DNA from: Dolosigranulum savutiense
Lineage (GTDB): Bacteria; Bacillota; Bacilli; Lactobacillales; Carnobacteriaceae_A
Length of the DNA: 64,000 nucleotides
Assembly (NCBI RefSeq): GCF_039830095.1
Contig: NZ_CP142435.1
Coordinates: 1-64,000 of the forward strand
Direction: 5' to 3'
Position numbers and translations under genes: made by a program
Shown here: positions 1 through 64,000 of the stretch, piece by piece
Layout of the letters: every line of letters starts with the position of its first letter
How positions within the stretch are numbered: the stretch's first letter is position 1
Notes under the pieces: generated by a model
What the model was told of the DNA's origin: nothing
Seen by the model: only the letters and a program-made list of their open reading frames with translations
Databases searched by the model: none

Positions 1-135
1 CATTCTTTGGCAGAAATACGCTGATTATTAAAGAATTCTTAAAATTATATTATTTCAATCAAGTCCTGTAGTATTTCATACCGGCATGATCTATAATAAT
101 AGTCAACAAATTGTTTATAAGGACTGATATTTAAT

Positions 136-1233
136 ATGAAAATAGGTGCTCGGATGCTCAAAACTGCATTCGCAATCTTTTTGTCACTAACGATCCCTAT
201 CATGACGGGGTACAACGAATTGGCGGTTTTATCTGGTCTGGCTGTGGCCGCCTCGATTAAGCCCTCAGTCAAGCGCTCTTATATCACATTTCGTGAACGT
301 ATTTTAGCTAATTTAATCGGTGGGGTCGTCGCCTACTTCTTCGCCACCTATCTCGGGACAACGCCACTTTATATCGCCATTGCTTCGTTAGTACTCATCG
401 CTGTCTTACACCAGCTGTCTTTGGACGGTGTGATTACCTTGGCAACAATGACGTTAATCATCATTATGGTAGAATCGTCCAATGATGTTATCTATGTCGC
501 TATCACTCGAGTATCAGCAACAATCTTAGGGGTAGTCATTGCTTTCTTCGTCAATACGTTCCTATGTCCACCGAAGTACGATTATCGCTTCTTCGAGTTA
601 ACTAAGCAAGTGGTTGATGAAATAACCCGCTACATTCGTATTGCCTTAAGAAAAAATATGCAATACGGCTTAATGAAAACAGACTTAGCTGCTGTCCGTT
701 CAAAAATCAATCTTATGAAAAAATATTTCAGCTATATTAATGAAGGCGAGTTGTTTATTTTCTTTAACAAGCATGAAAAATCACTCGCTCGGCTCTTAGT
801 GGTCTATAAGCACTATATTATTACATCAGAGAAAGCCTATAACTTAGCGGTTATACTCCATCGTTCGGAAAATATTTTTAATAATTATCCCGAACACTTC
901 CGTATCCTTATCCGTGAGCGCTTAGAGGTCTTAATGTCTGCTCACGAACAAATCTTGTTAAAGTGGAACGGACGTGTGCTCCCAGGAGAAGTCAACTTCT
1001 TAAAACACAAAAGTGATTTAAGAATGGAATTTATGGATTCTTTCTTCAGTGAAGCTAGCCTTGAGTCCTATATGGAAGGCGATTATGATGATAGTAATGC
1101 TGTCTTGAAGATGATGTCTAGCATCCTTGAATACGAAGAAAGTCTGCGTAATTTAAACTCTGTCATTAGCAACTATATCAAGTATCACAAAGACGAAACC
1201 AAAGTATTGGAAGAAAATATCTCTAAACAATAA
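136..1233 (+). CDS. Aromatic acid exporter family (FUSC/DUF939-type) membrane protein
   Basis: Integral membrane protein of 365 residues. About six hydrophobic segments fill residues 1-150, starting with a GYNELAVLSGLAVAASIKPS stretch, and a helical soluble domain fills residues 150-365. This is the usual layout of the ArAE_1 family, thought to export aromatic acids or related amphipathic compounds across the cytoplasmic membrane; the real substrate is unknown. The ATG follows an AAGGA site at 119-123, and a TATAAT at 92-97 could be the -10 box with a poor -35. The gene stands alone, ends at a strong hairpin, and is convergent with ntdP. Family assignment is by sequence character and memory of the family; the transport role is inferred. 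Confidence 0.8.
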   Translation: MKIGARMLKTAFAIFLSLTIPIMTGYNELAVLSGLAVAASIKPSVKRSYITFRERILANLIGGVVAYFFATYLGTTPLYIAIASLVLIAVLHQLSLDGVITLATMTLIIIMVESSNDVIYVAITRVSATILGVVIAFFVNTFLCPPKYDYRFFELTKQVVDEITRYIRIALRKNMQYGLMKTDLAAVRSKINLMKKYFSYINEGELFIFFNKHEKSLARLLVVYKHYIITSEKAYNLAVILHRSENIFNNYPEHFRILIRERLEVLMSAHEQILLKWNGRVLPGEVNFLKHKSDLRMEFMDSFFSEASLESYMEGDYDDSNAVLKMMSSILEYEESLRNLNSVISNYIKYHKDETKVLEENISKQ

Positions 1234-1243
1234 TTGAACTTAT

Positions 1244-1278
1244 AAAAATGCCCTCACATGTCGTGAGGGCATTTTTTT
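1244..1278. terminator. Bidirectional rho-independent terminator
   Basis: Stem ATGCCCTCAC/GTGAGGGCAT with a 5-base loop, flanked by A-run and T-run, lies between the convergent genes at 136-1233 and 1287-1823 and can stop transcription from both sides. Confidence 0.9.
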
Positions 1279-1286
1279 CATCACAA

Positions 1287-1823
1287 TTATGATTTGCCAG
1301 TTAACTCCTTATAGCGATTGTACCATAAATCGACATATCCTTCTGAAAATGGACCTTTCTCTTCTTTAATCCAATCGACCAAAATCTTCACATGCTCCTT
1401 CAAGATTAAGTCAATCTCTTCTGGATAATCCCATTTTTTTCCATGAGCTTCATATTCATCGACGTCAAGTAAGCGTTTTTCCCCATCTGGGAAAATCTTA
1501 ACGTCTAAATCGTAATCGATATACTTCGCCCCTTCTGGATCAATCAAGAACGGACTTGCCATATTACAATAATAGGATGTCCCCTTCTGTCGAATCATCG
1601 TCACAATATTGAACCAATAATTCTTATGAAAGTAGACCAACGCCGGCTCTCGCGTCTTCCAGCGCCGTCCGTCTGATTCAATCACTAAAGTATGGTCGTT
1701 GCAGCCAATTAAAGAATGATCTGTTGTCTTTAGCACCATGGTATCTTTCCACGTGCGGTGCAAACTGCCATCATGTTTATAGCTTCGAATTGTGATGAAA
1801 TCTCCTTCTCTTGGAAATCGCAT
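1287..1823 (-). CDS. ntdP: Nucleoside tri-diphosphate phosphatase NtdP (DUF402)
   Basis: Small single-domain DUF402 protein of about 178 residues, matching the family in length and pattern: an N-terminal FPREGD followed by [10 protein letters not shown], a central REPALVYFH and NYWFNIV region, an [13 protein letters not shown] block with the acidic metal-binding residues, and a C-terminal [14 protein letters not shown]. Characterised relatives hydrolyse nucleoside tri- and diphosphates in a metal-dependent way. Two ATGs lie six bases apart (1829 and 1823). The inner one gives the N terminus seen in relatives and a better spacing from AGAAAG, so 1823 is preferred. It has its own extended -10 promoter and shares a terminator with the gene on the other side. 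Confidence 0.85.
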
Positions 1824-1877
1824 CGTCATCCAACTTTCTTATCTATTGTCTGTTCATCTATTTACGCTTCACTAATC

Positions 1878-1886
1878 ATTATAACA
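1878..1886 (-). promoter_or_regulatory. Extended -10 promoter for ntdP
   Basis: On the minus strand TGT precedes a perfect TATAAT about 50 bases before the ntdP start. The -35 (TTTATT at a 17-base spacing) is weak, so recognition would rely on the extended -10. Confidence 0.5.
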
Positions 1887-1929
1887 CAAATAAGTCATTG
1901 AATAAAAACTTACACATAAAGTAATTAAT

Positions 1930-1975
1930 TGATTAAAGCAGCCTATTAGCTAGGAATTAGCTAGTAATAGACTGC
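1930..1975 (-). terminator. Terminator after mutY
   Basis: GCAGTCTAT pairs with ATAGGCTGC, and an inner TAGCTA pairs with a second TAGCTA across a short bulge. TTTAATC follows on the minus strand, just after the mutY stop codon. Confidence 0.7.
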
Positions 1976-1981
1976 TCTTCA

Positions 1982-3163
1982 TTAAAATAATGTTTGTTCT
2001 CGGTAAGCTGTCACTAATTTTTGTTGGACCACTGGGAATGTATATTGATTGAATTCATCTGGTGCAATCCACTGGCAGTTATCTGGAATATTATCTGATA
2101 TTGCCGTGTTTTTTAAATTAGCCACGATAAGATAGAGGATCCACTTCTGATGGCTGAAGACATGTACGACATCTCCATCAACTTGTGGCCGAATAGTAAG
2201 TGGCAAATCATAGCGTTCTTTCATCATATGCTCAACTTGTTCAGTTGCCTCATCACTTAAGTGCTCAAAAGTGGTCGGTTGCACCTCTTTCCACCCTGAT
2301 GTATCTAAATCCTTCACGTCAATTAACGGATACGTCCACATATTACTCAACAAGCCATCACTCGGCCGCTTTTCTAATAAATATTGTCCATCATTATCTT
2401 GCACAATAATAGCCAAATATGTATATGGAGTAGGTGGTTTATTCTTCGACGTCACTGGATAATATTCCCATGTCTCGTTCACATACGAGCTGTTAAATTC
2501 CTTCAGTGGCGATCGCTCTGGATGATAATTTTTCGGTGTACAAATCGTCGCCCCAATATCCATCAATGCTTGGTTAAAGTCTCCCGGGCGCTTAGGATCG
2601 ATCAGATGTTCTGCAATCGCTTGAAACACTTTGCGGTTTTTAGCTTGCTTCACGTCAAGGTCCACTTCGAACAAGCGGGCAATCACTCGCATCAGATTCC
2701 CATCCACTGCTGGTTCTACTAATCCAAAACAAATCGACCCAATTGCTCCCGCTGTATATGGCCCAATACCACGTAGAGACTTCAGCCCTTTCATATCAGA
2801 TGGGAACACTCCACCGAACTCTTGAACAACTTGTTGTGCGGCCGTATGCATATTACGTGCTCGCGAATAATAGCCTAACCCTTCCCATACTTTCAACAAA
2901 TCATCTTCATAGGCATTTGCCAAAGCATCAACAGTCGGAAAAGCCTCTAAAAATCGCTTATAATAGGGAATAACGGTTTTAACTTGTGTTTGTTGGAGCA
3001 TAATCTCACTAATCCAAATCTTGTACGGATCACGTGTCGCTCGCCACGGTAAATCACGCTTATTCGCATCATACCAGCTTAAGACTGTCTCTCTGAATGC
3101 TTGAATACGTTCTTGATCCCATAGTTCAACCCCGTAGTCGTCCTTTAATTGTTGTTTATCCAC
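1982..3163 (-). CDS. mutY: A/G-specific adenine glycosylase MutY lacking the Fe-S cluster cysteines
   Basis: Base-excision repair enzyme that removes adenine mispaired with 8-oxoguanine. Length (393 residues) is normal for a Gram-positive MutY. Visible are the catalytic Glu53 in SEIMLQQTQ, the helix-hairpin-helix around 127-137 (LRGIGPYTA), the catalytic Asp154 in VDGN, and a C-terminal NUDIX-like 8-oxoG recognition domain from about 245. The usual four cluster cysteines C-x6-C-x2-C-x5-C are reduced to the first: Cys208 is followed by Pro215, Ser218 and Asn224 at the other three positions. Cluster-free MutY proteins are known in a few organisms including lactobacilli, so this is probably a functional variant. 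The start is GTG, directly after the recX stop, with GAAGG upstream inside recX. Confidence 0.93.
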   Translation of the reverse strand: MDKQQLKDDYGVELWDQERIQAFRETVLSWYDANKRDLPWRATRDPYKIWISEIMLQQTQVKTVIPYYKRFLEAFPTVDALANAYEDDLLKVWEGLGYYSRARNMHTAAQQVVQEFGGVFPSDMKGLKSLRGIGPYTAGAIGSICFGLVEPAVDGNLMRVIARLFEVDLDVKQAKNRKVFQAIAEHLIDPKRPGDFNQALMDIGATICTPKNYHPERSPLKEFNSSYVNETWEYYPVTSKNKPPTPYTYLAIIVQDNDGQYLLEKRPSDGLLSNMWTYPLIDVKDLDTSGWKEVQPTTFEHLSDEATEQVEHMMKERYDLPLTIRPQVDGDVVHVFSHQKWILYLIVANLKNTAISDNIPDNCQWIAPDEFNQYTFPVVQQKLVTAYREQTLF

Positions 3164-4228
3164 TTAATCATCAACCTTCTCTGTCATAAATCGCTCGATC
3201 AACTCCCGCTTAAACCCTTTTGAGTACAAGAATGCTTTCGTTTTTTGGTGAAGTTCATACCCCTGTGTCTTACGTGAATACCGGCGCAGCGCCTTCTCAC
3301 CTTGCTTGACTAATGCTTCATATTCTTCATCCTCAGCCACTTCTGGCTCCATTTCGTCAAACGCCATACTAATAACTTCATTGGTATAGCCTTTTTTGAA
3401 TAAATAATTATTCAACTTCTGCATGCGTTGTCGCTCAGATGTTTTATTGCGTTTTTTCATCCGCTTCTTAATAAGGGCACAAGCATTCTCCACTTGCTCT
3501 GATACGTCATATTCTTCCTGAGCAATCTGAATCAACGGATCATCGACACCGCGCTCAACTAAATCTTGGGCAATAACTCTTGGGCCTTTTCTATTCACTC
3601 GTGCTGCTGTTCGTACAAAACTTTTCGCATATTCGAGGTCATTAATCAAATTTTGTTCCTTCAACTTATCAACAACGGCATCTGCTTGAGCCAAGAATTC
3701 ATGCTCTGCTAAATCATCTCTAATTTCCTGCTCTGTTCGCATCTTATAACTCAAATAATTTAGCGCTCTTGTATAAGCCTTCGCGAAGTTATCTTCAACT
3801 TCCAGTTGCTTCTGAAACTCTTCGGAAATCACCATTCCTTTTCGGAGCAAATGTTTAACTAATAAAGCTTCCGCTATCGGAAAAGCATACTCCCCGCCCA
3901 AATAAATATTATAACGTCCTTTTCGTTTTTGAGCACTAATTTTTGTAATTGTCCGCTTATAATTTGGGTCATCCTTAGCCGGTATCTGACTCCCTCGTCC
4001 AGACTGCTTCAAATTTTGGACATACGCTTCTGCATCACGCGCATTAATTTCTTGAGCTGAATATTGACTTAATGGCTCTGTTGACTTTTCAATTTGAGGA
4101 ATCGGTGTTTGAGCGTTACTCAGCTCATCAATTTCTTCAGTATCTGTCATTTCCTCTGAATCTGCCTTACGAGCTGCATTGGGTTCTACTTGAATTAAAT
4201 CATCTAAGTTAAATCCACCACTATCCAT
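3164..4228 (-). CDS. recX: Recombination regulator RecX with long acidic N-terminal extension
   Basis: RecX binds and modulates RecA filaments. The RecX three-helix repeats occupy roughly residue 90 to the end (KISAQKRKGRYNIYL, then LSYKMRTEQEIRDDL and repeats, ending GFKRELIERF), the normal 265-residue RecX core. The first 90 or so residues are an acidic, polar, probably disordered extension that typical RecX proteins lack. Three closely spaced starts exist (TTG 4237, ATG 4234, ATG 4228); AGGAG at 4238-4242 is best spaced for ATG 4228. The gene lies between hflX and mutY, and its stop codon abuts the mutY start, implying coupled translation. Confidence 0.88.
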   Translation of the reverse strand: MDSGGFNLDDLIQVEPNAARKADSEEMTDTEEIDELSNAQTPIPQIEKSTEPLSQYSAQEINARDAEAYVQNLKQSGRGSQIPAKDDPNYKRTITKISAQKRKGRYNIYLGGEYAFPIAEALLVKHLLRKGMVISEEFQKQLEVEDNFAKAYTRALNYLSYKMRTEQEIRDDLAEHEFLAQADAVVDKLKEQNLINDLEYAKSFVRTAARVNRKGPRVIAQDLVERGVDDPLIQIAQEEYDVSEQVENACALIKKRMKKRNKTSERQRMQKLNNYLFKKGYTNEVISMAFDEMEPEVAEDEEYEALVKQGEKALRRYSRKTQGYELHQKTKAFLYSKGFKRELIERFMTEKVDD

Positions 4229-4258
4229 TATCATCAACTCCTCTCTAACAGAATATGC

Positions 4259-5506
4259 TTATCCATTCAACTGAGTATCCCAATACCCGTCCGGCTTCGT
4301 ATAGCCAGCTACATCATATTGGCGCGCTTCTTCATTAAAGACTTGCTCAGTCATAATTGTCTCTTGGCGCAAGCGTGCTAAAATATCGCCCCGACTTGGT
4401 TCAATTTGTGCTTCATAATAGACGAACTCTTCCTGCAAGAAGGCTTCAATTTCCCGCAAAATATAATTTGCATCTTCTTCACGCCGAGCTGATATAACGA
4501 CGCTTGGATAAGACTCCGCTGTAAAGTTCACATCTTCGATCATGTCGGCCTTATTATACACATAGAGTACAGGAATATCATCCATTTCGAGTTGTTCTAG
4601 TAATTCACGCACCGTTCGCTCGCGCGCTTGAATATTGGGCTGAGCAGCATCAATGACATGCAGTAACATATCTGCCCCGCGAGCTTCTTCTATTGTTGAT
4701 TTAAAAGCTTCAATAAGGGTTGTCGGCAAGTCTTGAATAAAACCAACTGTATCCGTCATCGTTGCCTGCGCCCCACTTGGAAGCTCTAATTCACGTGTTA
4801 ATGGATCCAGCGTGGCAAATAATGCATCTGCCTCATAAGTTCTTGCATCTGTCAATGCATTAAGTACGGTTGATTTTCCCGCATTAGTATAGCCTATTAA
4901 ACCAATTTGGATGACTCCCGACTCACTCCGTTGTTGACGATTACGTTGCCGGTGATCGGTAATCTTCTGAAGTTCACGCCGAATATCTGTCATCTGTGCT
5001 GTAATGTGCCGACGATCTGTTTCTAGTTTGGATTCACCAGGTCCACGCGTCCCAATACCAGCTCCTAGCCGCGACATATTTTCGCCTTGCCCTACTAAAC
5101 GCGGCAACATATATTCTAGCTGAGCCAATTGTACTTGCAATTGCCCTTCCTTACTGCGAGCTCTCAGTGCAAAGATATCTAAGATAACTTGCGTACGATC
5201 AATCACTTTCGCATCGACAACTTCTTGAATATTTCGCGTATGACTCGGGCTAAGTTGTTGGTTAAACACAACTGTACTCGCTGCTAGTTCATCCGTTAAA
5301 TGCGACAATTCAATCAGCTTACCACTCCCAATAAACGTTTTAGTGTCAATCTGATCACGCTTTTGGGTTAATTCGCCGACCACCTCGCCACCAGCATTCT
5401 CAACTAAAGCTTGCAATTCATTCAAGGACTCACAGAATTGATCATCACTCTCTTTTGTTTGCACACCAACAAGAATAACTTGTTCATATTGTTGTTTCTT
5501 TTTCAT
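4259..5506 (-). CDS. hflX: GTPase HflX
   Basis: Ribosome-associated GTPase of 415 residues, known to split or rescue stalled 70S ribosomes, notably under stress. The N-terminal HflX domain carries the glycine-rich GTRGPGESKLE element near residues 155-165. The G domain follows with G1 GYTNAGKST near 205, G3 DTVGF and G4 NKAD, then a C-terminal tail. The AAAGGA site overlaps the end of miaA, so translation is probably coupled to it. Several HflX proteins give resistance to macrolides or lincosamides by ribosome splitting; that role cannot be judged here. Confidence 0.95.
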   Translation of the reverse strand: MKKKQQYEQVILVGVQTKESDDQFCESLNELQALVENAGGEVVGELTQKRDQIDTKTFIGSGKLIELSHLTDELAASTVVFNQQLSPSHTRNIQEVVDAKVIDRTQVILDIFALRARSKEGQLQVQLAQLEYMLPRLVGQGENMSRLGAGIGTRGPGESKLETDRRHITAQMTDIRRELQKITDHRQRNRQQRSESGVIQIGLIGYTNAGKSTVLNALTDARTYEADALFATLDPLTRELELPSGAQATMTDTVGFIQDLPTTLIEAFKSTIEEARGADMLLHVIDAAQPNIQARERTVRELLEQLEMDDIPVLYVYNKADMIEDVNFTAESYPSVVISARREEDANYILREIEAFLQEEFVYYEAQIEPSRGDILARLRQETIMTEQVFNEEARQYDVAGYTKPDGYWDTQLNG

Positions 5507-5510
5507 ATTT

Positions 5511-6440
5511 TTATCCTTTCAAAAACGTTCTAACCGCTTGTTTTACTTGCTCAAGTTCTTCCGGATATTCGACTAAATTCACCCATAAATCCACGGCTGT
5601 CTTGTTCCGAAACCAGGTGAGCTGTCGCTTAGCATAGTGCCTAGACGCTTGTTTAATATCACTCGTTGCTTCTTGTAAATTAATATTACCATCGAAGTAG
5701 GCGAACAGCTCCTTATAGCCAATCCCCCGTATACTTTGGACATCGCGACTGACTGCACAATCTAGCCATCTCGCCTCATCAATCAGTCCATCCTCTATCA
5801 TTAAATCAACCCGTTGATTAATCCGGTTGTAAAGTAGCTCGCGGTCGGTATTCAGGCCAATAACGAACGTATCATAAAGCGGCTGACGTTCATTTTGTTG
5901 TTTTTTATAATCAGAAAATTTTTGTCCTGTGACGTGATGAACTTCCAAGGCTCGAATTGTGCGTACCAAGTTATTGGGGTGAATATTGTCTGCTGCTTCA
6001 GGATCAATTGCTTCTAGATTCTCCCAGACAAACTGGCGGGACTCTTTCTCAGCAAGAGCTTCCATCTCCGATCGAAAGTCAGGATCCGGATCTGCCTCGC
6101 CATGCGACATATTATACAAGAGTGATTCAATATAAAGTCCTGTCCCCCCAACAACGATCGGTATATGCTCACGGGCAGTAATCTCATTGATTTTAGTCCG
6201 TCCCATTTGCTGGAAGTCACTGGCCGTATAAGGTTCATCCACATCACGTACATCTATTAAGTGATGGGGAACAGACTCTTTTTCTGCATCCGTTACTTTC
6301 GCCGTTCCAATATCTAGTCCACGATAGACTTGCATCGAATCTCCGCTAATCACTTCCCCACTAAATAGTTGTGCTAATTGGACTCCCAGAGCCGTCTTAC
6401 CTACCGCAGTCGGCCCCACAATAACAATCACCTTTTCCAC
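5511..6440 (-). CDS. miaA: tRNA dimethylallyltransferase MiaA
   Basis: Transfers the dimethylallyl group to N6 of A37 in tRNAs reading UNN codons. The P-loop GPTAVGKTAL, the DSMQVYRGLDIGTAK substrate motif, GGTGLYIESLL and the C-terminal RHYAKRQLTWFRN tRNA-binding segment are all present. Start choice: an open frame reaches GTG 6449 and ATG 6446, but the only Shine-Dalgarno (AGAGG, 6449-6453) overlaps or nearly touches those codons. It is eight bases from GTG 6440, which gives a protein beginning VEKVIVIVGPTAVGKT as in relatives. First gene of the miaA-hflX-recX-mutY run. Confidence 0.93.
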   Translation of the reverse strand: MEKVIVIVGPTAVGKTALGVQLAQLFSGEVISGDSMQVYRGLDIGTAKVTDAEKESVPHHLIDVRDVDEPYTASDFQQMGRTKINEITAREHIPIVVGGTGLYIESLLYNMSHGEADPDPDFRSEMEALAEKESRQFVWENLEAIDPEAADNIHPNNLVRTIRALEVHHVTGQKFSDYKKQQNERQPLYDTFVIGLNTDRELLYNRINQRVDLMIEDGLIDEARWLDCAVSRDVQSIRGIGYKELFAYFDGNINLQEATSDIKQASRHYAKRQLTWFRNKTAVDLWVNLVEYPEELEQVKQAVRTFLKG

Positions 6441-6493
6441 GCTCATCACCTCTTTTATCTGTATCTTTATTTTAACAGTTATGCAGCCATAAT

Positions 6494-6538
6494 AAAAATA
6501 AGCTAACCAAACTTGTCAAAAGTTTGACTAACTTATTT
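6494..6538 (-). terminator. Terminator before miaA
   Basis: An imperfect hairpin, AATAAG-TAG-CAAACTT with its complement, is followed on the minus strand by a TTTTTATT run. It separates the small membrane protein gene from miaA. A TTGACA hexamer lies in its descending arm, but no well-spaced -10 was found. Confidence 0.7.
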
Positions 6539-6581
6539 TAATCCTTAGTTACTCAACCATAATAAATTTGTAAATAAAATA

Positions 6582-6770
6582 TCACTTTTTAAATATTTTT
6601 CCTATTATTTGATTCACTCCTATTCCTGCTAAGATTACACTAATAAACACAACAATATAATCCAAAATATTATTAGTAATAAGCCTCTCTTGTAAAAATG
6701 TAGTTAAAATAAATGCTGTAATGAATGTTATAATTAATCTCATCCATGAAACTTGTCTATTATGTTTCAT
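6582..6770 (-). CDS. Small two-helix membrane protein of unknown function
   Basis: A 62-residue protein with a basic N terminus (MKHNRQ) and two hydrophobic segments near residues 9-25 and 33-53, ending in a lysine-rich KIFKK. The frame is open 13 codons further upstream, but AAGGGGTG stands eight to nine bases before ATG 6770, which decides the start. It is a monocistronic gene flanked by terminators at 6494-6538 and 6853-6894. I do not recognise the family; a small membrane regulator or transport accessory is possible but unsupported. Confidence 0.6.
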   Translation of the reverse strand: MKHNRQVSWMRLIITFITAFILTTFLQERLITNNILDYIVVFISVILAGIGVNQIIGKIFKK

Positions 6771-6795
6771 TTTTCTTACACCCCTTTTACCTACA

Positions 6796-6825
6796 ATAAT
6801 AACAAACATACTTAATATTGAGCAA
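6796..6825 (-). promoter_or_regulatory. Possible promoter for the small membrane protein
   Basis: TTGCTC and TATTAT are separated by 18 bases and lie about 26 bases upstream of the ATG at 6770. The match to consensus is moderate. Confidence 0.35.
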
Positions 6826-6852
6826 AAATTATCATATAGTACTAATAATAAT

Positions 6853-6894
6853 GATTAAAACAACCTTAGCCTAATTCTGACCAAGGTTGTTTTG
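6853..6894 (-). terminator. Terminator of the hisS-aspS-nfo operon
   Basis: AAAACAACCTT pairs with AAGGTTGTTTT across a 15-base loop directly after the nfo stop codon, with T-rich sequence following on the minus strand. Confidence 0.8.
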
Positions 6895-6905
6895 TTATCT
6901 GCTAA

Positions 6906-7823
6906 TTATTCGACAGGACGTTCATTGACAATATCGTCCAGCAAGTTTTCGTTAAATTCTTTTGTTCTTAGCATATGAATTTCATGTTTATATGGGGCAA
7001 ATTTATTCTTCTTATCATCACCTTTTTGAACATAAGGTGTTTCCAAGATTTTAGGGAGTCCTTTTAATTTCGGATGGTGGACAACTTTACATAAGGCATC
7101 AAAGCCAATATGTCCGTGACCGATATTGGCATGGCGGTCTTTTTGGGCGCCTCGTTCATTCTTAGAATCATTCACATGGATAACCTTTAGCCATTCCAAG
7201 CCGATAACGCGATCGAATTCTTCTAAAACAGCATCGAAGTCATTAGCAACATCATAGCCAGCATCATGAATGTGGCACGTATCCAAGGTGACGGATAACT
7301 TATCCTTTAGTTCAACTTGATCAATAATTGCCGCAATTTCTTCGAAGCTACGGCCAATTTCAGTCCCTTTTCCTGCCATTGTTTCTAAAGCAATCTGAAT
7401 CGTCTGATCTTCGGTTAATATCTCATTCAAACCTGCTGCAATTTGTTTAATAGCAACTTCAGGTCCTTCACCGACATGTGCGCCTGGGTGCATTGTCATC
7501 TGTGTCGCTCCTAATGCTTCTGCCCGTTCAATCTCTTCTTTCATAAACTGAATAGCAAATTTGAAATTATCAGGTTTGTTCACATTACCAAGGTTAATAA
7601 TGTACGGTGCATGCACAACAATATCATTAACGTCAATATCATGCTCCGCCATATATGCTTGACCGTCCTCAATATTCATGCGTTCAATTTCTTTTCGGCG
7701 CGTATTTTGTGGTGCACCCGTATAGATCATAAACGTATTGGCTCCATAACCGACTGCTTCCTCAGCTGAGCCTAAGAGCATTTTCTTCCCTTTCATACTC
7801 ACATGTGAACCAAGTAATACCAT
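6906..7823 (-). CDS. nfo: Endonuclease IV (AP endonuclease)
   Basis: Zinc-dependent AP endonuclease, 305 residues, that cleaves DNA 5' to abasic sites in base-excision repair. The TIM-barrel signature blocks are visible: [21 protein letters not shown], the zinc-ligand [11 protein letters not shown] and the [22 protein letters not shown] run carrying further metal ligands. The ATG has AAGGAGAG upstream and lies four bases after aspS, so the gene is the last of the hisS-aspS-nfo unit. It works downstream of glycosylases such as MutY and Aag, both elsewhere in this window. Confidence 0.96.
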
Positions 7824-7826
7824 AAA

Positions 7827-9599
7827 TTAATTCTCTCCTTTGTTGACAGTCAGTTTCAATTCATCAAGTTGTTTTGGTGATACAACAGACGGTGCTTGTG
7901 TTAATGGGTCCTTCGCCTGCTTATTCTTTGGAAAGGCAATAACTTCGCGAATATTCGGTTCGCCGGCAAGAATCATGACGATACGGTCCAATCCATACGC
8001 AATACCGCCATGAGGTGGGAAACCATACTCCAGCGCATCAAGTAAGAATCCAAACTGTTCTTGTGCCTCTTCTTTTGAAAACCCTAATGCTTTAAGCATT
8101 GTTTCTTGTAAATCACGCTCATGAATACGGATTGATCCCCCACCAATTTCATATCCATTCAAGACAATATCGTACGCATTCGCTGTTACTTGGTGAGGAT
8201 CTTCCGCTAAGACTTCAATGTCAGAAGCGATTGGTCGAGTGAATGGGTGGTGAGCAGCGATAAATCGTCCCTGTTCTTCATCATATTCAAGCAATGGCCA
8301 GTCCGTAATCCAGACAAAAGCTAATTCTTCTGTATCAATTAAGTCAAGGGCACGTCCTAAGTGATTGCGCAGAGCTCCAAGTGCATCGAAGACAACTTTT
8401 GTTTCATCGGCAACGAATAGTAAAAGGTCGCCTACTTCTGCATCCATCGCCTCTAGCAAGTTAGACGCTAAGTCTCCTTCGCTGAAGAATTTAGCAATCG
8501 GTCCACTCACGCCATCTTCACTAACTTTCATCCACGCTAAGCCTTTCGCCCCGTATGGTGAGACAACCTCAGCAAGTCCGTCAATTTCTTTACGCGTGAA
8601 GGTATCGCCTGCTCCTTTGGCGTTTATTCCGCGAACTGAGCCACCATTTTCAACTACAGAAGTGAATACTTTAAAGTTTGACTGTGCTACGATGTCTGCT
8701 ACGTCAACCAACTCGAGGTCGAAGCGAATATCCGGTTTATCGCTTCCGAAGCGGTCCATCGCTTCACGGTAAGTTAACACAGGGAAATCTCCGGTTATTT
8801 CTTCCCCTTTCACTTCGCGAACAATTTCTTTCAGTAAGCGTTCATTTAAATCTCGAATCTCTTCAGCAGATAAAAAGCTTGTTTCAATATCAACTTGAGT
8901 GAATTCCGGTTGACGGTCTCCACGTAAATCTTCATCGCGGAAACAACGAACAATTTGGTAGTAACGCTCCATCCCCGCTCCCATTAATAGTTGTTTAAAC
9001 AACTGAGGAGACTGTGGAAGAGCAAAGAATTTTCCTTCATTTACTCGGGACGGAACTAAGTAATCCCGTGCTCCTTCTGGTGTTGATTTTGTCAAGAACG
9101 GTGTCTCGATATCGATAAACCCTTCGTTATCTAAGAAGTTACGAAAAACTTTTTTCACTTGGTGACGCAGCTTCATATTTTCAGCCATCTTTTGACGACG
9201 CAAATCTAGATAGCGATGTTCCAACCGAATTTCTTCACTCACATTAGCTTGTTCGTTGATCTCGAATGGTGGTGTTTTAGCTTTATTCAAGACCTTAATA
9301 TCAGTTGCTAATAATTCAATATAACCAGTCTTCATATCAGGATTTTCCTGACCTTCTTTTCGTGCAACAACTTGTCCACTCACTTCAATAACATACTCTG
9401 TTCTCAGTGAATCAGCCACTTGCAATGCTGCTTCTGATCCTTTATCACTGAAGACAATTTGAAGCAGACCGGAACGATCACGCAAATCAACAAAGACCAT
9501 TCCTCCCAAGTCACGACGGCGGTGTACCCAGCCTTTTACTGTTATCTGTTGATCTACTAACGATCGATCAATCTCTCCACAATATACTCTCTCTGTCAT
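7827..9599 (-). CDS. aspS: Aspartyl-tRNA synthetase
   Basis: Class II synthetase of 590 residues, the bacterial AspRS length. An N-terminal OB anticodon-binding domain ([19 protein letters not shown]) is followed by the catalytic core, with motif 1 near EGFIDIETP, motif 2 in [18 protein letters not shown], the bacterial GAD insertion (about 300-420) and motif 3 [11 protein letters not shown]. It charges tRNA-Asp in the cytoplasm. It is co-transcribed with hisS 30 bases upstream, so the His T-box also controls it. Confidence 0.98.
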
Positions 9600-9629
9600 T
9601 ATATTTCTCCTTGTATTATAAGTTTTTCA

Positions 9630-10928
9630 TTATTTAAGTTCGTCTTTAACCTCTTGAAAATGTTCTCGAAAATCCTTGCTGTATACATCAGCTAAGTCCA
9701 TACTAACTTCTTGTCCGGTTGCCATATTCTTTACATTCACGGTATTTTTCTCTAATTCACGATCGCCTAATGTAAACGTAAAACGAGCATTCAACTTATC
9801 AGCTGACTTGAATTGTGTACCAGGTTTTCGATTCATAAATTCACGCTCAACTAAGAGTCCACGCTGACGCAATGCATGTGCTAATTTGGTCGCTTCCGTC
9901 GATGACCGTTGACCAATTGTGACGATAAATACATCGAGTTGCGGGTCTGCTGGGAATGCAACATCGCTATACTCCATTAACATGAGAAGACGTTCTAGTC
10001 CAAAGCCAAAGCCAAATGCAGGAGTAGCTGGTCCACCAACTGTCTCGACTAACCCATCATAGCGTCCACCACCTGCAATTGTTGTATTCGCACCAAACTT
10101 CTCATGACTTGTTATGACTTCGAAAACCGTATCATTATAATAATCAAGCCCACGTACCATATTTGCATCCACTTCATACGGAATATTTAATAAATCAAGT
10201 TGTTCTTTCACTGCCGCAAAATGTTCAGCCGACTCCTCATCTAAGAAGTCCAGCACGGATGGCGCATTTGCTACAATTTTTTTATCTTCTGGTGCTTTAC
10301 TATCTAATACGCGCAGTGGGTTCTCATGCAACCGTCGCTTCGAATCATCACTTAACTGATCACTGAATGGCTCCAAATAATCAATCAATGCTTGACGGAA
10401 GGCCGTTCGTGATTCATTTGACCCGAGCGAATTAATGACTAACCGAACCTGCTTTAAACCAAATGCTTGGAATAAATCAACAGCAAGTGCCATTGTTTCT
10501 ACATCAGTTGCGGGATTCTTCGAGCCAAACACTTCCACACCTAATTGATAAAATTGACGCTGACGACCACTCTGCGGGCGCTCATAACGAAACATCGGGC
10601 CAATATAATAATACTTCTGCGGCTTATGATATTCAGGTCCATAATACTTATTCTCTACAAAAGCACGCACGGCTCCTGCTGTTCCCTCTGGTCGCAAGGC
10701 AACATGACGGTCACCCTTATCATAAAAATCATACATTTCTTTGCTAACAACATCAGTAGACTCGCCAACACCGCGTGCAAACAAATCAAATGACTCAAAT
10801 AATGGCAGACGAATTTCTTTAAACTGGTATTGACGCAATATATCGGTCGCTACTTGTTCAACATATTGCCACTTACTTGCCTCAGACGGAAAAATATCAA
10901 CCGTCCCTTTCATTTTTTGATAACTCAC
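9630..10928 (-). CDS. hisS: Histidyl-tRNA synthetase
   Basis: Class II synthetase charging tRNA-His. Visible are KGTVDIFP at the N terminus, motif 2 FRYERPQSGRQRQFYQLG, the histidine-specific loop AGGGRYDGLV, motif 3 FGFGFGLERLLM and a C-terminal anticodon-binding domain. The open frame runs to 11018, but that part is the T-box terminator. AAGGAG ten bases before GTG 10928 gives the expected start VSYQKMKGT and a 432-residue protein; an ATG five codons on is less likely. It heads the hisS-aspS-nfo operon. Confidence 0.97.
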   Translation of the reverse strand: MSYQKMKGTVDIFPSEASKWQYVEQVATDILRQYQFKEIRLPLFESFDLFARGVGESTDVVSKEMYDFYDKGDRHVALRPEGTAGAVRAFVENKYYGPEYHKPQKYYYIGPMFRYERPQSGRQRQFYQLGVEVFGSKNPATDVETMALAVDLFQAFGLKQVRLVINSLGSNESRTAFRQALIDYLEPFSDQLSDDSKRRLHENPLRVLDSKAPEDKKIVANAPSVLDFLDEESAEHFAAVKEQLDLLNIPYEVDANMVRGLDYYNDTVFEVITSHEKFGANTTIAGGGRYDGLVETVGGPATPAFGFGFGLERLLMLMEYSDVAFPADPQLDVFIVTIGQRSSTEATKLAHALRQRGLLVEREFMNRKPGTQFKSADKLNARFTFTLGDRELEKNTVNVKNMATGQEVSMDLADVYSKDFREHFQEVKDELK

Positions 10929-10950
10929 CTTTAATTCACTCCTTAAAAAT

Positions 10951-11180
10951 AAAAAACTCCCTACCGATGCCAATACTTGGCTCAGTAAGGACGTGTATGT
11001 AGGATCACGTGGTACCACCTTAATTCAGGAAGACATGCTTCCCCTCACTCATAACGCTGAGTAGCGTGGCAACTTTGCATTGCCAACCTCCGGAGTGTTT
11101 CTCTCTGCCCGCATTCCTTCCAGCCACGAGAATGCTCTCTGTTGGGCTATTTGCTCCATCACAGGTAACTCTGTTCAACT
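10951..11180 (-). promoter_or_regulatory. T-box riboswitch leader of hisS
   Basis: The transcript contains the T-box core AAGGTGGTACCACG (11021-11008), a stem I with AGAGA bulge, perfect distal stem GCATTC/GAATGC, and a lower stem holding a GTGATG/CCGGAGG kink-turn-like element. GGCAA/TTGCC and ACGCT/AGCGT hairpins follow. At 10951-10990 is a 14-bp terminator stem with a T-run. Uncharged tRNA-His would stabilise the antiterminator and allow hisS expression. A CAC triplet (11097-11095) on the 3' side of the specifier internal loop fits a His specifier, but this assignment is tentative. Confidence 0.95.
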
Positions 11181-11186
11181 AATCTA

Positions 11187-11215
11187 ATTATACTAAACAT
11201 TCCCTTAGCCGTCAA
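11187..11215 (-). promoter_or_regulatory. SigA-type promoter of the hisS T-box operon
   Basis: TTGACG and TATAAT are separated by 17 bases, about seven bases before the predicted leader start near 11180. Confidence 0.9.
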
Positions 11216-11297
11216 TGTTTTCCTCTTATTCCCCTGCTTATCTTAAAAGTTGAACCCATCTATTTCTAAAGATACATCTTCTGCACTATCAATTCCA

Positions 11298-11326
11298 TTG
11301 TAGTCTGACAAAAATATTGCTATAAT
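11298..11326 (+). promoter_or_regulatory. Promoter for the amidase gene
   Basis: TTGTAG and TATAAT are 17 bases apart, about 54 bases upstream of the ATG at 11380. The -35 is weak. Confidence 0.5.
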
Positions 11327-11379
11327 GTAGGCAGTATAATTCAGACACACCACACTTCAAAATAGAAAGGAGCGCTGCA

Positions 11380-12681
11380 ATGAATAAATCTTTTCGCCGC
11401 ATTCATCTGACGAAGCGGAGTATCTTTTTACTAGTTGTTACGATTTTATTCATCCTGTCGTTCGCTTCAATTATAGCGATGGCAAGCGAGCACCGAGTAA
11501 CAGTCCGTGTCAGTGAGCTAAATGTACGCTCAGGGCCCGGACAATCCCATGAAGTAATTACTCAGCTATATCAAAATGATCATCTCCATGTGTTAGCCGA
11601 ACAAGATGGCTGGCTAAAAGTTCGAACGAGTAATAATGAAATTGGCTGGGTGACAGAATCATTCGTCGAAGAGACAACCGAACCGGAAGAAACTCCTCAT
11701 TATTTGGTTGGAGAAGTCACTTCTCCCACATTAAATGTGCGCTCAGACCATTCACTAGATGCGGATATTATTGATAAACTCACTGAAGGAGATCAAGTTG
11801 AGATTATTGGTCAAGTTGACGACTGGACGGAGATTAATTATGGCGATCAAACCGCCTGGATTAGCTCGGACTATGTAAGGCTACTCAGTTCAGATACGCG
11901 ACCGGATGATTCTGAGAAGACCATCACGATGCTGGAACACAACGCCAATATTCGCCGCGAACCATCCCTTGAAGCTGATATAATTGGGGAAGCATTCGCT
12001 AATCAGTCCTATACCTATGTGCAAAAAATAGATCACTGGTATGAAATTCAATTAACCGAGAATACAACCGGCTTCGTACATGCCGACTATGCGCACACAA
12101 CAGACATTGATGACTTGGATCTAGATACAATTGTGGATATTCCAGCGCTTGAAAATGCCACCATTCTAATCGATCCTGGTCATGGAGGAACGGACCCTGG
12201 CGCTGTCTACAATGATACGTACGAAAAAGATATTGCTTTAAGTACATCACTCTATCTTCAACAACAATTAGAAAAAGCAGGTGCGACTGTTCTGATGACG
12301 CGAACATCAGATATAGATGTAGGATTAGATGAACGGGCTAATATCTCAAACACGCAGGCAGTCGATGCTTTTGTTAGCATTCATTATGATGCAACAGGCA
12401 TTCGCAATTCCATTAGTGGAACGACAACATATCACTATTCTGATATGGATTTACCACTAGCTAATGCAATTAATGATCGACTCAAAGCAGACGGTCAACT
12501 CAGCAATAACGGAATTGGTTTTGGTAACTATCATGTCTTGCGTAACAATACCCGCCCAAGTGTCTTACTTGAACTTGGATATATGGATAACGATTCTGAT
12601 TATAACATTATTAGCACAAAAAATTACCACAAAAATGTCGCAGATGTTATTTTCAAAGGTCTAACTGACTACTTCGACTAA
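11380..12681 (+). CDS. SH3b-domain N-acetylmuramoyl-L-alanine amidase, membrane-anchored or secreted
   Basis: Cell-wall hydrolase of 433 residues. A basic N terminus and one hydrophobic segment (about 14-36) export it, either as a signal peptide or as an anchor. Three bacterial SH3 domains (about 38-95, 108-170 and 180-238) each contain the N-V/I-R-S/R core and should bind peptidoglycan. The Amidase_3 zinc domain follows from about 250, with ligands His268 (DPGHGG), Glu282 and His335 (SIHYDAT) and catalytic Glu398 (LLELGYMDN). It cleaves the MurNAc-L-Ala bond, probably in cell separation or turnover. The Shine-Dalgarno AAAGGAG precedes the ATG. It is divergent from the hisS operon. Confidence 0.93.
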   Translation: MNKSFRRIHLTKRSIFLLVVTILFILSFASIIAMASEHRVTVRVSELNVRSGPGQSHEVITQLYQNDHLHVLAEQDGWLKVRTSNNEIGWVTESFVEETTEPEETPHYLVGEVTSPTLNVRSDHSLDADIIDKLTEGDQVEIIGQVDDWTEINYGDQTAWISSDYVRLLSSDTRPDDSEKTITMLEHNANIRREPSLEADIIGEAFANQSYTYVQKIDHWYEIQLTENTTGFVHADYAHTTDIDDLDLDTIVDIPALENATILIDPGHGGTDPGAVYNDTYEKDIALSTSLYLQQQLEKAGATVLMTRTSDIDVGLDERANISNTQAVDAFVSIHYDATGIRNSISGTTTYHYSDMDLPLANAINDRLKADGQLSNNGIGFGNYHVLRNNTRPSVLLELGYMDNDSDYNIISTKNYHKNVADVIFKGLTDYFD

Positions 12682-12763
12682 CTTACTTAAAACTAATTGC
12701 TTGAATTCCTTTTCATCTTTGCTAAACTTAACATAAGAATTCATTTATTAAGGAGTGATAAGA

Positions 12764-13216
12764 ATGAGTCACGAATCTATGGCAACACTGAGCGTTTCAG
12801 GCAACAATGAGGGCGAATTAAAAACAACGGTGAATGTACGCGATCTCGATAGCTTTATCGTGGATGAACCCGAACGCCTCGGTGGTACCAATGCTGGAGC
12901 CAACCCATTAGAATATTTCTTAGGCGCTCTCTCCGCTTGTACGTCAATTGTCTTGCGTTATGCTTCGCGTGATGAAGCATTCGAGTATACCAGAGTTGAC
13001 TTCAATACAGAAGGAACGCTTGACACCCGCGGATTTGCTGGTAAAGCTGATGTACAAACGTATTTCCAAACGATTCACTTGGAAGTTATCATTGACACCG
13101 ATGAACCTGACGAGCGCATTCAAGAGATGAAAACTATCGTTGAAAAACGCTGCCCTCTTTACAACTTAGCCAATGATGCTAATGTCAATATCACTAGTAC
13201 TTGGCGTAAACCATAG
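12764..13216 (+). CDS. OsmC/Ohr family peroxide-reductase-like protein
   Basis: A 150-residue OsmC-fold protein. The two redox cysteines are present in LSACTS and EKRCPLYN, the usual pair that reduces organic hydroperoxides in this family. An NPLEYFLGALSAC helix and the GGTNAGANP loop are typical. AAGGAGTG at 12750-12757 sets the start at ATG 12764; an in-frame GTG at 12755 lies inside the Shine-Dalgarno and is rejected. Substrate and exact subfamily (OsmC, Ohr or YhfA-like) cannot be fixed by eye. It follows the amidase by 80 bases and may share its transcript. Confidence 0.85.
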   Translation: MSHESMATLSVSGNNEGELKTTVNVRDLDSFIVDEPERLGGTNAGANPLEYFLGALSACTSIVLRYASRDEAFEYTRVDFNTEGTLDTRGFAGKADVQTYFQTIHLEVIIDTDEPDERIQEMKTIVEKRCPLYNLANDANVNITSTWRKP

Positions 13217-13223
13217 CAATCTA

Positions 13224-13264
13224 CTAAAAAAAGCAACGTCTTCTTACCGACGTTGCTTTTTTCT
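13224..13264. terminator. Bidirectional terminator
   Basis: AAAAAAGCAACGTC pairs with GACGTTGCTTTTTT between the convergent OsmC-like and ABC-F genes. Confidence 0.92.
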
Positions 13265-13282
13265 TACCTAAATTAACTCACT

Positions 13283-14866
13283 CTACTCTAACGCTTCTAT
13301 TTCTTTCTTTTCTGCCACTAACTGGTCGAACTGCTCTTGAAGCTGTTCATCATCCGGATCTAAGCTCAGCCTTCCTAGAATCTCACTTATTCGATTATTC
13401 AACTGAAGCAAGCGGTCATGCTGATGATCACGCTTCGTCTGAGGATTATAGGCTTGGAATTCACTGAGCGTGCCTTCAAACAATTGCAACGTATTCTGAT
13501 CAATAACTAGCAGTTGATCGCACACAGCTTCTACAATAGACTGATCATGTGAAGCAAGTATAATCGTCCCCGGATACTCTATCAACAACTCCTCCAATGC
13601 AGCAACTGCGTAAATATCTAAATAATTCGTCGGTTCATCCAAGACCAATACATTAAAATCCCCTACTAGAATCTTGGCTAAGGCGACTTTTACTCGTTCC
13701 CCACCGCTTAATACGCCGACTAATTTTCGGATATCCTGCTCATAAAAGCCCATCCGAGCTAAAACGACTCGACAGATTGTCTCAGACTGAATAGATGTCT
13801 CCATTACATTAACTAACACAGTCTCTTCTGTTTTTAACACAGACAAATTTTGAGCAAAATAACCAAATTTCACTTGCGGATTAACTTGAATATCTGGGTG
13901 CTTGCTTGACAATAACATCTTAAGTAAAGTCGTCTTCCCCGCACCATTATCTCCGATCAGACCAATCTTCTGTCCACCGATTAACTGCAGTGTAGCTGGC
14001 TTCCACAATGTCTTGTGCTCTACCCCACCAGCTAATTCATGAAATCGAATAATGGTCCGCTCGCGTAACTGTTGCTGATTAGGCACCTCCATTTCAATAG
14101 TACTTAATTGCTTAGGTTTCTCTACGGGCTCTAGTTGCTTTATTTGAGTCTCAATTGCCTGACGATTTTTATGCAACTTTTTCTGCTTCCCCGCATAATA
14201 AATGGCCGCACCTATTTGCCGTCGATCCGGGTCTGATACAGACTTTGGAACGACCGTCGCTCGCTCTGCCTGTCGCCTTTTCATTTCAGCAGCTTTTTCT
14301 AACTGCCGCTTTTTCTTCTGATACTTTTCATATTCCTTTTGTTGATGTCTCCGCTTTCGATCTCTCTCAATTATATAATCCGAATAATTTCCCGAATATA
14401 CTGTTACATTGCCCTCATCTAGCACCCAAATCTCTGAGCAGGTTTCATCCAACAGATGGCGATCATGTGAAACCAAAATCACACCTGCATCCATTATTTT
14501 CAACTTACGCTCAACCCATTGACGATGGCTCGCATCTAAATTCGTCGTCGGTTCATCTAACAACAATAGCTTCGCCCGGTCTCTAGTCGCTTGAAGAAAG
14601 AATTCACTCGTTATTTCGCCCCCGCTCGCACCTTGTGTCTGTTCTTGCTTTAATTGGGGCATTAAGTGAGGAACTCCCTCAACTTTCACCGTGCCACTAT
14701 CTGGCAGTATCTCTCCCTTAATTAATCTTAACAGTGTGGTCTTCCCTTGACCATTTTTACCGATCAACCCCACAACTTGTCCTGCATGTAGTTGCAAATG
14801 ATCAATATCAATCAACAACCGCTCTCTTATACTATACGTTACATCTTGCAATTCTAACACTTGCAT
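13283..14866 (-). CDS. Vga-type ABC-F ribosomal protection protein (predicted)
   Basis: Soluble tandem-ABC protein of 527 residues with no membrane segments. ABC1 has Walker A GLIGKNGQGKTT, a PQL Q-loop and then, after only about a dozen residues, a degenerate signature ASGGE: the shortened first domain typical of Vga(A)-like proteins. A charged alpha-helical interdomain linker with AGKQKKLHK follows, then ABC2 with GDNGAGKTT, LSGGERVK and LDEPTNYLD. Such ABC-F factors displace pleuromutilins, lincosamides and streptogramin A from the ribosome; resistance here is inferred, not shown. The frame extends upstream, but AAAGGTGG favours ATG 14866. The 5' leader contains an attenuator. Confidence 0.85.
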   Translation of the reverse strand: MQVLELQDVTYSIRERLLIDIDHLQLHAGQVVGLIGKNGQGKTTLLRLIKGEILPDSGTVKVEGVPHLMPQLKQEQTQGASGGEITSEFFLQATRDRAKLLLLDEPTTNLDASHRQWVERKLKIMDAGVILVSHDRHLLDETCSEIWVLDEGNVTVYSGNYSDYIIERDRKRRHQQKEYEKYQKKKRQLEKAAEMKRRQAERATVVPKSVSDPDRRQIGAAIYYAGKQKKLHKNRQAIETQIKQLEPVEKPKQLSTIEMEVPNQQQLRERTIIRFHELAGGVEHKTLWKPATLQLIGGQKIGLIGDNGAGKTTLLKMLLSSKHPDIQVNPQVKFGYFAQNLSVLKTEETVLVNVMETSIQSETICRVVLARMGFYEQDIRKLVGVLSGGERVKVALAKILVGDFNVLVLDEPTNYLDIYAVAALEELLIEYPGTIILASHDQSIVEAVCDQLLVIDQNTLQLFEGTLSEFQAYNPQTKRDHQHDRLLQLNNRISEILGRLSLDPDDEQLQEQFDQLVAEKKEIEALE

Positions 14867-14906
14867 ACAGTCACTTCCACCTTTCATTCTCGTGGAAATA
14901 AGAATA

Positions 14907-14940
14907 CAAAAAAGAACCTCTATATAGATACAGAAGTCCC
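14907..14940 (-). terminator. Attenuator hairpin in the ABC-F leader
   Basis: GGACTTCT pairs with AGAGGTTC (two G-U pairs, 10-base loop) and is followed by six T on the minus strand. It lies between the promoter at 15080-15088 and the ABC-F start, so it should abort transcription unless the leader refolds. Confidence 0.7.
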
Positions 14941-14945
14941 CTGTG

Positions 14946-14984
14946 TCAACCACAATGCACTCCCATTTCCGACAACTTAAACAT
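14946..14984 (-). CDS. Candidate 12-residue leader peptide of the ABC-F attenuator
   Basis: ATG to TGA encodes MFKLSEMGVHCG, and its stop codon lies six bases before the attenuator stem. A ribosome stalled here could change leader folding. The Shine-Dalgarno is poor (GTAGG). A three-codon alternative (MSN, 15030-15041) with AGAGG upstream also exists in the same leader, so which frame is translated is open. Confidence 0.3.
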   Translation of the reverse strand: MFKLSEMGVHCG

Positions 14985-15079
14985 GCCTACATTTCTGCAA
15001 GCTTAAAACTATTTGTCTTTGAAATGGAATTAATTGCTCATCGCTTTGTGGTTAACCTCTTCTCTTTTTTATTGACTTT

Positions 15080-15088
15080 ATTATAACA
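15080..15088 (-). promoter_or_regulatory. Extended -10 promoter of the ABC-F leader
   Basis: TGT plus TATAAT lies on the minus strand about 210 bases ahead of the ABC-F start. There is no good -35. The leader of some 200 bases between here and the gene holds AACCACAA (15046-15053), complementary to TTGTGGTT (14948-14955), plus the attenuator. Confidence 0.55.
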
Positions 15089-15230
15089 CATAGCAAAACA
15101 ATATGACACTTATACTTGTATTATCTTCTAAATTATTGATAATAAATGTTATTTCATTCGTTGATAAGTTACTTCCTTATTTATACTAATAGACGAAACT
15201 CAACTCAAACGGTAGTATTTAAAATAAAGA

Positions 15231-16280
15231 TTATTTTTTATCTCTACAAGTAACCCCACTATCCAAGATTTTAAATTGGTTAGTAATGGTGTTAAGCTGA
15301 GCTTGCATGCCATATGGGAGAATACATTTAGGCTCATTGTGTCCAAAATTCATATTATACAAAATCGGTAAGTCTTCTCGACCAAATTCTTTCATGACTT
15401 TCGGATAAACTTTTTGATACTCTTCATAATAGACACCATCTTGCGGTCGACCAACAATAATCCCATGAATAACCTCCAAAATTCCCATCATACCATATGT
15501 TCTGAGCTCATCTTCCAAGCATGCTGGTTTCATATAATTCTCAGATGTTTCTAAAAATAAGATGGCCCCCTGGAACTGATCAACACTTGGAAATAAAGAC
15601 GTACCGCGGAGCGAAGCTAACGTTTCTACGCAGCCTCCCAGTAAATGACCGGTCGCCACAGTTTCTGCTCCTAATGACTGATAACCCGGATTCACCCGGT
15701 ATTCGCGCGCAATTTCCCGGTTTTCTTCATCCCACAACAAGCCAAACTTTCGCAAATGCTTCGATGCACGAATTTCCCCAATCGGTTCATCAGAAAACCA
15801 AGCACGTTGGATATGATCAACGGTATAATCATCCATTGCAATATTTTCGGCAAAATCGGTTAGCAAAGCGGGGCCATAATGACTGGATACACCGGCCTTG
15901 TAAAACATGAGGTGATTGGTTGTCGTATCCGAGTACCCACAAAACAAGGTCGGATGCTCTCTAATAACGTTAAAATCAATATATGGTAATAAGCGTACCG
16001 TCTCAATCCCACCAATACACGATATAATCCCTTTAACTTCAGGATCCTTCAGGGCCATCATTAAATCTTCTGCTCGTTTTTCTGGATGTTGGTATAAATA
16101 ATCACTTCCGCTCAACGCATGATCCATCACTTTTACACAGAGATCAAAATTATCTTCTAGGCGCTGAATCCCTTGTTCAGTACGCCACTTGAAGTGAGCA
16201 TCACCGGCTGTTCCGGCTGATAGGGATACGATAGCAACTGTATCTCCAGGATATAATTTAGATGGGCGACGTAACTCCAT
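15231..16280 (-). CDS. S66 family peptidase, MccF/LD-carboxypeptidase-like
   Basis: Cytoplasmic serine peptidase of 349 residues with the S66 triad: nucleophile Ser117 in CGYSDTT, Glu244 in LFLETSE and His314 in FGHNEP. Family members either trim L,D-tetrapeptides in murein recycling (LdcA) or hydrolyse microcin C-type peptidyl nucleotides (MccF). The length and the GVSSHYGPALLTDF segment look closer to the MccF branch. There is no signal peptide. A GAAAGAGGGAG site precedes the ATG. It sits directly upstream of the ABC-F gene on the same strand but is separated from it by the latter's own promoter; any joint resistance role is inference. Confidence 0.85.
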   Translation of the reverse strand: MELRRPSKLYPGDTVAIVSLSAGTAGDAHFKWRTEQGIQRLEDNFDLCVKVMDHALSGSDYLYQHPEKRAEDLMMALKDPEVKGIISCIGGIETVRLLPYIDFNVIREHPTLFCGYSDTTTNHLMFYKAGVSSHYGPALLTDFAENIAMDDYTVDHIQRAWFSDEPIGEIRASKHLRKFGLLWDEENREIAREYRVNPGYQSLGAETVATGHLLGGCVETLASLRGTSLFPSVDQFQGAILFLETSENYMKPACLEDELRTYGMMGILEVIHGIIVGRPQDGVYYEEYQKVYPKVMKEFGREDLPILYNMNFGHNEPKCILPYGMQAQLNTITNQFKILDSGVTCRDKK

Positions 16281-16341
16281 ATAACTCCCTCTTTCTATTG
16301 CTTTTAAAAATAAATTTGTATTTTATTATCGACTTAATTTG

Positions 16342-16350
16342 TGATATAAT
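16342..16350 (+). promoter_or_regulatory. Extended -10 promoter for the FNT channel gene
   Basis: TGA plus TATAAT lies about 30 bases before ATG 16381; the -35 match is poor. Confidence 0.5.
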
Positions 16351-16380
16351 TATTATAACATAGATAGGAGTGATTCCACA

Positions 16381-17172
16381 ATGGAACAACATTTAATGAA
16401 TACTATTACAACGGTAGCCGGTATGAAGATGAGGCTATTTGAAGAAAATATCTTAAAATATGGTGTTCGTTGTTTATTTGCAGGAATATATTTAACGATA
16501 GGAACGGCGTTTGGTTTAGTTGCAGCTCAGGGTTTTGTTGAATTTAGCCCCGCAATTGCCAGAGTTGTTTATGCTATTTTCTTCACAATTGGTCTAATAG
16601 TTATCGTCTTTCTAAATGGAGAACTTGCTACCTCTAATATGATGATGATGACAATCTCTGCTCATCGAAAATTTTTCTCTTACAAAAAAGCAACCCAATT
16701 GCTACTATTTTGTACTTTGGGGAATCTAATCGGCGCTTATGCCATCAGCTTTTTACTCGGACAGACGACCATTTTTAACGCTATTGACTCAAGCCATTTA
16801 CTCTATGCACTTGCAGATGGAAAGCTTGCAAAATCAGTTGGTCGCTTATTCATTGAAGCAATTATTGCTAATATCATTGTTAATATTGGTATTATGGGAA
16901 TGTTACGTACGAAAGAGTTTATTGCTAAGTTTATCTATCTAATGGGAACTATTTCAATTTTCGTATTGCTTGGTTATGAGCACTTAATCGCGAACTTCTC
17001 AATGTTTGGTATTGTACAGTTCACTAACCCCGGAGCACTTGAAAGTTTTACTGCTAGCACTATTTTAATAAACTGGATTGTTGTCTTAATCGGAAATTAT
17101 ATTGGTGGTGGCCTTATCATGGGACTTACCCACTCTTGGTTGAACCAAAATAATAGTCAATACTTTGACTAA
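16381..17172 (+). CDS. Formate/nitrite transporter (FNT) family channel
   Basis: Membrane protein of 263 residues with six hydrophobic segments. FNT landmarks are visible: LNGELATSNM after the second helix (the conserved LxTGN-like loop), EAIIANIIVN, the pore histidine in YEHLIANFSMF, and GNYIGGGLIMG near the end. FNT pentamers pass formate, nitrite, hydrosulfide or lactate; no neighbour such as pyruvate-formate lyase or nitrite reductase identifies the anion. A strong AGGAGTGA precedes the ATG. Single-gene transcription unit ending at the terminator 17194-17233. Confidence 0.88.
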   Translation: MEQHLMNTITTVAGMKMRLFEENILKYGVRCLFAGIYLTIGTAFGLVAAQGFVEFSPAIARVVYAIFFTIGLIVIVFLNGELATSNMMMMTISAHRKFFSYKKATQLLLFCTLGNLIGAYAISFLLGQTTIFNAIDSSHLLYALADGKLAKSVGRLFIEAIIANIIVNIGIMGMLRTKEFIAKFIYLMGTISIFVLLGYEHLIANFSMFGIVQFTNPGALESFTASTILINWIVVLIGNYIGGGLIMGLTHSWLNQNNSQYFD

Positions 17173-17193
17173 CCGATTAAAAATTTTCTTTCA

Positions 17194-17233
17194 TGAAAAA
17201 AGCGCCCATCATATTGATAGGCGCTTTTTCATT
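17194..17233. terminator. Bidirectional terminator
   Basis: AAAAAAGCGCCCATCA pairs with TGATAGGCGCTTTTTC between the FNT gene and rbfA. Next to it, AACTTTAAC/GTTAAAGTT (17234-17259) forms a second perfect 9-bp stem. Confidence 0.9.
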
Positions 17234-17264
17234 AACTTTAACCTCTCTCTGTTAAAGTTGTTTA

Positions 17265-17606
17265 TTATTTTAAATCTCTCAAGATCTTTTCGATACGCTG
17301 ACCTTGTTCTAAGGATTTATCACGTTCGAATCTAATTTCAGGTGTTTTGTACAACTTGATACGATTCCCGATTTCACTTCTAACCAGACCAGCAACTTTA
17401 TCTAAGCCAGTCTGAGTATCTTCACGAGCTTGATCATCTTTTTCCAACGTGCTGTAGTAAACTGTCGCATGTTGAAGATCACCAGTTACTTCTACATCGG
17501 TAATAGTAACATTTTGAACCCGCGGATCTTTCACCGTTTTCAGCAAAATATCATTTACTTCTCTTAATATTTCTTGTGAGACACGTTCGACTCTATATTT
17601 TGGCAT
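17265..17606 (-). CDS. rbfA: Ribosome-binding factor A
   Basis: A 113-residue KH-like protein that binds the pre-30S subunit and helps 16S rRNA 5' end maturation. The family pattern is clear: YRVERVSQEILREVNDIL, VTITDVEVTGDLQHATVYYS and the C-terminal PEIRFERDKS block. It is the last gene of the rimP-nusA-rnpM-ylxQ-infB-rbfA operon, 35 bases after infB. Confidence 0.96.
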   Translation of the reverse strand: MPKYRVERVSQEILREVNDILLKTVKDPRVQNVTITDVEVTGDLQHATVYYSTLEKDDQAREDTQTGLDKVAGLVRSEIGNRIKLYKTPEIRFERDKSLEQGQRIEKILRDLK

Positions 17607-17641
17607 ATTTTCACCTCGTCATACTGATTATTTGGCTAAGT

Positions 17642-19861
17642 TTAGTTGCGCTTTACTTCGACCATTTCGTACGCTTCAATAACGTCATCAATCTTAATAT
17701 CATTAAAGTTCTCAATCGTCAACCCACATTCAAACCCATTAGATACTTCTTTGGCATCGTCTTGGAATCGTTTCAGGCTTGAGAGTTCTCCTTCATACTT
17801 CACAACACCTTGACGGATAACACGAACCGAGCTAGAACGCTTAATAACCCCGTCGCTAACGTAACATCCAGCAATAGTTCCGACTTTAGAGACATTAAAT
17901 GTTTCACGGACAGTCGCTTGACCTGTTACTTTTTCTTCAAACTCTGGGTCCAGCATTCCTTTCATTGCCGATTCAATCTCATCAATGGCATTATAAATAA
18001 CGCGGTGAGTTCGAATGTCAATTTGTTCACGGTTGGCGCTCTCTTGTGCTTGTGGTGTTGGACGTACATTAAATCCAATAATGATAGAACCACTTGCTGA
18101 AGCAAGTGTCACATCACTTTCATTAATCGCACCGACACCTGTGTGAACAATCTTAATTTTCACACCTTCAACTTCGATTTTTTCAAGGCTAGCTACAATC
18201 GCTTCAACTGAACCTTGTACGTCCCCTTTTACGATAACCGTAATTTCTTTTAATTCGCCTTCTTCAATCGAATCGAATAAGTTCTCAAGGGTTACTTTTT
18301 GGACAGCATTACGTTGTGCTTCGTTCGCTGCTTCCGCACGAGATTGACCGATTGAACGGGCTTTTTTCTCATCATCGAAGACAACGAAACGATCTCCTGC
18401 TTGTGGCGTATCATTCAATCCAGTAATCTCTACTGGCATTGATGGTCCTGCTTGTTTTACACGTTGACCTTGATCATTCGTCATCGTACGGATACGACCG
18501 TTTGCTGTTCCGACTACAATTGGATCACCATGTTTCAAGGTTCCTTCTTGTACAAGTAATGTCGCAATTGGGCCTTGTGCTTTGTCTAGACGTGCTTCTA
18601 AAACAGTTCCGATGGCTAGACGTGTCGGGTCTGCCTTCAATTCTTCCACTTCAGCAACAAGAAGAATCATTTCTAATAATTCTTCTAAGTTCTGGTTAAA
18701 CTTCGCTGAAATTTCAACAAATATAGTTTGGCCACCCCAGTCTTCCGGAATTAATTCATATTGAGATAGTTCCTGCATGACTTGTTGTGGGTTAGCTTCT
18801 GGTTTATCGATTTTATTAACAGCGACGATAATCGGTACTTCAGCTGCTTTTGCATGGTTAATCGCTTCAACAGTCTGTGGCATAACGCCATCATCAGCTG
18901 CTACAACGATAATCGCAATATCGGTTACATCAGCTCCACGTGCTCGCATAGTTGTGAAAGCTGCGTGCCCTGGTGTATCTAAGAAGGTGATGGGTTTACC
19001 CTCAACTTCTAGTTGGTATGCACCAATGTGTTGGGTAATTCCACCTGCTTCTCCATCTGCGACTTTTTCTTGACGAAGTGTATCAAGTAAGGTGGTTTTC
19101 CCGTGGTCAACGTGTCCCATGATAGTAACAGTTGGTGGGCGTAATGTTAAGTTTTCTTCATTAACTTCTTGCTCAAAGTAAGTGTCGAAGTCTGTTTCAT
19201 CGATTTCGACTTTTTCTTGAGCTTGTACACCATACTCTTCTAAAATAATTTCAATTGAGTCACTATCAAGTGATTGGTTCTTGTTAGCAACAACACCCAT
19301 CATAAATAATTTTTTGACAATTTCAGCAGCTGGCTTATACAATTCTTTTGCCAATTCTGCAACAGTCATGCCCTCTGTATACTCTACTACCTCTGGCAAA
19401 GGCTTACTCTTTGTTGGCTGTGATGACTGGTTCTGCTGCTTGTGATCAGTGTTTGTCTTACGCTTTGTTCGGTTCCCAGCTGGTCCACCATTAATCCCAC
19501 GATGCTGACGCGAATGACGCTTTTTCGAGCGATTTTGACGCTCTTTTGCTTTTTGCTTCTCGCTAGTCGTTCGCTTCTCTGGATTTAGGTTCGTCTTCTT
19601 ATCAGACGATTGCTGTTGCTTATGCTTGTTATTTTTTGACTTCGATTGTTCAGTTTGTTTTTTCTCTGATTGATTTGAAGCATCTTTTGTTTGTTTATTT
19701 GTTTTATTATTCATAAATTCTTTTAATTTCGCCATTTCATTATCGTTAATTGTTGCCATATGACTGCTGTAATCTAACCCAGCATCTTGGGCAATTTCCA
19801 AAAGTTCTTTACTGGACATATCCTGTTCTCTTGCAAATTGATATATACGTTTTTTACTCAT
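17642..19861 (-). CDS. infB: Translation initiation factor IF-2
   Basis: GTPase that recruits fMet-tRNA to the 30S subunit, 739 residues. An IF2_N domain at 1-52 is followed by a long lysine/glutamine-rich disordered linker (53-155), a second IF2_N module (155-210), and the G domain with G1 GHVDHGKTT (249-257), G3 DTPGH and G4 NKID. The domain II/III/IV C-terminal half ends in the fMet-tRNA-binding barrel. The N-terminal region is shorter than in Enterobacteria, as is common in Lactobacillales. Confidence 0.98.
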
Positions 19862-19865
19862 ACAA

Positions 19866-20171
19866 TCACCTTTCTGTCAATTGTTTAAAAGATTTGACAA
19901 AGCCACTATCGATTAATGCACAATTTGTCCGGTTCTTTCCAATTGCTCTTGAAATTTCCTCTTGTGTGAATCCTGAAAATAATGGTACATCGTAGGATTC
20001 GCACTTATCATTAAATATTTTTTGGGTATTTGGACTGGCATCACTGGCCATGATGACTAATTTCGCTCGTGTACTGCGAACAGCATCCAATGTAGCTCCT
20101 TGACCCGTCTTCAACTTGCCTGCTTTCATGGCAAGGCCTAATAAATTAAGTGCTTTTTCTTTATTGATCAT
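19866..20171 (-). CDS. ylxQ: L7Ae/L30e-family RNA-binding protein YlxQ
   Basis: A 101-residue protein of the L7Ae fold, seen in [23 protein letters not shown] and [10 protein letters not shown]. Relatives bind kink-turn RNAs; the cellular target of YlxQ is not established. Its start lies inside rnpM, giving an 11-base overlap and likely coupled translation. Its position in the nusA-infB operon is typical of Firmicutes. Confidence 0.9.
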
Positions 20172-20454
20172 TTAATAATTCCATTCGTGCTAATTTGTAA
20201 TCTACATGATCGATTAATTCATCAAAAAACTCAGCCGACACTTCTGTATTCAAGGCTTGACTTAATTTTTGAGAATTTTTCATCGATTCAAGGAGTTGAA
20301 GATCCATTGATACATAGGCACCACGGCCATTTTTTTTGCCGGTTGGATCGATTGCTACCGATTTATCTGGGTTGCGAACAATCCGAACCATTTCTTTTTT
20401 AGGTTTCATCTCACCTGATAAGACACATTTTCGCATCGGCGTTTTTTTGGCCAT
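20161..20454 (-). CDS. rnpM: RNase P modulator RnpM (YlxR, DUF448)
   Basis: A 97-residue DUF448 protein with the characteristic MRKCVLSGEMKPKKEMVRIV start and the GRGAYVSMD motif. In Bacillus the homologue was shown to bind RNase P RNA and modulate its activity. The C-terminal 15 or so residues overlap the ylxQ frame. It lies between nusA and ylxQ, the standard location. Confidence 0.92.
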   Translation of the reverse strand: MAKKTPMRKCVLSGEMKPKKEMVRIVRNPDKSVAIDPTGKKNGRGAYVSMDLQLLESMKNSQKLSQALNTEVSAEFFDELIDHVDYKLARMELLNDQ

Positions 20455-20475
20455 GTTTCATCTCTCCTCAACTTT

Positions 20476-21750
20476 TTATTCTGCTTCAGAATCGTCGTCT
20501 AAACTCTCGAGACCTTCATTTTCTTCCGTTTCAGAAAAGTCTAATTCTTCTTCAACTTCTTCTATTTGGTTGTTTTCAAGCTCTTGGAAGAACTCATCTA
20601 CTTCAGTATCCGTTTCAGCTGAATTGTCCTCTATAGAATCTGTTAATACTTCCGAAGACTCCTCAGCTGATTTATCTACTTCTTCTGACGATTCAGCTAA
20701 TGCTTCACGTTCCAATTCTTCCATTTCAACATCAGATTTAATATCGATCTTGTAGCCGGTTAATTTAGCTGCTAGGCGAACATTCTGACCACGTTTACCA
20801 ATTGCTAATGACAGTTGATAATCCGGAACGACAACGACACACGATTGTTCGATATCATCGAAGCGAACGTCGAGTACTTCAGCCGGATTCAAGGCATTCT
20901 GGATAAAGACGGCCGGATCATCACTCCACTCGACAATATCCATGTTTTCCCCATTCAACTCATCAACAATCACTTGAACACGTGCCCCTTTAGGACCGAC
21001 ACATGTTCCGACTGCATCTACAGCTTCATCACGAGAAGTCACTGCAACTTTTGAGCGATCTCCTGCTTCACGTGCAACAGACATAATCTCAACTGTCCCA
21101 TCATAAATTTCAGGAACTTCCTGCTCGAATAAGCGTTTAATCAAGCCAGGATGCGTACGACTCACGAAAACTTGCGGTCCTTTCGTTGAATCTTCCACAT
21201 TGCTGACGTACACTTTAATTCGATCATGCGCATTATATTGCTCGCCCTCAATTTGGTCGCGCTGAGACAAGACAGCTTCTACTTTACCTAAATCAATGTA
21301 GATAAAACGATCATCTTGACGCTCAACCGTTCCTGTCATCAAATCATCTTGATATTCGATGTATTCGTTGTAGATAATAGAGCGTTCTGCTTCTCTCATC
21401 CGTTGCATCACTACTTGTTTAGCCGTTTGAGCTGCAATTCGACCAAAATTCTCTGGAGTGACTTCGAACTTAATTTTGTCCCCTGGCTCGTAAGCTCGGT
21501 TGCGTTCGCGTGCATCAACTAAGGCAATCTCAGACTGTGAATCGAATACCTCATCAACAACTTCTTTTACTTGTAGAACTTTAATATCTCCCGTATCGGT
21601 ATCAAATGTTACTTCAACATTTTGAGATGTTCCGTAATGACGCTTATAAGCAGCGATTAAGGCTGCCTCTAGTGCTTCAGAGACAATTTCTTTCGAAATC
21701 CCTTTTTCTTTCTCCAAGATTTCCAGTGCGCCAACTAATTTCTGGTTCAT
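20476..21750 (-). CDS. nusA: Transcription termination/antitermination factor NusA
   Basis: RNA polymerase-binding elongation factor, 424 residues. The N-terminal RNAP-binding domain (1-125), S1 domain (GTVERQDDRFIYIDLGKVEAVL, about 135-200) and two KH domains (about 225-350, ending GKRGQNVRLAAKLTGYKIDI) are all visible. The last 70 residues are a Glu/Ser/Asp-rich disordered tail rather than the AR repeats of Proteobacteria. The operon leader carries a terminator hairpin at 22274-22307, which could make this gene self-limiting. Confidence 0.97.
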   Translation of the reverse strand: MNQKLVGALEILEKEKGISKEIVSEALEAALIAAYKRHYGTSQNVEVTFDTDTGDIKVLQVKEVVDEVFDSQSEIALVDARERNRAYEPGDKIKFEVTPENFGRIAAQTAKQVVMQRMREAERSIIYNEYIEYQDDLMTGTVERQDDRFIYIDLGKVEAVLSQRDQIEGEQYNAHDRIKVYVSNVEDSTKGPQVFVSRTHPGLIKRLFEQEVPEIYDGTVEIMSVAREAGDRSKVAVTSRDEAVDAVGTCVGPKGARVQVIVDELNGENMDIVEWSDDPAVFIQNALNPAEVLDVRFDDIEQSCVVVVPDYQLSLAIGKRGQNVRLAAKLTGYKIDIKSDVEMEELEREALAESSEEVDKSAEESSEVLTDSIEDNSAETDTEVDEFFQELENNQIEEVEEELDFSETEENEGLESLDDDSEAE

Positions 21751-21767
21751 AATTCTCTCCTTCGAAT

Positions 21768-22238
21768 CTAAAATTCAATTGCTATACGTGCTTTAGAAAT
21801 ATTTTCGCGCTGAATTTCAACTTCTTTTATGCGCGTTTTTTCTTTGTAATTCATTGTAATCGTGTTTTCATCGGTACTTAGCAAACGGCCTTCATATGAA
21901 TTATACGGGCCAATCATATTGTACAACTTCACATGAATATATTCACCAACCGCTTGATCGATATCTTCTCGTGTCTTAAGTGGACGTTCTGCCCCCGGTG
22001 ACGAGACTTCTAGATAATACGCTTGCGGAATAAAGTTTTCCGGTTGCTGATCTAAGACAGCTGATACTTTTTCGCTGAAGAATGTACAATCATCCAAGCT
22101 AACACCGCCAACTTTATCAATATAAATTCTTAAAAACCAGTTTTGCCCTTCTTTCAAGTATTCCAAATCAACAAGTTGATAACCGCTCTCTTGAGCAATC
22201 GGTGTAATCATTTCTTCAACTTTTTCTACAATACTCAT
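21768..22238 (-). CDS. rimP: Ribosome maturation factor RimP
   Basis: A 156-residue protein for 30S maturation. The family pattern VDLEYLKEGQNWFLRIYIDK, GGVSLDDC and YLEVSSPGAERPL is clear. The frame is open back to GTG 22307, but those 23 codons run through a terminator hairpin; the normal N terminus MSIVEKVEEMI starts at ATG 22238, with AAAGAAG upstream. First gene of the nusA-infB operon. Confidence 0.93.
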   Translation of the reverse strand: MSIVEKVEEMITPIAQESGYQLVDLEYLKEGQNWFLRIYIDKVGGVSLDDCTFFSEKVSAVLDQQPENFIPQAYYLEVSSPGAERPLKTREDIDQAVGEYIHVKLYNMIGPYNSYEGRLLSTDENTITMNYKEKTRIKEVEIQRENISKARIAIEF

Positions 22239-22273
22239 TTTAGCTTCTTTCCCCACTTTCAATTCATACCTTG

Positions 22274-22307
22274 TCGTTAAAAAGAGTGAGTGCTTCAATG
22301 CACTCAC
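22274..22307 (-). terminator. Terminator hairpin in the rimP-nusA leader
   Basis: Perfect 8-bp stem GTGAGTGC/GCACTCAC with a 6-base loop, then TCTTTTT on the minus strand. It is about 95 bases after the polC stop but also downstream of a good promoter (22349-22377), so it may act as an attenuator of the operon as well as the polC terminator. Confidence 0.85.
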
Positions 22308-22348
22308 CCCCTTCTGAATATCTAACTTCTACGACCTCTTGCTAGTTC

Positions 22349-22377
22349 ATATTACCATATATTTTGTTTGAACGCAA
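22349..22377 (-). promoter_or_regulatory. Promoter of the rimP-nusA-infB operon
   Basis: TTGCGT and TAATAT are separated by 17 bases in the gap between polC and rimP. The predicted start is near 22342, about 100 bases ahead of rimP. Confidence 0.6.
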
Positions 22378-22402
22378 CTGTTAACCTTGAAGCACCCTTA
22401 TT

Positions 22403-25400
22403 TTACAAATCGAATAGTGACAATTGGTTCTCGTCAGGCAAGTGATCTACAACATGATTCACACTGAAGTATTCCATCACCGTTTTAGATACTTTACCGC
22501 GTTTGGATAAATCTTCTTTAGATAAGAAATCACTATCTTCTCGCGCTTGTACAATCGCTTGAGCAACACTAGAGCCAAGTGAAGGAACTGCCCGGAACGG
22601 AGCTAAGAGCGTTTTCTCATCCTTCACTAGAAAATCGGTGGCATGTGATTCATCAATATTAACCATCTCGAAATGAAAGCCCCGTTCGATCATTTCATTA
22701 GCCAGTTCCAGAACTGTCAATAGCGAACGATCTTTAGCGGTTTGGTCATACCCTTTGTCATTGATTTCTTTAATAGCGGCTTTTACTGAATTCTTCCCTT
22801 GTGTCATAGCCACTAAGTCAAAATCACTGGCCCGAACAGAAAAGTACGCTGCATAATAATAGAGTGGGTGGTGAACCTTGAAGTAAGCCACCCTGAGCGC
22901 CATCAAGACATAAGCGGCGGCATGAGCTTTCGGGAACATATATTTAATTTTCAAGCAGGAATCAATGTACCATTGAGGCACTCCATGTTCCTTCATCTCA
23001 GCAATCCATTCCTCGCTAAGCCCTCGACCTTTTCGTACAAATTCCATAATCTTAAAAGCTAAATCATCATCTAAACCTTGGTGTTGTAAATAAACCATAA
23101 TATCATCACGACACCCAATCACTTCGGATAGTGGGATATTTCGCTTCCGAATCAACTCTTCTGCATTATCTAGCCACACATCGGTCCCATGTGATAACCC
23201 AGAAATCTGAAGCAATTCAGAGAAGGTTGATGGATGCGTCTGCTCCAACATCCCCCGCACAAAACCAGTTCCGAACTCAGGAATACCCAGTGTTCCTGTC
23301 TTAGAAAAAATTTGTTCTGCTGTTACACCAAGCACTTCTGGTCCACTGAAAATCTTCATTACCTCTTCATCGCTCACCGGAATTGTCTGTGGATCAATCC
23401 CGGATAAATCTTGTAACTTCCGAATCATCGTTGGATCATCGTGACCCAGAATATCAAGCTTCAGTAGGTTATCATGAATGGAATGGAAATCGAAGTGCGT
23501 TGTCTTCCACTCTGCTTCTTGGTCATCGGCTGGATACTGAATAGGTGTGAAATCATAAATATCCATATCATTCGGCACAACAATAATACCACCCGGGTGC
23601 TGACCGGTTGATCGACGCACTCCCGTCAAACCTTTGGCCAAGCGATCAATTTCTGGCTTGCGGTAGGTCAATTGCTTATCGCCCTCATATCCTTTCACAA
23701 AGCCAAAAGCAGTCTTATCGGCAATGGTTGTAATCGTTCCTGCTCGATAAACATAATCTTCTCCGAACAGTTCCTTCGTATAATTATGCGCATGCGCCTG
23801 ATATTCTCCTGAAAAGTTTAGATCAATATCGGGAACCTTATCTCCTTTGAAACCTAAAAATGTCTCAAATGGAATGTCATGACCGTCTGAGTCCATTTTA
23901 GTTCCACATTCCGGGCAATTCTTCTCAGCTAAATCAAAGCCGGACCCCACTTCTCCTTCCGTAAAAAAGTGAGAATACTGACACTTAGGACATCGGTAAT
24001 GTGGCGCTAACGGATTCACTTCAGTAATGCCTGTCATGGTTGCTACAAAACTTGACCCGACCGATCCTCGTGAACCGACCAAGTACCCATCTTGAACACT
24101 TTTATTCACTAATTTTTGTGAAATCAAGTAAATAACAGAGAACCCATTCCCAATAATACTATCTAACTCTTTTTCCAAGCGTTTTTGAACAAGCTCTGGC
24201 AATGGATCACCGTATAATTCTCGAGCTTTATCAAAACTCATCTGACGGATTTCTGCTTCTGCTCCCTCCATCTTTGGCGTATAGAGATCCGTTCGCACCG
24301 GCGAAATAATATCAATGGAATCCGCAATTTTATGCGTATTGTCAATGACGATCTCTTCAGCTAATTCCGGCTCTAAGAACGAAAATGCTGTTAACATTTC
24401 ATCCGTTGTTCTAAAGTGCACTTGTGGATTTCGTGTATGCGCACGCGCACCTTTTTTCGAGGTTTCCAACAAAATGTCACGGAATATAGCATCTCTCGGT
24501 TCCAGATAATGCACATTGCCCACTGCGACAGGATATTTATTCTCATTGTGCGCTAGTTTAATTAAGTTTCGCAAAATATCTTCCAAATTGGCCTCGTCTT
24601 GAATTAATTCACGATCAATTAAGTCAATATAAGCTTCTTTAGGCATCAGTTCAATGTAGTCATAATACTTAGAAACACTCCGCGCTTCATCCATTCCCTT
24701 TTGCATCATTGCTTCAAAAACTTCTCCTTGCCCGCAGCCACTCCCGACAAGCAAGCCGTCCCGATATTTATTAAGCAATGACTTGGGTACACGGGGTACC
24801 CGATAATAATAATGAGTTAATGATTCTGACACAATTTTAAACAAGTTTTTCAAGCCCGTCGCATTTTTCACTAAAATGGTAGCATGTGTTGGACGCGCTT
24901 GTTTGTACGCATCACCTTCTCCAACTCGATCATTAAGTGAGCGGTGTGTTTCCATTTGAAATTTATCTCTCGCTTCTTTGAGAAAAATCCAGAGTAAACG
25001 AGCGGTTGTTTGCGAATCATAAATAGCTCGGTGATGCTGTTCTAAAGCCACATCATAACGTTTTGCTAACGTATTTAGACGGTGTGTTTTAATATTGGGG
25101 TGAAGCGTCCGGGATAGCTCTAACGTATCGATCACAGGTAATGTGGACTCACCAAGTTGATGATTATTGTATGCCGCATTCAAAAACCCCATATCGAAGC
25201 TAGCATTATGCGCCACCAAAATCGTATCTTTAGTGAATGCTTTGAAGGCTTCCAGTACTTCCTCTTCTGATTTTGAGCCCCGGACCATGTCATCGGTTAT
25301 TCCCGTTAAGTTAATCGTCGTCTCTGACAATTCATGACCAGGATCGATAAATTCTTGAAATTCTTCAATGATTTGGCCGTCTACCATCTTCACGGCAGCC

Positions 25401-26734
25401 AGCTCAATAATTTTGTCATAAATAGCTGACAAACCTGTCGTCTCCACATCAAAAACGACATAAGTTGCTTCTTGCAAGTTCAATTCGGCTGGATGATAGG
25501 CTACTGGAACACCATCATCAACTAAATAAGCTTCTAGCCCGTAAATCATCTTTATACCATGCTTTTGGGCAGCGAAGTGAGCATCAGGATATCCTTGCAA
25601 CACCGCATGATCACTTAAAGCAACAGCCGCATGACCAAATTCAGCTGCTTTTTCGACCAATTCTGTTGGGCTCACAACGGAATCCATCTGACTCATCGTT
25701 GAATGCGCATGTAATTCAATGCGCTTACGATCATCTGGGGCAGTATCTTTACGCGATTCTTTTTTAATTTCTTGCAAACTCTGTACCATCATTACAATAT
25801 CTTTATCAAAGGTATCTTCTTGTACACGACCACGTGCGCGCATCCACACTCCCTCTTTAATCAGCTCAGCAGTGGCTTCTTCATTCGGATTTAAGAACTT
25901 TTTCAACCTGAATGAAGAAGTATAATCCGTCATGCTCATCAAGAGGAGTTTTCGACCTGAACGCAGGTCACGAATAGTAACGTCAAATAAATATCCTTCA
26001 AATGTCACTTGACCTTCTTCACTCACCACAGTTTGCATCTCACGAATAGGGTCATTCTCTGGAATATCGCGTCCAATTTGAATTGGACCACTTGGCGTAT
26101 CCACGTGAGCCTGCTGTTGTTGCTGACGAGCTTGCACTTCATGGAATTGCTCCGTTAAGCGCTGTGCGAGTGCCTCATCTTGTTTTTCTTTCTCTTCTTT
26201 GAATTCATTCACCTTATCTTGGCTCTTCTGTTTGTCCACGACTGGCTCAATTCGGAAGTTATCAGGAAATCCTACCTGATGATACGCCGCATTGATGACC
26301 GCAAAAAAATCTTGCTTAAATTTATCTAACGTTAATTCATGTTCAATATAAAAAATCGGCTTCCCTTGCTTTATAACCGGGGTTGACTCAGCAAATAATT
26401 GATTGCACAACGGGGAATCAATCTCGCTTAATTGACAAGCCACTCGCCAATAATCGGTCATATCCGCTTCATCATACGTCTTATCTTCTGTACTAATGGT
26501 TAAATGAATCGTTGCAATATCAGCAAATGTACGATCCAATTGACTTCTTAACAAAATATACTGATCAACTGGCAATAATGAGGGGAATTGTAACTGCAAA
26601 TTCCACTGGTGTTTACTTTTTAATACGGTCAGTGACTGAATTTCTCCGCGCTTTAATTCTGAATAATTACTTTGTTCAGCTAGATTAAGCTGTTTTAACA
26701 ATACTTGAAATAAGTCGTGACGATCTAATGCCAT
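22403..26734 (-). CDS. polC: DNA polymerase III PolC-type (alpha subunit with proofreading)
   Basis: Main replicative polymerase of Gram-positives, 1443 residues. N-terminal region and OB fold (about 220-330), then a PHP domain starting ELHAHSTMSQMD (about 340) which is interrupted by the DEDD exonuclease (Asp429/Glu431 in FDVETTGL, to about 600). The PHP then resumes, followed by the palm and fingers, a Cys4 zinc site (CPKC and CPEC) and the catalytic GDKVPDIDLNFSG. Last gene of uppS-cdsA-rseP-proS-polC; the next promoter starts the rimP operon. Confidence 0.98.
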   Translation of the reverse strand: MALDRHDLFQVLLKQLNLAEQSNYSELKRGEIQSLTVLKSKHQWNLQLQFPSLLPVDQYILLRSQLDRTFADIATIHLTISTEDKTYDEADMTDYWRVACQLSEIDSPLCNQLFAESTPVIKQGKPIFYIEHELTLDKFKQDFFAVINAAYHQVGFPDNFRIEPVVDKQKSQDKVNEFKEEKEKQDEALAQRLTEQFHEVQARQQQQQAHVDTPSGPIQIGRDIPENDPIREMQTVVSEEGQVTFEGYLFDVTIRDLRSGRKLLLMSMTDYTSSFRLKKFLNPNEEATAELIKEGVWMRARGRVQEDTFDKDIVMMVQSLQEIKKESRKDTAPDDRKRIELHAHSTMSQMDSVVSPTELVEKAAEFGHAAVALSDHAVLQGYPDAHFAAQKHGIKMIYGLEAYLVDDGVPVAYHPAELNLQEATYVVFDVETTGLSAIYDKIIELAAVKMVDGQIIEEFQEFIDPGHELSETTINLTGITDDMVRGSKSEEEVLEAFKAFTKDTILVAHNASFDMGFLNAAYNNHQLGESTLPVIDTLELSRTLHPNIKTHRLNTLAKRYDVALEQHHRAIYDSQTTARLLWIFLKEARDKFQMETHRSLNDRVGEGDAYKQARPTHATILVKNATGLKNLFKIVSESLTHYYYRVPRVPKSLLNKYRDGLLVGSGCGQGEVFEAMMQKGMDEARSVSKYYDYIELMPKEAYIDLIDRELIQDEANLEDILRNLIKLAHNENKYPVAVGNVHYLEPRDAIFRDILLETSKKGARAHTRNPQVHFRTTDEMLTAFSFLEPELAEEIVIDNTHKIADSIDIISPVRTDLYTPKMEGAEAEIRQMSFDKARELYGDPLPELVQKRLEKELDSIIGNGFSVIYLISQKLVNKSVQDGYLVGSRGSVGSSFVATMTGITEVNPLAPHYRCPKCQYSHFFTEGEVGSGFDLAEKNCPECGTKMDSDGHDIPFETFLGFKGDKVPDIDLNFSGEYQAHAHNYTKELFGEDYVYRAGTITTIADKTAFGFVKGYEGDKQLTYRKPEIDRLAKGLTGVRRSTGQHPGGIIVVPNDMDIYDFTPIQYPADDQEAEWKTTHFDFHSIHDNLLKLDILGHDDPTMIRKLQDLSGIDPQTIPVSDEEVMKIFSGPEVLGVTAEQIFSKTGTLGIPEFGTGFVRGMLEQTHPSTFSELLQISGLSHGTDVWLDNAEELIRKRNIPLSEVIGCRDDIMVYLQHQGLDDDLAFKIMEFVRKGRGLSEEWIAEMKEHGVPQWYIDSCLKIKYMFPKAHAAAYVLMALRVAYFKVHHPLYYYAAYFSVRASDFDLVAMTQGKNSVKAAIKEINDKGYDQTAKDRSLLTVLELANEMIERGFHFEMVNIDESHATDFLVKDEKTLLAPFRAVPSLGSSVAQAIVQAREDSDFLSKEDLSKRGKVSKTVMEYFSVNHVVDHLPDENQLSLFDL

Positions 26735-26763
26735 ATTCTACCTACTTTCATTGCACTTAAATA

Positions 26764-26793
26764 ATTAGGAGAGGAAATAATCCCTCTCCTAAT
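26764..26793. other. Perfect hairpin between proS and polC
   Basis: ATTAGGAGAGG and CCTCTCCTAAT form an uninterrupted 11-bp stem with an 8-base loop. Only TATTTAAG follows on the minus strand, so it is at best a weak terminator; it may instead tune polC expression or mark an RNA processing site. Confidence 0.7.
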
Positions 26794-26805
26794 ATGATTT
26801 GTTAA

Positions 26806-28512
26806 TTATTGATCTAATTGCTTGATTGTATCGATAATATCTTCTTTTTTAAGTTTAAATTGTTGGCCATCACGGCGCGAGGTAAGCTCAACCACACCCT
26901 CTGCTGCATCACGCCCAACAGTAATTTGAACAGGAATACCGAACAGTTCAGCATCCGTAAATTTCACTCCAGCCCGTTCGTTACGGTCATCAATTAAGAC
27001 AGACAGGCCTGCTTCTTCCAATAATTGTTCAATTTCTTCAGTAAGCGCACTCTGATCCGCATCCGCTAATTTAATAGGCACAATATGGACATCGAACGGT
27101 GCAATGTTACTTGGCCACACAATTCCTTTATCATCATAATTCTGTTCAATAATTGCTGATAGCAAGCGACTAATACCGATTCCGTAACTTCCCATAATAA
27201 TTGGTTGTGGACGTCCTGTATTATCTAAAACTGTTGCATCCATTTTTTCACTATAAAATGTCCCTAATTTAAAAATATGCCCAATTTCAATACCACGTTC
27301 GAATACAAGCTGTCCCTCATCAGTTGGAGCAGGATCCCCTTCTTCTACCATACGCAAGTCAGCATAGTCGAACTGATCAAAATCACGTTCAGGATTAATA
27401 TTGATGAAGTGGTGATCATCTTTATTCGCTCCAATAACTGTATTGACGCTATTTTTGACGTGGTAATCCACAATAATCTGAACACCTTCTGGCAAATCGA
27501 TTGGTCCAGCAAATCCTGGAGTAGCACCAAACTGTTCATAAATCTCTTCATCCGTTGCTGGTCGTAAGCTAGAAGCGCCGACTTGTCCCTTCACCTTTAT
27601 TTCATTCACCGCATGATCGCCGCGCACAACTACAAAGATAGGTCGTTCGTCATCCGCTATAAATAAGACACTCTTTAATATTTCTTCAGATGATTTGGAT
27701 AAAAATGCACCGACTTCTTCAATTGTACGCACATTTGGTGTTTCGACTATTTCTCGCTCTAATTGCGGTTCATTATTCGTAGTTAATTCCGGCACAGCAC
27801 TCTCAGCCATTTCTAAGTTAGCTGCATAATCACTCGCATTAGAATATACAATGGTATCTTCGCCTGATTCAGATAATGCCATAAATTCAGTTGATTCACG
27901 GCCTCCCATTGATCCTGCATCAGCAATAATCGCTTTATAATTTAAGCCTAGGCGACTAAAAATTTTACTGTAAGCTTGATCCATTGCTTGATATGTTTCA
28001 TCTAATGTTTCATCACTCATATGAAACGAATAGGCATCTTTCATTAAGAATTCACGACCCCGCAGTAAGCCAAAGCGCGGTCGCTTCTCATCGCGATATT
28101 TTGTCTGGATCTGATATAACGTCAATGGTAACTTCTTGTATGAATCAATATCCCCGCGAATTAAATCTGTGAATGTCTCTTCATGGGTTGGTCCTAGAAT
28201 AAAATCACGTTCATGACGATCTTTCATCTTCATTAATTCTGGCCCATATGTTGCATAACGACCGGTCTCTTGCCATAAATCAGCCGGAATAAAGCTTGGT
28301 AAATCCATCTCCACTGCATCGATCGCTTCCATCTCTTCACGCACAATCTTAGTAATATTGGCTAAGACACGGTGAGCAAGTGGCAAGTAAGCATACACAC
28401 CGGAAGCCACTTGTCGAATATACCCTGCTCGTAACATCAGCTGATGACTCTTAGCCTCCGCATCACTTGGTAGTTCTCTTAAGGTTGGGGCGAATAATTT
28501 TGATTGTCTCAT
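26806..28512 (-). CDS. proS: Prolyl-tRNA synthetase
   Basis: Class II synthetase of 568 residues, bacterial type with the editing (INS) domain inserted between motifs 2 and 3 (about 225-385). Visible are the start RQSKLFAPTLRELPSDAE, motif 1 around EMDLPSFIPADLW, motif 2 RDEKRPRFGLLRGREFLMKDAYSFH (split across the class II core), motif 3 GSYGIGISRLLSA and the C-terminal anticodon domain. It lies between rseP and polC, the conserved Lactobacillales order. Confidence 0.98.
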   Translation of the reverse strand: MRQSKLFAPTLRELPSDAEAKSHQLMLRAGYIRQVASGVYAYLPLAHRVLANITKIVREEMEAIDAVEMDLPSFIPADLWQETGRYATYGPELMKMKDRHERDFILGPTHEETFTDLIRGDIDSYKKLPLTLYQIQTKYRDEKRPRFGLLRGREFLMKDAYSFHMSDETLDETYQAMDQAYSKIFSRLGLNYKAIIADAGSMGGRESTEFMALSESGEDTIVYSNASDYAANLEMAESAVPELTTNNEPQLEREIVETPNVRTIEEVGAFLSKSSEEILKSVLFIADDERPIFVVVRGDHAVNEIKVKGQVGASSLRPATDEEIYEQFGATPGFAGPIDLPEGVQIIVDYHVKNSVNTVIGANKDDHHFININPERDFDQFDYADLRMVEEGDPAPTDEGQLVFERGIEIGHIFKLGTFYSEKMDATVLDNTGRPQPIIMGSYGIGISRLLSAIIEQNYDDKGIVWPSNIAPFDVHIVPIKLADADQSALTEEIEQLLEEAGLSVLIDDRNERAGVKFTDAELFGIPVQITVGRDAAEGVVELTSRRDGQQFKLKKEDIIDTIKQLDQ

Positions 28513-28537
28513 TTATGTCATCTCTCCTATCTTATCT

Positions 28538-29818
28538 TTAGAAAAAATTCTGGATGTCATTCCACGTCACTACAATCATGAGTCCGATTAAAAAGAGCGC
28601 ACCCACCATTGTAATCATCATTTCTTTTTCTTCACTAATGGGTTTTCCTCGTAGTAACTCCACAATGTTAAGCAATAACTTCCCACCATCAAGGCCTGGA
28701 ATAGGAATCAAGTTAACAAAGCCTAAATTTGCACTCAATCCAGCTGCTAAGCTAAGTAAACCAATAAATCCCGATGTTTGAACAACACTATCCGTCACTT
28801 GAAAGACTGCTACTGGTCCACCTAATTGATCAACACCTAAGCGTCCCGTGAACAAACCAGCAAATGCACCAACTAATTGTTTAATCACATCCCATGTTTG
28901 GGTAAAGCCAAATGACACTTTGGCTAAAAATCCATTTTCACGAGCATAGACAATTCCAATTTGTCCAATCGTTTCGCCATTTGGTGCCTCAACTTGTTCC
29001 GGAGTGACTTCTAATGTTTGACGACCAACATCTCGCTGAACATCTAGCATAATCGGTTCGTTTGGATGCTTAGAAATCGTATCAGATACCGCTTCAATAG
29101 TGTCTACAGCTTCCCCATCGATCGCTACAATTTTATCACCTGGTTGAATTTGTGCTGTCTGGGCAGGCGAATTGGGTAAAATGTCACCGATAATGGGCGA
29201 AGAATTGAACGTTGGCGGTGTTCCTCCTTGAATAAAGGCCAGCGCCATAAATAAAATAATAGCTAAAATAAAATTATTGAGCGGTCCAGCAAAGTTAGTT
29301 AACATCTTATCTCCTACTTTAGCATGGTTAAACCGCCGATTCCATGGTGCGATTTGAACAGCTACACCATTTTCTTGCGTTACAAGAGCTGTCTCTGCTA
29401 CCTTAAATCGTTCAAGTTCCTCCTGGCCTTGCACGCGTCCTACTAAGTATAACTCATCTACTAAATCAAAATCTTGTACTTCCAGTGGCAGGGCATTATT
29501 TAATTGAACCTCTTGTGTCGTATCGATATGTGTGATTTCATTCTGGGGATTGAGTTCAACGGATACAAACATTCCAGAGCGAATATCATCATCTTCTTCA
29601 TAACCTGCCATCATGACATAACCCCCTAATGGCAACATCCGAAGCGTATAAGCGGTCTCTCCTTTGCGAATACTCATTAGTTTAGGACCGAAGCCAATCG
29701 CAAATTCACGTACCAAAATACCTGCTCGTTTGGCAAATAAGTAATGGCCTAATTCATGAATAAAAACCAACACACCAAATACAATAATAAACATCAATAT
29801 AGATTGCACTATCGTCAT
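28538..29818 (-). CDS. rseP: Site-2 metalloprotease RseP (Eep-like)
   Basis: Intramembrane zinc protease, 426 residues. The zinc motif HELGH stands near residue 22 in the first membrane helix. A periplasm-side PDZ domain covers about 205-290, then the membrane motif NLIPIPGLDGGKLLLNI carries the third zinc ligand (Asp). In enterococci Eep cleaves anti-sigma factors and processes lipoprotein signal peptides into pheromones. The region between residues 70 and 165 is longer than in E. coli. In the uppS-cdsA-rseP operon. Confidence 0.95.
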   Translation of the reverse strand: MTIVQSILMFIIVFGVLVFIHELGHYLFAKRAGILVREFAIGFGPKLMSIRKGETAYTLRMLPLGGYVMMAGYEEDDDIRSGMFVSVELNPQNEITHIDTTQEVQLNNALPLEVQDFDLVDELYLVGRVQGQEELERFKVAETALVTQENGVAVQIAPWNRRFNHAKVGDKMLTNFAGPLNNFILAIILFMALAFIQGGTPPTFNSSPIIGDILPNSPAQTAQIQPGDKIVAIDGEAVDTIEAVSDTISKHPNEPIMLDVQRDVGRQTLEVTPEQVEAPNGETIGQIGIVYARENGFLAKVSFGFTQTWDVIKQLVGAFAGLFTGRLGVDQLGGPVAVFQVTDSVVQTSGFIGLLSLAAGLSANLGFVNLIPIPGLDGGKLLLNIVELLRGKPISEEKEMMITMVGALFLIGLMIVVTWNDIQNFF

Positions 29819-29828
29819 TCCTCTCCTA

Positions 29829-30614
29829 TTACACGATGCCCATTAATAACACTAATGTCATCGTAAAAATCATACTATCAAATCGGTCCAATATTCCACC
29901 ATGACCCGGCAAAATTCGGCCCGAATCTTTCACCTTAAATTCACGCTTCATTCCCGATTCAATTAAGTCACCAAACTGGCCTGATATCGCACAAATTCCA
30001 GCCACAAGCATACCAATAGGAAGGTTATATTGAAAATTCGGTAAACTACTAATATAGATAGCGCCAACTAGCATTGCAGAAAGAATGCCGCCAATCGATC
30101 CTTCAATTGTCTTATTAGGAGATAGAGCAGGAGCTAATTTTCGTTTACCAACTCGCCGTCCCACCATATATGCTCCAATATCAGATGCCCAAATGGCTAA
30201 AACAATAAAAATAAGTAATAAAGCACTTTCTCGTCGAATATAATGTAAGGAATAGAAACCAAACCCGATATAGAGCTGACCAATCAACGTAATTCCCGCA
30301 TCGATAAAGGTAAATCGCTGATGAATAGTTGCTATTACTAACAAGGAAAGCGTCATAATCCCAATGACATGGTGCCCCTGAATAAAGCCTGGCAAGAATG
30401 GTGTAATCACATCACTGAATACAATAAACGAAATTCCTAAGTGAGCCAATATACTTGGCACGCTAAAAAATGGTATATTAATCATACGCAGTAACTCAAA
30501 CAAGCCTCTTATTGCTAAAAATGTAGTTAATAAGAGTAGCGGCAAATCCCCCAACACCAATATTGGTATAAATACAGCTCCAAAAATTATCGCCGTCTTA
30601 ACACGTTCTCTCAC
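29829..30614 (-). CDS. cdsA: Phosphatidate cytidylyltransferase
   Basis: Membrane enzyme, 261 residues, making CDP-diacylglycerol from phosphatidic acid and CTP, the branch point of phospholipid synthesis. Multiple hydrophobic helices and the family signature near the C terminus (SGRILPGHGGILDRFDSMIF, with the two key aspartates) are present, along with ALSPNKTIEGSIGG. Located 11 bases before rseP and 23 after uppS. Confidence 0.96.
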   Translation of the reverse strand: MRERVKTAIIFGAVFIPILVLGDLPLLLLTTFLAIRGLFELLRMINIPFFSVPSILAHLGISFIVFSDVITPFLPGFIQGHHVIGIMTLSLLVIATIHQRFTFIDAGITLIGQLYIGFGFYSLHYIRRESALLLIFIVLAIWASDIGAYMVGRRVGKRKLAPALSPNKTIEGSIGGILSAMLVGAIYISSLPNFQYNLPIGMLVAGICAISGQFGDLIESGMKREFKVKDSGRILPGHGGILDRFDSMIFTMTLVLLMGIV

Positions 30615-30636
30615 ACTAGTTCATCCTCTCTCGCCA

Positions 30637-31401
30637 TTACACCAAGCCACCAAAACGTCGATGTCTTTTCTGATAACTCAATATTGCTTCATCGAAGATT
30701 TTTCCATCAAAATCCGGCCAATTTTTCTCCACAAAATAAAATTCACTATACGCATTTTGCCATAACATAAAGTTACTCAAGCGTTGCTCGCCGCTACTTC
30801 GAATCATTAAATCAATATCACTATACGGTGCTAAATCATTCGAAAATAATCGTTGGGTGATCAATTCTTCATCGATCTCTCTGATAGCTACTTGCCCATC
30901 TGAAACATCTTGGGCAATTGTTTTTATCGCCTCAACAATCTCCAAGCGCCCACCATAATTGAATGCAAAATTCAACACCATTCCTGTACAATGTTTTGTC
31001 TCATCTATGGCCTTATGGATAGCTTTAAGTGTTGAGGATGGCACCTTATCTTTAATACCCATCATATTAACTCGAATATTATTGGCAATTAATTCCGGAA
31101 CAAAGCGATCAAAAAATTCAACCGGCAACTTCATCAAATAATGTACTTCTTGTGGAGGTCGTTTCCAATTTTCAGTTGAAAAAGCGTATAACGTCAGAAC
31201 TTTAACCCCTTTGTCAGCTGCATGATGAGCAATTCGACGGATAGCCTCCATCCCTTCCCGATGACCTTCTGTTCGCTTTAACCCGCGCTCTTTTGCCCAT
31301 CGCCCGTTTCCATCCATAATAATTGCCACATGCTTAGGTACCGTTAATTGGTTACTCACTGCGCTCATCCTTACTTTAAATATGTATTCTTTATCTTTCA
31401 C
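30637..31401 (-). CDS. uppS: Undecaprenyl diphosphate synthase
   Basis: Cis-prenyltransferase that builds the C55 lipid carrier for peptidoglycan and wall polymers. Signature blocks: HVAIIMDGNGRWAKERG with the catalytic Asp, LYAFSTENW, FNYGGRLEIV and the C-terminal DIDLMIRSSGEQRLSNF. The GTG at 31401 has AGGAAGAG ten bases upstream; an internal ATG 11 codons later has no spacing from its SD-like sequence. First gene of the uppS-cdsA-rseP-proS-polC operon. Confidence 0.96.
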   Translation of the reverse strand: MKDKEYIFKVRMSAVSNQLTVPKHVAIIMDGNGRWAKERGLKRTEGHREGMEAIRRIAHHAADKGVKVLTLYAFSTENWKRPPQEVHYLMKLPVEFFDRFVPELIANNIRVNMMGIKDKVPSSTLKAIHKAIDETKHCTGMVLNFAFNYGGRLEIVEAIKTIAQDVSDGQVAIREIDEELITQRLFSNDLAPYSDIDLMIRSSGEQRLSNFMLWQNAYSEFYFVEKNWPDFDGKIFDEAILSYQKRHRRFGGLV

Positions 31402-31430
31402 TCAAGTATGACTCTTCCTGCATCCATTTC

Positions 31431-31439
31431 ATTATAACA
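31431..31439 (-). promoter_or_regulatory. Extended -10 promoter of the uppS operon
   Basis: TGT plus TATAAT on the minus strand, about 30 bases ahead of the uppS start. A TTGTCA further upstream is too far (29 bases) to serve as -35. Confidence 0.55.
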
Positions 31440-31494
31440 TACATTTTCTCTCAAAAAACGGCGCTTGACAATTTTTTTAATTTTCTATAGTTAG

Positions 31495-31532
31495 AAAAAA
31501 TACAGGTATAGACTTCTTTTATACCTGTATTT
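31495..31532 (-). terminator. Terminator after the sulfatase gene
   Basis: AAATACAGGTATA pairs with TATACCTGTATTT across a 9-base loop; TTTTT follows on the minus strand. Confidence 0.88.
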
Positions 31533-31548
31533 GTCTTAGAGATTTATT

Positions 31549-32997
31549 TTAATTATTGTTATTTGGATTCTTTATTTTGCTATAAATATCCGCAGCCCAT
31601 TGATTATAGCGTTCTTGATAATATGCAACCAAATCAGGTCGGTCGGTGGCTTGGTTGGCTTCTTCTGACTCATCAAGCGACTGCCCTATTGGAACAAGCG
31701 ATGTCCCATACCCGATATCCGCATGTTCCGTTTCTTTGAGTGCTTGCGCAGCATTTTTGGCTTCTTCACCACGTACATTGCGCAATTTCCACGCTTGATC
31801 ACGAACACTCCACTGAAACCCAGTATCGAAGTATAACTCCTCATGGCCACCATCTTGACCTAAAAATGTCGGCACAATATTTTTTCCATCGATTGGATAT
31901 TCTTGGTTAGCTAAAGATTTACCCGCTAAGTAAGCAAAGGTTGGTAATAAATCCAAGCTTGACACTAAATTGCGTGACTGACTATCGGCTTCAATAACGC
32001 CCGGCCATGACGCAATGAATGGCACCCGAATGCCTCCTTCATACAACGAATATTTGGTCCCAAACAATGGTGCATTATTCCCGTAATTACACGGCGAACC
32101 CCCATTATCAGTCAAGTAAATAATAAGTGTATTCTCTTGCTCAGCTTCCGCTTCAATCTTATCCAGAATTCGGCCAATCTCACGGTCCATAATCTCCAAC
32201 TGTGCTAAGTAGTAGTCGCGCCCATTCTCCAAATGCGGCATAACCACGCCATCATACCAATCATAATAATCATGCTTCTCCTCATCAAAATCAGGGAACG
32301 ACGGCAATCCTCGCTGCTTCAATTCCTCATCTGGCAGTTGCCAAGTGAAATTATGCACCGCATTGAAGGCTACCATACAAAAATACGGCACCTCAGCATG
32401 CAGTGATGCGTCAATAAAATCAATTGCCCGATTAGCAAACTCCACCGTTAAGTGCGTATGACAATCAACAGCCTCCCCATTGTGATACATGGGATATACC
32501 CCATTACGCTCAGCGGTCTCTTCACCAAACTGTTCTGCTGCCTCCACTTCATGCCTCAAGTAATGCAAACGTCCCATACTGAGTGCCGCCAGTCCATAAA
32601 ATGATTCATCAAATCCATGCTGATCTGGACAAGCACGTGTCCCTGGTTTATCGGGACCATAATGTACCTTACCAAAGTAGCCGGATCGATAGCCCGATTG
32701 CTTCAACACTTCTGGAATTGATAAATATGGTTCTGGGGCAAAATTAGAAGAATCGAACCATTTTGCACCCCATCGCTGCTGATAACTACCGACCATCAAG
32801 CCCGCCCGCGATGGTGAACAAATAGGAGCACTCACGTAACCTTGCTCCAACAACATTCCTGAAGCACGCAAACGATCCAAGTTAGGTGTAGCTACATCAG
32901 GCACTTCTTCTCTAAATGCTAGATCACCATAGCCATGATCATCCGACACAATTAAAATAATATTCGGTTGACTTCCTCGACAATCTCCTTGTTTCAT
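31549..32997 (-). CDS. Sulfatase (formylglycine-type, arylsulfatase family)
   Basis: Sulfate-ester hydrolase of about 482 residues. The Cys-type maturation motif CSPSRAGLMVG is near residue 60; its Cys would become formylglycine. Metal ligands SDDHG near 20 and the TDNGGSPCNYG block around 300 are present. No signal peptide is visible, so it looks cytoplasmic, unusual for host-glycan sulfatases but seen where sulfated sugars are imported. No formylglycine-generating enzyme, anSME or sugar transporter lies nearby. ATG 32997 is best spaced from AGAAGTG; GTG 33006 is too close. The substrate is unknown. Confidence 0.88.
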   Translation of the reverse strand: MKQGDCRGSQPNIILIVSDDHGYGDLAFREEVPDVATPNLDRLRASGMLLEQGYVSAPICSPSRAGLMVGSYQQRWGAKWFDSSNFAPEPYLSIPEVLKQSGYRSGYFGKVHYGPDKPGTRACPDQHGFDESFYGLAALSMGRLHYLRHEVEAAEQFGEETAERNGVYPMYHNGEAVDCHTHLTVEFANRAIDFIDASLHAEVPYFCMVAFNAVHNFTWQLPDEELKQRGLPSFPDFDEEKHDYYDWYDGVVMPHLENGRDYYLAQLEIMDREIGRILDKIEAEAEQENTLIIYLTDNGGSPCNYGNNAPLFGTKYSLYEGGIRVPFIASWPGVIEADSQSRNLVSSLDLLPTFAYLAGKSLANQEYPIDGKNIVPTFLGQDGGHEELYFDTGFQWSVRDQAWKLRNVRGEEAKNAAQALKETEHADIGYGTSLVPIGQSLDESEEANQATDRPDLVAYYQERYNQWAADIYSKIKNPNNNN

Positions 32998-33243
32998 CAG
33001 ATTCACTCACTTCTTTTGTTGATTTATTCTAGCTTACCGTAATACCGCTTTCACGTCAACACTTTTCAATTCGCGCCAAAACAACATCCACATTTTTTCA
33101 GTATGAACAATAAGAGGAATATCTCACTAAGTATCTTTAAGTCAATTTGTTAATATCATCATAGATTTTTGCCATAAAAAATTATTATTCTCGCATTATC
33201 TGTGATATACTAAAGTTACATACATGATGAAGGAGGGATGAAG

Positions 33244-33336
33244 TTGAAACGTCGCGTTAAAAAATATATATTAGGATTGATGATTTCCTTCGTTGTATCT
33301 AAAATTGTCAACTACCTTATCGATGAAGTTGTTTAA
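33244..33336 (+). CDS. 30-residue putative membrane peptide
   Basis: A short frame begins TTG at 33244, six bases after an almost perfect AAGGAGGG (33230-33237), and ends at TAA 33334. The peptide has a basic start (MKRRVKKY) and a hydrophobic helix of about 16 residues, then an acidic tail. An extended -10 (TGA TATACT, 33202-33210) precedes it and a strong hairpin follows, so it has a complete set of expression signals. It resembles small membrane toxins or accessory peptides in build only; no family is recognised. Confidence 0.55.
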   Translation: MKRRVKKYILGLMISFVVSKIVNYLIDEVV

Positions 33337-33343
33337 ATTATCT

Positions 33344-33382
33344 AACAAAAAAGCGAGAGAACAATCTCTCGCTTTTTTGTTT
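33344..33382. terminator. Strong bidirectional terminator
   Basis: AACAAAAAAGCGAGAGA pairs with TCTCTCGCTTTTTTGTT across a 4-base loop, between the 30-residue peptide gene and frr. Confidence 0.95.
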
Positions 33383-33390
33383 TATTAACT

Positions 33391-33948
33391 TTAGTTCCCA
33401 AGAATTTCGTCTTCTTTTTCTCTTGCCGCTTCGTCTGCTCTTTTAGTAAATTCATCAGTTAATTTTTGAATGTCATCTTCTAAGCGGTGGCGTTCATCTT
33501 CTGAGATGTCCCCATTTTTCTCACTCTTCTTCACATTATCCATCCCATCACGACGAATATTACGGATTGCAATTTTAGCGTTTTCTTCTTCTTGGCCAAC
33601 GCGTTTAGCAATTTCTTTTCGACGTTCTTCCGTTAAAGCTGGAATCACTAATCGAATCACATCTCCATCGTTTGACGGCGGAATACCAATATCTGATTTT
33701 TGAATAGCTGTCTCGATGTCGCCTAATGTACTCTTGTCATATGGCGAAATTAAAAGCACACGCGCTTCCGGTACCGAAATATTAGCCATCTGATTTAATG
33801 GTGTGTCCGCTCCGTAGTAATTTACAGTTACACGGTCCACTAAGCTCGCATTCGCGCGACCGGCACGAATACCACCTAATTCATACTTCAATGATTCTTC
33901 TGCTTTTTTCATCCGTTGTTTTAAGTCTTTCAATAATTGATCAGTCAT
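33391..33948 (-). CDS. frr: Ribosome recycling factor
   Basis: A 185-residue factor that, with EF-G, splits the post-termination ribosome. The all-helical arm and hinge domain pattern is clear: [38 protein letters not shown] and the C-terminal [14 protein letters not shown]. Directly follows pyrH by 13 bases, the conserved pyrH-frr pair; the usual tsf/rpsB upstream are not in this window. Confidence 0.97.
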
Positions 33949-33961
33949 TATTTCGTCTCCT

Positions 33962-34681
33962 TTATTTAATTACAGTTGTGCCGATACGTTCGCCCGACAC
34001 CGCCCGTTTAATATTACCTTTTTCATTTAAGTTAAAGACAACTAATGGAATATCGTTATCCATACTTAAGCTTGATGCCGTGGTATCCATGACTTTCAAT
34101 GATTTATTGATGATATCAAGATAAGTTAACTCATCATATTTCACTGCCTCTTGATCGACTTTTGGATCCGCAGAGTAAATACCATCTACATTATTTTTGG
34201 CCATCATGATAACGTCGGCTTGAATTTCTGCAGCTCGCAGTGCTGAAGTCGTATCAGTCGAGAAGTAAGGGTTCCCTGTTCCTCCCGCGAAGATAACAAC
34301 GCGTTTCTTCTCAAGATGTCGAATGGCACGGCGTCGAATATATGGTTCGGCAATTTGTCGCATTTCGATGGACGTCTGCATACGCGTTGGCACCCCAATA
34401 TTTTCCAAACTATCTTGCAATGCTAACCCGTTCATTACAGTTGCCAGCATCCCCATATAGTCTGCTTGTGATCGTTCCATGCCCATCTCTGAGCCAATCT
34501 GTCCGCGCCAAATATTACCGCCACCAACAACAATCGCAATTTCAACACCCATATCATAAACTTGTTTAATTTCGTGACAAATCTCGTGAATGGTCGGTGG
34601 TTTAATGCCAAATCCATCCTCACCTGCGAGCGCTTCACCACTTAGTTTTAAAACAATTCGTTCATATTTTGGTTCACTCAT
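33962..34681 (-). CDS. pyrH: UMP kinase
   Basis: Hexameric bacterial UMP kinase, 239 residues, of the amino-acid-kinase fold, converting UMP to UDP. KLSGEAL at the N terminus, VGGGNIWRG, the [17 protein letters not shown] block and the C-terminal [15 protein letters not shown] are the family signatures. It has its own extended -10 promoter and drives frr. Confidence 0.97.
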
Positions 34682-34712
34682 AATCTAACTCCTAACTAAA
34701 TCACATGTTCTT

Positions 34713-34721
34713 ATTATAGCA
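34713..34721 (-). promoter_or_regulatory. Extended -10 promoter of pyrH-frr
   Basis: TGC plus TATAAT on the minus strand, about 32 bases ahead of the pyrH ATG; weak -35. Confidence 0.55.
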
Positions 34722-34848
34722 GAATTTCTTTTTATTTGCATGTTTCATTATTAGAAATAACTCAGTAAATCTCTACACCATTGATTAATTTAATAACTAT
34801 GACATAGCCTGAGTGTCGTCAATCGTAAAGGGCGATACTACTTAGTCT

Positions 34849-35340
34849 CTATTTAGGGATTACCGGCAACCACACTTCACAAACCGGAGTTGCCTTATCG
34901 ATACTGTAATCTTCAGCATTCCATAAGAGTGGGACAGATTCATTAATGATATAATTCGCATTAGGTAACCACTCGGTAAAGATTTCATGCCATAAATGCT
35001 CTAAAGATTCTGGCAGTTGACCAATTGCTTCAAAAACAGCCCAATCTGTTCGCTCAATGGGCAATACATCGTAATCTTTCGTATGATTAGATGATACAGC
35101 AACGCCTAAGTAATGATCAATCATTTGTTCATCTAAATCATTAGCTGTCGTCGCCGTAGAGACACTAATGATGCCAAATGGTTCTGTATCTGCTAAGTTG
35201 GATAATTCTTGCATAACATCATCTGTCAGTAATTCTCTCATCGCCTCAATTTCAGGATTAGTCCCTTCCGTTACGACAGGAACTTGTTTTTTAAATCCTA
35301 CAATATTGAAGGGTCTCTTTTTAACAATTCTGTATTTCAT
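34849..35340 (-). CDS. GyrI-like small-molecule-binding domain protein
   Basis: A 163-residue stand-alone GyrI/AraC-effector-binding-like protein. The N-terminal YRIVKKRPFNIVGFKK strand, the central GIISVSTA and YLGVAVSS segments, the WAVFEAIG strand and the HEIFTEWLPNANYII helix match the fold. Relatives bind drugs or inhibit gyrase; no DNA-binding domain is attached. The start ATG 35340 has AAGGAG 11 bases upstream. It is the last gene of the gloB-led run of minus-strand genes; function unknown. Confidence 0.75.
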   Translation of the reverse strand: MKYRIVKKRPFNIVGFKKQVPVVTEGTNPEIEAMRELLTDDVMQELSNLADTEPFGIISVSTATTANDLDEQMIDHYLGVAVSSNHTKDYDVLPIERTDWAVFEAIGQLPESLEHLWHEIFTEWLPNANYIINESVPLLWNAEDYSIDKATPVCEVWLPVIPK

Positions 35341-35377
35341 CACTCATTAATCTCCTTACTTTACTCCAACTATCAAA

Positions 35378-35932
35378 CTAATTATTTTCCTGTTCGCTCT
35401 GTTGATTAATTAACGCACACAACGCTTGCATACTTATCGTCTCAGATGGATTAACTTTCCATCGATAGGCTGTGGGTGCAACATATTTTCTATCTGTTTT
35501 CTCTCTCTTTTTGTCAGTAGAAACCGGCTTGTTCTGATATTCTGATTGAGATACGGATTTATGTGCATTGGAAGTTGCACCTAATTCATCTTTTGCAGAA
35601 GTAAGCTGAGTAGAGGGACTTGTCTTCTCAGATATCGTCACTTCATGAGGCGAGCTTTTATCTATCATAGGGACTTGTTTAGCACCCGTAAAAATACGCT
35701 CGGCAGGGGATTTTTGTTCGTCTAATTCAAACAATCGCTGCGCTTCTTTTTCTAACCTCTTCATATGATCAAGATATTGCAACCATTTCATGCCCTCTGT
35801 TTGTTGAACATTATTCGGCACAAATACGTCATCCACTGACGTATTTGGTATTTGTTCTATCTCTATTAAAGCGACGACATCATGGCGTGTTATTGTTAAC
35901 GTCGCTTGTTCAATAAATTGCACCTCATCCAT
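35378..35932 (-). CDS. Unrecognised 184-residue protein
   Basis: I do not recognise a family. The first 60 or so residues look folded (ATLTITRHDVVALIEIEQIP, then DHMKRLEKEAQRLFEL). Residues about 80-150 are rich in Ser, Thr, Lys and Gln and probably disordered, and the C-terminal 35 are a short ordered block (APTAYRWKVNPSETISM, then a helix). The frame continues to GTG 35950, but ATG 35932 is the more natural start. It lies between a zinc-ribbon gene (26 bases upstream) and the GyrI-like gene (37 bases downstream), so the set is probably one transcript. Confidence 0.6.
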   Translation of the reverse strand: MDEVQFIEQATLTITRHDVVALIEIEQIPNTSVDDVFVPNNVQQTEGMKWLQYLDHMKRLEKEAQRLFELDEQKSPAERIFTGAKQVPMIDKSSPHEVTISEKTSPSTQLTSAKDELGATSNAHKSVSQSEYQNKPVSTDKKREKTDRKYVAPTAYRWKVNPSETISMQALCALINQQSEQENN

Positions 35933-35976
35933 TGTGCTTCCATCCCCCACTGTTGATCTAATTTATTCTATATTAT

Positions 35977-36264
35977 TTACCGATGTTTTATTCGTGTGTT
36001 ATACCGACTTCGTGCCATTTTATAGGCAAGTTTTCCATCAATAGTCACTTTATGCCCCATCACATTTTGACATTCCGGACAAGTGAGTTGATCCGAATGA
36101 CCTATTCCCATTTCACAAGCTATAATCCGCTCAACAAATAACTTGAGCAACTGACCGGTACCTACTTTTTGATAGATGATGAGTTCTTCTTTACAAACGC
36201 CACAACTGACTATCATTAAGTGACTATTTTTTATTTTTTTCGCTTCATGGTTAGTATATTTCAT
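35977..36264 (-). CDS. Small Cys4 zinc-ribbon protein, unknown function
   Basis: A 95-residue protein with two CxxC knuckles, SCGVCKEE (about residue 21-26) and CPECQN (about 62-66), typical of a zinc ribbon, and a basic C terminus (YKMARSRYNTRIKHR) that could touch nucleic acid. No family recognised. ATG 36264 follows a weak GGAA; the start region is an inverted repeat CATTGG-AAATG-CCAATG that could hide the ribosome site. Follows gloB by about 24 bases. Confidence 0.6.
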   Translation of the reverse strand: MKYTNHEAKKIKNSHLMIVSCGVCKEELIIYQKVGTGQLLKLFVERIIACEMGIGHSDQLTCPECQNVMGHKVTIDGKLAYKMARSRYNTRIKHR

Positions 36265-36288
36265 TGGCATTTCCAATGTCTAACTTAC

Positions 36289-36990
36289 TTAGAAATTGTC
36301 GCGCTTATCCCGCAACGCTTTAAACTCGTCCAAAGTTTCCGCCCGCAAGAAGACATTAATCTGTTTCTCTTGACCAATCGTGCTCGGTAATGTCGGAATA
36401 GCTTGACTACTTAATAAAGACACTTCCTGTAGCACTTTATCTACAGCTTCAGGGTATTCCTCTAAACTTTGAGCAAATTTCAAGTTTGTTTCTGTATACT
36501 CATGCCCTGCAAAAACACGCGTATTATCGGGTAGTTTATTAAATGTCTCCAGCGCATCATACTGTGCTTGATAATCGCCTGTAAAGACCCGCCCACAGCC
36601 TGCAGAGAAAAGCGCATCACCACAAAATAACATATCATTTGTGAAGTAAGAAATATGCCCTGAAGTGTGTCCGGCTGTCAAGAAAACTGACACTTCCTGG
36701 TCAAACAGCGTAAATGAATCTCCTGGAGCAACAGTTTTTGTGTTGAATCGTTCCGTTTCTTGTGGTCCGATAACAGTTGCTTCAGGATAAACGTCAAGAA
36801 CCTTTGCGACACCTGCTGTATGATCATCATGATCATGCGTTAATAGAATAGTTAACAAGTGTAAATCATGTGCTTGCAAGTACGTTAGAATAGGTGCAGC
36901 TTCTCCTGGATCCACAACAACAGCATCCGATCCTTGTACATAAACCCAAATGTAGTTATCATTCAACGCTTTTACTGGTTTAACAGTCAT
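36289..36990 (-). CDS. gloB: Hydroxyacylglutathione hydrolase-like MBL hydrolase (GloB type)
   Basis: Metallo-beta-lactamase fold enzyme of 233 residues. The dinuclear metal motif THDHDDH (His52, His54, Asp56, His57), then AGHTSGHISYF, GDALFSAGCGRVF and AGHEYTETN are glyoxalase II signatures, and the C-terminal QINVFLR and RDKRDNF match the substrate-binding HAGH C-terminal domain of proteobacterial GloB. It would hydrolyse S-D-lactoylglutathione or an analogous thioester. Such full GloB architecture is less usual in Firmicutes, where simpler MBL proteins are common. AGGAG is eight bases from ATG 36990 and five from ATG 36993. Confidence 0.85.
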   Translation of the reverse strand: MTVKPVKALNDNYIWVYVQGSDAVVVDPGEAAPILTYLQAHDLHLLTILLTHDHDDHTAGVAKVLDVYPEATVIGPQETERFNTKTVAPGDSFTLFDQEVSVFLTAGHTSGHISYFTNDMLFCGDALFSAGCGRVFTGDYQAQYDALETFNKLPDNTRVFAGHEYTETNLKFAQSLEEYPEAVDKVLQEVSLLSSQAIPTLPSTIGQEKQINVFLRAETLDEFKALRDKRDNF

Positions 36991-37133
36991 CATACCATCT
37001 CCTCATCGATTCTGATAGCTTCTTATTTCATCAGTTTATATCTTAATTTCTTCTTTATTTTATCACAGATTAAGCGATATCGCGACATTCATTTCTAATT
37101 TGTAGAAATTCTATCACTTGACTAAAGACAAAG

Positions 37134-37168
37134 GAAAAGCAAAGTATGCATTATTTTACACACTTTGC
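37134..37168 (-). terminator. Terminator after the small acidic protein gene
   Basis: GCAAAGTGTG pairs with CATACTTTGC across a 10-base loop, followed by TTTTCCTTTG on the minus strand. Confidence 0.75.
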
Positions 37169-37190
37169 CTTCTCATACTGTTCGTCAAAT

Positions 37191-37382
37191 TTATGCTTCA
37201 TCAACCCATTGTGGGTCTTTTGGTGCTTCAACTGTTTCTGCATCACTGTTGAGTGGTGAATCAACTTCTTGCACTTCACCAACTGCCGTATTCTTGCTTG
37301 CTTTTGGATCACTTGGTTCTTTTTCGACCGTTTTTTCGTCACCTGTTAATTCAGGTTGTACTTCTTTTTCCTTCTCACTCAT
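37191..37382 (-). CDS. 63-residue acidic, probably disordered protein
   Basis: Highly acidic protein rich in Glu, Asp, Lys and Pro with no hydrophobic core or membrane segment; probably intrinsically disordered. It has excellent expression signals: AGGAGGA eight bases before ATG 37382, a TTGAAA-18-TATAAT promoter and a terminator hairpin. An overlapping 63-codon frame on the same strand (37151-37342) has no Shine-Dalgarno and is rejected. No family is recognised. Divergent from the AraC-type regulator. Confidence 0.65.
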   Translation of the reverse strand: MSEKEKEVQPELTGDEKTVEKEPSDPKASKNTAVGEVQEVDSPLNSDAETVEAPKDPQWVDEA

Positions 37383-37430
37383 TTACGATTCCTCCTATTC
37401 AATTGCATTAATTTTATCGTATCTAATCAC

Positions 37431-37460
37431 ATTATAATATACATCCCTAACCGGTTTCAA
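37431..37460 (-). promoter_or_regulatory. Promoter of the small acidic protein gene
   Basis: TTGAAA and TATAAT are separated by 18 bases, about 50 bases ahead of ATG 37382. The 236-base gap to 37619 is AT-rich and otherwise shows only weak promoter-like hexamers for the divergent regulator. Confidence 0.75.
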
Positions 37461-37619
37461 CTCTTATGACTTATGAAGAATGGACACTATATTCCTAAGT
37501 TTTGTTAAAATAATATGAATTCTATGATAAAATGCTAGATTTTTTACTATTTTTGTGACATAATAACCATATTAATATTTTTATAAAAATTAAGAAATTT
37601 ATTCAAGGAGGAGATGTAC

Positions 37620-38375
37620 GTGTCAACTCATACAGACCTAACACAACGAGAAAATGCACGTCGAGAGCTGCTAGAGCACATCAATACCGAAGCTAGCAGC
37701 CAACGTTATATTATTGAAGATTTAGCTACTGAAGCGATCGCTAAAGGGGATCAAGACCTGTTGCAACAAGCTTTAGATAAAATTGATATGGATAATTATG
37801 TTCAACATATCGAAAATATTTCAGCTGAATCCGAATTACGCACATACAAAAACGTATTATTGAGCAATAATACATATTGTCGTCTTGCTGCTAAAAATGG
37901 GGACGTCTTACCACTATATTTATACTTGCTTTCTGAACAGTACCACCACTTAATCGAAAGTGCTGAAAGTATCGAGTTTTTGATGGAAAATATTTTTTAT
38001 CAAATGCCAAAAGATTACTGTGAATTTGTCCATAAGTATTCTATTACATCATATTCCAACACGATGAAGGAAATTATTAAATTTGTGACTGATCATTTAA
38101 CCGTTGACTTAACCTTGAAAGATATTGCCGAAAAATTTGATATGCATCCCGTTCACCTCGCTCGAAAATTTAAACAAGAAACTGGGATTACATACGTTTC
38201 CTATATGAATAACCAACGTATTTTCCTAGCTCAATACTTGTTCCACTTACAAACATATGAGTTGAGTGATGTGGCGTACTTAGCTGGATTTAACAGTCAT
38301 TCTTACTTCACAAAAGTTTTCAAAAAAATAACTGGACTAACGCCAACCAAGTATATCAAGCAACTCCCTTTATAA
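37620..38375 (+). CDS. AraC-family transcriptional regulator
   Basis: A 251-residue regulator. The C-terminal 100 residues hold two helix-turn-helix motifs (LTLKDIAEKFDMHPVHLARKF and ELSDVAYLAGFNSHSYFTKVF, then the GLTPTKYIK signature). The N-terminal 145 residues are helical, without a cupin or recognised sensor domain, and resemble the YesN-like regulators whose middle region is poorly defined. AAGGAGGAG touches ATG 37614, so the properly spaced start is GTG 37620. Target genes are unknown; no sugar-use operon lies next to it. Confidence 0.88.
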   Translation: MSTHTDLTQRENARRELLEHINTEASSQRYIIEDLATEAIAKGDQDLLQQALDKIDMDNYVQHIENISAESELRTYKNVLLSNNTYCRLAAKNGDVLPLYLYLLSEQYHHLIESAESIEFLMENIFYQMPKDYCEFVHKYSITSYSNTMKEIIKFVTDHLTVDLTLKDIAEKFDMHPVHLARKFKQETGITYVSYMNNQRIFLAQYLFHLQTYELSDVAYLAGFNSHSYFTKVFKKITGLTPTKYIKQLPL

Positions 38376-38394
38376 ATTCACCTATCCATCAATT

Positions 38395-38430
38395 AACGCC
38401 ACTAAACATATCGTTCAGTGGCGTTTTTTC
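38395..38430 (+). terminator. Terminator after the AraC-family gene
   Basis: AACGCCACT pairs with AGTGGCGTT, followed by TTTTTC on the plus strand; the trmD stop lies at its downstream edge. Confidence 0.88.
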
Positions 38431-39164
38431 TATCTATTATTTAAAATATCATTGACTATCTCTTGTTCGCGCGGGGTTAATTCAACATTTGCTAACATAT
38501 CAGGTCGTCGTCGCGCTGTACGCTTAATTGACTCATCACGACGCCATTGATCAATTAAGGCGTGATTGCCGTTCATTAAGACTTCCGGTACTTCCATCCC
38601 ACGATATTCAGCTGGACGTGTATAATGTGGATGTTCTAGTAGCCCCGAACTGTGCGAATCTTGAACGGCAGAGTCTTGATTACCCAACACTCCTGGGATC
38701 AACCGAATTGAGGCATCCATCATAACCAAAGCAGCAAGTTCGCCCCCTGTCAATACATAATCACCTAACGATATTTCATCAGTCACCAGCGAACGAATTC
38801 GCTCATCATAACCTTCATAATGACCACAAATAAAAATTAAATGCTCCTCTTGAGAAAATTCCTCTGCAACTTGTTGATCAAAACGACGCCCGGCTGGATC
38901 CATCAAAACAATACGAGGCGATTTCGTTTTATGAGCTGCTCTCACTGCATCCACCGCTTCAAAAATAGGTTCTGGCTTCAACAACATGCCCGCTCCTCCG
39001 CCATATGGAGTATCGTCTACTTGAGAATGCTTCCCTTGACCGAACTGACGGAAATTCACAATATTGATATCGACTAATCCTTTTTCTACCGCTCGTTTCA
39101 TCATCGAATGACTCATCGGCTCTTGGATCATCTCGGGAAATAATGTTAAGACATCAATATGCAT
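38430..39164 (-). CDS. trmD: tRNA (guanine-N1)-methyltransferase TrmD
   Basis: Trefoil-knot SPOUT methyltransferase, 244 residues, making m1G37 and so preventing frameshifts. [22 protein letters not shown], the knot region [10 protein letters not shown] and [14 protein letters not shown] are diagnostic. Its ATG overlaps the rimM stop codon (TAATG), giving tight translational coupling. Confidence 0.98.
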
Positions 39165-39682
39165 TAATCATCCAATCCTTCCAACACATGTACAGTGATC
39201 GTTCCTTCTGCTAAATCAACTGCTTTAATGACATCATCAATGTACGGTAACAAGAGATCTTTTTGTCCATGACGGCTAATTACCCAAACATCATTGGCCC
39301 CAGACGACAGAATTTCTTTTACTTGACCAATTTCTGCACCTGCTTCATCATAAGCTGTCAATCCAACAATATCATGCCAGTAAAATGTATCATCATCGAG
39401 TGTTGCTAAATCAGCTTCTGTTACGTTTAATGTGCCACCTACTAATGATTCCGCTTCATTAATAGTTGGATAGGAATCAAACTTTACTAAATCAAACTGT
39501 TTGTGTTGTCGATGTGAAGCTACTGTTAAAGTGAGTGTATCAGCCTCACTATCACCTAACCAAACAAGCTCAGCTCCCGGTTGATAGCGTTCTTCAGGAA
39601 AATCAGTATCCGAAATAACGCGTACCTCTCCCTTAATTCCATGGGTGTTAACAATTTTTCCTACATTTACATAAGATGTCAT
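39164..39682 (-). CDS. rimM: Ribosome maturation factor RimM
   Basis: A 172-residue factor for 30S head assembly. N-terminal RimM barrel ([16 protein letters not shown]) and C-terminal PRC barrel with the DVWVI and [14 protein letters not shown] block. AAGGAG precedes the ATG. A terminator separates it from khpA, so rimM-trmD is expressed by read-through or from an unseen promoter. Confidence 0.96.
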
Positions 39683-39710
39683 GTCGATCTCCTTTTTCTA
39701 AGTTATATGT

Positions 39711-39739
39711 ACAAAAAGAGATGCAAAAGCGCATCTCTT
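39711..39739 (-). terminator. Terminator between khpA and rimM
   Basis: Perfect AAGAGATGC/GCATCTCTT stem with a 6-base loop and a TTTTTG run on the minus strand. It splits the usual rpsP-khpA-rimM-trmD set. Confidence 0.85.
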
Positions 39740-39751
39740 CACCGAAAACAA

Positions 39752-39997
39752 TTAATCTACAATTGTGAGACGTACACGTTTAGGGCCATCATAGCGAATG
39801 CTGTAGACAATCGCACGAATCGCCTTTGCAATACGTCCACCTTTACCAATAACTCGGCCGATATCATCAGGATGAACAGATAATAGGTATTCATGAAAGT
39901 CATCGGTCTCTTTCAACTCTAAATTGATGTCATCGGGTTGACTGACTAATGGTTCAATGATTGTATAAATTAACTGTCTCATCTCTTGATCAGTCAT
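39752..39997 (-). CDS. khpA: KH-domain RNA-binding protein KhpA
   Basis: An 81-residue single-KH protein; the GxxG loop is GKGG in IGRVIGKGGRIAKAIRAIV. In streptococci KhpA pairs with KhpB and affects cell division and elongation. The frame opens at ATG 40006, but AAAGG touches that codon; ATG 39997 (MTDQEMRQL) is nine bases away and matches the usual N terminus. Between rpsP and the terminator 39711-39739. Confidence 0.93.
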   Translation of the reverse strand: MTDQEMRQLIYTIIEPLVSQPDDINLELKETDDFHEYLLSVHPDDIGRVIGKGGRIAKAIRAIVYSIRYDGPKRVRLTIVD

Positions 39998-40021
39998 CGC
40001 ACTCATCCTTTATTTGTTAAA

Positions 40022-40294
40022 TTAGTTGTTTTTTTCGTTATGGAATTTCTCCATAATGCCTTTGCGAGAAAGTAATTTATGAACTGAATCTGATGGTTGC
40101 GCACCATTGTGTAACCATTTAAGTGCTAACTCTTCATCAATTTTCAATGCTTCTTCGCCTTCTTCAGTCGGGTTGTATGTTCCAATTTGCTCAATCGCCC
40201 CTTTAGATACATGACGACGTGAGTCTGATACCATTAAACGGTAAAATGGACGTTTTTTAGCTCCCATACGTTTCATACGAATTCTTACTGCCAT
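40022..40294 (-). CDS. rpsP: 30S ribosomal protein S16
   Basis: A 90-residue S16. [26 protein letters not shown] and IGTYNP are diagnostic. The open frame runs 27 codons further upstream, across the promoter, but AAAGGAG nine bases before ATG 40294 sets the start. It heads a unit with khpA. Confidence 0.97.
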
Positions 40295-40346
40295 ATTATT
40301 CATCTCCTTTAAATTTTCTTGAGTAATTGAATCACTCACAACAAAC

Positions 40347-40375
40347 ATTCTATCATGTGCCGACATACCTGTCAA
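40347..40375 (-). promoter_or_regulatory. Strong promoter of rpsP-khpA
   Basis: TTGACA and TAGAAT are separated by exactly 17 bases, about 50 bases ahead of the rpsP ATG. Confidence 0.92.
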
Positions 40376-40401
40376 GTGTTTTCTCTTTACAGTCTTTTTT
40401 C

Positions 40402-40445
40402 AAAAAAGCCCCTGACATTAACGTTCCTAACGCTATTGCAGAGGC
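40402..40445 (-). terminator. Terminator after ffh
   Basis: Outer stem GCCTCTG/CAGGGGC and inner stem TAGCGTT/AACGTTA form a long hairpin, then TTTTTTG on the minus strand. Confidence 0.85.
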
Positions 40446-40456
40446 CTCTATGGTTA

Positions 40457-41998
40457 TTATGATTTTTTCTTTTTAATTTTTTTCTTCTTACGTTTTCGTT
40501 TTTGGCGCTTATCTTTGGAAATTAGAGAACTTCCTTGACCATTCATGTCATCCATTCCCGGCATATTTTGCAATTCAGATAGATCAGGCATCTCTTGATC
40601 ACTACCACCAAACCCAGGGAGCTTATTTTTCATCTTATTCATCATCCCTTTGCCGGCACCTTTCATCATTTTGCCTAAGCCACCAGACATCTTGCCACTT
40701 GACATATCACCCATTAACTCTTTGGATTGTTTGAATTGTGTAATTAATTTATTCACATCAAGTAACGTCCGACCTGCACCATCAGCAATACGCTTGCGTC
40801 GGTTTTGAGAAAGAATATCTGGATTTTTTCGTTCTTCTGGCGTCATGGAAAGCACAATCGCCTTCATCCGGTCAAGATCTTTCTCATCGACTTCGAACTG
40901 ATCCATTCCCGGTAAATTACTCATCCCTGGAATCATTTTAATAAGATCCTCTAACGGACCCATATTTCGCATTTGATCCATCTGTTCGATGAAATCGTTG
41001 AAATCATAGGTTTGTTCGGCCATTTTTTGGGCAAGTTCTTCTGCTCGCTTGTCGTCCATCTCTTGTTGAGCTCGCTCAACTAAGGTAAGGATATCTCCCA
41101 TCCCGAGAATACGATTAGCCATACGTTCTGGATAAAACGGCTCTAGGGCATCCAGTTTTTCACCAGTTCCGGTAAATTTAATCGGTTTATTAGTCACTTT
41201 ACTGATTGATAATGCTGCCCCACCTCGTGTATCACCATCGAGTTTGGTCAAGATCACACTTGAAATATCGAGCTGTTCATTAAACGTATCACTAACGTTC
41301 ACCGCATCTTGACCTGTCATCGCGTCAACAACTAAGAATATTTCATGCGGATTTACTTCGGATTTAATCTCTGATAGTTCTGTCATTAAAGCATCATCAA
41401 TATGCAAACGACCAGCTGTATCGATAATAACAACATTGCGGTTTTCATCTTTGGCTGCTTGCACCCCGCGACGGGCAATCTCTACTGGATTAACATCATC
41501 GCCCATACTAAAGACAGGAATATTTAACTCTTTACCGACTTGTTGCAGTTGGTCAATTGCAGCGGGACGATAAATATCAGCCGCCACTAACATCGGTTTC
41601 ATATTTTCATGTTTACGCAAGTAGTTACTTAATTTACCAGCCGTTGTTGTCTTCCCGGCTCCTTGCAATCCCACCATCATATAGACGGTCATTTCGCCAG
41701 GTTCAGAAGCTGTTATAATATCCTGACGTTCGCCTCCCATGAGTTCAGTTAATTCATCACTCACGATCTTAACAACTTGTTGCCCACCTTCAACATTTTC
41801 CAATACTTCCGATCCGATTGCTTTTTCGCGGACAGATTTAATAAATTCGCGGACAACTTTATAGTTAACATCTGCCTCCAAGAGAGCTAACCGAACTTCA
41901 CGCATTGCATCTTTTACATCTTGTTCTGTAATTTTACCTTTTTTCTTCAGCACCGAGAATGCATCTTGCAGTCGATTCTGTAATCCTTCAAATGCCAT
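40457..41998 (-). CDS. ffh: Signal recognition particle protein Ffh
   Basis: SRP54 homologue, 513 residues, that binds signal peptides and SRP RNA. N domain (1-90), G domain with GLQGAGKTTTAGKL near 105 and DTAGRLHIDD, and a methionine-rich M domain (about 320-455) with many Met in GDMSSGKMSGGLGKMM. The C terminus ends in a very basic lysine/arginine tail. Pairs with FtsY encoded upstream in the same operon; ylxM lies between. Confidence 0.98.
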   Translation of the reverse strand: MAFEGLQNRLQDAFSVLKKKGKITEQDVKDAMREVRLALLEADVNYKVVREFIKSVREKAIGSEVLENVEGGQQVVKIVSDELTELMGGERQDIITASEPGEMTVYMMVGLQGAGKTTTAGKLSNYLRKHENMKPMLVAADIYRPAAIDQLQQVGKELNIPVFSMGDDVNPVEIARRGVQAAKDENRNVVIIDTAGRLHIDDALMTELSEIKSEVNPHEIFLVVDAMTGQDAVNVSDTFNEQLDISSVILTKLDGDTRGGAALSISKVTNKPIKFTGTGEKLDALEPFYPERMANRILGMGDILTLVERAQQEMDDKRAEELAQKMAEQTYDFNDFIEQMDQMRNMGPLEDLIKMIPGMSNLPGMDQFEVDEKDLDRMKAIVLSMTPEERKNPDILSQNRRKRIADGAGRTLLDVNKLITQFKQSKELMGDMSSGKMSGGLGKMMKGAGKGMMNKMKNKLPGFGGSDQEMPDLSELQNMPGMDDMNGQGSSLISKDKRQKRKRKKKKIKKKKS

Positions 41999-42016
41999 TA
42001 TATCACCTTTCTCCCA

Positions 42017-42343
42017 CTATTTAAGTGCGCGTACTAATGCTTGTAATGTCTGGTCATGATCGTAGTGCTCATCGATATAAGTCCTTAATTGGTTCATCTT
42101 TTGCTGACGTTCTTTATTTTTTTTATAAAGTTGCAGTGACTGTTCGTAATCATTTAAAAGTGCTTCAGAGCGCCGAATGTTGTCAAATACAGCTTGTCTA
42201 GTGACACCGGTTTGCTCCGCTATTTCACCGAGTGAATAATCTTCTCGGTAGTAATAATGTAAATAATCTTGTTGTTTATTAGTCAACAGCTCGCCATAAA
42301 AATCAAACAACATATTCATCTTGAGCGTCTTCTCTAACTGCAT
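42017..42343 (-). CDS. ylxM: YlxM, putative SRP-associated DNA-binding-like protein
   Basis: A 108-residue sigma-70-region-4-like helix-turn-helix protein ([30 protein letters not shown]). In streptococci YlxM stimulates the SRP GTPases. An open TTG at 42349 exists, but AGGAG is spaced eight bases from ATG 42343. Always found between ftsY and ffh in Firmicutes, as here. Confidence 0.93.
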
Positions 42344-42370
42344 ATCCAAGACTCCTTCACTATTTATTTG

Positions 42371-43672
42371 CTAGACAGTCTGTTCTAAGAGATCCCGGAA
42401 CAATCCATATGCAAATTTCTCAGTATCAAATTTATGTAGATCTTCCATCGTTTCACCTAGACCTACAAATTTGACTGGAATACCGAGTTCTTTTCCGATT
42501 GCAAGTACAATACCACCTTTTGCGGTTCCATCCATTTTTGTCAGCACAATTCCGGTCACATTCGTTGTATCTTTAAATATCTTCGCTTGATTCAACGCAT
42601 TCTGACCTGTTGTTGCATCTAAGACAAGCAAAGTCTCATGAGGCGCATCTGGTAGTTCACGCGAAACAACCCGCTTCATCTTCTCCAATTCATTCATTAA
42701 ATTTTTCTTATTCTGCAGACGACCAGCTGTATCAATCATTAATACATCTGCTCCCTTCTTCTTAGCCTGTTCTAGCCCATCATAGACCACAGCAGCAGGG
42801 TCTCCTCCTTGTTGACTCGAGATGACTTCGGCACCGACTCGTTCGCCCCAGACATGTAGTTGTTCAATCGCACCTGCCCGGAAAGTGTCTCCAGCAGCAA
42901 GCATCACTTTTTTGCCCGCTTTAATATATTGGTGAGCCATTTTAGCAATCGTGGTCGTTTTACCTACACCATTGACACCAACGAATAATATGACCGTTAG
43001 CCCCGTTGGATTTTCATTAAATTCAACATAATCTGGGTTAGTATCCCCGTATAAATCAACCATCGTCCGCACTAAAACTCGTTCTGCATCTTTCATACTA
43101 CGGATATTCTCAACTTTGGCTTCATAACGCATAACTTCGGAAATATACATCGTCGCTTCAAACCCTACATCAGATTCGATTAACAGATCTTCTAATTCTT
43201 CGAAAAATTCCTCATCTTCATAGCGGAAGTTGGAGAACAGTTCATTCAATCGACGTGTAAATGAGCGACGAGACTTCTTTAAACCTTCTTTATATTGTTC
43301 TGCTTCGGCTCGAGCTGATGCTTCTACTTCACTAAATGTTTGAGTCTTACGCTGTGGTTCTTCCGTTGCGTCTTTTTTAGATGATTCATTCGTTTTCGTT
43401 GGTTGAATGTCCGGTTCAAAAACTGACTGCGAATTTTCCTCCGTTACATCCGTAGCAACAGTCGATTCTTGTGTCTCTGTCTGTTCTGTTATTTCCTCTG
43501 ATGGCAACTCCTCTGTCTGTTCAACTGCTGCTGGTGTTCCCTTCTCACTATCTGCAGCAGAATCATCTACCTCAGAACTCGGTGCTTGGTCTGGTTGTTC
43601 TGGTTGGTCTGCTGACTTTTTTTCTTGCTCTTCATTGGTAAATATACTCTTTATTTTATCAAATAGTCCCAT
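42371..43672 (-). CDS. ftsY: SRP receptor FtsY
   Basis: Membrane-associated receptor GTPase, 433 residues. It starts with a short amphipathic segment (GLFDKIKSIF) and a highly acidic A domain to about 110, then N domain and G domain with GVNGVGKTTTIAK near 240 and DTAGRLQNKKNLM. It docks SRP-ribosome complexes at the membrane with Ffh. Confidence 0.98.
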   Translation of the reverse strand: MGLFDKIKSIFTNEEQEKKSADQPEQPDQAPSSEVDDSAADSEKGTPAAVEQTEELPSEEITEQTETQESTVATDVTEENSQSVFEPDIQPTKTNESSKKDATEEPQRKTQTFSEVEASARAEAEQYKEGLKKSRRSFTRRLNELFSNFRYEDEEFFEELEDLLIESDVGFEATMYISEVMRYEAKVENIRSMKDAERVLVRTMVDLYGDTNPDYVEFNENPTGLTVILFVGVNGVGKTTTIAKMAHQYIKAGKKVMLAAGDTFRAGAIEQLHVWGERVGAEVISSQQGGDPAAVVYDGLEQAKKKGADVLMIDTAGRLQNKKNLMNELEKMKRVVSRELPDAPHETLLVLDATTGQNALNQAKIFKDTTNVTGIVLTKMDGTAKGGIVLAIGKELGIPVKFVGLGETMEDLHKFDTEKFAYGLFRDLLEQTV

Positions 43673-43703
43673 AGTATCCCCTCTTCACTTGAATCTAAGC
43701 TTA

Positions 43704-44522
43704 TTATAACACACTAAGTGCCCATTGCTCAATGGCGTGAGCTACACCGCTTTCGTTGTTCGACTTCGTGATATAATCGGCCACATCTTTCATATAGTCA
43801 GGGGCTTGTCCCATCACAACCCCTTTACCAACTATTTCAATCATTGTTAAATCATTATCCATATCACCAATACCCATCATTGCTTCGGGGACGATTCCTA
43901 ACTGTTGACCTAAAAGCTTCAAAGCAGCTCCTTTATTAACCGTCTTCGGCATGAACTCAAGTAAATTGGGACGACTTTTGACAATAAAAAATTGTTCAAA
44001 ATAGTGCTCGGGAATTTTCTTTAGAGCCTCTTCAATCTCTGCTTCTGGTCGTGCTATCACCATTTTATTCACCACTTGTTGACCGGTATAATCATCAAAC
44101 TGAAAGGGATGATGTGACAACCATTTATTAATTGTATAATACAAACATGGTCGATCATGATGATTTTGCAAGACTTTCACATCGTTCATACCGACTAAGC
44201 TAATCGGCATCTCAAGTGTTTTTGATAAGTTGTATAGTGAAACAACATCATCCTGACTTAAGGTAATATGCTGGATAATTTCCCCTGTATCAGTTGCCTG
44301 AATCAAGCCACCGTTATACGTAATGGCATAATCACCCGCATCAGTTAAATCACAAGCTTCCAATACATGACTGATTGCTTTCAACGGACGACCCGTGCAT
44401 AATACAACTTTTATTCCTGCCTGTTTTGCTCGTTTAATAGCGTCCTTATTAGCGGTAGAGACTTGATTGTGATCATCCACCAGTGTGCCATCAATATCTA
44501 TTCCAATGAGTTGTGTGTTCAT
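43704..44522 (-). CDS. Cof-type HAD phosphatase (YidA-like)
   Basis: Cytoplasmic HAD-superfamily sugar-phosphate or cofactor phosphatase, 272 residues, subclass IIB. Motif I DIDGTLVDD at 9-17, motif II CTGRP, and the C-terminal GIGDMDNDLTMIE (motif IV) with the Lys in NKGAALKLL are present. Substrate not predictable. Located between smc and ftsY, where a HAD gene is common in Lactobacillales. Confidence 0.92.
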   Translation of the reverse strand: MNTQLIGIDIDGTLVDDHNQVSTANKDAIKRAKQAGIKVVLCTGRPLKAISHVLEACDLTDAGDYAITYNGGLIQATDTGEIIQHITLSQDDVVSLYNLSKTLEMPISLVGMNDVKVLQNHHDRPCLYYTINKWLSHHPFQFDDYTGQQVVNKMVIARPEAEIEEALKKIPEHYFEQFFIVKSRPNLLEFMPKTVNKGAALKLLGQQLGIVPEAMMGIGDMDNDLTMIEIVGKGVVMGQAPDYMKDVADYITKSNNESGVAHAIEQWALSVL

Positions 44523-44543
44523 ATAGACTCCTCTTTTTATTTT

Positions 44544-47500
44544 CTATTCAATCTCAGATTGTGCCTTAGACTCTTCTTCTAAATCAAGTGCGTCTTCCAA
44601 CTGAATCGAGACCAACTTAGACACGCCGCGCTCTTGCATTGTAATACCATATAAACTATCGGCTTGTTCCATTGTACCTTTTCGGTGTGTAATGACAATA
44701 AACTGCGTATCCGTCTCAAAAGACTGTAAATACTTCCCAAAACGGAAAACATTAGACTCATCTAAGGCAGCCTCTGCTTCGTCTAAAATACAAAATGGAA
44801 TTGGATTTACATGAATGATAGCGAACAGTAACGAAATAGCTGTCAACGCCCGCTCCCCACCTGAAAGCAAGCTTAAAGAAGTTAATTGTTTACCAGGGGG
44901 TTGAGCAATAATTTCAACTCCTGTTTCCAAAAGATTATTCGGATCAGTCAATTCTAACTGCGCACGTCCTCCTTTAAACATTTTGGGGAAGACGTTGGAG
45001 AACTGTTCTTTAATCTGGTCAAACATCTCTTTAAAGCGAATTTTTACTTCTTGGTCCATTCGCTCCATGGTTTGTCTGAGTTGTGCTTTAGCATCAAGCA
45101 AATCTTGTTGTTGCCCACCTAAAAATTCTAAGCGTTCAGCTAATTGTTGATACTCTTCAATCGCATCAATATTCACGTGGCCTAAAGTGGCAATAGCTTG
45201 TTTTAATTGCTTCACCCGAGCACTTGCTTGGTCGAAGCTAAGCTCCAATTCAGGATGCAATCGAGCATCTTCATAACTAACTTGATATTCTTCGGCAAGA
45301 TGAGTTAATTGATGATCAATATTCACATCTAACCGTGATAATTTCACATCAATTTGGTTCTTTTGGCTCACTAACTTATCTACTACTTCTTGCAAGTTAT
45401 CAAGCTTTGTTTGCAAATCATCTAAATTAGTTTCATACGCACTAATAGCTTGTTTCAAGTCTTTTTCTTGAGCTTGTTTTTTCTCTTTCAGCGCAAGTTG
45501 TTGTTGTAACTGTTCATGTAATTGATCTTCTGAGCGTAGTTCTTCACCTGTTTCAAAGCGCTGAATAGCTTCTTTTAACGCGTCTGCTTCTTCTTGACTG
45601 GCTATTAATTGCTGTTGAAAGTTTTTTAAGGTGGCAGAAGTTGAGGCGATTGTTTCATTATGATGGCTTAACTGTTCACGTAAAGTCTCCATCTCCGCTA
45701 ATAATAAGTCTTGAATCTGTTCTGAATCATCCTGAGCTGATTTTAAAGCTGTTAATTCTTCATCTACACTTTCAACTTGCTCAGAAATCATTCGTTGTTG
45801 TTGTTTCGTCTCAGTTAATGACTGCTCAAGACTTTTTATTTCAGTTAACAATTCGGTCTGTTCATAGCTTAAGACCTTCTCTTGTTTATTTAATCGTTGA
45901 CTGGCTTGTTGTAGCAGTTCGACATCTTTCGTTAAATCTTGTTCTTTATATCGCTTTTGCTCACCGATTGCTTTAATTTCGTCTAACTTTTCATTTAATT
46001 TTTGATGTGCTTGCTTAAGTGACTGGTCGCCCGACGTTTTATCGGCCAATGCTTCTTCCAATACTTTTTGGCGTTCTTGCAAGTCTTTCAATTCTTTTTT
46101 TTGTGTAAAAATATGCGAATTATTGGACTTGCTCCCGCCACCAGTCATTGATCCTCCAGCATTCATCATATTCCCATCAAGACTCACCACACGATAACGG
46201 TAATTAACAGCTTTCGCAATGTCATTCGCGGATTTTAAGTCTTCTGCAATGAATGTATGACCTAACAAGTTTTCAATGATTTGACTAACATGTTGCTCAT
46301 AGTCAATTAAGTCCGATCCAACACCAACAAACCCTGTCACTGCTTTTGCTGATTGCAAAGCATTATAGTTGAGGGTACGGGGTTTAATCGTCGTCAACGG
46401 TAAAAAAGTAGCACGACCTGACTGTGCTCGCTTCAAGAAGTTAATCGCTTCACGTCCATCTTTTTCTTGCTCAACAACAATAAATTGACTACTTGAGCCA
46501 AGTGATGTGTCAATGGCTGTCAAGTACTGCTCTGGGATGTGGATCAAGTCAGCAACCGTTCCAACAATTCCAGATAATTGGGCTTGATTCTTCATGACTG
46601 CTTTAACTCCTGCAAAGTAGCCAGCATAATGCTCGGTCATCTGAGCTAGACTCTCACGTTTAGCCTTAACTTGCTCTAATTCACGCTGATTTTTTTCGAT
46701 TGAGTTTGCTCGTTCCGCTAATAGGTCTTCTTTTTGAGCAAGAGCGGTTTTAAGCTCCTTGAATTCTTGCAACAACTCATCTAGTTCTGTTCGAAGGTCA
46801 GACAATTCAGCTTCTTTGCGCGTCCGTTCTTCTTCGGTACTTGCTAGCTCATCGGCCGCTTCCTGGTGTGCTTTTTTATTCTTTTGAACTTGATGATTTA
46901 CTTTTTCGATACTTGATTCAAGTGTCTTCACATCATTATTTAAGGTAGCCTTTTCTTGCATTAAGTCAACATATTCGTACCGCAATTCTTCAATACGATC
47001 ATCGGCCCCGTCTTTTAAGTAAGCTAATCGCTCCTTTGCTTCATTCAGTTGCTTTGTAATTGCAGTCGCTTCATCTTGAGCGGCCGTTTTTTGGGCGTGT
47101 AATGTTTCGATCTTTTCTCTGAGCATTTGTTGCTGGGCCTCTTCTTTGGCTATGCTCGTTTGTTTTTCACTAAGAAAGGCTTCTTTATGTTTGGTCTTCT
47201 CTTCCAACAACGCTAAATCAGATTCTGTTCGCTCCACCGCTTGAACAATTTCCAAAATTTCGGATTGTGCTACTTCACGATCAGCTTTTAAGGCTTTTAG
47301 ATCTTCTTTCAACGCTGACTGTTGTTTCTGTACCTGTTCAGTCTGGATGCGTTTATTTTTTAGATCTAATTTAATTTGATTCATATGTTCATTGGCCGCT
47401 TCCAGCTCTTCTTTATAGCGATTGATCTTCATAACAGTCAGTCCAATATCAACTTCGACTAGCTGGTCTCTTTTTTCTAAGTAAATTTCTGCTCGTTTCG

Positions 47501-48125
47501 CTTGTTCCTCAAGCGGTTCCGCTTGTGCTTCTAACTCATATAAGATATCTTCTACTCGGTCCAAGTTATCCTGTGTTTGATCTAATTTTTTCTCTGCTTC
47601 CTGCTTTTGTACTTTATATTTAAAAACACCCGCTGCTTCTTCAAAAATAGCACGCCGATCTTCTGGCTTCGAATTAAAAATAGATTCAACTTGGCCTTGC
47701 GAAATAACAGAGAATGATTCCTTCCCTAACCCAGAATCCATAAATAATTCAACAACATCTTTTAGACGACAGTTCTGTTTATTTATAAAATAATCAGACG
47801 CTCCATCTCGCCCTAATCGCCTAGAAATACTGACTTCATCCGCTTCAATGGGTAAAAATCCCGTTGAATTATCCAATGTTAACGTTACTTCTGCCTGATT
47901 CATAGCCTTGCGCTCATTCGTTCCCGAAAAAATAACATCATTCATGCGTCCACCGCGCAAGCTCTTAGCCGACTGCTCACCCATCACCCAGCGAATTGCT
48001 TCAATAACATTGGACTTGCCGCTACCGTTCGGGCCTACAACAGCCGTCACTCCAGCACCAAACTGAATGGTTGTCGAATCAGCAAAGGACTTGAAACCTT
48101 TAATTTTTAATGTTTTTAGTTGCAT
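44544..48125 (-). CDS. smc: Chromosome segregation protein SMC
   Basis: Condensin ATPase of 1193 residues. Walker [10 protein letters not shown] near 32-40, long coiled coil (about 165-500), a globular hinge (about 505-670, with the [12 protein letters not shown] segment), return coiled coil, then the ATPase signature [12 protein letters not shown] and Walker [11 protein letters not shown] near the end. It dimerises at the hinge and needs ScpA/ScpB, which are not in this window. Downstream of rnc, as usual. Confidence 0.98.
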
Positions 48126-48159
48126 TAATTAGCCACCTCCTTTCGGTGATTTGCTTCAA

Positions 48160-48858
48160 TTAAGATGACAGTGCTTCTAGTGCTTGTTTAGCTGCTTTTT
48201 GTTCCGCCAACTTCTTCGACTTACCCATACCGACTCCGTGATAATCGCCTTCAATCGATACCTCTACCGTAAATTCACGGTCATGATCCGGCCCTGATGT
48301 CCCCAAGACTGTATACTCAATATTAACAACACCACTCTGTTGCATAAATTCCTGCAGCGCCGTCTTATAATCTGTATCATAGGAAAAACTATTTTGCTCA
48401 ACTTTAGAAAACATCACTTGGCGTAAGAAGCGACGAACACTCTCAACCCCTTGATCTTGATAAATCGCTCCAACAAATGCTTCAAATACATCACAAAGCA
48501 AGGCTGGTCGTTGACGACCACCCATCTTTTCTTCTCCTTTACCTAAACGAATAAATTGAGCTAATTGACATTCAGTCGCTAATTCGGCCAAGCTCTCTGC
48601 TCGAACAATCGAAGCTCGCAAACGTGTTAACTGCCCTTCCGGTAACTCTTTGAATTGATTAAATAGATAATCTGATACAAATAATTCAATCACTGCATCA
48701 CCCAAAAATTCAAGACGCTCCAAATTTTTAATCGGTTCATCAACTAAATGACGATGATCATTGGCATACGAAGCGTGCGTAAAGGCTTCTGTCAAAATCC
48801 GATCATCGTTAAATACTATATTAAAATTATTTTTTATATGTTGTTTTAATGCATTCAT
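48160..48858 (-). CDS. rnc: Ribonuclease III
   Basis: Double-stranded-RNA endonuclease, 232 residues, processing rRNA and other transcripts. Catalytic signature NLERLEFLGDAVIELFVSDYL near residue 43-63, second acidic ligand in DVFEAFVGAIYQD, then a C-terminal dsRNA-binding domain ending GMGKSKKLAEQKAAKQAL. Confidence 0.98.
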   Translation of the reverse strand: MNALKQHIKNNFNIVFNDDRILTEAFTHASYANDHRHLVDEPIKNLERLEFLGDAVIELFVSDYLFNQFKELPEGQLTRLRASIVRAESLAELATECQLAQFIRLGKGEEKMGGRQRPALLCDVFEAFVGAIYQDQGVESVRRFLRQVMFSKVEQNSFSYDTDYKTALQEFMQQSGVVNIEYTVLGTSGPDHDREFTVEVSIEGDYHGVGMGKSKKLAEQKAAKQALEALSS

Positions 48859-48987
48859 TATCTTCCCATCCTCCTAACATGCACCGCCTATTATACCCCA
48901 AATTCTCTGAAAAATAAAATAATCACCTGTTCATTTCATTGGATATCATACTCACAATGGCCCTCTCAGTTATTTTCACTCAATATA

Positions 48988-48996
48988 TGCTATAAT
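48988..48996 (+). promoter_or_regulatory. Extended -10 promoter of the hemolysin III homologue
   Basis: TGC plus TATAAT about 35 bases ahead of ATG 49031. Confidence 0.5.
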
Positions 48997-49030
48997 AGAC
49001 AAAAACATGATGAATGGAGTAGTTAAACAT

Positions 49031-49675
49031 ATGAACAATTCTCATCTCTCAAAAACATACTTAATAATCAATGAAGTCTTAAATGCTGTAACTCATGGCA
49101 TTGGTGCTGTTTTAAGTACAGTCGGTCTTGTCTTTTTAATTTTTAAGGCACTTGATATGGGGAGTAGTTTGAAACTGATCGCCTACATCGTCTATGGGGC
49201 CACCTTAATTTTACTCTATCTGAACTCAACGCTGTATCACAGTTTGAAGTTTACGAAGGCGAAATATTTTATGCGCCGGATGGATCATGCCAGCATCTTC
49301 CTGTTAATTGCAGGAACATATACGCCTTACACGCTCATTACTATTGGCGAAACTATCGGAATCGTAGCCACTACCATCATCTGGGCACTCGCTTTATTTG
49401 GCGTTTTATACAAAGCATTTTGGTTCCAAAAATTCCAAGGACTATCGACTTGGCTGTATATCGGTATGGGGTGGATTTCACTCTTTTTGATGCACTATCT
49501 CTATCAAGGACTGGGCACCTATGGCATTATTTGGTTGGGGGCAGGCGGTTTAGCCTTTACAATTGGAACCCTTTTTTACAGCTTAAAGCAGGTTAAATTT
49601 ATGCATGTCATCTGGCACTTATTTGTCATGTTGGGCACCATCTTTATGTTTATATCGATCTATCTTTATACTTAA
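49031..49675 (+). CDS. Hemolysin III family (PAQR-like) membrane protein
   Basis: Seven-helix membrane protein of 214 residues. NEVLNAVTHGIGAVLS near the N terminus, STLYHS with a zinc-ligand histidine, RRMDHASIFLLIAGTYTP and the C-terminal HVIWHLFVMLGT carry the conserved acidic, Ser and His residues of the YqfA/PAQR family, which may be zinc-dependent hydrolases acting on lipids. Despite the family name, hemolysis is not implied. ATG 49007 lies too near the predicted transcript start; ATG 49031 has GGAG 11 bases upstream. Confidence 0.88.
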   Translation: MNNSHLSKTYLIINEVLNAVTHGIGAVLSTVGLVFLIFKALDMGSSLKLIAYIVYGATLILLYLNSTLYHSLKFTKAKYFMRRMDHASIFLLIAGTYTPYTLITIGETIGIVATTIIWALALFGVLYKAFWFQKFQGLSTWLYIGMGWISLFLMHYLYQGLGTYGIIWLGAGGLAFTIGTLFYSLKQVKFMHVIWHLFVMLGTIFMFISIYLYT

Positions 49676-49681
49676 ATACGC

Positions 49682-49717
49682 AAAAGCTAGCCACTTCCTC
49701 TAGTGACTAGCTTTTTT
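49682..49717. terminator. Bidirectional terminator
   Basis: AAAAGCTAGCCACT pairs with AGTGACTAGCTTTT between the hemolysin III homologue and folA; T-runs on both sides. Confidence 0.9.
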
Positions 49718-49718
49718 A

Positions 49719-50213
49719 TTAGGTATTTTTACGTCGATAATGGTAAAACGTATGGGGATGGCGATTAGCTTCATCGACAATGCCTTCTTTTTTAGATAAT
49801 AATTCAAACTCTGAAAAGTCTAACGTTGGAAAGTACGTATCTCCCTCAAAGTCTCCTTCAATAACGGTTTGATACAACTCATCTACTTCATCAATAAACA
49901 ACCGATATATTTCCCCACCTCCGATAATATGAAGTGTCTGCTGATCCGTATCCACAGCAGACAGAATGGCTTCTTTCGAGTGAAATACCTCGGCACCCGG
50001 AGCAACATAATCTTTATTACGGGTCAGAATGATATTGCGACGATTAGGCAGTGGTTTAATCGGTAAGCCCTCATAAGTTTTTCGCCCCATCAGGACAGCA
50101 TCTCCCACCGTTACAGTCTTAAAGTGCTTCAAATCAGCAGGTAAATGCCACGGCAACTTATTTGCTTGACCGATTAATTGGTTTTCATCTTCTGTCCATA
50201 CAAATGTTAACAT
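49719..50213 (-). CDS. folA: Dihydrofolate reductase
   Basis: NADPH-dependent reductase, 164 residues, regenerating tetrahydrofolate. LPWHLPADLKHF holds the active-site acidic residue, MGRKTYEGL binds NADPH, and IIGGGEIYRLF is typical. Immediately follows thyA (12 bases), which consumes methylene-tetrahydrofolate, the classic thyA-folA pair. Confidence 0.97.
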   Translation of the reverse strand: MLTFVWTEDENQLIGQANKLPWHLPADLKHFKTVTVGDAVLMGRKTYEGLPIKPLPNRRNIILTRNKDYVAPGAEVFHSKEAILSAVDTDQQTLHIIGGGEIYRLFIDEVDELYQTVIEGDFEGDTYFPTLDFSEFELLSKKEGIVDEANRHPHTFYHYRRKNT

Positions 50214-50225
50214 ATCGACTCCTCC

Positions 50226-51173
50226 CTAAACCGCAACAGGCGCTTTAATCCGACCATGTGGATTGTAATTTTCCAATTGAATATCGTCCATCTCGAACTC
50301 AAACACACTTGACTTATCTGTATTTAATCTCAGGAGTGGCAATTCACGTGGCTCACGACTTAACTGCAACCGAATTTGATCGAAATGATTATGATAAATA
50401 TGAGCATCACCTAATGTATGCACAAACTCGCCAACTTCCAAGCCGGTCTCATGAGCAATAAGATGCGTCAACAGAGCATAACTAGCAATGTTAAACGGAA
50501 CACCTAAAAATACATCTCCACTGCGTTGATACAGCTGACAACTTAACTTCCCATCAGCAACATAAAATTGGAAAAAAGCATGGCAAGGTGGTAAGGCCAT
50601 TTCGTCCACTTCAGCAGGATTCCAAGCCGAGACAATTAAACGACGTGAATTCGGATTATGCTTAATTTGATCAATAACTTGTTGAATTTGATCGATGACT
50701 TGACCATCCGCACCACGCCATGAGCGCCACTGTGCGCCATATACATGCCCTAAATCACCATATACTTCAGCAAATGCTGTATCTGTTAAAATTCGATCGG
50801 TAAAACTCTTTAATGTTTCCTGATAAACTACATTGAAATCTTCATCTTCCTGTGCGCGTCGGCCAAAATTTGTCATATCTGGGCCATGATAATCCTCACT
50901 CTCGACAAACCGTTCAAATGCCCACTCATCCCATATATGATTATTATGTTCGAGTAAAAACTTAATATTCGTCTCCCCACGTAAAAACCATAATAACTCA
51001 GACTTAATTAATCCAAACGGCACCCGTTTCGTTGTCAGTAGCGGAAAACCTTCCTGTAAATTAAACCGCATCTGTCGCCCAAATACCGAACGCGTCCCTG
51101 TATGCGTTCGATCATCTCGATCGATCCCATTCGCCAATATATCACGTGCTAAGTTTAAATAATTTTGTTCCAT
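50226..51173 (-). CDS. thyA: Thymidylate synthase ThyA
   Basis: Converts dUMP to dTMP using methylene-tetrahydrofolate. 315 residues, the longer Gram-positive form with an extended insert near 90-130. Active-site Cys in [13 protein letters not shown] and the downstream [20 protein letters not shown] are diagnostic. Lies 10 bases after the ABC-F gene; the three genes uup-thyA-folA form one unit. Confidence 0.98.
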
Positions 51174-51183
51174 TCTCTATCTC

Positions 51184-53085
51184 CTATACAAATTCAGCTA
51201 AATATTCCCACCGTGCCATTTTTTCTTCGAGGGCTGCTTCCAATTCTTGTTTTTTTCCATTCAATTCATTCAACATCCCATAATCGTCCGCCCTCACTTC
51301 CAACATCTCTTGTTCGACAGCTGCGATTTTGTCTTCAAGTTTTGTTATCTCATCTTCAATCGTTTCCCACTCTTTCTTTTCCATATAAGTCAAGCGAGTT
51401 TTCTCTTGAGACGAACTAGCTTCCGATGTCGACAGTGACTTATCTTGCGCAGATTTCGCCGTTTTATCAGAGCGACGAGTTGACGAGTCATTCGCTTCTT
51501 TTAAATAATCGCTTACTTTGCCCCAATATTCGCGAAGTTGTCCCGCTCCTTCAAAAATCAATAATTTTTCACACGTTTTATCCAAGAAGTAGCGATCGTG
51601 ACTAACGGCAATCACTGCGCCCGTAAAATGATCGATATACTCTTCCAAAATAGTCAATGTCTCTGTGTCCAAATCATTGGTTGGCTCATCTAATAATAAA
51701 ACATTCGGCGAAGTCATCAGTAAGCGAGCTAAATATAAGCGTCGTTTCTCGCCTCCCGACAAACTTGAGATATAAGACTGTTGCATTGAGCGTGGGAACA
51801 AGAATTGTTCTAATACTTGTTCAGCGGACGCCACAGAACCATTTGCCATCGTCACTTCTTCAGCCATCTCTCGTACATAATCGATAACCCGTAAATCATC
51901 CGTCATTCCTTCATTGGTCTGAGTATAATAAGCAATCTTAACCGTCTCACCTACTTCTAGCTGCCCGCTATCAAGCGACTGACGCCCAGCCAAAATATTA
52001 AGTAATGTAGTCTTGCCAGACCCATTCTCCCCAGTAATTCCAAGTCGTGTATCAGCTTGAATTAACAAATCAAGTTGTTGAAGTAGTTGCTTACCATTAC
52101 GAGCAAACGATGCTTCTTGCAGTTCCAAAACTTTTTTTCCTAAACGACTGCCCGCCAAGTTCAAAGTCATCGTGCCTCGAGTCGTTTGATTTTGAACGGT
52201 CTCTTTTAAGTCTTCGAAGCGATCTTTACGCGCTTGTTGCTTGGTTCCACGCGCTCGTACGCCTTCACGCATCCAAGCTAACTCTTGTTTATATAATTGG
52301 TTGGCTTTATGAGCTTGCTCAGCTGCTAATTCCTCACGATGCGCCCGCTCTTGAACATAGTCTTGATAGTTCCCACTATAGCGATGTAGTTGGCCTCCAG
52401 AGAGTTCTACAATTGACTGTACCACATGATCTAAGAAATACCGATCGTGCGTTACCAACAGCAAGGCCCCTTTATATTGACTTAAGAACTTCTCTAGCCA
52501 AGCAATCATCTCATAATCTAAGTGGTTCGTTGGCTCATCTAAAATCAATAAATCTGATTGCTGAATCAGCACTTGTGCTAATTGTACGCGTTTTTGCTGA
52601 CCACCTGAAAGTTCATGAACGCATTTATCCATCTCATAAATCCCAAGCTTGGTTAGAATGGTCTGGGCTTGCGAACTCGCCGTCCAACCATCCACCCGAT
52701 CCATGGCTTGCTGCATTTTGGTAAATCGATTTTGTAGTTTTTCATTCGTCGGATCTTGATTCAGTTTCCCAACAACTTCTTCATAGTCACGTACTGTGTT
52801 CATCAGTGGATTATCCCCGGCAAAAACAGTCTGAAGAACCGTTAACTCCTGATCCAACGTATTCGCTTGTTTCAAATATGCAATTTTATAATCTTTCGGA
52901 CTCGTTATTTGACCCGATTCTGGTGCGTTCATCCCCACCAACGTATCTAAGAGTGTTGTTTTTCCAGTTCCATTAATCCCGATTAACCCAACCTTATCCC
53001 CGCTCTGAAGCGACAGATCAACTCCATCGAACAACACTTTCATCCCTATTGATTGTGAAATACCGCTTGCTTTCAATTCTTTCAT
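51184..53085 (-). CDS. ABC-F ATPase, Uup-like
   Basis: Soluble tandem ABC ATPase of 633 residues without membrane segments. ABC1 Walker A GINGTGKTT, signature LSGGQQKR and LDEPTNHLD; ABC2 GENGSGKTT, LSGGEKRR and LDEPTNDLD. The C terminus is a coiled coil (about 545-633) as in Uup, which binds branched DNA or ribosomes. It has both full ABC domains, unlike the Vga-type ABC-F at 13283, and looks like a housekeeping member. First gene of the uup-thyA-folA unit. Confidence 0.9.
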   Translation of the reverse strand: MKELKASGISQSIGMKVLFDGVDLSLQSGDKVGLIGINGTGKTTLLDTLVGMNAPESGQITSPKDYKIAYLKQANTLDQELTVLQTVFAGDNPLMNTVRDYEEVVGKLNQDPTNEKLQNRFTKMQQAMDRVDGWTASSQAQTILTKLGIYEMDKCVHELSGGQQKRVQLAQVLIQQSDLLILDEPTNHLDYEMIAWLEKFLSQYKGALLLVTHDRYFLDHVVQSIVELSGGQLHRYSGNYQDYVQERAHREELAAEQAHKANQLYKQELAWMREGVRARGTKQQARKDRFEDLKETVQNQTTRGTMTLNLAGSRLGKKVLELQEASFARNGKQLLQQLDLLIQADTRLGITGENGSGKTTLLNILAGRQSLDSGQLEVGETVKIAYYTQTNEGMTDDLRVIDYVREMAEEVTMANGSVASAEQVLEQFLFPRSMQQSYISSLSGGEKRRLYLARLLMTSPNVLLLDEPTNDLDTETLTILEEYIDHFTGAVIAVSHDRYFLDKTCEKLLIFEGAGQLREYWGKVSDYLKEANDSSTRRSDKTAKSAQDKSLSTSEASSSQEKTRLTYMEKKEWETIEDEITKLEDKIAAVEQEMLEVRADDYGMLNELNGKKQELEAALEEKMARWEYLAEFV

Positions 53086-53115
53086 AATCTCACTACCTCA
53101 CTTTTCTTCTTTTTT

Positions 53116-53124
53116 AGTGTAACA
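53116..53124 (-). promoter_or_regulatory. Extended -10 promoter of the ABC-F-thyA-folA unit
   Basis: TGT plus TACACT on the minus strand about 30 bases ahead of the ABC-F ATG. Confidence 0.4.
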
Positions 53125-53162
53125 TATTTTGACAAAAAAATAAGCCTTCACTCCCTTAATTA

Positions 53163-53191
53163 TTGAAATAATCGCTTACAGTAGCTATAAT
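53163..53191 (+). promoter_or_regulatory. Promoter of the cold-shock gene
   Basis: TTGAAA and TATAAT separated by 17 bases, about 30 bases ahead of ATG 53222. The 5' untranslated part is short, so a long cold-shock leader of the cspA type is absent. Confidence 0.85.
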
Positions 53192-53221
53192 GAGACTATA
53201 CTATAAGAGAGGAAGATTTTG

Positions 53222-53437
53222 ATGCAGACAGGTATTGTAAAATGGTTCGACGCCGGAAAAGGGTATGGATTTATTGAAAGCAACCACGAAGATATTTTTG
53301 TCCACTTCACCGGTATTAATCAGGATGGATTCAAGTCCCTAAATGATGGTCAGACGGTTGAATTCAATATTGCAGAAGGACCGCGCGGCAAGCAAGCGAC
53401 TGATGTAACTATCATTGAAACAGATCATTCACAATGA
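53222..53437 (+). CDS. Cold-shock domain protein
   Basis: A 71-residue CSD protein, an RNA/DNA chaperone. RNP1 KGYGFIE (about 15-21) and RNP2 DIFVHF (about 29-34) are intact. ATG 53222 is used; the preceding TTG is too close to GAGG. Its stop codon overlaps the next gene by four bases (ATGA). Confidence 0.93.
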
Positions 53438-53826
53438 TTCGATTACATACAGACGGTGCCGTTAATACAAAAACAGGGAAAGTAGGAATCGGTTTTGTAG
53501 TGGCCGGTGATTCATTCTATCACCAAGTCGCCCAACCCATTGTCGGCCATTATAATAACCATACAGCTGAATTTCTGGCCATTCAATACGCTCTAGAATG
53601 GTTAATTGATCAGCAGCTTACCGATCAGATGGTCTTCTTACAGACCGACAGTAAAGTTGCTGCTGACGTTCTACAAAAAGAATTCACCAAAAATACGGAT
53701 TACCTTCACTATTTAGAGACCATTTTAACTTTAAAAAAGCAATTCCCTATTTTAGAGTTCATCTGGGTGCCAGAGAAGAATAATCGCGGGGCTGATAACT
53801 TAGCAAAACAAGCCTTACGACAATAA
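53434..53826 (+). CDS. RNase H-like (reverse transcriptase-like) protein
   Basis: A 130-residue RNase H fold protein. The four acidic active-site positions are present: Asp7 (LHTDGAV), Glu46 ([12 protein letters not shown]), Asp72 (QTDSK) and Asp121 (RGADNLAK). The protein is in the YpeP/YpdQ-like group; whether it cleaves RNA-DNA hybrids is not proven for all members. Translation is coupled to the cold-shock gene by an ATGA overlap. Confidence 0.88.
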
Positions 53827-53869
53827 AAAGCATCTCAATCTATGTGATAGACAGATTGAGACGCTTTTT
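53825..53869. terminator. Bidirectional terminator
   Basis: AAAAAGCATCTCAATCT pairs with AGATTGAGACGCTTTTT (one mismatch) between the RNase H-like gene and the AGCS gene. Confidence 0.9.
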
Positions 53870-53870
53870 A

Positions 53871-55238
53871 TTAGTGTTGTTGTTCTTTTTCATAAATACC
53901 GTCTGAGCCGAAGAAATCTTTCGTCAAGCGGACAACGACTGGACTCAGCCATAATAAGCCAATGAAGTTTGGAATAATCATCAAGCCATTCAAGGTATCA
54001 GCAATATCCCAAATCTCTTGCAAGCCGCCGATAGCGCCAACTGCAATAACTGGAATATAAATAATCCGGTAAATTACTTTACTAGACGGACCAAATAAAT
54101 ATTCAAAGCACCGTTCTCCGTAATATGACCAACCAAGAATCGTTGAAAATGCAAAGAAAACTAAGCCAATCGAAACCATGTGCTCACCATAAGGAATACC
54201 TTCACTAAACCCTAGCGATGTCAATGCAGCTCCGACCTCTCCAGATGTCCAAGCTCCCGTCATAATAATAACAAGTGCCGTAATCGTACACGTTATAATC
54301 GTATCGAAAAACACTTCAAAAATTCCCCAGAGGCCTTGTCGTACAGGATGATCTGTCGTTGCTGCTGCATGAGCGATTGGTCCACTACCTAAACCAGCTT
54401 CATTCGTGAAGACACCGCGGGCCACACCATAACGAATCACCATTGATAGTCCTGCTCCGGCAAATCCACCGAATGCAGCTGTTCCGGTGAATGCATCGAC
54501 AAAAATCATCCGAAATGCTGGAATAATTTGGTCATAATTCAGTAAAATAACGAGTATCCCGCCGAAAATATACAAGCCCGCCATCAGTGGTACAACTTTT
54601 GCCGTAACCTTGCTGATTGCGTTTAAGCCTCCAAAAATAACAAGTGCACTCACAATTGCCAATACAATCCCCGTCATCAGCGGATCAACTCCTATCGATG
54701 ACTCCAGCACATCAGCAACGGAATTGGATTGGACCATATTCCCGATTCCTAATGTTGCTACGCCCCCGAGAAAAGCAAAAATAATTGCTAACCATTTTTG
54801 ACCCGTACCACGCTCAATATAGTACATCGGCCCACCGACGAAGCGAAAATCTTTTGTCCGGTCACGGTATTCGATAGTCAGTACAATCTCAGCATATTTC
54901 GTTGCCATACCAAATATTGCAGCAAGCCACATCCAGAAGACAGCACCTGGTCCACCAATTGCAATGGCCGTTCCGACGCCGGCAATATTTCCAGTCCCAA
55001 CCGAAGCAGCCAAAGATGTCGACACAGCTTCAAAAGCCGAAACTTGCCCTTCGCCTTCCTCGTCATCAGCAAAAATACTCAGTCCAGTCTGTTTAATTGC
55101 ATAACCGAACTTACGAAATGTTATAAATTTCGTAAAAATTGTGAAGAAAATCCCACCACCCACAATTAAAAATAAAATCGGGGCACCCCAAATGATTTCA
55201 TTGATCACATCATTTATTGCCATCATTCGCTCTAACAT
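53871..55238 (-). CDS. Alanine or glycine:cation symporter (AGCS family)
   Basis: Membrane permease of 455 residues with about ten helices. GTGNIAGVGTAIAIGGPGAVFWMW is the AGCS signature region (read here as two adjacent blocks), with GVFTNEAGLGSGPIAHAAA further on. These symporters take up alanine or glycine with Na+ or H+. AAGGAG upstream serves ATG 55238; a TTG 12 bases earlier is too close. It has a strong promoter of its own. Confidence 0.93.
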   Translation of the reverse strand: MLERMMAINDVINEIIWGAPILFLIVGGGIFFTIFTKFITFRKFGYAIKQTGLSIFADDEEGEGQVSAFEAVSTSLAASVGTGNIAGVGTAIAIGGPGAVFWMWLAAIFGMATKYAEIVLTIEYRDRTKDFRFVGGPMYYIERGTGQKWLAIIFAFLGGVATLGIGNMVQSNSVADVLESSIGVDPLMTGIVLAIVSALVIFGGLNAISKVTAKVVPLMAGLYIFGGILVILLNYDQIIPAFRMIFVDAFTGTAAFGGFAGAGLSMVIRYGVARGVFTNEAGLGSGPIAHAAATTDHPVRQGLWGIFEVFFDTIITCTITALVIIMTGAWTSGEVGAALTSLGFSEGIPYGEHMVSIGLVFFAFSTILGWSYYGERCFEYLFGPSSKVIYRIIYIPVIAVGAIGGLQEIWDIADTLNGLMIIPNFIGLLWLSPVVVRLTKDFFGSDGIYEKEQQH

Positions 55239-55278
55239 TTTATTTATCAAACTCCTTCTTAAAAATGTGCAACTATAC

Positions 55279-55308
55279 TATTATAACAAAATAAAGATAA
55301 CATTGTCA
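55279..55308 (-). promoter_or_regulatory. Strong promoter of the AGCS transporter gene
   Basis: TTGACA and TATAAT separated by 18 bases, with an extended TGT before the -10. Confidence 0.9.
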
Positions 55309-55449
55309 AATATCTGTCAATTATACAGTTATCAGCAGTTCCTAATATCATATTTGACAATTTCGTAACATTTTAAATTTTAGGCTTTATCATTCTTCCT
55401 ATTTGATCTATAATTAAGCTACTAAAAAAGTATAGAAAGTATGACTTTT

Positions 55450-57303
55450 ATGACAAAACGTTATCAGCAAATCGACACATTGCGCTTTATCAGTATTTTA
55501 TTTATTATAATGTATCATTATCAGAAATTTCGATATTCAGGGGGGTTCTTAGGGGTTAATATTTTTCTTGTCATCTCCGGAATCTTGCTGGGGATTAAAC
55601 TAGAGAAGAATTACTATAACGGTAAGACGGTCACTATTTTCCATAATGTAAAGCGAACGGTTCAAAAATTAATTTTGCCTGTTCTGTTCGTTATTGGGGC
55701 ACTTTCAGCGGTTCTCTTATTCTTCCGACATGAATTCTTGACGAATTGGTTGATGCAAACACTCTCAACCGTCTTATTTTTCAATAATTGGTATCAAATA
55801 TCGCAAGGAGCGTCTTACTTTGCCGAAATTATCCAACCCTCCTTGTTAACGCATTTATGGTACCTTAGCTTATATGTCCAATCGATCATTATTATTCAAC
55901 TATTATTTAAATTCGTCCGTCCACTTTTTTCACGCCGACATTACTTCGGCTATACGTTAATCGGGTTATCGCTACTGAGTTTGCTAGCCATGGTTTTGCT
56001 TTTCAAGCCTGGGAGTGATCCCACACGTGTCTATTATGGAACGGATACGCGCTTGTTCTCTATGTTACTTGGAGCAGGACTTGTCTGTATAAATCCGCTC
56101 TATCGCTCAACGCATGGTAAGGATGAAATTCGCCCTCTTCTTTTACAAGGCGGACTACTAGCCATTATGGTTGTCATGTTATTTATGATAGAAGATAGTA
56201 GTACCTTCACTTACTGGGGAGGGATGTACTTATTCGACATTGTAACAGCACTAGCCGTCTTGTCTCTTTTATATTACGACACAATTATTCAACGGATGTT
56301 ATCTTTTAGAGCAACTACGCTATTGGGCCGTCTATCTTATCCGATGTATCTATGGTACTATCCTGTCTACATCGGTCTGTATAATCACGCCGGACAATTA
56401 CCCGCTTTCTTCCTTCATATTCCAGTTCAATTAGCTATTATTCTTGGATTAAGCGTCGGAACGTACTTCTTATTTGACCAAAAAATCGGTATAGTTCAGT
56501 TGCCACCACTCACTTCTTTATCGTTAACGACTATAAAAGAAGACTGGTTACAAGCATCCACTAGACGAAAAATCTTACTTGGCTCATACAGTGGGCTCAT
56601 ACTATTTTTCCTAATCAGCCTGGGAGTCTCTGCCATGCAAGGTGATGAGGTCGCTGCTGGATTAGAATCAGCTTACACACAGCGACACGAAGATTTACTC
56701 GCCCAAAACGAACAGCGCGCCTCTACTACTGATCAGACCGAATCTGAAGAAGCTACAGAACCAGAAGAAACTGAGCCTACTCATGTTTACACAGCTGACA
56801 ATCTTGAAGTTACGTTTTTCGGAGATTCAACTGTACTAAGTGGTTCTGAAGAATTATACAATCGTTTCCCGCAAGCAACAGTATATGGGGAAGTCGGTCT
56901 ACAACTTTATAATGCCACCCCGCAGTTAAGTGCAATGAGACAAAGTGGCCAATTACATGACATTATTGTCTTCTCATTAGGGGCAAATGGTGGCTTCAGC
57001 AATGATCACTTAGAACAATTAATCAATCAACTTGACGATGACACAACAATTTTCTTATTGACAACTCATGTTAGTCGACCATGGGCAGCTGACGTTAATG
57101 CTCAATTTAGACAAATGGCTGAAAAGCATGATAATATTTATCTCATGGATTGGGCCAATAATTTCAGCTATGAGGGTCATCTCTATGAACCTGATGGCAT
57201 TCATTTAAATTATGATGGAATTAATGTATGGATTGACTTCATCGAATCACAGTTACTCGATACTTTAAATAATGGCAATACCGATAATACAGACAACGCC
57301 TAA
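55450..57303 (+). CDS. OatA-like acyltransferase with extracytoplasmic SGNH domain
   Basis: Two-domain membrane O-acetyltransferase, 617 residues. The Acyltransferase_3 domain fills 1-390 with about eleven helices and the catalytic His23 (MYHYQ). After an acidic linker (about 415-445), the extracellular SGNH domain has nucleophile Ser460 (GDSTV), the GANG block and the Asp582/His585 pair (DGIHLN). This is the OatA layout, which acetylates MurNAc to give lysozyme resistance; modification of teichoic acid or another polymer cannot be excluded. ATG 55450 has AGAAAG at a good spacing; ATG 55441 does not. Confidence 0.9.
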   Translation: MTKRYQQIDTLRFISILFIIMYHYQKFRYSGGFLGVNIFLVISGILLGIKLEKNYYNGKTVTIFHNVKRTVQKLILPVLFVIGALSAVLLFFRHEFLTNWLMQTLSTVLFFNNWYQISQGASYFAEIIQPSLLTHLWYLSLYVQSIIIIQLLFKFVRPLFSRRHYFGYTLIGLSLLSLLAMVLLFKPGSDPTRVYYGTDTRLFSMLLGAGLVCINPLYRSTHGKDEIRPLLLQGGLLAIMVVMLFMIEDSSTFTYWGGMYLFDIVTALAVLSLLYYDTIIQRMLSFRATTLLGRLSYPMYLWYYPVYIGLYNHAGQLPAFFLHIPVQLAIILGLSVGTYFLFDQKIGIVQLPPLTSLSLTTIKEDWLQASTRRKILLGSYSGLILFFLISLGVSAMQGDEVAAGLESAYTQRHEDLLAQNEQRASTTDQTESEEATEPEETEPTHVYTADNLEVTFFGDSTVLSGSEELYNRFPQATVYGEVGLQLYNATPQLSAMRQSGQLHDIIVFSLGANGGFSNDHLEQLINQLDDDTTIFLLTTHVSRPWAADVNAQFRQMAEKHDNIYLMDWANNFSYEGHLYEPDGIHLNYDGINVWIDFIESQLLDTLNNGNTDNTDNA

Positions 57304-57316
57304 ATGCTTATATAGT

Positions 57317-57363
57317 GAAAAGTGCCTCAAGCAGACTAATCTTGTTTACTTGAGGCATTTTAC
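57317..57363. terminator. Bidirectional terminator
   Basis: AGTGCCTCAAG pairs with CTTGAGGCATT, flanked by A- and T-runs, between the OatA-like gene and the lipoprotein gene. Confidence 0.85.
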
Positions 57364-57378
57364 TATTTAATTAACTTT

Positions 57379-58539
57379 TTATTTTTGTATCGTATTTAAA
57401 ATAGCTTCCAAATAACCCTTCTTATCAACAAAAGTAGCCCCTGATACAACATCTGCGCTTTCTTCAGTATCTTTTCCGTCCAGTTTATCGATTGCTTCTT
57501 GTAATTCTTGCACGGTCATTCCAGCAACAAATTCAGAAATTGCGCGGTGGTTCTCGTCATAAGTCTTTGTTGCTTCCCCTTTGTCAGCCATTAATTCTGA
57601 ATAAATTTCAGTATTAGCTAATTTTGAGATTAATGTTGTGTTTTCATTGTACGCTTCTCCGAATGCTTGATCACTATTTGGCACACCTTCAACATCGGTA
57701 GCTTCCATAAATTGTAACTCATCTTGAATAGTTGCTAGAATTATATCGTCTTGATGCAGAACACCTACTAATGCAAAAGACTTTAAGCCATGCGGTGCTT
57801 GTAAGGAATAAGATAATTCCACATTGGCTATATTTTCTACGTTGTCCGTAGAAAATTCAAACCCGTCTTTCGCCACATTAACAATTTCTTCCAAATATCC
57901 AGGTGTGTCCACTAATGTCGCGCCTGAAACCACATCACTAATACCACTTGGATCCTCGACATGATGCAATTCTTCGATAGCTTCTTCCAGCTCACTAATC
58001 GTTTTTCCTTCCGCGAATTCACTAATCGCTTCATAACCATCAACAAGAGAATGGGTTGCTTCGGCTTTTTCGGCCATTAACTCAGAATATGCCTCATTAT
58101 TTTCAACTTTACTAATTAAGACTTGGTTCTCATCATATGCTTCACCAAAATCACTATCTGCATTCGGTACGCCGTGATAATCACCTGCTGTATCCATAAA
58201 CTGGAATTCATCAATATGAACGTGTGTAATCGTGTCACCATCTAATCCCACAAAAATAGCTGAGAAAGAACGTTCGCCGTGAGGTGCACCGTAACCAAGC
58301 TTAAGCGTCACTCCTTGTGCTTCACTGTCATCTGTCGCCTGATCCTCATCGGCAACTGGATCTTCTTCATCGACAGCTTCATCCATCATATCTGTATCTT
58401 GTTCCGCACCTTCATCCATTTGCTCCACTGTTTCATCCTTATTCACTGTCTCTTCTGATCCATTATGAGTATTGTCACTACAACTGGCCAACAATAAAGT
58501 TGCTGACATAACACCCAATGTTTGATACATCTTTTTCAT
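57379..58539 (-). CDS. Lipoprotein with two tandem FMN-binding-like (SGAT) repeats
   Basis: Surface lipoprotein of 386 residues. Signal peptide with lipobox LASC (lipidated Cys20), an acidic disordered linker (21-75), then two homologous repeats of about 150 residues (76-225 and 240-386). Each repeat has A-PHG at its start, an FxxLxF-type QFM block, GVPN, FGEAY, YSELMA and a final DVVSGAT motif. The two SGAT threonines, Thr208 and Thr369, match the site that ApbE/FmnB-type enzymes flavinylate in NqrC, RnfG and Listeria PplA. A role as an extracellular electron-transfer flavoprotein is therefore plausible. AGGGAGGA precedes the ATG. Confidence 0.8.
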   Translation of the reverse strand: MKKMYQTLGVMSATLLLASCSDNTHNGSEETVNKDETVEQMDEGAEQDTDMMDEAVDEEDPVADEDQATDDSEAQGVTLKLGYGAPHGERSFSAIFVGLDGDTITHVHIDEFQFMDTAGDYHGVPNADSDFGEAYDENQVLISKVENNEAYSELMAEKAEATHSLVDGYEAISEFAEGKTISELEEAIEELHHVEDPSGISDVVSGATLVDTPGYLEEIVNVAKDGFEFSTDNVENIANVELSYSLQAPHGLKSFALVGVLHQDDIILATIQDELQFMEATDVEGVPNSDQAFGEAYNENTTLISKLANTEIYSELMADKGEATKTYDENHRAISEFVAGMTVQELQEAIDKLDGKDTEESADVVSGATFVDKKGYLEAILNTIQK

Positions 58540-58582
58540 CCTGTATTCCTCCCTTTAGTCCCCTTAATTTATTTACAAGTTC

Positions 58583-58591
58583 ATTATATCA
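58583..58591 (-). promoter_or_regulatory. Extended -10 promoter of the lipoprotein gene
   Basis: TGA plus TATAAT on the minus strand, about 45 bases ahead of ATG 58539. The rest of the 222-base divergent gap to 58761 is AT-rich with no clear further signal. Confidence 0.5.
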
Positions 58592-58761
58592 CAATCAATC
58601 TAGCAGAATTCTTTTCCTGTTATATTTTAATTGATTTTTAATATACTTAATAACTCTATTGCTTGCTTTATTATTTTTATATAGTCTATTCGTGATATTT
58701 TCATTTATTTACGTTAAAATAGTATATGTTAGGAAAATGATAAAAAAAGGAGCACCTATTA

Positions 58762-59688
58762 ATGAAATTACGTTGGAAAATTGTAACAGGAGCAACACTA
58801 TTAAGTGGTACAATTGCTTATATCAGTCATCTCCTCTATAAGAATGCTGTTGATAACCAAGGCTTGAATGAAGTCGCCGATCACTCGATGCGCCAAGTCT
58901 ATGCTGAAGATCCTTGGAAAGAGGCAAAAAAATGGTTTCATTCAGTCAAATTTGAAGAGTACACCATTAAATCCTATGATAATTTAACATTATATGGAAA
59001 ATTTATTCCCCATGAAAAATATCCAGATCGAGTAGCCATTATTGCTCATGGGTACGGACAAAGTAATTTAGATATGGCGCCTTGGGTTCATTTATTTTAT
59101 GATTTAGGGTATAGTATTTTGCTACCCGATGCACGTGGCCACGGTAATAGTCAAGGAAATTATATTGGTTTTGGCTGGCACGAACGACTAGATTACCTAG
59201 AATGGATAGATTGGTTGAACAGTACCTACGATCATCCTAATACTGTCTTATTTGGCTTAAGTATGGGAGCTTCAACCGTTATGAACGTTAGTGGGGAGCC
59301 GCTTCCCGATAACGTAAAAGCGATTATCGAAGATTGTGGCTATAGTTCAACTTATGAAGAATTAGCTTACCAACTCCGTTCTCAATATAAACTTCCTGCT
59401 TTCCCTTTCTTACCTCTCACGAGTATTTATACAAAATATCGTGCAAATTATTCCTTTAAAGAAGCCAGTCCACTCGAGCAAATTCAAAAAAGCCAGCTCC
59501 CTATCTTATTCATTCATGGAGGCAAAGACGAAATTGTCCCAAGTTGGATGGTGCATGAGTTATATGAAGCAGCTAGAGAACCAAAAGAACTTTATTTTGT
59601 AGAGGAAGCGACTCATGGGTATGCCTATGTCCTTGATAAAGCTACCTATCGCCAACGTATTTCATCATTTTTAGCTAAATATATATAA
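58762..59688 (+). CDS. Alpha/beta hydrolase, membrane-anchored
   Basis: Serine hydrolase of 308 residues with an N-terminal hydrophobic segment (about 7-27) that should anchor or export it. Fold landmarks: AHGYGQS oxyanion loop near 95, PDARGHGNSQG, nucleophile Ser167 in GLSMGAS, acid Asp256 in GGKDEIVP and His285 in ATHGYA. Similar to the YqkD/FrsA-like group; the substrate is unknown. AAAGGAG is well placed. Confidence 0.88.
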   Translation: MKLRWKIVTGATLLSGTIAYISHLLYKNAVDNQGLNEVADHSMRQVYAEDPWKEAKKWFHSVKFEEYTIKSYDNLTLYGKFIPHEKYPDRVAIIAHGYGQSNLDMAPWVHLFYDLGYSILLPDARGHGNSQGNYIGFGWHERLDYLEWIDWLNSTYDHPNTVLFGLSMGASTVMNVSGEPLPDNVKAIIEDCGYSSTYEELAYQLRSQYKLPAFPFLPLTSIYTKYRANYSFKEASPLEQIQKSQLPILFIHGGKDEIVPSWMVHELYEAAREPKELYFVEEATHGYAYVLDKATYRQRISSFLAKYI

Positions 59689-59713
59689 TTTTCACACATA
59701 ATTTAACCTAAAT

Positions 59714-59756
59714 ACGCTATCGTTGAGAGATATTCTCCCAACGATGGCGTTTCTTT
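59714..59756 (+). terminator. Terminator after the hydrolase gene
   Basis: ACGCTATCGTTGAGAGA pairs with TTCTCCCAACGATGGCGT (one mismatch and G-U pairs), followed by TTCTTTATT. Confidence 0.8.
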
Positions 59757-59864
59757 ATTAGCACGACCAAACTACTTAATCAACTTTCTATTATATTTTT
59801 TTATAAAAGAGGCTGTTAAAAAAGCTTTACACATAAATTCTTTTAATAAATTTGATATTTTCAC

Positions 59865-59893
59865 TAGACAATGAGATTAAAATGAGTTATAAT
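59865..59893 (+). promoter_or_regulatory. Promoter of the sigma-like gene
   Basis: TAGACA and TATAAT are separated by 17 bases. The predicted start (about 59900) is just before the inverted repeat 59909-59942. Confidence 0.75.
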
Positions 59894-59908
59894 TAAGATG
59901 TCGTTCAT

Positions 59909-59942
59909 TATTAGCGCTTACATTTGAATTTAAGTGCTAATA
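59909..59942. promoter_or_regulatory. CIRCE-like inverted repeat at the start of the sigma-gene leader
   Basis: TATTAGCGCTTA and TAAGTGCTAATA are near-perfect complements (one G-U/mismatch) around a 10-base centre. The half sites TTAGCGCTT and AAGTGCTAA match the HrcA operator halves (TTAGCACTC, GAGTGCTAA) at 7/9 and 8/9, but the spacer is 12 rather than 9 bases. It lies where a repressor would block initiation, or could fold as an RNA hairpin. Confidence 0.5.
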
Positions 59943-59979
59943 CCGTTATGTGAACTTTATATAGAAGGGAAGAGGACTT

Positions 59980-60516
59980 ATGAGACAACACATTAACCCG
60001 GACGATATCAATATGTCAGAACTACTGGCAATTGTTGGACAGAATAATCGCAGACAACTGGAACAAGCACTGGAAGAATTATGTCATCCAGTCATACAAT
60101 TATTTTTAAAGAAGTATCGTATTCCACCCGTTCACCAACCCACGATTATTGCTCAAGCAAAAAAGATATTAAGCGAGGCCGTACATTCGTATGACACAAC
60201 AGATCAGCACGACACAAACCATTTCACAGGATTTGAAGCCTATTTTGAGAGATGCTTGGAACGTGAGTTAAGTGATCAGTTAGCAGCCTATCAAATGGAC
60301 TATAAAAACGAACGAAACGATTCAACAACTGACAACATAACAAAGCCGGTCTCTTTCGATACATTTGAACAAAAAGTATTTGCTTCTTACTTATTAAATC
60401 AACCTTACAATAGTATTGCTAAAAAGATGGAAACTGATGTTGAAAAAATAAGAGCGTGTGTGGGTCAATGCGCTCAGAAGATTTCTAATCTTATTGATAA
60501 ACAGCCCGGTATATAA
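59980..60516 (+). CDS. ComX/SigH-like alternative sigma factor (predicted)
   Basis: A 178-residue protein. The C-terminal 50 residues look like sigma region 4 (FEQKVFASYLLNQPYNSIAKKM, then a second helix), and the N-terminal helical half with RYRIPP-like and FEAYFERCLERELSDQL segments could be region 2. Overall length and style fit the SigH/ComX group, which directs competence genes in Lactobacillales; sequence identity to known members is low, so the call is provisional. GGGAAGAGG precedes the ATG. It faces the prepilin peptidase gene across a terminator. Confidence 0.6.
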   Translation: MRQHINPDDINMSELLAIVGQNNRRQLEQALEELCHPVIQLFLKKYRIPPVHQPTIIAQAKKILSEAVHSYDTTDQHDTNHFTGFEAYFERCLERELSDQLAAYQMDYKNERNDSTTDNITKPVSFDTFEQKVFASYLLNQPYNSIAKKMETDVEKIRACVGQCAQKISNLIDKQPGI

Positions 60517-60535
60517 ATAAAATTCAATCATTTTT

Positions 60536-60578
60536 AATAAAGTAGCTAATCTCATCAACCGATTAGCTACTTTATTTA
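60536..60578. terminator. Bidirectional terminator
   Basis: Perfect AATAAAGTAGCTAATC/GATTAGCTACTTTATT stem with a 9-base loop between the convergent sigma-like and prepilin peptidase genes. Confidence 0.9.
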
Positions 60579-60582
60579 TAAT

Positions 60583-61299
60583 TTACTGAATGAAAAATAA
60601 TACAATAATAGCCCCAAGACAAATATACGGACCAAATGGGAGCTTCGCTTCAACATATGATTGATGACCTCTATACTGTCTATAAAAACTAATCAGTGCT
60701 AATACAGAAGCCCACCATACAATCCAAAGACTATTTTGCCATCCAAATATTGCTCCCAGAAGAATTAATAACTTCACATCTCCCATTCCTAATGATTCTT
60801 TCTTCGTACAGACCATTACTATAACTAACATAATTAGTTGTATGCCTGCTCCCAGCAAAGCAGCTTGCCAAGAAATAGGTGATAACATCACTAATACTGG
60901 CGCAAACAGAAGTAAAAAATGATTAGGAATGCGATAATGCCAATAATCACTAACTGAAATAATAGCAGAAAAGCTAATAAACACTAAGTAAAAAATCAAG
61001 TCTTCCGACCACCCCACTTTTAAATAGCTCCATACAAATAATATACCGGTTAATAGTTCAATAATTGGATATATTAATGAAATAGTCATCTGACAATTTC
61101 TACATTGTCCTCGTTGTATGATGTACGAAATTATCGGAATTAATTCACGAGTCGTTAGACGCTCTTTACAATAAGGACATGCTGAGTAAGATGATTGCTT
61201 GTCATTCCACCACGTTAAGCGATAGCCGACCACATTGAAGTAAGAACCTAGAATAGCACCGTATATTAAGAATGTAAAACTAATGAGCCCAGTAGACAT
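60583..61299 (-). CDS. comC: Prepilin peptidase / N-methyltransferase (ComC/PilD type)
   Basis: Membrane aspartic protease of 238 residues that cleaves and methylates type IV prepilin-like proteins such as ComGC. The cytoplasmic Cys4 loop (CPYC at 41-44, CRNC at 66-69) and the two catalytic aspartates (Asp118 in SDYWHYRIPN and Asp174 in GMGDVKLL) are present, with about eight helices. The frame opens 26 codons earlier, but GAAAGGGTGA sets ATG 61299. No com operon is in the window. Confidence 0.93.
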   Translation of the reverse strand: MSTGLISFTFLIYGAILGSYFNVVGYRLTWWNDKQSSYSACPYCKERLTTRELIPIISYIIQRGQCRNCQMTISLIYPIIELLTGILFVWSYLKVGWSEDLIFYLVFISFSAIISVSDYWHYRIPNHFLLLFAPVLVMLSPISWQAALLGAGIQLIMLVIVMVCTKKESLGMGDVKLLILLGAIFGWQNSLWIVWWASVLALISFYRQYRGHQSYVEAKLPFGPYICLGAIIVLFFIQ

Positions 61300-61469
61300 A
61301 ACTGTCACCCTTTCTACTCTATTAATACACGAGCTGCGCTTAAATTCATATCTATAGTTTAATTTTTTTGCCAACAATTAGTTGTATATTGCAAGTTAAA
61401 AAATAAAATACATTATCTTTATCCTCTTAAGTCTGATGTAGCGCCTTTTTATAAAGTTGTATAATGCAT

Positions 61470-62093
61470 CTAATTTACCCATCCATACTTTTCATCATCA
61501 ACATCATATTTGCGCTGTTTTGAAATATAAGGATTGCCACTTACAACAAAGCGCAATTTTTTATCCGTCCACTCCCCTTTATTAGGAATGCCAATACGTG
61601 GAAGAGCTACAATTTTTTGAGGAAATCGCCGATTATTCTGAGTTAGTTGAAGAGAGCCTTCAGTAATAGATGTCCCATAATCTTCAACTGTAATACCTAG
61701 TGCCTGTGTTAATTTTCCCGGACCATTTACTTGATCAACTCCAAGGATTGGATGACGCCGCTGATCAATCAAAGCAAAGCCGGATTTGGGTTGAATCGCC
61801 CGAATCATAACGCCTTGTGGGGTCTGAGTATCGCCTGTTACAATATTGAGTAATATATGTCCTCTCATTTGATAGAGATAGATCGTTCCTGATTGACTAT
61901 ATTGTGCCCGAAGTCGTCGCGTTTTCTTACCACCATAGCTGTGTGAGGCTAAGTCCTCCACACCAAGATAAGCTTCCACATCAACAATCCAACCTGTCAC
62001 TATCCCTGCTTTGGTTTCTTTTTGGAGTACGCAACCCAATAAGTCTCGGGCAACCTCAGCAGTAGGACGTTCTGGGCTCAGTAAACTTTTCAT
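61470..62093 (-). CDS. 3-methyladenine DNA glycosylase (AAG/MPG family)
   Basis: Repair glycosylase of 207 residues removing alkylated purines. The catalytic Glu40 in DVEAYLG, the intercalating-loop region around YLYQMRGHI and the GPGKLTQALGI motif are intact. Fourteen bases after the sirtuin gene, so the two are co-transcribed. GAAAGGA precedes the ATG. Confidence 0.93.
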   Translation of the reverse strand: MKSLLSPERPTAEVARDLLGCVLQKETKAGIVTGWIVDVEAYLGVEDLASHSYGGKKTRRLRAQYSQSGTIYLYQMRGHILLNIVTGDTQTPQGVMIRAIQPKSGFALIDQRRHPILGVDQVNGPGKLTQALGITVEDYGTSITEGSLQLTQNNRRFPQKIVALPRIGIPNKGEWTDKKLRFVVSGNPYISKQRKYDVDDEKYGWVN

Positions 62094-62107
62094 TATTGAG
62101 GTCCTTT

Positions 62108-62845
62108 CTAATTTAATGCAGCAAATACGTCCGTCATATCCTGAATAAATAAGAGCGGATTGAGCCGATGCGTACGAATGGGTTGATTATTGATAACAAT
62201 TGCTTGGGAGCCATTGAAGTAATCAATTAATCCGGCCGCTGGGTATACGACTAAAGATGTTCCGGCTACAATCAAAACTTCCGCTTCTTTAATTGCCCGA
62301 ATCGCCTGATCTACGACTGCCCTATCAAGCTGTTCACCGTAGAGCGTTACGTCAGGTCGAACGATACCTAGATCAGCTGAGCATCTTGGAATGCCAGACT
62401 TATCTAATATTAATTCTTCATAATTATAGTACCGACCACATTTTATACAATAATTATGTTCCGTTGTCCCATGCAAATGATGGACGTGACTACTCCCTGC
62501 TTGCTCATGCAAGTTATCAATATTTTGTGTAACAATCTGTACATGTTTTCCTTGTTCCTCCAATTTCGCCATAAATTGATGAGCAATATTGGGCTGTGCT
62601 TCTGGGTAGACTAATTTATCAAAGTAAAACTGAAAAAATTGTGCTGGATTTTTCCGAAAAAAACTAGCAGATACAATTTCTTCGGCTGGTAGTTGCCGGT
62701 GCTGATCCTCAGCGTATAATCCAGCTGAGGATCGAAAGTCTGGAATACCACTCGCAGTCGACACCCCTGCCCCACCAAAAAATACAATCCGATGATGCTG
62801 GTTAATTATTTCCTTGAATTGTGCTAACTTTTCGTCCATACTCAT
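62108..62845 (-). CDS. NAD-dependent protein deacylase (sirtuin, CobB-like) with altered zinc site
   Basis: Sir2 family enzyme of 245 residues that removes acyl groups from lysines using NAD. Rossmann motif GAGVSTASGIPDFRS (about 25-39), TQNIDNLH and the catalytic His125 (LHGTTEHN) are intact. The zinc module has Cys133 and Cys136 and Cys155, but the fourth ligand of the usual CxxC is Asp158 (CSAD instead of CxxC). Zinc may still bind with Asp, or the site may be weakened. AGAGGA precedes the ATG. Confidence 0.92.
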   Translation of the reverse strand: MSMDEKLAQFKEIINQHHRIVFFGGAGVSTASGIPDFRSSAGLYAEDQHRQLPAEEIVSASFFRKNPAQFFQFYFDKLVYPEAQPNIAHQFMAKLEEQGKHVQIVTQNIDNLHEQAGSSHVHHLHGTTEHNYCIKCGRYYNYEELILDKSGIPRCSADLGIVRPDVTLYGEQLDRAVVDQAIRAIKEAEVLIVAGTSLVVYPAAGLIDYFNGSQAIVINNQPIRTHRLNPLLFIQDMTDVFAALN

Positions 62846-62863
62846 ATAAATGCTTCCTCTCTA

Positions 62864-62893
62864 TTAAAAAAGCTCTGGCCAATGCCAAAGCTT
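62864..62893 (-). terminator. Terminator after lepA
   Basis: AAAGCTTTGGC pairs with GCCAGAGCTTT (one G-U) across a 4-base loop; TTTAATAG follows on the minus strand. Confidence 0.85.
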
Positions 62894-62900
62894 TTGTTTG

Positions 62901-64000
62901 TTAATCACTATCCAAATCAAGCACAGCCATAAATGCTTCTTGTGGAATTTCTACATTTCCGACATTCTTCATACGTTTCTTACCTTCTTTTTGTTTCTTC
63001 AAGAGTTTCTGACGACGAGTAACATCTCCACCGTAGAGTTTCTCTGTAACATCTTTACGATAAGCCTTAACCGTTGAACGCGCGACAATATTGTGACCAA
63101 TTGCTGCTTGAATTGGAATCTCAAATTGTTGACGTGGAATTTTTTCTTTCAATTGATCAACAATTGCTCGTCCTCGTTCATAAGAAAATTCTTTGTGTAC
63201 AATGAAGCTCAAGGCATCAACTGAATCGCCATGAATGAGAATATCCATCTTCACCAGATTACTCTGTTCATATCCTGCTGCTTCATAATCAAGCGAGGCA
63301 TATCCCTTTGTCATTGACTTCAATCGGTCAAAGAAATCAAAGACAATCTCTGAAAGTGGTAAATTATAAATTACATTGACACGTAAATCATCTAAATATT
63401 CCATTGTGACAAAGTTCCCGCGTTTACGCTCACAAATTTCCATTACAGCACCCACATAATCATTCGGCACCGTAACTGTTGCCTTAACGCGAGGTTCTTC
63501 AATAGAGTCAATCTCAGTTGGTTCTGGCATTTCTGATGGGTTGCTAACTTTGATCATTTCGCCGTCTGTTTTTTGAACATGATAAATAACGGACGGAGCC
63601 GTCGTAATCAAATCTAAATTAAATTCACGCTCCAGACGTTCTTGAATAACATCCATATGCAACATCCCTAAAAAACCACAACGGAAACCAAAGCCTAGTG
63701 CTTGTGATGTCTCTGCTTGAAATTGAAGCGAAGAATCATTTAACTGCAAACGCTCAAGCGCTTCTCGTAAGTCTTCATAGTCTCCAGAATCAGTCGGATA
63801 CATCCCACAGTATACCATTGGATTCATGGTTCGATAGCCTCTTAGTGGTTTGTCAGCTGGATTATTGGCTAATGTAATTGTATCCCCAACTCGCGCATCT
63901 CGAACTGATTTAATATTTGCTGTAATATAGCCAACATCCCCGACCATAAGTGCATCTCTTTCAATCGGTTTTGGTGAGAAGACACCTAATTCAGTCACTT
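62901..64000 (-). CDS. lepA: Elongation factor 4 (LepA), 5' end beyond the window
   Basis: C-terminal 366 or so residues of the ribosomal back-translocase EF4; the N-terminal GTPase domain lies outside the window. Domain II ([17 protein letters not shown]), domain III ([27 protein letters not shown]) and the LepA-specific C terminus ([31 protein letters not shown]) are diagnostic. The apparent GTG at the edge is an internal Val codon, not a start. Confidence 0.97.

Follow-up and report, generated by a model that had tools for sequence, protein, structure and literature searches.

The mutY gene of the window (the whole stretch of 64,000 nucleotides that was analysed) very probably encodes an ordinary working MutY of lactic acid bacteria, whose ancestors lost the [4Fe-4S] cluster and in which the former cluster loop has been kept as a protein-only structure; we infer that the enzyme is active and free of iron. 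It is a further member of an inherited, already reported kind and not a new case. Judged from the sequences compared, the clusterless state of the window's family is inherited, since it is common to the whole sampled family and to most of the MutYs read from the order.

The mutY gene and its neighbourhood

The original prediction had placed the gene at 1982-3163; the frame is confirmed, and the strand, which had not been given, is minus.

3163..1982 (1982..3163), minus strand: mutY, A/G-specific adenine DNA glycosylase, 393 aa with a GTG start; HhH-GPD (4.2e-21), NUDIX_4 (9.9e-18), G. stearothermophilus MutY 4yoq (E 6.3e-85)
3164..4237, minus strand: recX, intact upstream neighbour, the frame end of which abuts the mutY start codon
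2150..2158, minus strand: Phe336-Ser337-His338, FSH loop of the C-terminal NUDIX-like domain; F336 in 116/119 and H338 in 118/119 clusterless MutYs

The window protein has the MutY hallmark, an HhH-GPD domain with the catalytic Glu and Asp, as well as a C-terminal NUDIX-like domain with the FSH loop at 336-338, and HhH-GPD, HHH (24.7 bits, cut-off 24) and NUDIX_4 all score above the Pfam thresholds. The role of the FSH loop we take to be 8-oxoG recognition. The closest solved relatives by sequence are the G. stearothermophilus MutY structures, 4yoq among them. The source genome is a single contig with a completeness of 98.6%. The neighbouring genes had been described as normal, and the frames read with Pfam (RecX, an HflX-like GTPase, IPP transferase, an AP-endonuclease-2 family protein, a DUF402 protein and an ArAE_1 protein) are indeed intact.

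Loss of the cluster ligands

The C-X6-C-X2-C-X5-C ligands of the [4Fe-4S] cluster, a typical but not universal trait of MutY, are absent from the window protein, in which the four positions read C-P-S-N. The positions were placed by alignment with 71 cluster-bearing named MutYs (among the matches listed) and with G. stearothermophilus MutY 4yoq.

2492..2542, minus strand: relic cluster loop, residues 208-224 (CTPKNYHPERSPLKEFN), from alignments with named MutYs and the order and class survey
2540-2542, minus strand: Cys208, the retained first ligand, from the alignment
2519-2521, minus strand: Pro215 at the place of the second cysteine, from the alignment
2510-2512, minus strand: Ser218 at the place of the third cysteine, from the alignment
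2492-2494, minus strand: Asn224 at the place of the fourth cysteine, from the alignment

These alignments bear out the earlier description of a single retained cluster cysteine (Cys208) with Pro215, Ser218 and Asn224 at the other places, and of an intact Glu53, Asp154 and HhH motif; the FSH loop is intact as well. Alignment with cluster-free and cluster-bearing MutYs, proposed with the original prediction, places the window protein with the clusterless set. The loss of the ligands is real, beyond chance or a sequencing slip, because cysteines 2-4 are absent in 27 of the 27 sampled family genomes, its own included, and no stops lie within the matched frames. With its ligands gone, its remainder intact and its gene inherited within the order, the window MutY is a clusterless MutY of Lactobacillales, and the remark in the original prediction that cluster-free MutYs are already known applies to it as a member of that known class.

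Distribution in the family, the order and the class

Whole-genome searches matched MutY in all 27 family genomes, its own included, the matched frames again being free of stops, and the first cysteine is kept in 24 of them. One of the genomes, G014, also has a short frame of 89 aa, some 1.6 kb away from mutY, that is similar to the C-terminal 79 residues of MutY (G014:C1:383042-383269). Among the sampled genomes of the order, 285 of 295 gave a MutY search match, some of these matches being the Nth homologue only. The 144 order MutYs that were read were picked across nine family codes, not at random, and from 139 class genomes outside the order 15 MutYs were read, picked across the score range; 119 of the 144 proved clusterless, and none of the 15. 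By family code, the cluster was lost in f1 (27/27), f2 (14/18), f4 (25/25), f5 (40/40) and f9 (13/13), and all four cysteines are present (CCCC) in f3 (7/7), f6 (1/1), f7 (4/4) and f8 (9/9), as well as in the 15 MutYs from outside the order. Four f2 genomes (G042, G055, G116 and G130) have CCCC in both MutY and Nth, and the other f2 members read have lost both.

A scan of named genomes, from which the best 80 loci were kept, gave 71 CCCC and nine clusterless loci among those listed; in this listing, which may leave out records of the window's genome, the best locus has an identity of 53% or less. Eight of the nine clusterless loci listed belong to Lactobacillales by title, namely three Streptococcus, Aerococcus agrisoli, a Facklamia, Lentilactobacillus parafarraginis, a Lactobacillus MAG and Fructobacillus pseudoficulneus, and the CCCC loci of Lactobacillales come from Enterococcus (six loci) and Vagococcus acidifermentans (one locus). 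All 64 listed loci that lie outside the order by title, Bacillaceae included, are CCCC when one locus of doubtful title is set aside. This ninth clusterless locus, titled Sedimentibacter sp. SX930, is a clusterless MutY of the Lactobacillales type, and the record is probably misnamed.

Evolutionary history of the loss

A MutY tree was built from 142 of the 159 rows after masking of the loop, and was rooted with 15 Bacilli; it is a single-gene quick tree. On the rooted tree CCCC is the outer state, and the clusterless label needs at least four changes, two of which are forced by well-supported branches; the placement of one long-branched CCCC row (G031) is unsure. A single loss for the whole order was considered and is disfavoured by an AU test (p 0.012; 80 of the 159 rows, quick tree, loop masked). 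Because this test speaks against placing all clusterless rows together, the MutY cluster was probably lost at least twice in the order, or lost and regained. The clusterless f2 MutYs may form one clade, a constraint to that effect giving p 0.60 with 9 of the 14 rows tested.

Catalytic and relay residues

The residues on which catalysis depends were compared between the 119 clusterless and 40 cluster-bearing MutYs.

3005..3007, minus strand: catalytic Glu53; E in 119/119 clusterless and 40/40 cluster-bearing MutYs
2702..2704, minus strand: catalytic Asp154; D in 119/119 clusterless and 40/40 cluster-bearing MutYs
2687..2698, minus strand: relay residues Asn156 and Arg159, equivalents of human MUTYH Asn238 and Arg241; N and R in 119/119 and 40/40
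2501..2503, minus strand: Lys221, loop position in the SPVKxFN motif; K/R in 112/119 clusterless and 8/40 cluster-bearing MutYs (4/25 inside the order)

Together with Tyr136, the catalytic and relay residues (E53, D154, N156 and R159) are retained in every one of the 119 clusterless proteins. According to PMC12000561, a relay in human MUTYH links the backbone carbonyl of the first ligand cysteine to the catalytic Asp236 by way of Arg241 and Asn238; by alignment, the equivalents in the window protein are residue 208, Arg159, Asn156 and Asp154, the equivalence of Asn156 and Arg159 having been traced via N146 and R149 of G. stearothermophilus MutY. The same source reports that the ligand-cysteine changes C290W and C306W in human MUTYH abolish activity and metal, and because of this some compensation for the lost ligands would seem to be needed in the window protein. 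Residue 208 is C in 47, E in 38, M in 30, S in two and Q in two of the 119 clusterless MutYs, a variability expected if the backbone alone matters at this position. Clusterless MutYs carry a basic residue at 221 far more often than cluster-bearing ones, an enrichment that counts only as an association because related sequences are not independent.

We propose that the former cluster loop, as in the predicted model, folds without metal as a protein-only structure, and that the Arg159-Asn156 relay would still position the catalytic Asp154. The side chain at 208 may change, given that the Arg of human MUTYH donates to a backbone carbonyl, that of the first ligand cysteine. Lys221 probably takes over a contact to the DNA backbone, and A opposite 8-oxoG should be removed by such an enzyme free of iron.

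Predicted structure

Modelling of the loop at residues 205-226, proposed with the original prediction, was run, and the blocks covering residues 201-230 are confident. The AlphaFold model of the window MutY has a mean pLDDT of 93.1, with the loop blocks at 93, 92 and 97, values to be read knowing that AlphaFold is blind to the absent cluster and can build apo-like loops confidently. The alignment behind the model held 47 sequences, 37 of them cluster-bearing. The model superimposes on G. stearothermophilus MutY 8dvy over 351 residues (Z 40.7, rmsd 1.6) and on MutYX 8uuc over 199 residues (Z 22.8).

Iron-sulfur capacity and the cause of the loss

The source genome holds two SufB/D-family matches and three radical-SAM protein matches, as well as an Fpg-family gene. 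Since SufB/D and radical-SAM genes remain, the cell, as far as its gene content tells, is not iron-sulfur independent, and the loss affects particular repair enzymes, not iron-sulfur metabolism at large. Absence of Suf was considered as a cause of the loss and rejected: SufB/D is present in 268 of the 295 order genomes, and a genome of family code f8 (G135, 99% complete) with no SufB/D match still has CCCC in both MutY and Nth. A peroxide-rich, manganese-centred physiology, suggested by the S. pneumoniae paper cited below, is perhaps the reason.

Alternative explanations

Three of the four ligands are gone and the remainder of the protein is intact, a pattern also compatible with a separate, recent loss under selection for iron independence in this lineage, which is how the original prediction had understood it. 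That account finds no support, as the state is family-wide and inherited: the loss is shared by 27/27 family genomes, the SufB/D and radical-SAM genes are still in the genome, and G015, a family member that gave no SufB/D match, shows the C-P-S-N of most of its family. We consider a separate selected loss very unlikely. Binding of another metal by the loop, with Cys208 as one ligand, is slightly less likely again. In its favour, Cys208 is kept in 47 of the 119 clusterless MutYs (C-P-S-N itself, likewise in 47 of the 119, being the commonest clusterless state), but 71 of the 119 have none of the four cysteines, and position 208 is so often Glu or Met (38 and 30 of 119, respectively). Loops with at least two Cys or His residues occur in 25 of the 119, two of them with three, and some clusterless MutYs may thus allow a weak metal contact; a replacement metal site is not seen in MutY because none of the 119 clusterless loops holds four or more Cys or His residues.

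Least likely of all is a decaying or misread gene. A lost cofactor site can mark decay, but here the 393-aa frame is intact in a genome assembled as one contig, relatives carry the same type of loop, and the catalytic residues are invariant in the 119 clusterless MutYs. The original prediction had likewise argued against decay, and rightly so: the catalytic, wedge and HhH residues are conserved, those of the FSH loop nearly so, and the gene is free of stops in 27/27 family genomes. The preferred reading therefore remains that of a working enzyme with an inherited, metal-free loop.

A companion change in endonuclease III

The Nth (endonuclease III) of the source genome has also lost its cluster motif.

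G000:C1:171933-172574 (L002:1357-2001), minus strand: Nth of the source genome; C-X6-C-X2-C-X5-C lost, loop C-PARD-H-D-H-DE-C

The C-X4-H-X-H-X2-C loop is found in all 25 Nth read from the family, in 13 of 17 from f2 and in 4 of 40 from f5, counts based on one Nth per genome, the fetched copy most like that of the source genome, which leans towards its loop where two copies exist. An exact DNA pattern for this loop matched one of 398 phylum genomes, the source genome itself, which was the only known carrier tried, in a set with only three genomes of the order. Further Nth-like genes occur in some family members (L029:897-1430 in G016:C7, and on G016:C39 and G019:C35); in the only one read, that of L029, the loop differs, having three cysteines and, at the third position, Phe.

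Among the 132 genomes with both genes read, both motifs are lost in 90, both are CCCC in 23, MutY is lost with Nth CCCC in 18, and MutY is CCCC with Nth lost in one. In this last genome (G234), a draft, the Nth frame is broken and the loop therefore unreadable, and with it set aside there are no genomes with loss in Nth only. This distribution, in which related genomes are counted many times, suggests that MutY lost its cluster before Nth, because, G234 aside, every genome whose Nth is without the motif also has a MutY without it. The three loop states require ten changes on the Nth tree, few of them well supported.

Given the number and spacing of its Cys and His residues, two of each, the Nth loop could bind zinc. 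According to PMC9266487, the HhH glycosylase Tag has a zinc snap. A literature search on partly accessible texts, with most subscription journals outside its coverage, found no cluster-free endonuclease III and no case of zinc in endonuclease III. We tentatively propose, giving the scenario somewhat less than an even chance, that both HhH glycosylases lost their clusters stepwise in part of the order, MutY first, and that the window's family and some relatives remodelled the Nth loop into C-X4-H-X-H-X2-C, with a putative zinc at the [4Fe-4S] site, while the MutY loop became metal-free. If true, a DNA glycosylase would have exchanged its iron-sulfur cluster for zinc in nature. The Nth with its putative zinc site is the more interesting lead, and as an example of cofactor exchange it would be cleaner than MutY.

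Relation to known MutY proteins

By itself the window MutY is a minor finding, a MutY without cluster ligands being already in print for a member of the order. The survey bears on the open question of the role of the cluster in MutY: with a relay conserved in 119/119 and a basic residue at 221 in 112/119, the clusterless proteins are natural variants that could be used to test which roles of the cluster protein alone can take over.

The clusterless MutYs of S. pneumoniae and L. brevis resemble the window protein in having no cluster ligands and belong to the same order, and E. histolytica lies outside it. A FEBS J paper of 2016 (10.1111/febs.13608) reportedly deals with the clusterless MutYs of L. 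brevis and E. histolytica. The state of the loop differs within the order, the window protein keeping the first cysteine (C-P-S-N), whereas Streptococcus mostly has E-P-S-S and lactobacilli M-x-S-N/D. In PMC5214746, MutY (SPD_1086) and Nth of S. pneumoniae are described as lacking clusters, PMC11078426 cites the 2016 FEBS J paper on clusterless MutYs, and PMC11981726 reports ExoDinG proteins with too few cysteines from Bacillales and Lactobacillales.

G. stearothermophilus MutY (4yoq, 8dvy and 9bs2) shares with the window protein a nearly full-length fold, the catalytic Glu and Asp, the FSH loop and the relay Asn and Arg, the relay residues having been deliberately altered in structures 8dvy and 9bs2; it differs in having four cysteines and a [4Fe-4S] cluster where the window protein has one cysteine. 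The MutYX of Eggerthella sp. YY7918 (8uuc, 'clusterless MutYX') shares a clusterless catalytic domain with the window MutY. In contrast, MutYX, according to PMC12585504 (presumably the protein of 8uuc, from the shared name), carries a C-terminal winged helix-turn-helix, in place of which the window MutY has the NUDIX-like domain (NUDIX_4).

Follow-up and report, generated by a model that had tools for sequence, protein, structure and literature searches.

A chromosomal Vga-type ABC-F gene with a leader predicted to act by ribosome-mediated attenuation of the vmlR kind

The window, by which we mean the whole 64,000-nucleotide stretch of DNA that was analysed, carries on its minus strand a Vga-type ABC-F gene with a leader of about 207 nt. 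Because the coding sequence begins at the ATG at 14866, the span 13283-15088 holds both the gene and its leader. Transcription was placed from the predicted promoter as starting at ~15073. The locus has the following features.

15109-15080, minus strand: extended -10 promoter, GTGTCA-18-TGtTATAAT, from a promoter search and the sequence
15063-15056, minus strand: Shine-Dalgarno sequence of the uORF, AGAAGAGG, left unpaired just before SL-1 in the predicted fold
15056-14945, minus strand: SL-1, the predicted anti-antiterminator, with an outer helix (15056-15043/14958-14945) and an inner helix (15029-15013/14975-14961)
15041-15030, minus strand: putative regulatory uORF, ATG AGC AAT TAA (Met-Ser-Asn, MSN), a tripeptide with a match at the same place in relatives
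14984-14946, minus strand: 12-aa frame ATG..TGA, MFKLSEMGVHCG, within the 3' strand of SL-1
14942-14908, minus strand: U-tract hairpin (14942-14911) with its U-run (14913-14908), from the predicted fold and a terminator search
14901-14892/14880-14871, minus strand: SL-4, a hairpin of the predicted fold that hides the ribosome-binding site of the gene
14866-13283, minus strand: Vga-type ARE1 ABC-F ribosome protection gene, 527 aa, with the ATG start at 14866
13257-13232, minus strand: terminator-like inverted repeat 3' of the gene, AGCAACGTC...GACGTTGCT followed by a T-run, found by eye and absent from the terminator search listing

In a search against 197 NCBIfam families, the Vga profile NF000170 was the top match of the encoded protein with 609 bits over residues 1-523, compared to 403 bits for CplR and 387 bits for Msr. 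The score stays below the cut-off of 725 bits at which NCBI names a protein from NF000170, and we therefore call it Vga-like or Vga-type and give it no vga allele name. The cut-off for general ABC-F protection proteins was passed (465 vs 380 bits). The nearest solved structure was Vga(A)LC (7nhl, 463 bits) followed by VgaL (7nhn, 322 bits), and the identity to staphylococcal Vga(A)/Vga(C) was 43-47%. The reading frame is intact, both catalytic glutamates, E105 and E411, are kept in the alignment, and a C-terminal extension is present and aligned to the end. The first ABC domain is shortened, with a 20-column gap before the first signature relative to MsrE. The resistance loop has the same length as in Vga(A) and shares Gly219, Ala220, Tyr223 and Gly226 with it; at loop positions 219, 220 and 226, Vga(A)LC has residues other than those of the window protein. 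Tyr223 and residue 219 of Vga(A)LC were previously discussed as relevant for resistance (PMC8196190). A tree was built with annotated Vga(A), Vga(C), Msr(A/E/I), Lsa(B), OptrA, PoxtA and EttA. It placed the window protein inside the Vga clade (support 83/89), separate from Msr and the other ABC-Fs, and divided the Msr-plus-Vga group from the remaining ABC-Fs with support 100/100; the branching order around the window protein within the Vga clade was without resolution. A preliminary description of this DNA had claimed a Vga(A)-like ABC-F with a shortened first ABC domain, and profile, tree and alignment all agreed with it. The phylogeny that it had proposed as a check put the protein with Vga, apart from Msr and from housekeeping ABC-Fs. 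By its family placement the coding sequence is a Vga-type ARE1 ABC-F, for which a function in PLSA resistance is predicted. A second ABC-F gene, with a 637-aa open frame and 30% identity along part of its length, lies at 51469-53079 on the minus strand and clusters with non-Vga ABC-Fs.

The Vga-type gene stands among housekeeping genes. On one side it is flanked by aspS, hisS and genes for an amidase and an OsmC-like protein, and on the other by genes for an S66 peptidase and a formate/nitrite transporter and by rbfA, infB and nusA. We recognised no mobile element in this neighbourhood, and the base composition around the gene is ordinary. The gene is probably monocistronic because of the terminator-like inverted repeat at 13232-13257. 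The peptidase S66 gene (LD-carboxypeptidase family) is located shortly upstream, at 15231-16280 on the same, minus strand; some S66 proteins (MccF) confer immunity to peptide-nucleotide antibiotics. In a survey in which the genus was represented by one genome, strong full-length matches (E <= 1e-110) were found in 17 of 27 searched genomes of the family, the other 10 being without one, and in 8 of 368 genomes elsewhere in the order. Related genes are also found on plasmids of staphylococci and Jeotgalibaca. The preliminary description had called the gene possibly intrinsic; the housekeeping setting would fit this, but the 10 genomes without a strong match and the plasmid-borne relatives would not. 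None of four neighbour genes was found in the flanks of the relatives' genes, flanks that were ~1.5 kb long for most. On a Jeotgalibaca porci plasmid, a gene of the Vga family that has this type of leader (locus L044, 1-555 and 1001-2569) lies near an IS256-family transposase, which is a possible route of spread. In another genome (G016, contig C81; loci L042 and L023) a Vga-type gene is directly preceded by an Msr-like ABC-F gene whose frame contains a single TAG, so that two types of ABC-F stand in tandem.

The leader has a minimum free energy of -67.7 kcal/mol, compared to -44.7 +/- 4.3 kcal/mol for 200 shuffles (z -5.4), and of 594 window segments of 224 nt with matched GC content none folded as well. 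A leader of about 200 bases with an extended -10 promoter had been described before, and the length of 207 nt and the predicted promoter at 15109-15080 bear this out; promoter-like matches in the region were, as a class, not above chance. In the predicted resting fold the outer helix of SL-1 encloses the uORF, and the MSN codons are held in an unpaired stretch of SL-1. The complementary strands that had been pointed out earlier, AACCACAA (15053-15046) and TTGTGGTT (14955-14948), pair with each other at the base of this long stem. The uORF Shine-Dalgarno sequence lies 14 nt before the AUG, and almost every leader had a spacing of ~13-17 nt here, which is longer than usual. The U-tract hairpin has a predicted free energy of -13.7 kcal/mol with three G-C and five G-U pairs and is followed by six U. 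The preliminary description had called it a terminator hairpin with T6 at 14940-14907; a hairpin with U6 is indeed present at 14942-14908, but it is weak, and the terminator-like match alone was within chance (1 found vs 1.5 expected). It may be a weak intrinsic terminator, a pause hairpin, or both. Further downstream, the ribosome-binding site of the gene, AGGTGG at 14882-14877, is sequestered by SL-4 in the predicted resting fold. Rfam covariance models gave no match in the window at the gathering score and none at E 1 in the leader, and a riboswitch or another Rfam family was rejected on these grounds.

A tripeptide uORF is found at the same place in 16 relatives of the family, in 14 as MRN and in one each as MLN and MRK. 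Outside the family, the tripeptide is MIN in S. aureus vga(A), MKY in Jeotgalibaca porci and MRN in Furfurilactobacillus, and four genomes of another family have MYN. The second codon encodes Ser in the window and Arg in most relatives. The motif ATGNNNAAYTAA by itself is not rare, with 7 occurrences in the window vs 2.8 expected, and significance from the motif alone was rejected; it carries weight because it is conserved in the relatives. Of the two short frames noted previously, both exist, and conservation points to 15041-15030 as the sensor, whereas the 12-aa frame is buried in the stem and had no counterpart in any relative's leader compared. The two native SL-1 strands of a leader fitted each other more closely than strands exchanged among leaders, and only 2 of 5000 permutations reached the native value; for the antiterminator strands, 0 of 5000 did. 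The co-varying strands, coming from related and not independent sequences, are evidence for a working switch under selection, and both the uORF and the switch strands have been maintained at 43-51% protein identity to the relatives. In one relative (L026, genome G002) the Vga leader is apart from its gene, with the terminator more than 300 nt upstream and then unrelated sequence; it looks as though the link between attenuator and gene had been broken by an insertion.

The induced state was modelled as a stalled ribosome that masks the first uORF codons, and all folding was thermodynamic and in silico. Two helices are predicted for this state.

14966-14959 paired with 14937-14930, minus strand: antiterminator AT1, which forms only with SL-1 opened
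14970-14956 paired with 14908-14894, minus strand: induced helix AT2, 15 consecutive pairs, -17.6 kcal/mol

In the model, the stalled ribosome prevented the outer helix of SL-1. With the transcript end at 14922, the probability of AT1 then rose from 0.00 in the free RNA to 0.98, and it was 0.96-0.99 with the ribosome stalled while the transcript end moved from 14922 to 14916, compared to 0 without a ribosome. AT2 captured the 5' strand of SL-4, and its probability rose from 0 to 0.98 while that of SL-4 fell from 0.98 to 0.00 and the unpaired fraction of the ribosome-binding site increased from 0.22 to 0.56. Equal pairing of the strands surrounding AT2 was reached in only 1 of 2000 shuffles, and the translational switch was independent of the ribosome mask. 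SL-4 and the 15-bp competing helix AT2, both absent from the preliminary description, model as the strongest switch of the leader. The completed U-tract hairpin had a probability of 0.85 at equilibrium with the ribosome on the AUG and of 0.03 at 14908 with the ribosome two codons past the AUG. A loss of this hairpin at equilibrium with an AUG-stalled ribosome disappeared when the mask was widened over the Shine-Dalgarno region, and the claim of such a loss was weakened accordingly. Since a ribosome on the AUG only leaves the U-tract hairpin closed at equilibrium, transcriptional antitermination must be kinetic and model-dependent, and at the U-tract it is plausible on kinetic grounds only.

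The best explanation, to which we give a probability of about 0.85, is that ribosome-mediated attenuation of the vmlR kind controls this chromosomal ABC-F gene of the ARE1 Vga type. The support consists of the sequence family, the conserved uORF, the co-varying strands and the two mutually exclusive predicted folds; the layout of ribosome-mediated attenuation that had been proposed is the best-supported reading. We infer the steps from use of the promoter and uORF translation through ribosome stalling and termination to induction and resistance. Counting against this reading are the Vga score below the naming cut-off, Ser as the second uORF codon, the long Shine-Dalgarno spacing, which the relatives share, the weak AT1 pairing, the U-tract hairpin that an AUG-bound ribosome leaves closed at equilibrium, and the purely computed nature of all folds. 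Without drug, the MSN tripeptide would be translated and the ribosomes would depart, SL-1 would close, and the U-tract hairpin could then end transcription, while in any readthrough RNA SL-4 would hide the ribosome-binding site. With a pleuromutilin, lincosamide or streptogramin A present, a ribosome would stall on the first uORF codons and SL-1 would not form. The freed 3' strand of SL-1 would first take the 5' strand of the terminator (AT1), giving readthrough, and next the 5' strand of SL-4 (AT2), exposing the binding site. The Vga-type protein would then be made, bind the ribosomal E site and dislodge the drug. It is very likely that the gene would be switched on only when PLSA drugs stall ribosomes on the three-codon uORF.

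The weak U-tract hairpin may also suggest that the switch is mainly translational, with this hairpin as a pause hairpin (the equivalent of SL-2 in vmlR) or a leaky terminator and with the old strong terminator turned into the hairpin that hides the ribosome-binding site. We regard this as possible but as the less probable account. Most relatives with the same uORF have a strong terminator (roughly -13 to -24 kcal/mol) that follows an additional hairpin, whereas the window leader has one hairpin only between SL-1 and the Shine-Dalgarno hairpin; because the separate strong terminator of the relatives is absent, translational control may dominate. In line with this, the distance between uORF and gene is 175 nt in the window vs 206-283 nt in the relatives, the terminator/antiterminator pairing (AT1) ranks 17th and last in strength among 17 leaders, and AT2 is very strong against the Shine-Dalgarno hairpin and robust to the ribosome mask. 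The TTCTTT at the U-tract hairpin also fits the NusG pause motif TTNTTT (PMC9226507). However, the hairpin has six U after it and forms with a probability of about 0.9, and in vmlR the terminator counts most for repression. An assignment of the hairpin to SL-2 by words shared with the relatives (GGACUUCUGUA) was rejected, as 472 of 2000 shuffles matched and other words pointed to SL-3, so that word matches to either hairpin are within chance. Tentatively, then, the leader could be an attenuator in which the separate strong terminator has been lost and the main control has passed to translation, via the 15-bp pairing in AT2 of the 3' strand of SL-1 with the 5' strand of SL-4. If true, it would show one sensor passing between transcriptional and translational output.

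It is unlikely that the gene is constitutive or silent, with the leader a relic and the protein in another role, for example as a translation factor for difficult nascent chains. Dolosigranulum pigrum strains, which may not be of the host species, are broadly susceptible except to erythromycin (PMC8547433), and this would fit a relic, but the intact frame and catalytic residues and a uORF and switch strands kept at this degree of protein divergence argue against it. Finally, the 12-aa frame is open and stops just before the terminator, but that it encodes a regulatory leader peptide, as in the elongation-stalling attenuators msrD or ermC, is very improbable given its weak start context and its place inside the 3' strand of SL-1, and with Vga-spectrum drugs stalling at first codons; it was rejected as the sensor for its lack of conservation in the relatives.

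Under the attenuation reading, the locus would add a chromosomal, apparently drug-inducible PLSA protection factor from a lactic-acid-bacterium family. Resistance catalogues based on identity could miss the gene, whose identity to the vga alleles compared does not exceed 47%. The MXN tripeptide sensor and co-varying strands across several families offer natural variants for asking which tripeptide senses which drug, and the compact window leader lets transcriptional and translational control be separated.

In vmlR of B. subtilis, the uORF (MIN) lies in SL-1 and is followed by the pause hairpin SL-2, the terminator SL-3 and the Shine-Dalgarno-hiding SL-4; the sensor was proved by toeprints and mutants, and the uORF variants MDN, MDK and MRK are also functional (PMC9226507). 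The window leader resembles it in a length of ~210 nt, a Shine-Dalgarno sequence before SL-1, a tripeptide uORF in the unpaired part of SL-1, a downstream U-tract terminator, an antiterminator from the 3' strand of SL-1 and a last hairpin that sequesters the Shine-Dalgarno sequence. It differs in having MSN instead of MIN, one hairpin with a weak terminator instead of SL-2 and SL-3, and an ARE1 Vga-type instead of an ARE2 protein; a vmlR-style SL-2 pause hairpin and a strong SL-3 were not found as separate elements in the window leader. The staphylococcal vga(A) and vga(C) genes (plasmid loci L046 and L043) belong to the same protein family, and the leader of S. aureus vga(A) likewise encloses its uORF, MIN, in a helix (CCAACUAC/GUAGUUGG) and has a terminator. 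In contrast to the window gene they are plasmid-borne, and vga(A) has a strong separate terminator of -16.8 kcal/mol. Attenuation was reported for vgaA (PMC12421871) and vgaL (PMC11550727). The vgaL gene of Listeria monocytogenes (lmo0919, with rli53) is also a chromosomal ARE1 ABC-F gene with lincomycin-induced conditional termination; VgaL is more distant from the window protein, at 322 bits vs 463 bits for Vga(A)LC. In Clostridioides difficile, cplR has the uORF MRI and is under both transcriptional and translational control (PMC10201436), and it shares with the window locus the short uORF and the combined attenuation at both levels that is predicted for the latter. It belongs to another ABC-F subgroup (403 vs 609 bits for Vga), and its single hairpin acts as terminator and sequesters the Shine-Dalgarno sequence, whereas the two hairpins are separate in the window leader. 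The kind of system is thus already known, and the window locus adds a slightly unusual case with architectural variation.
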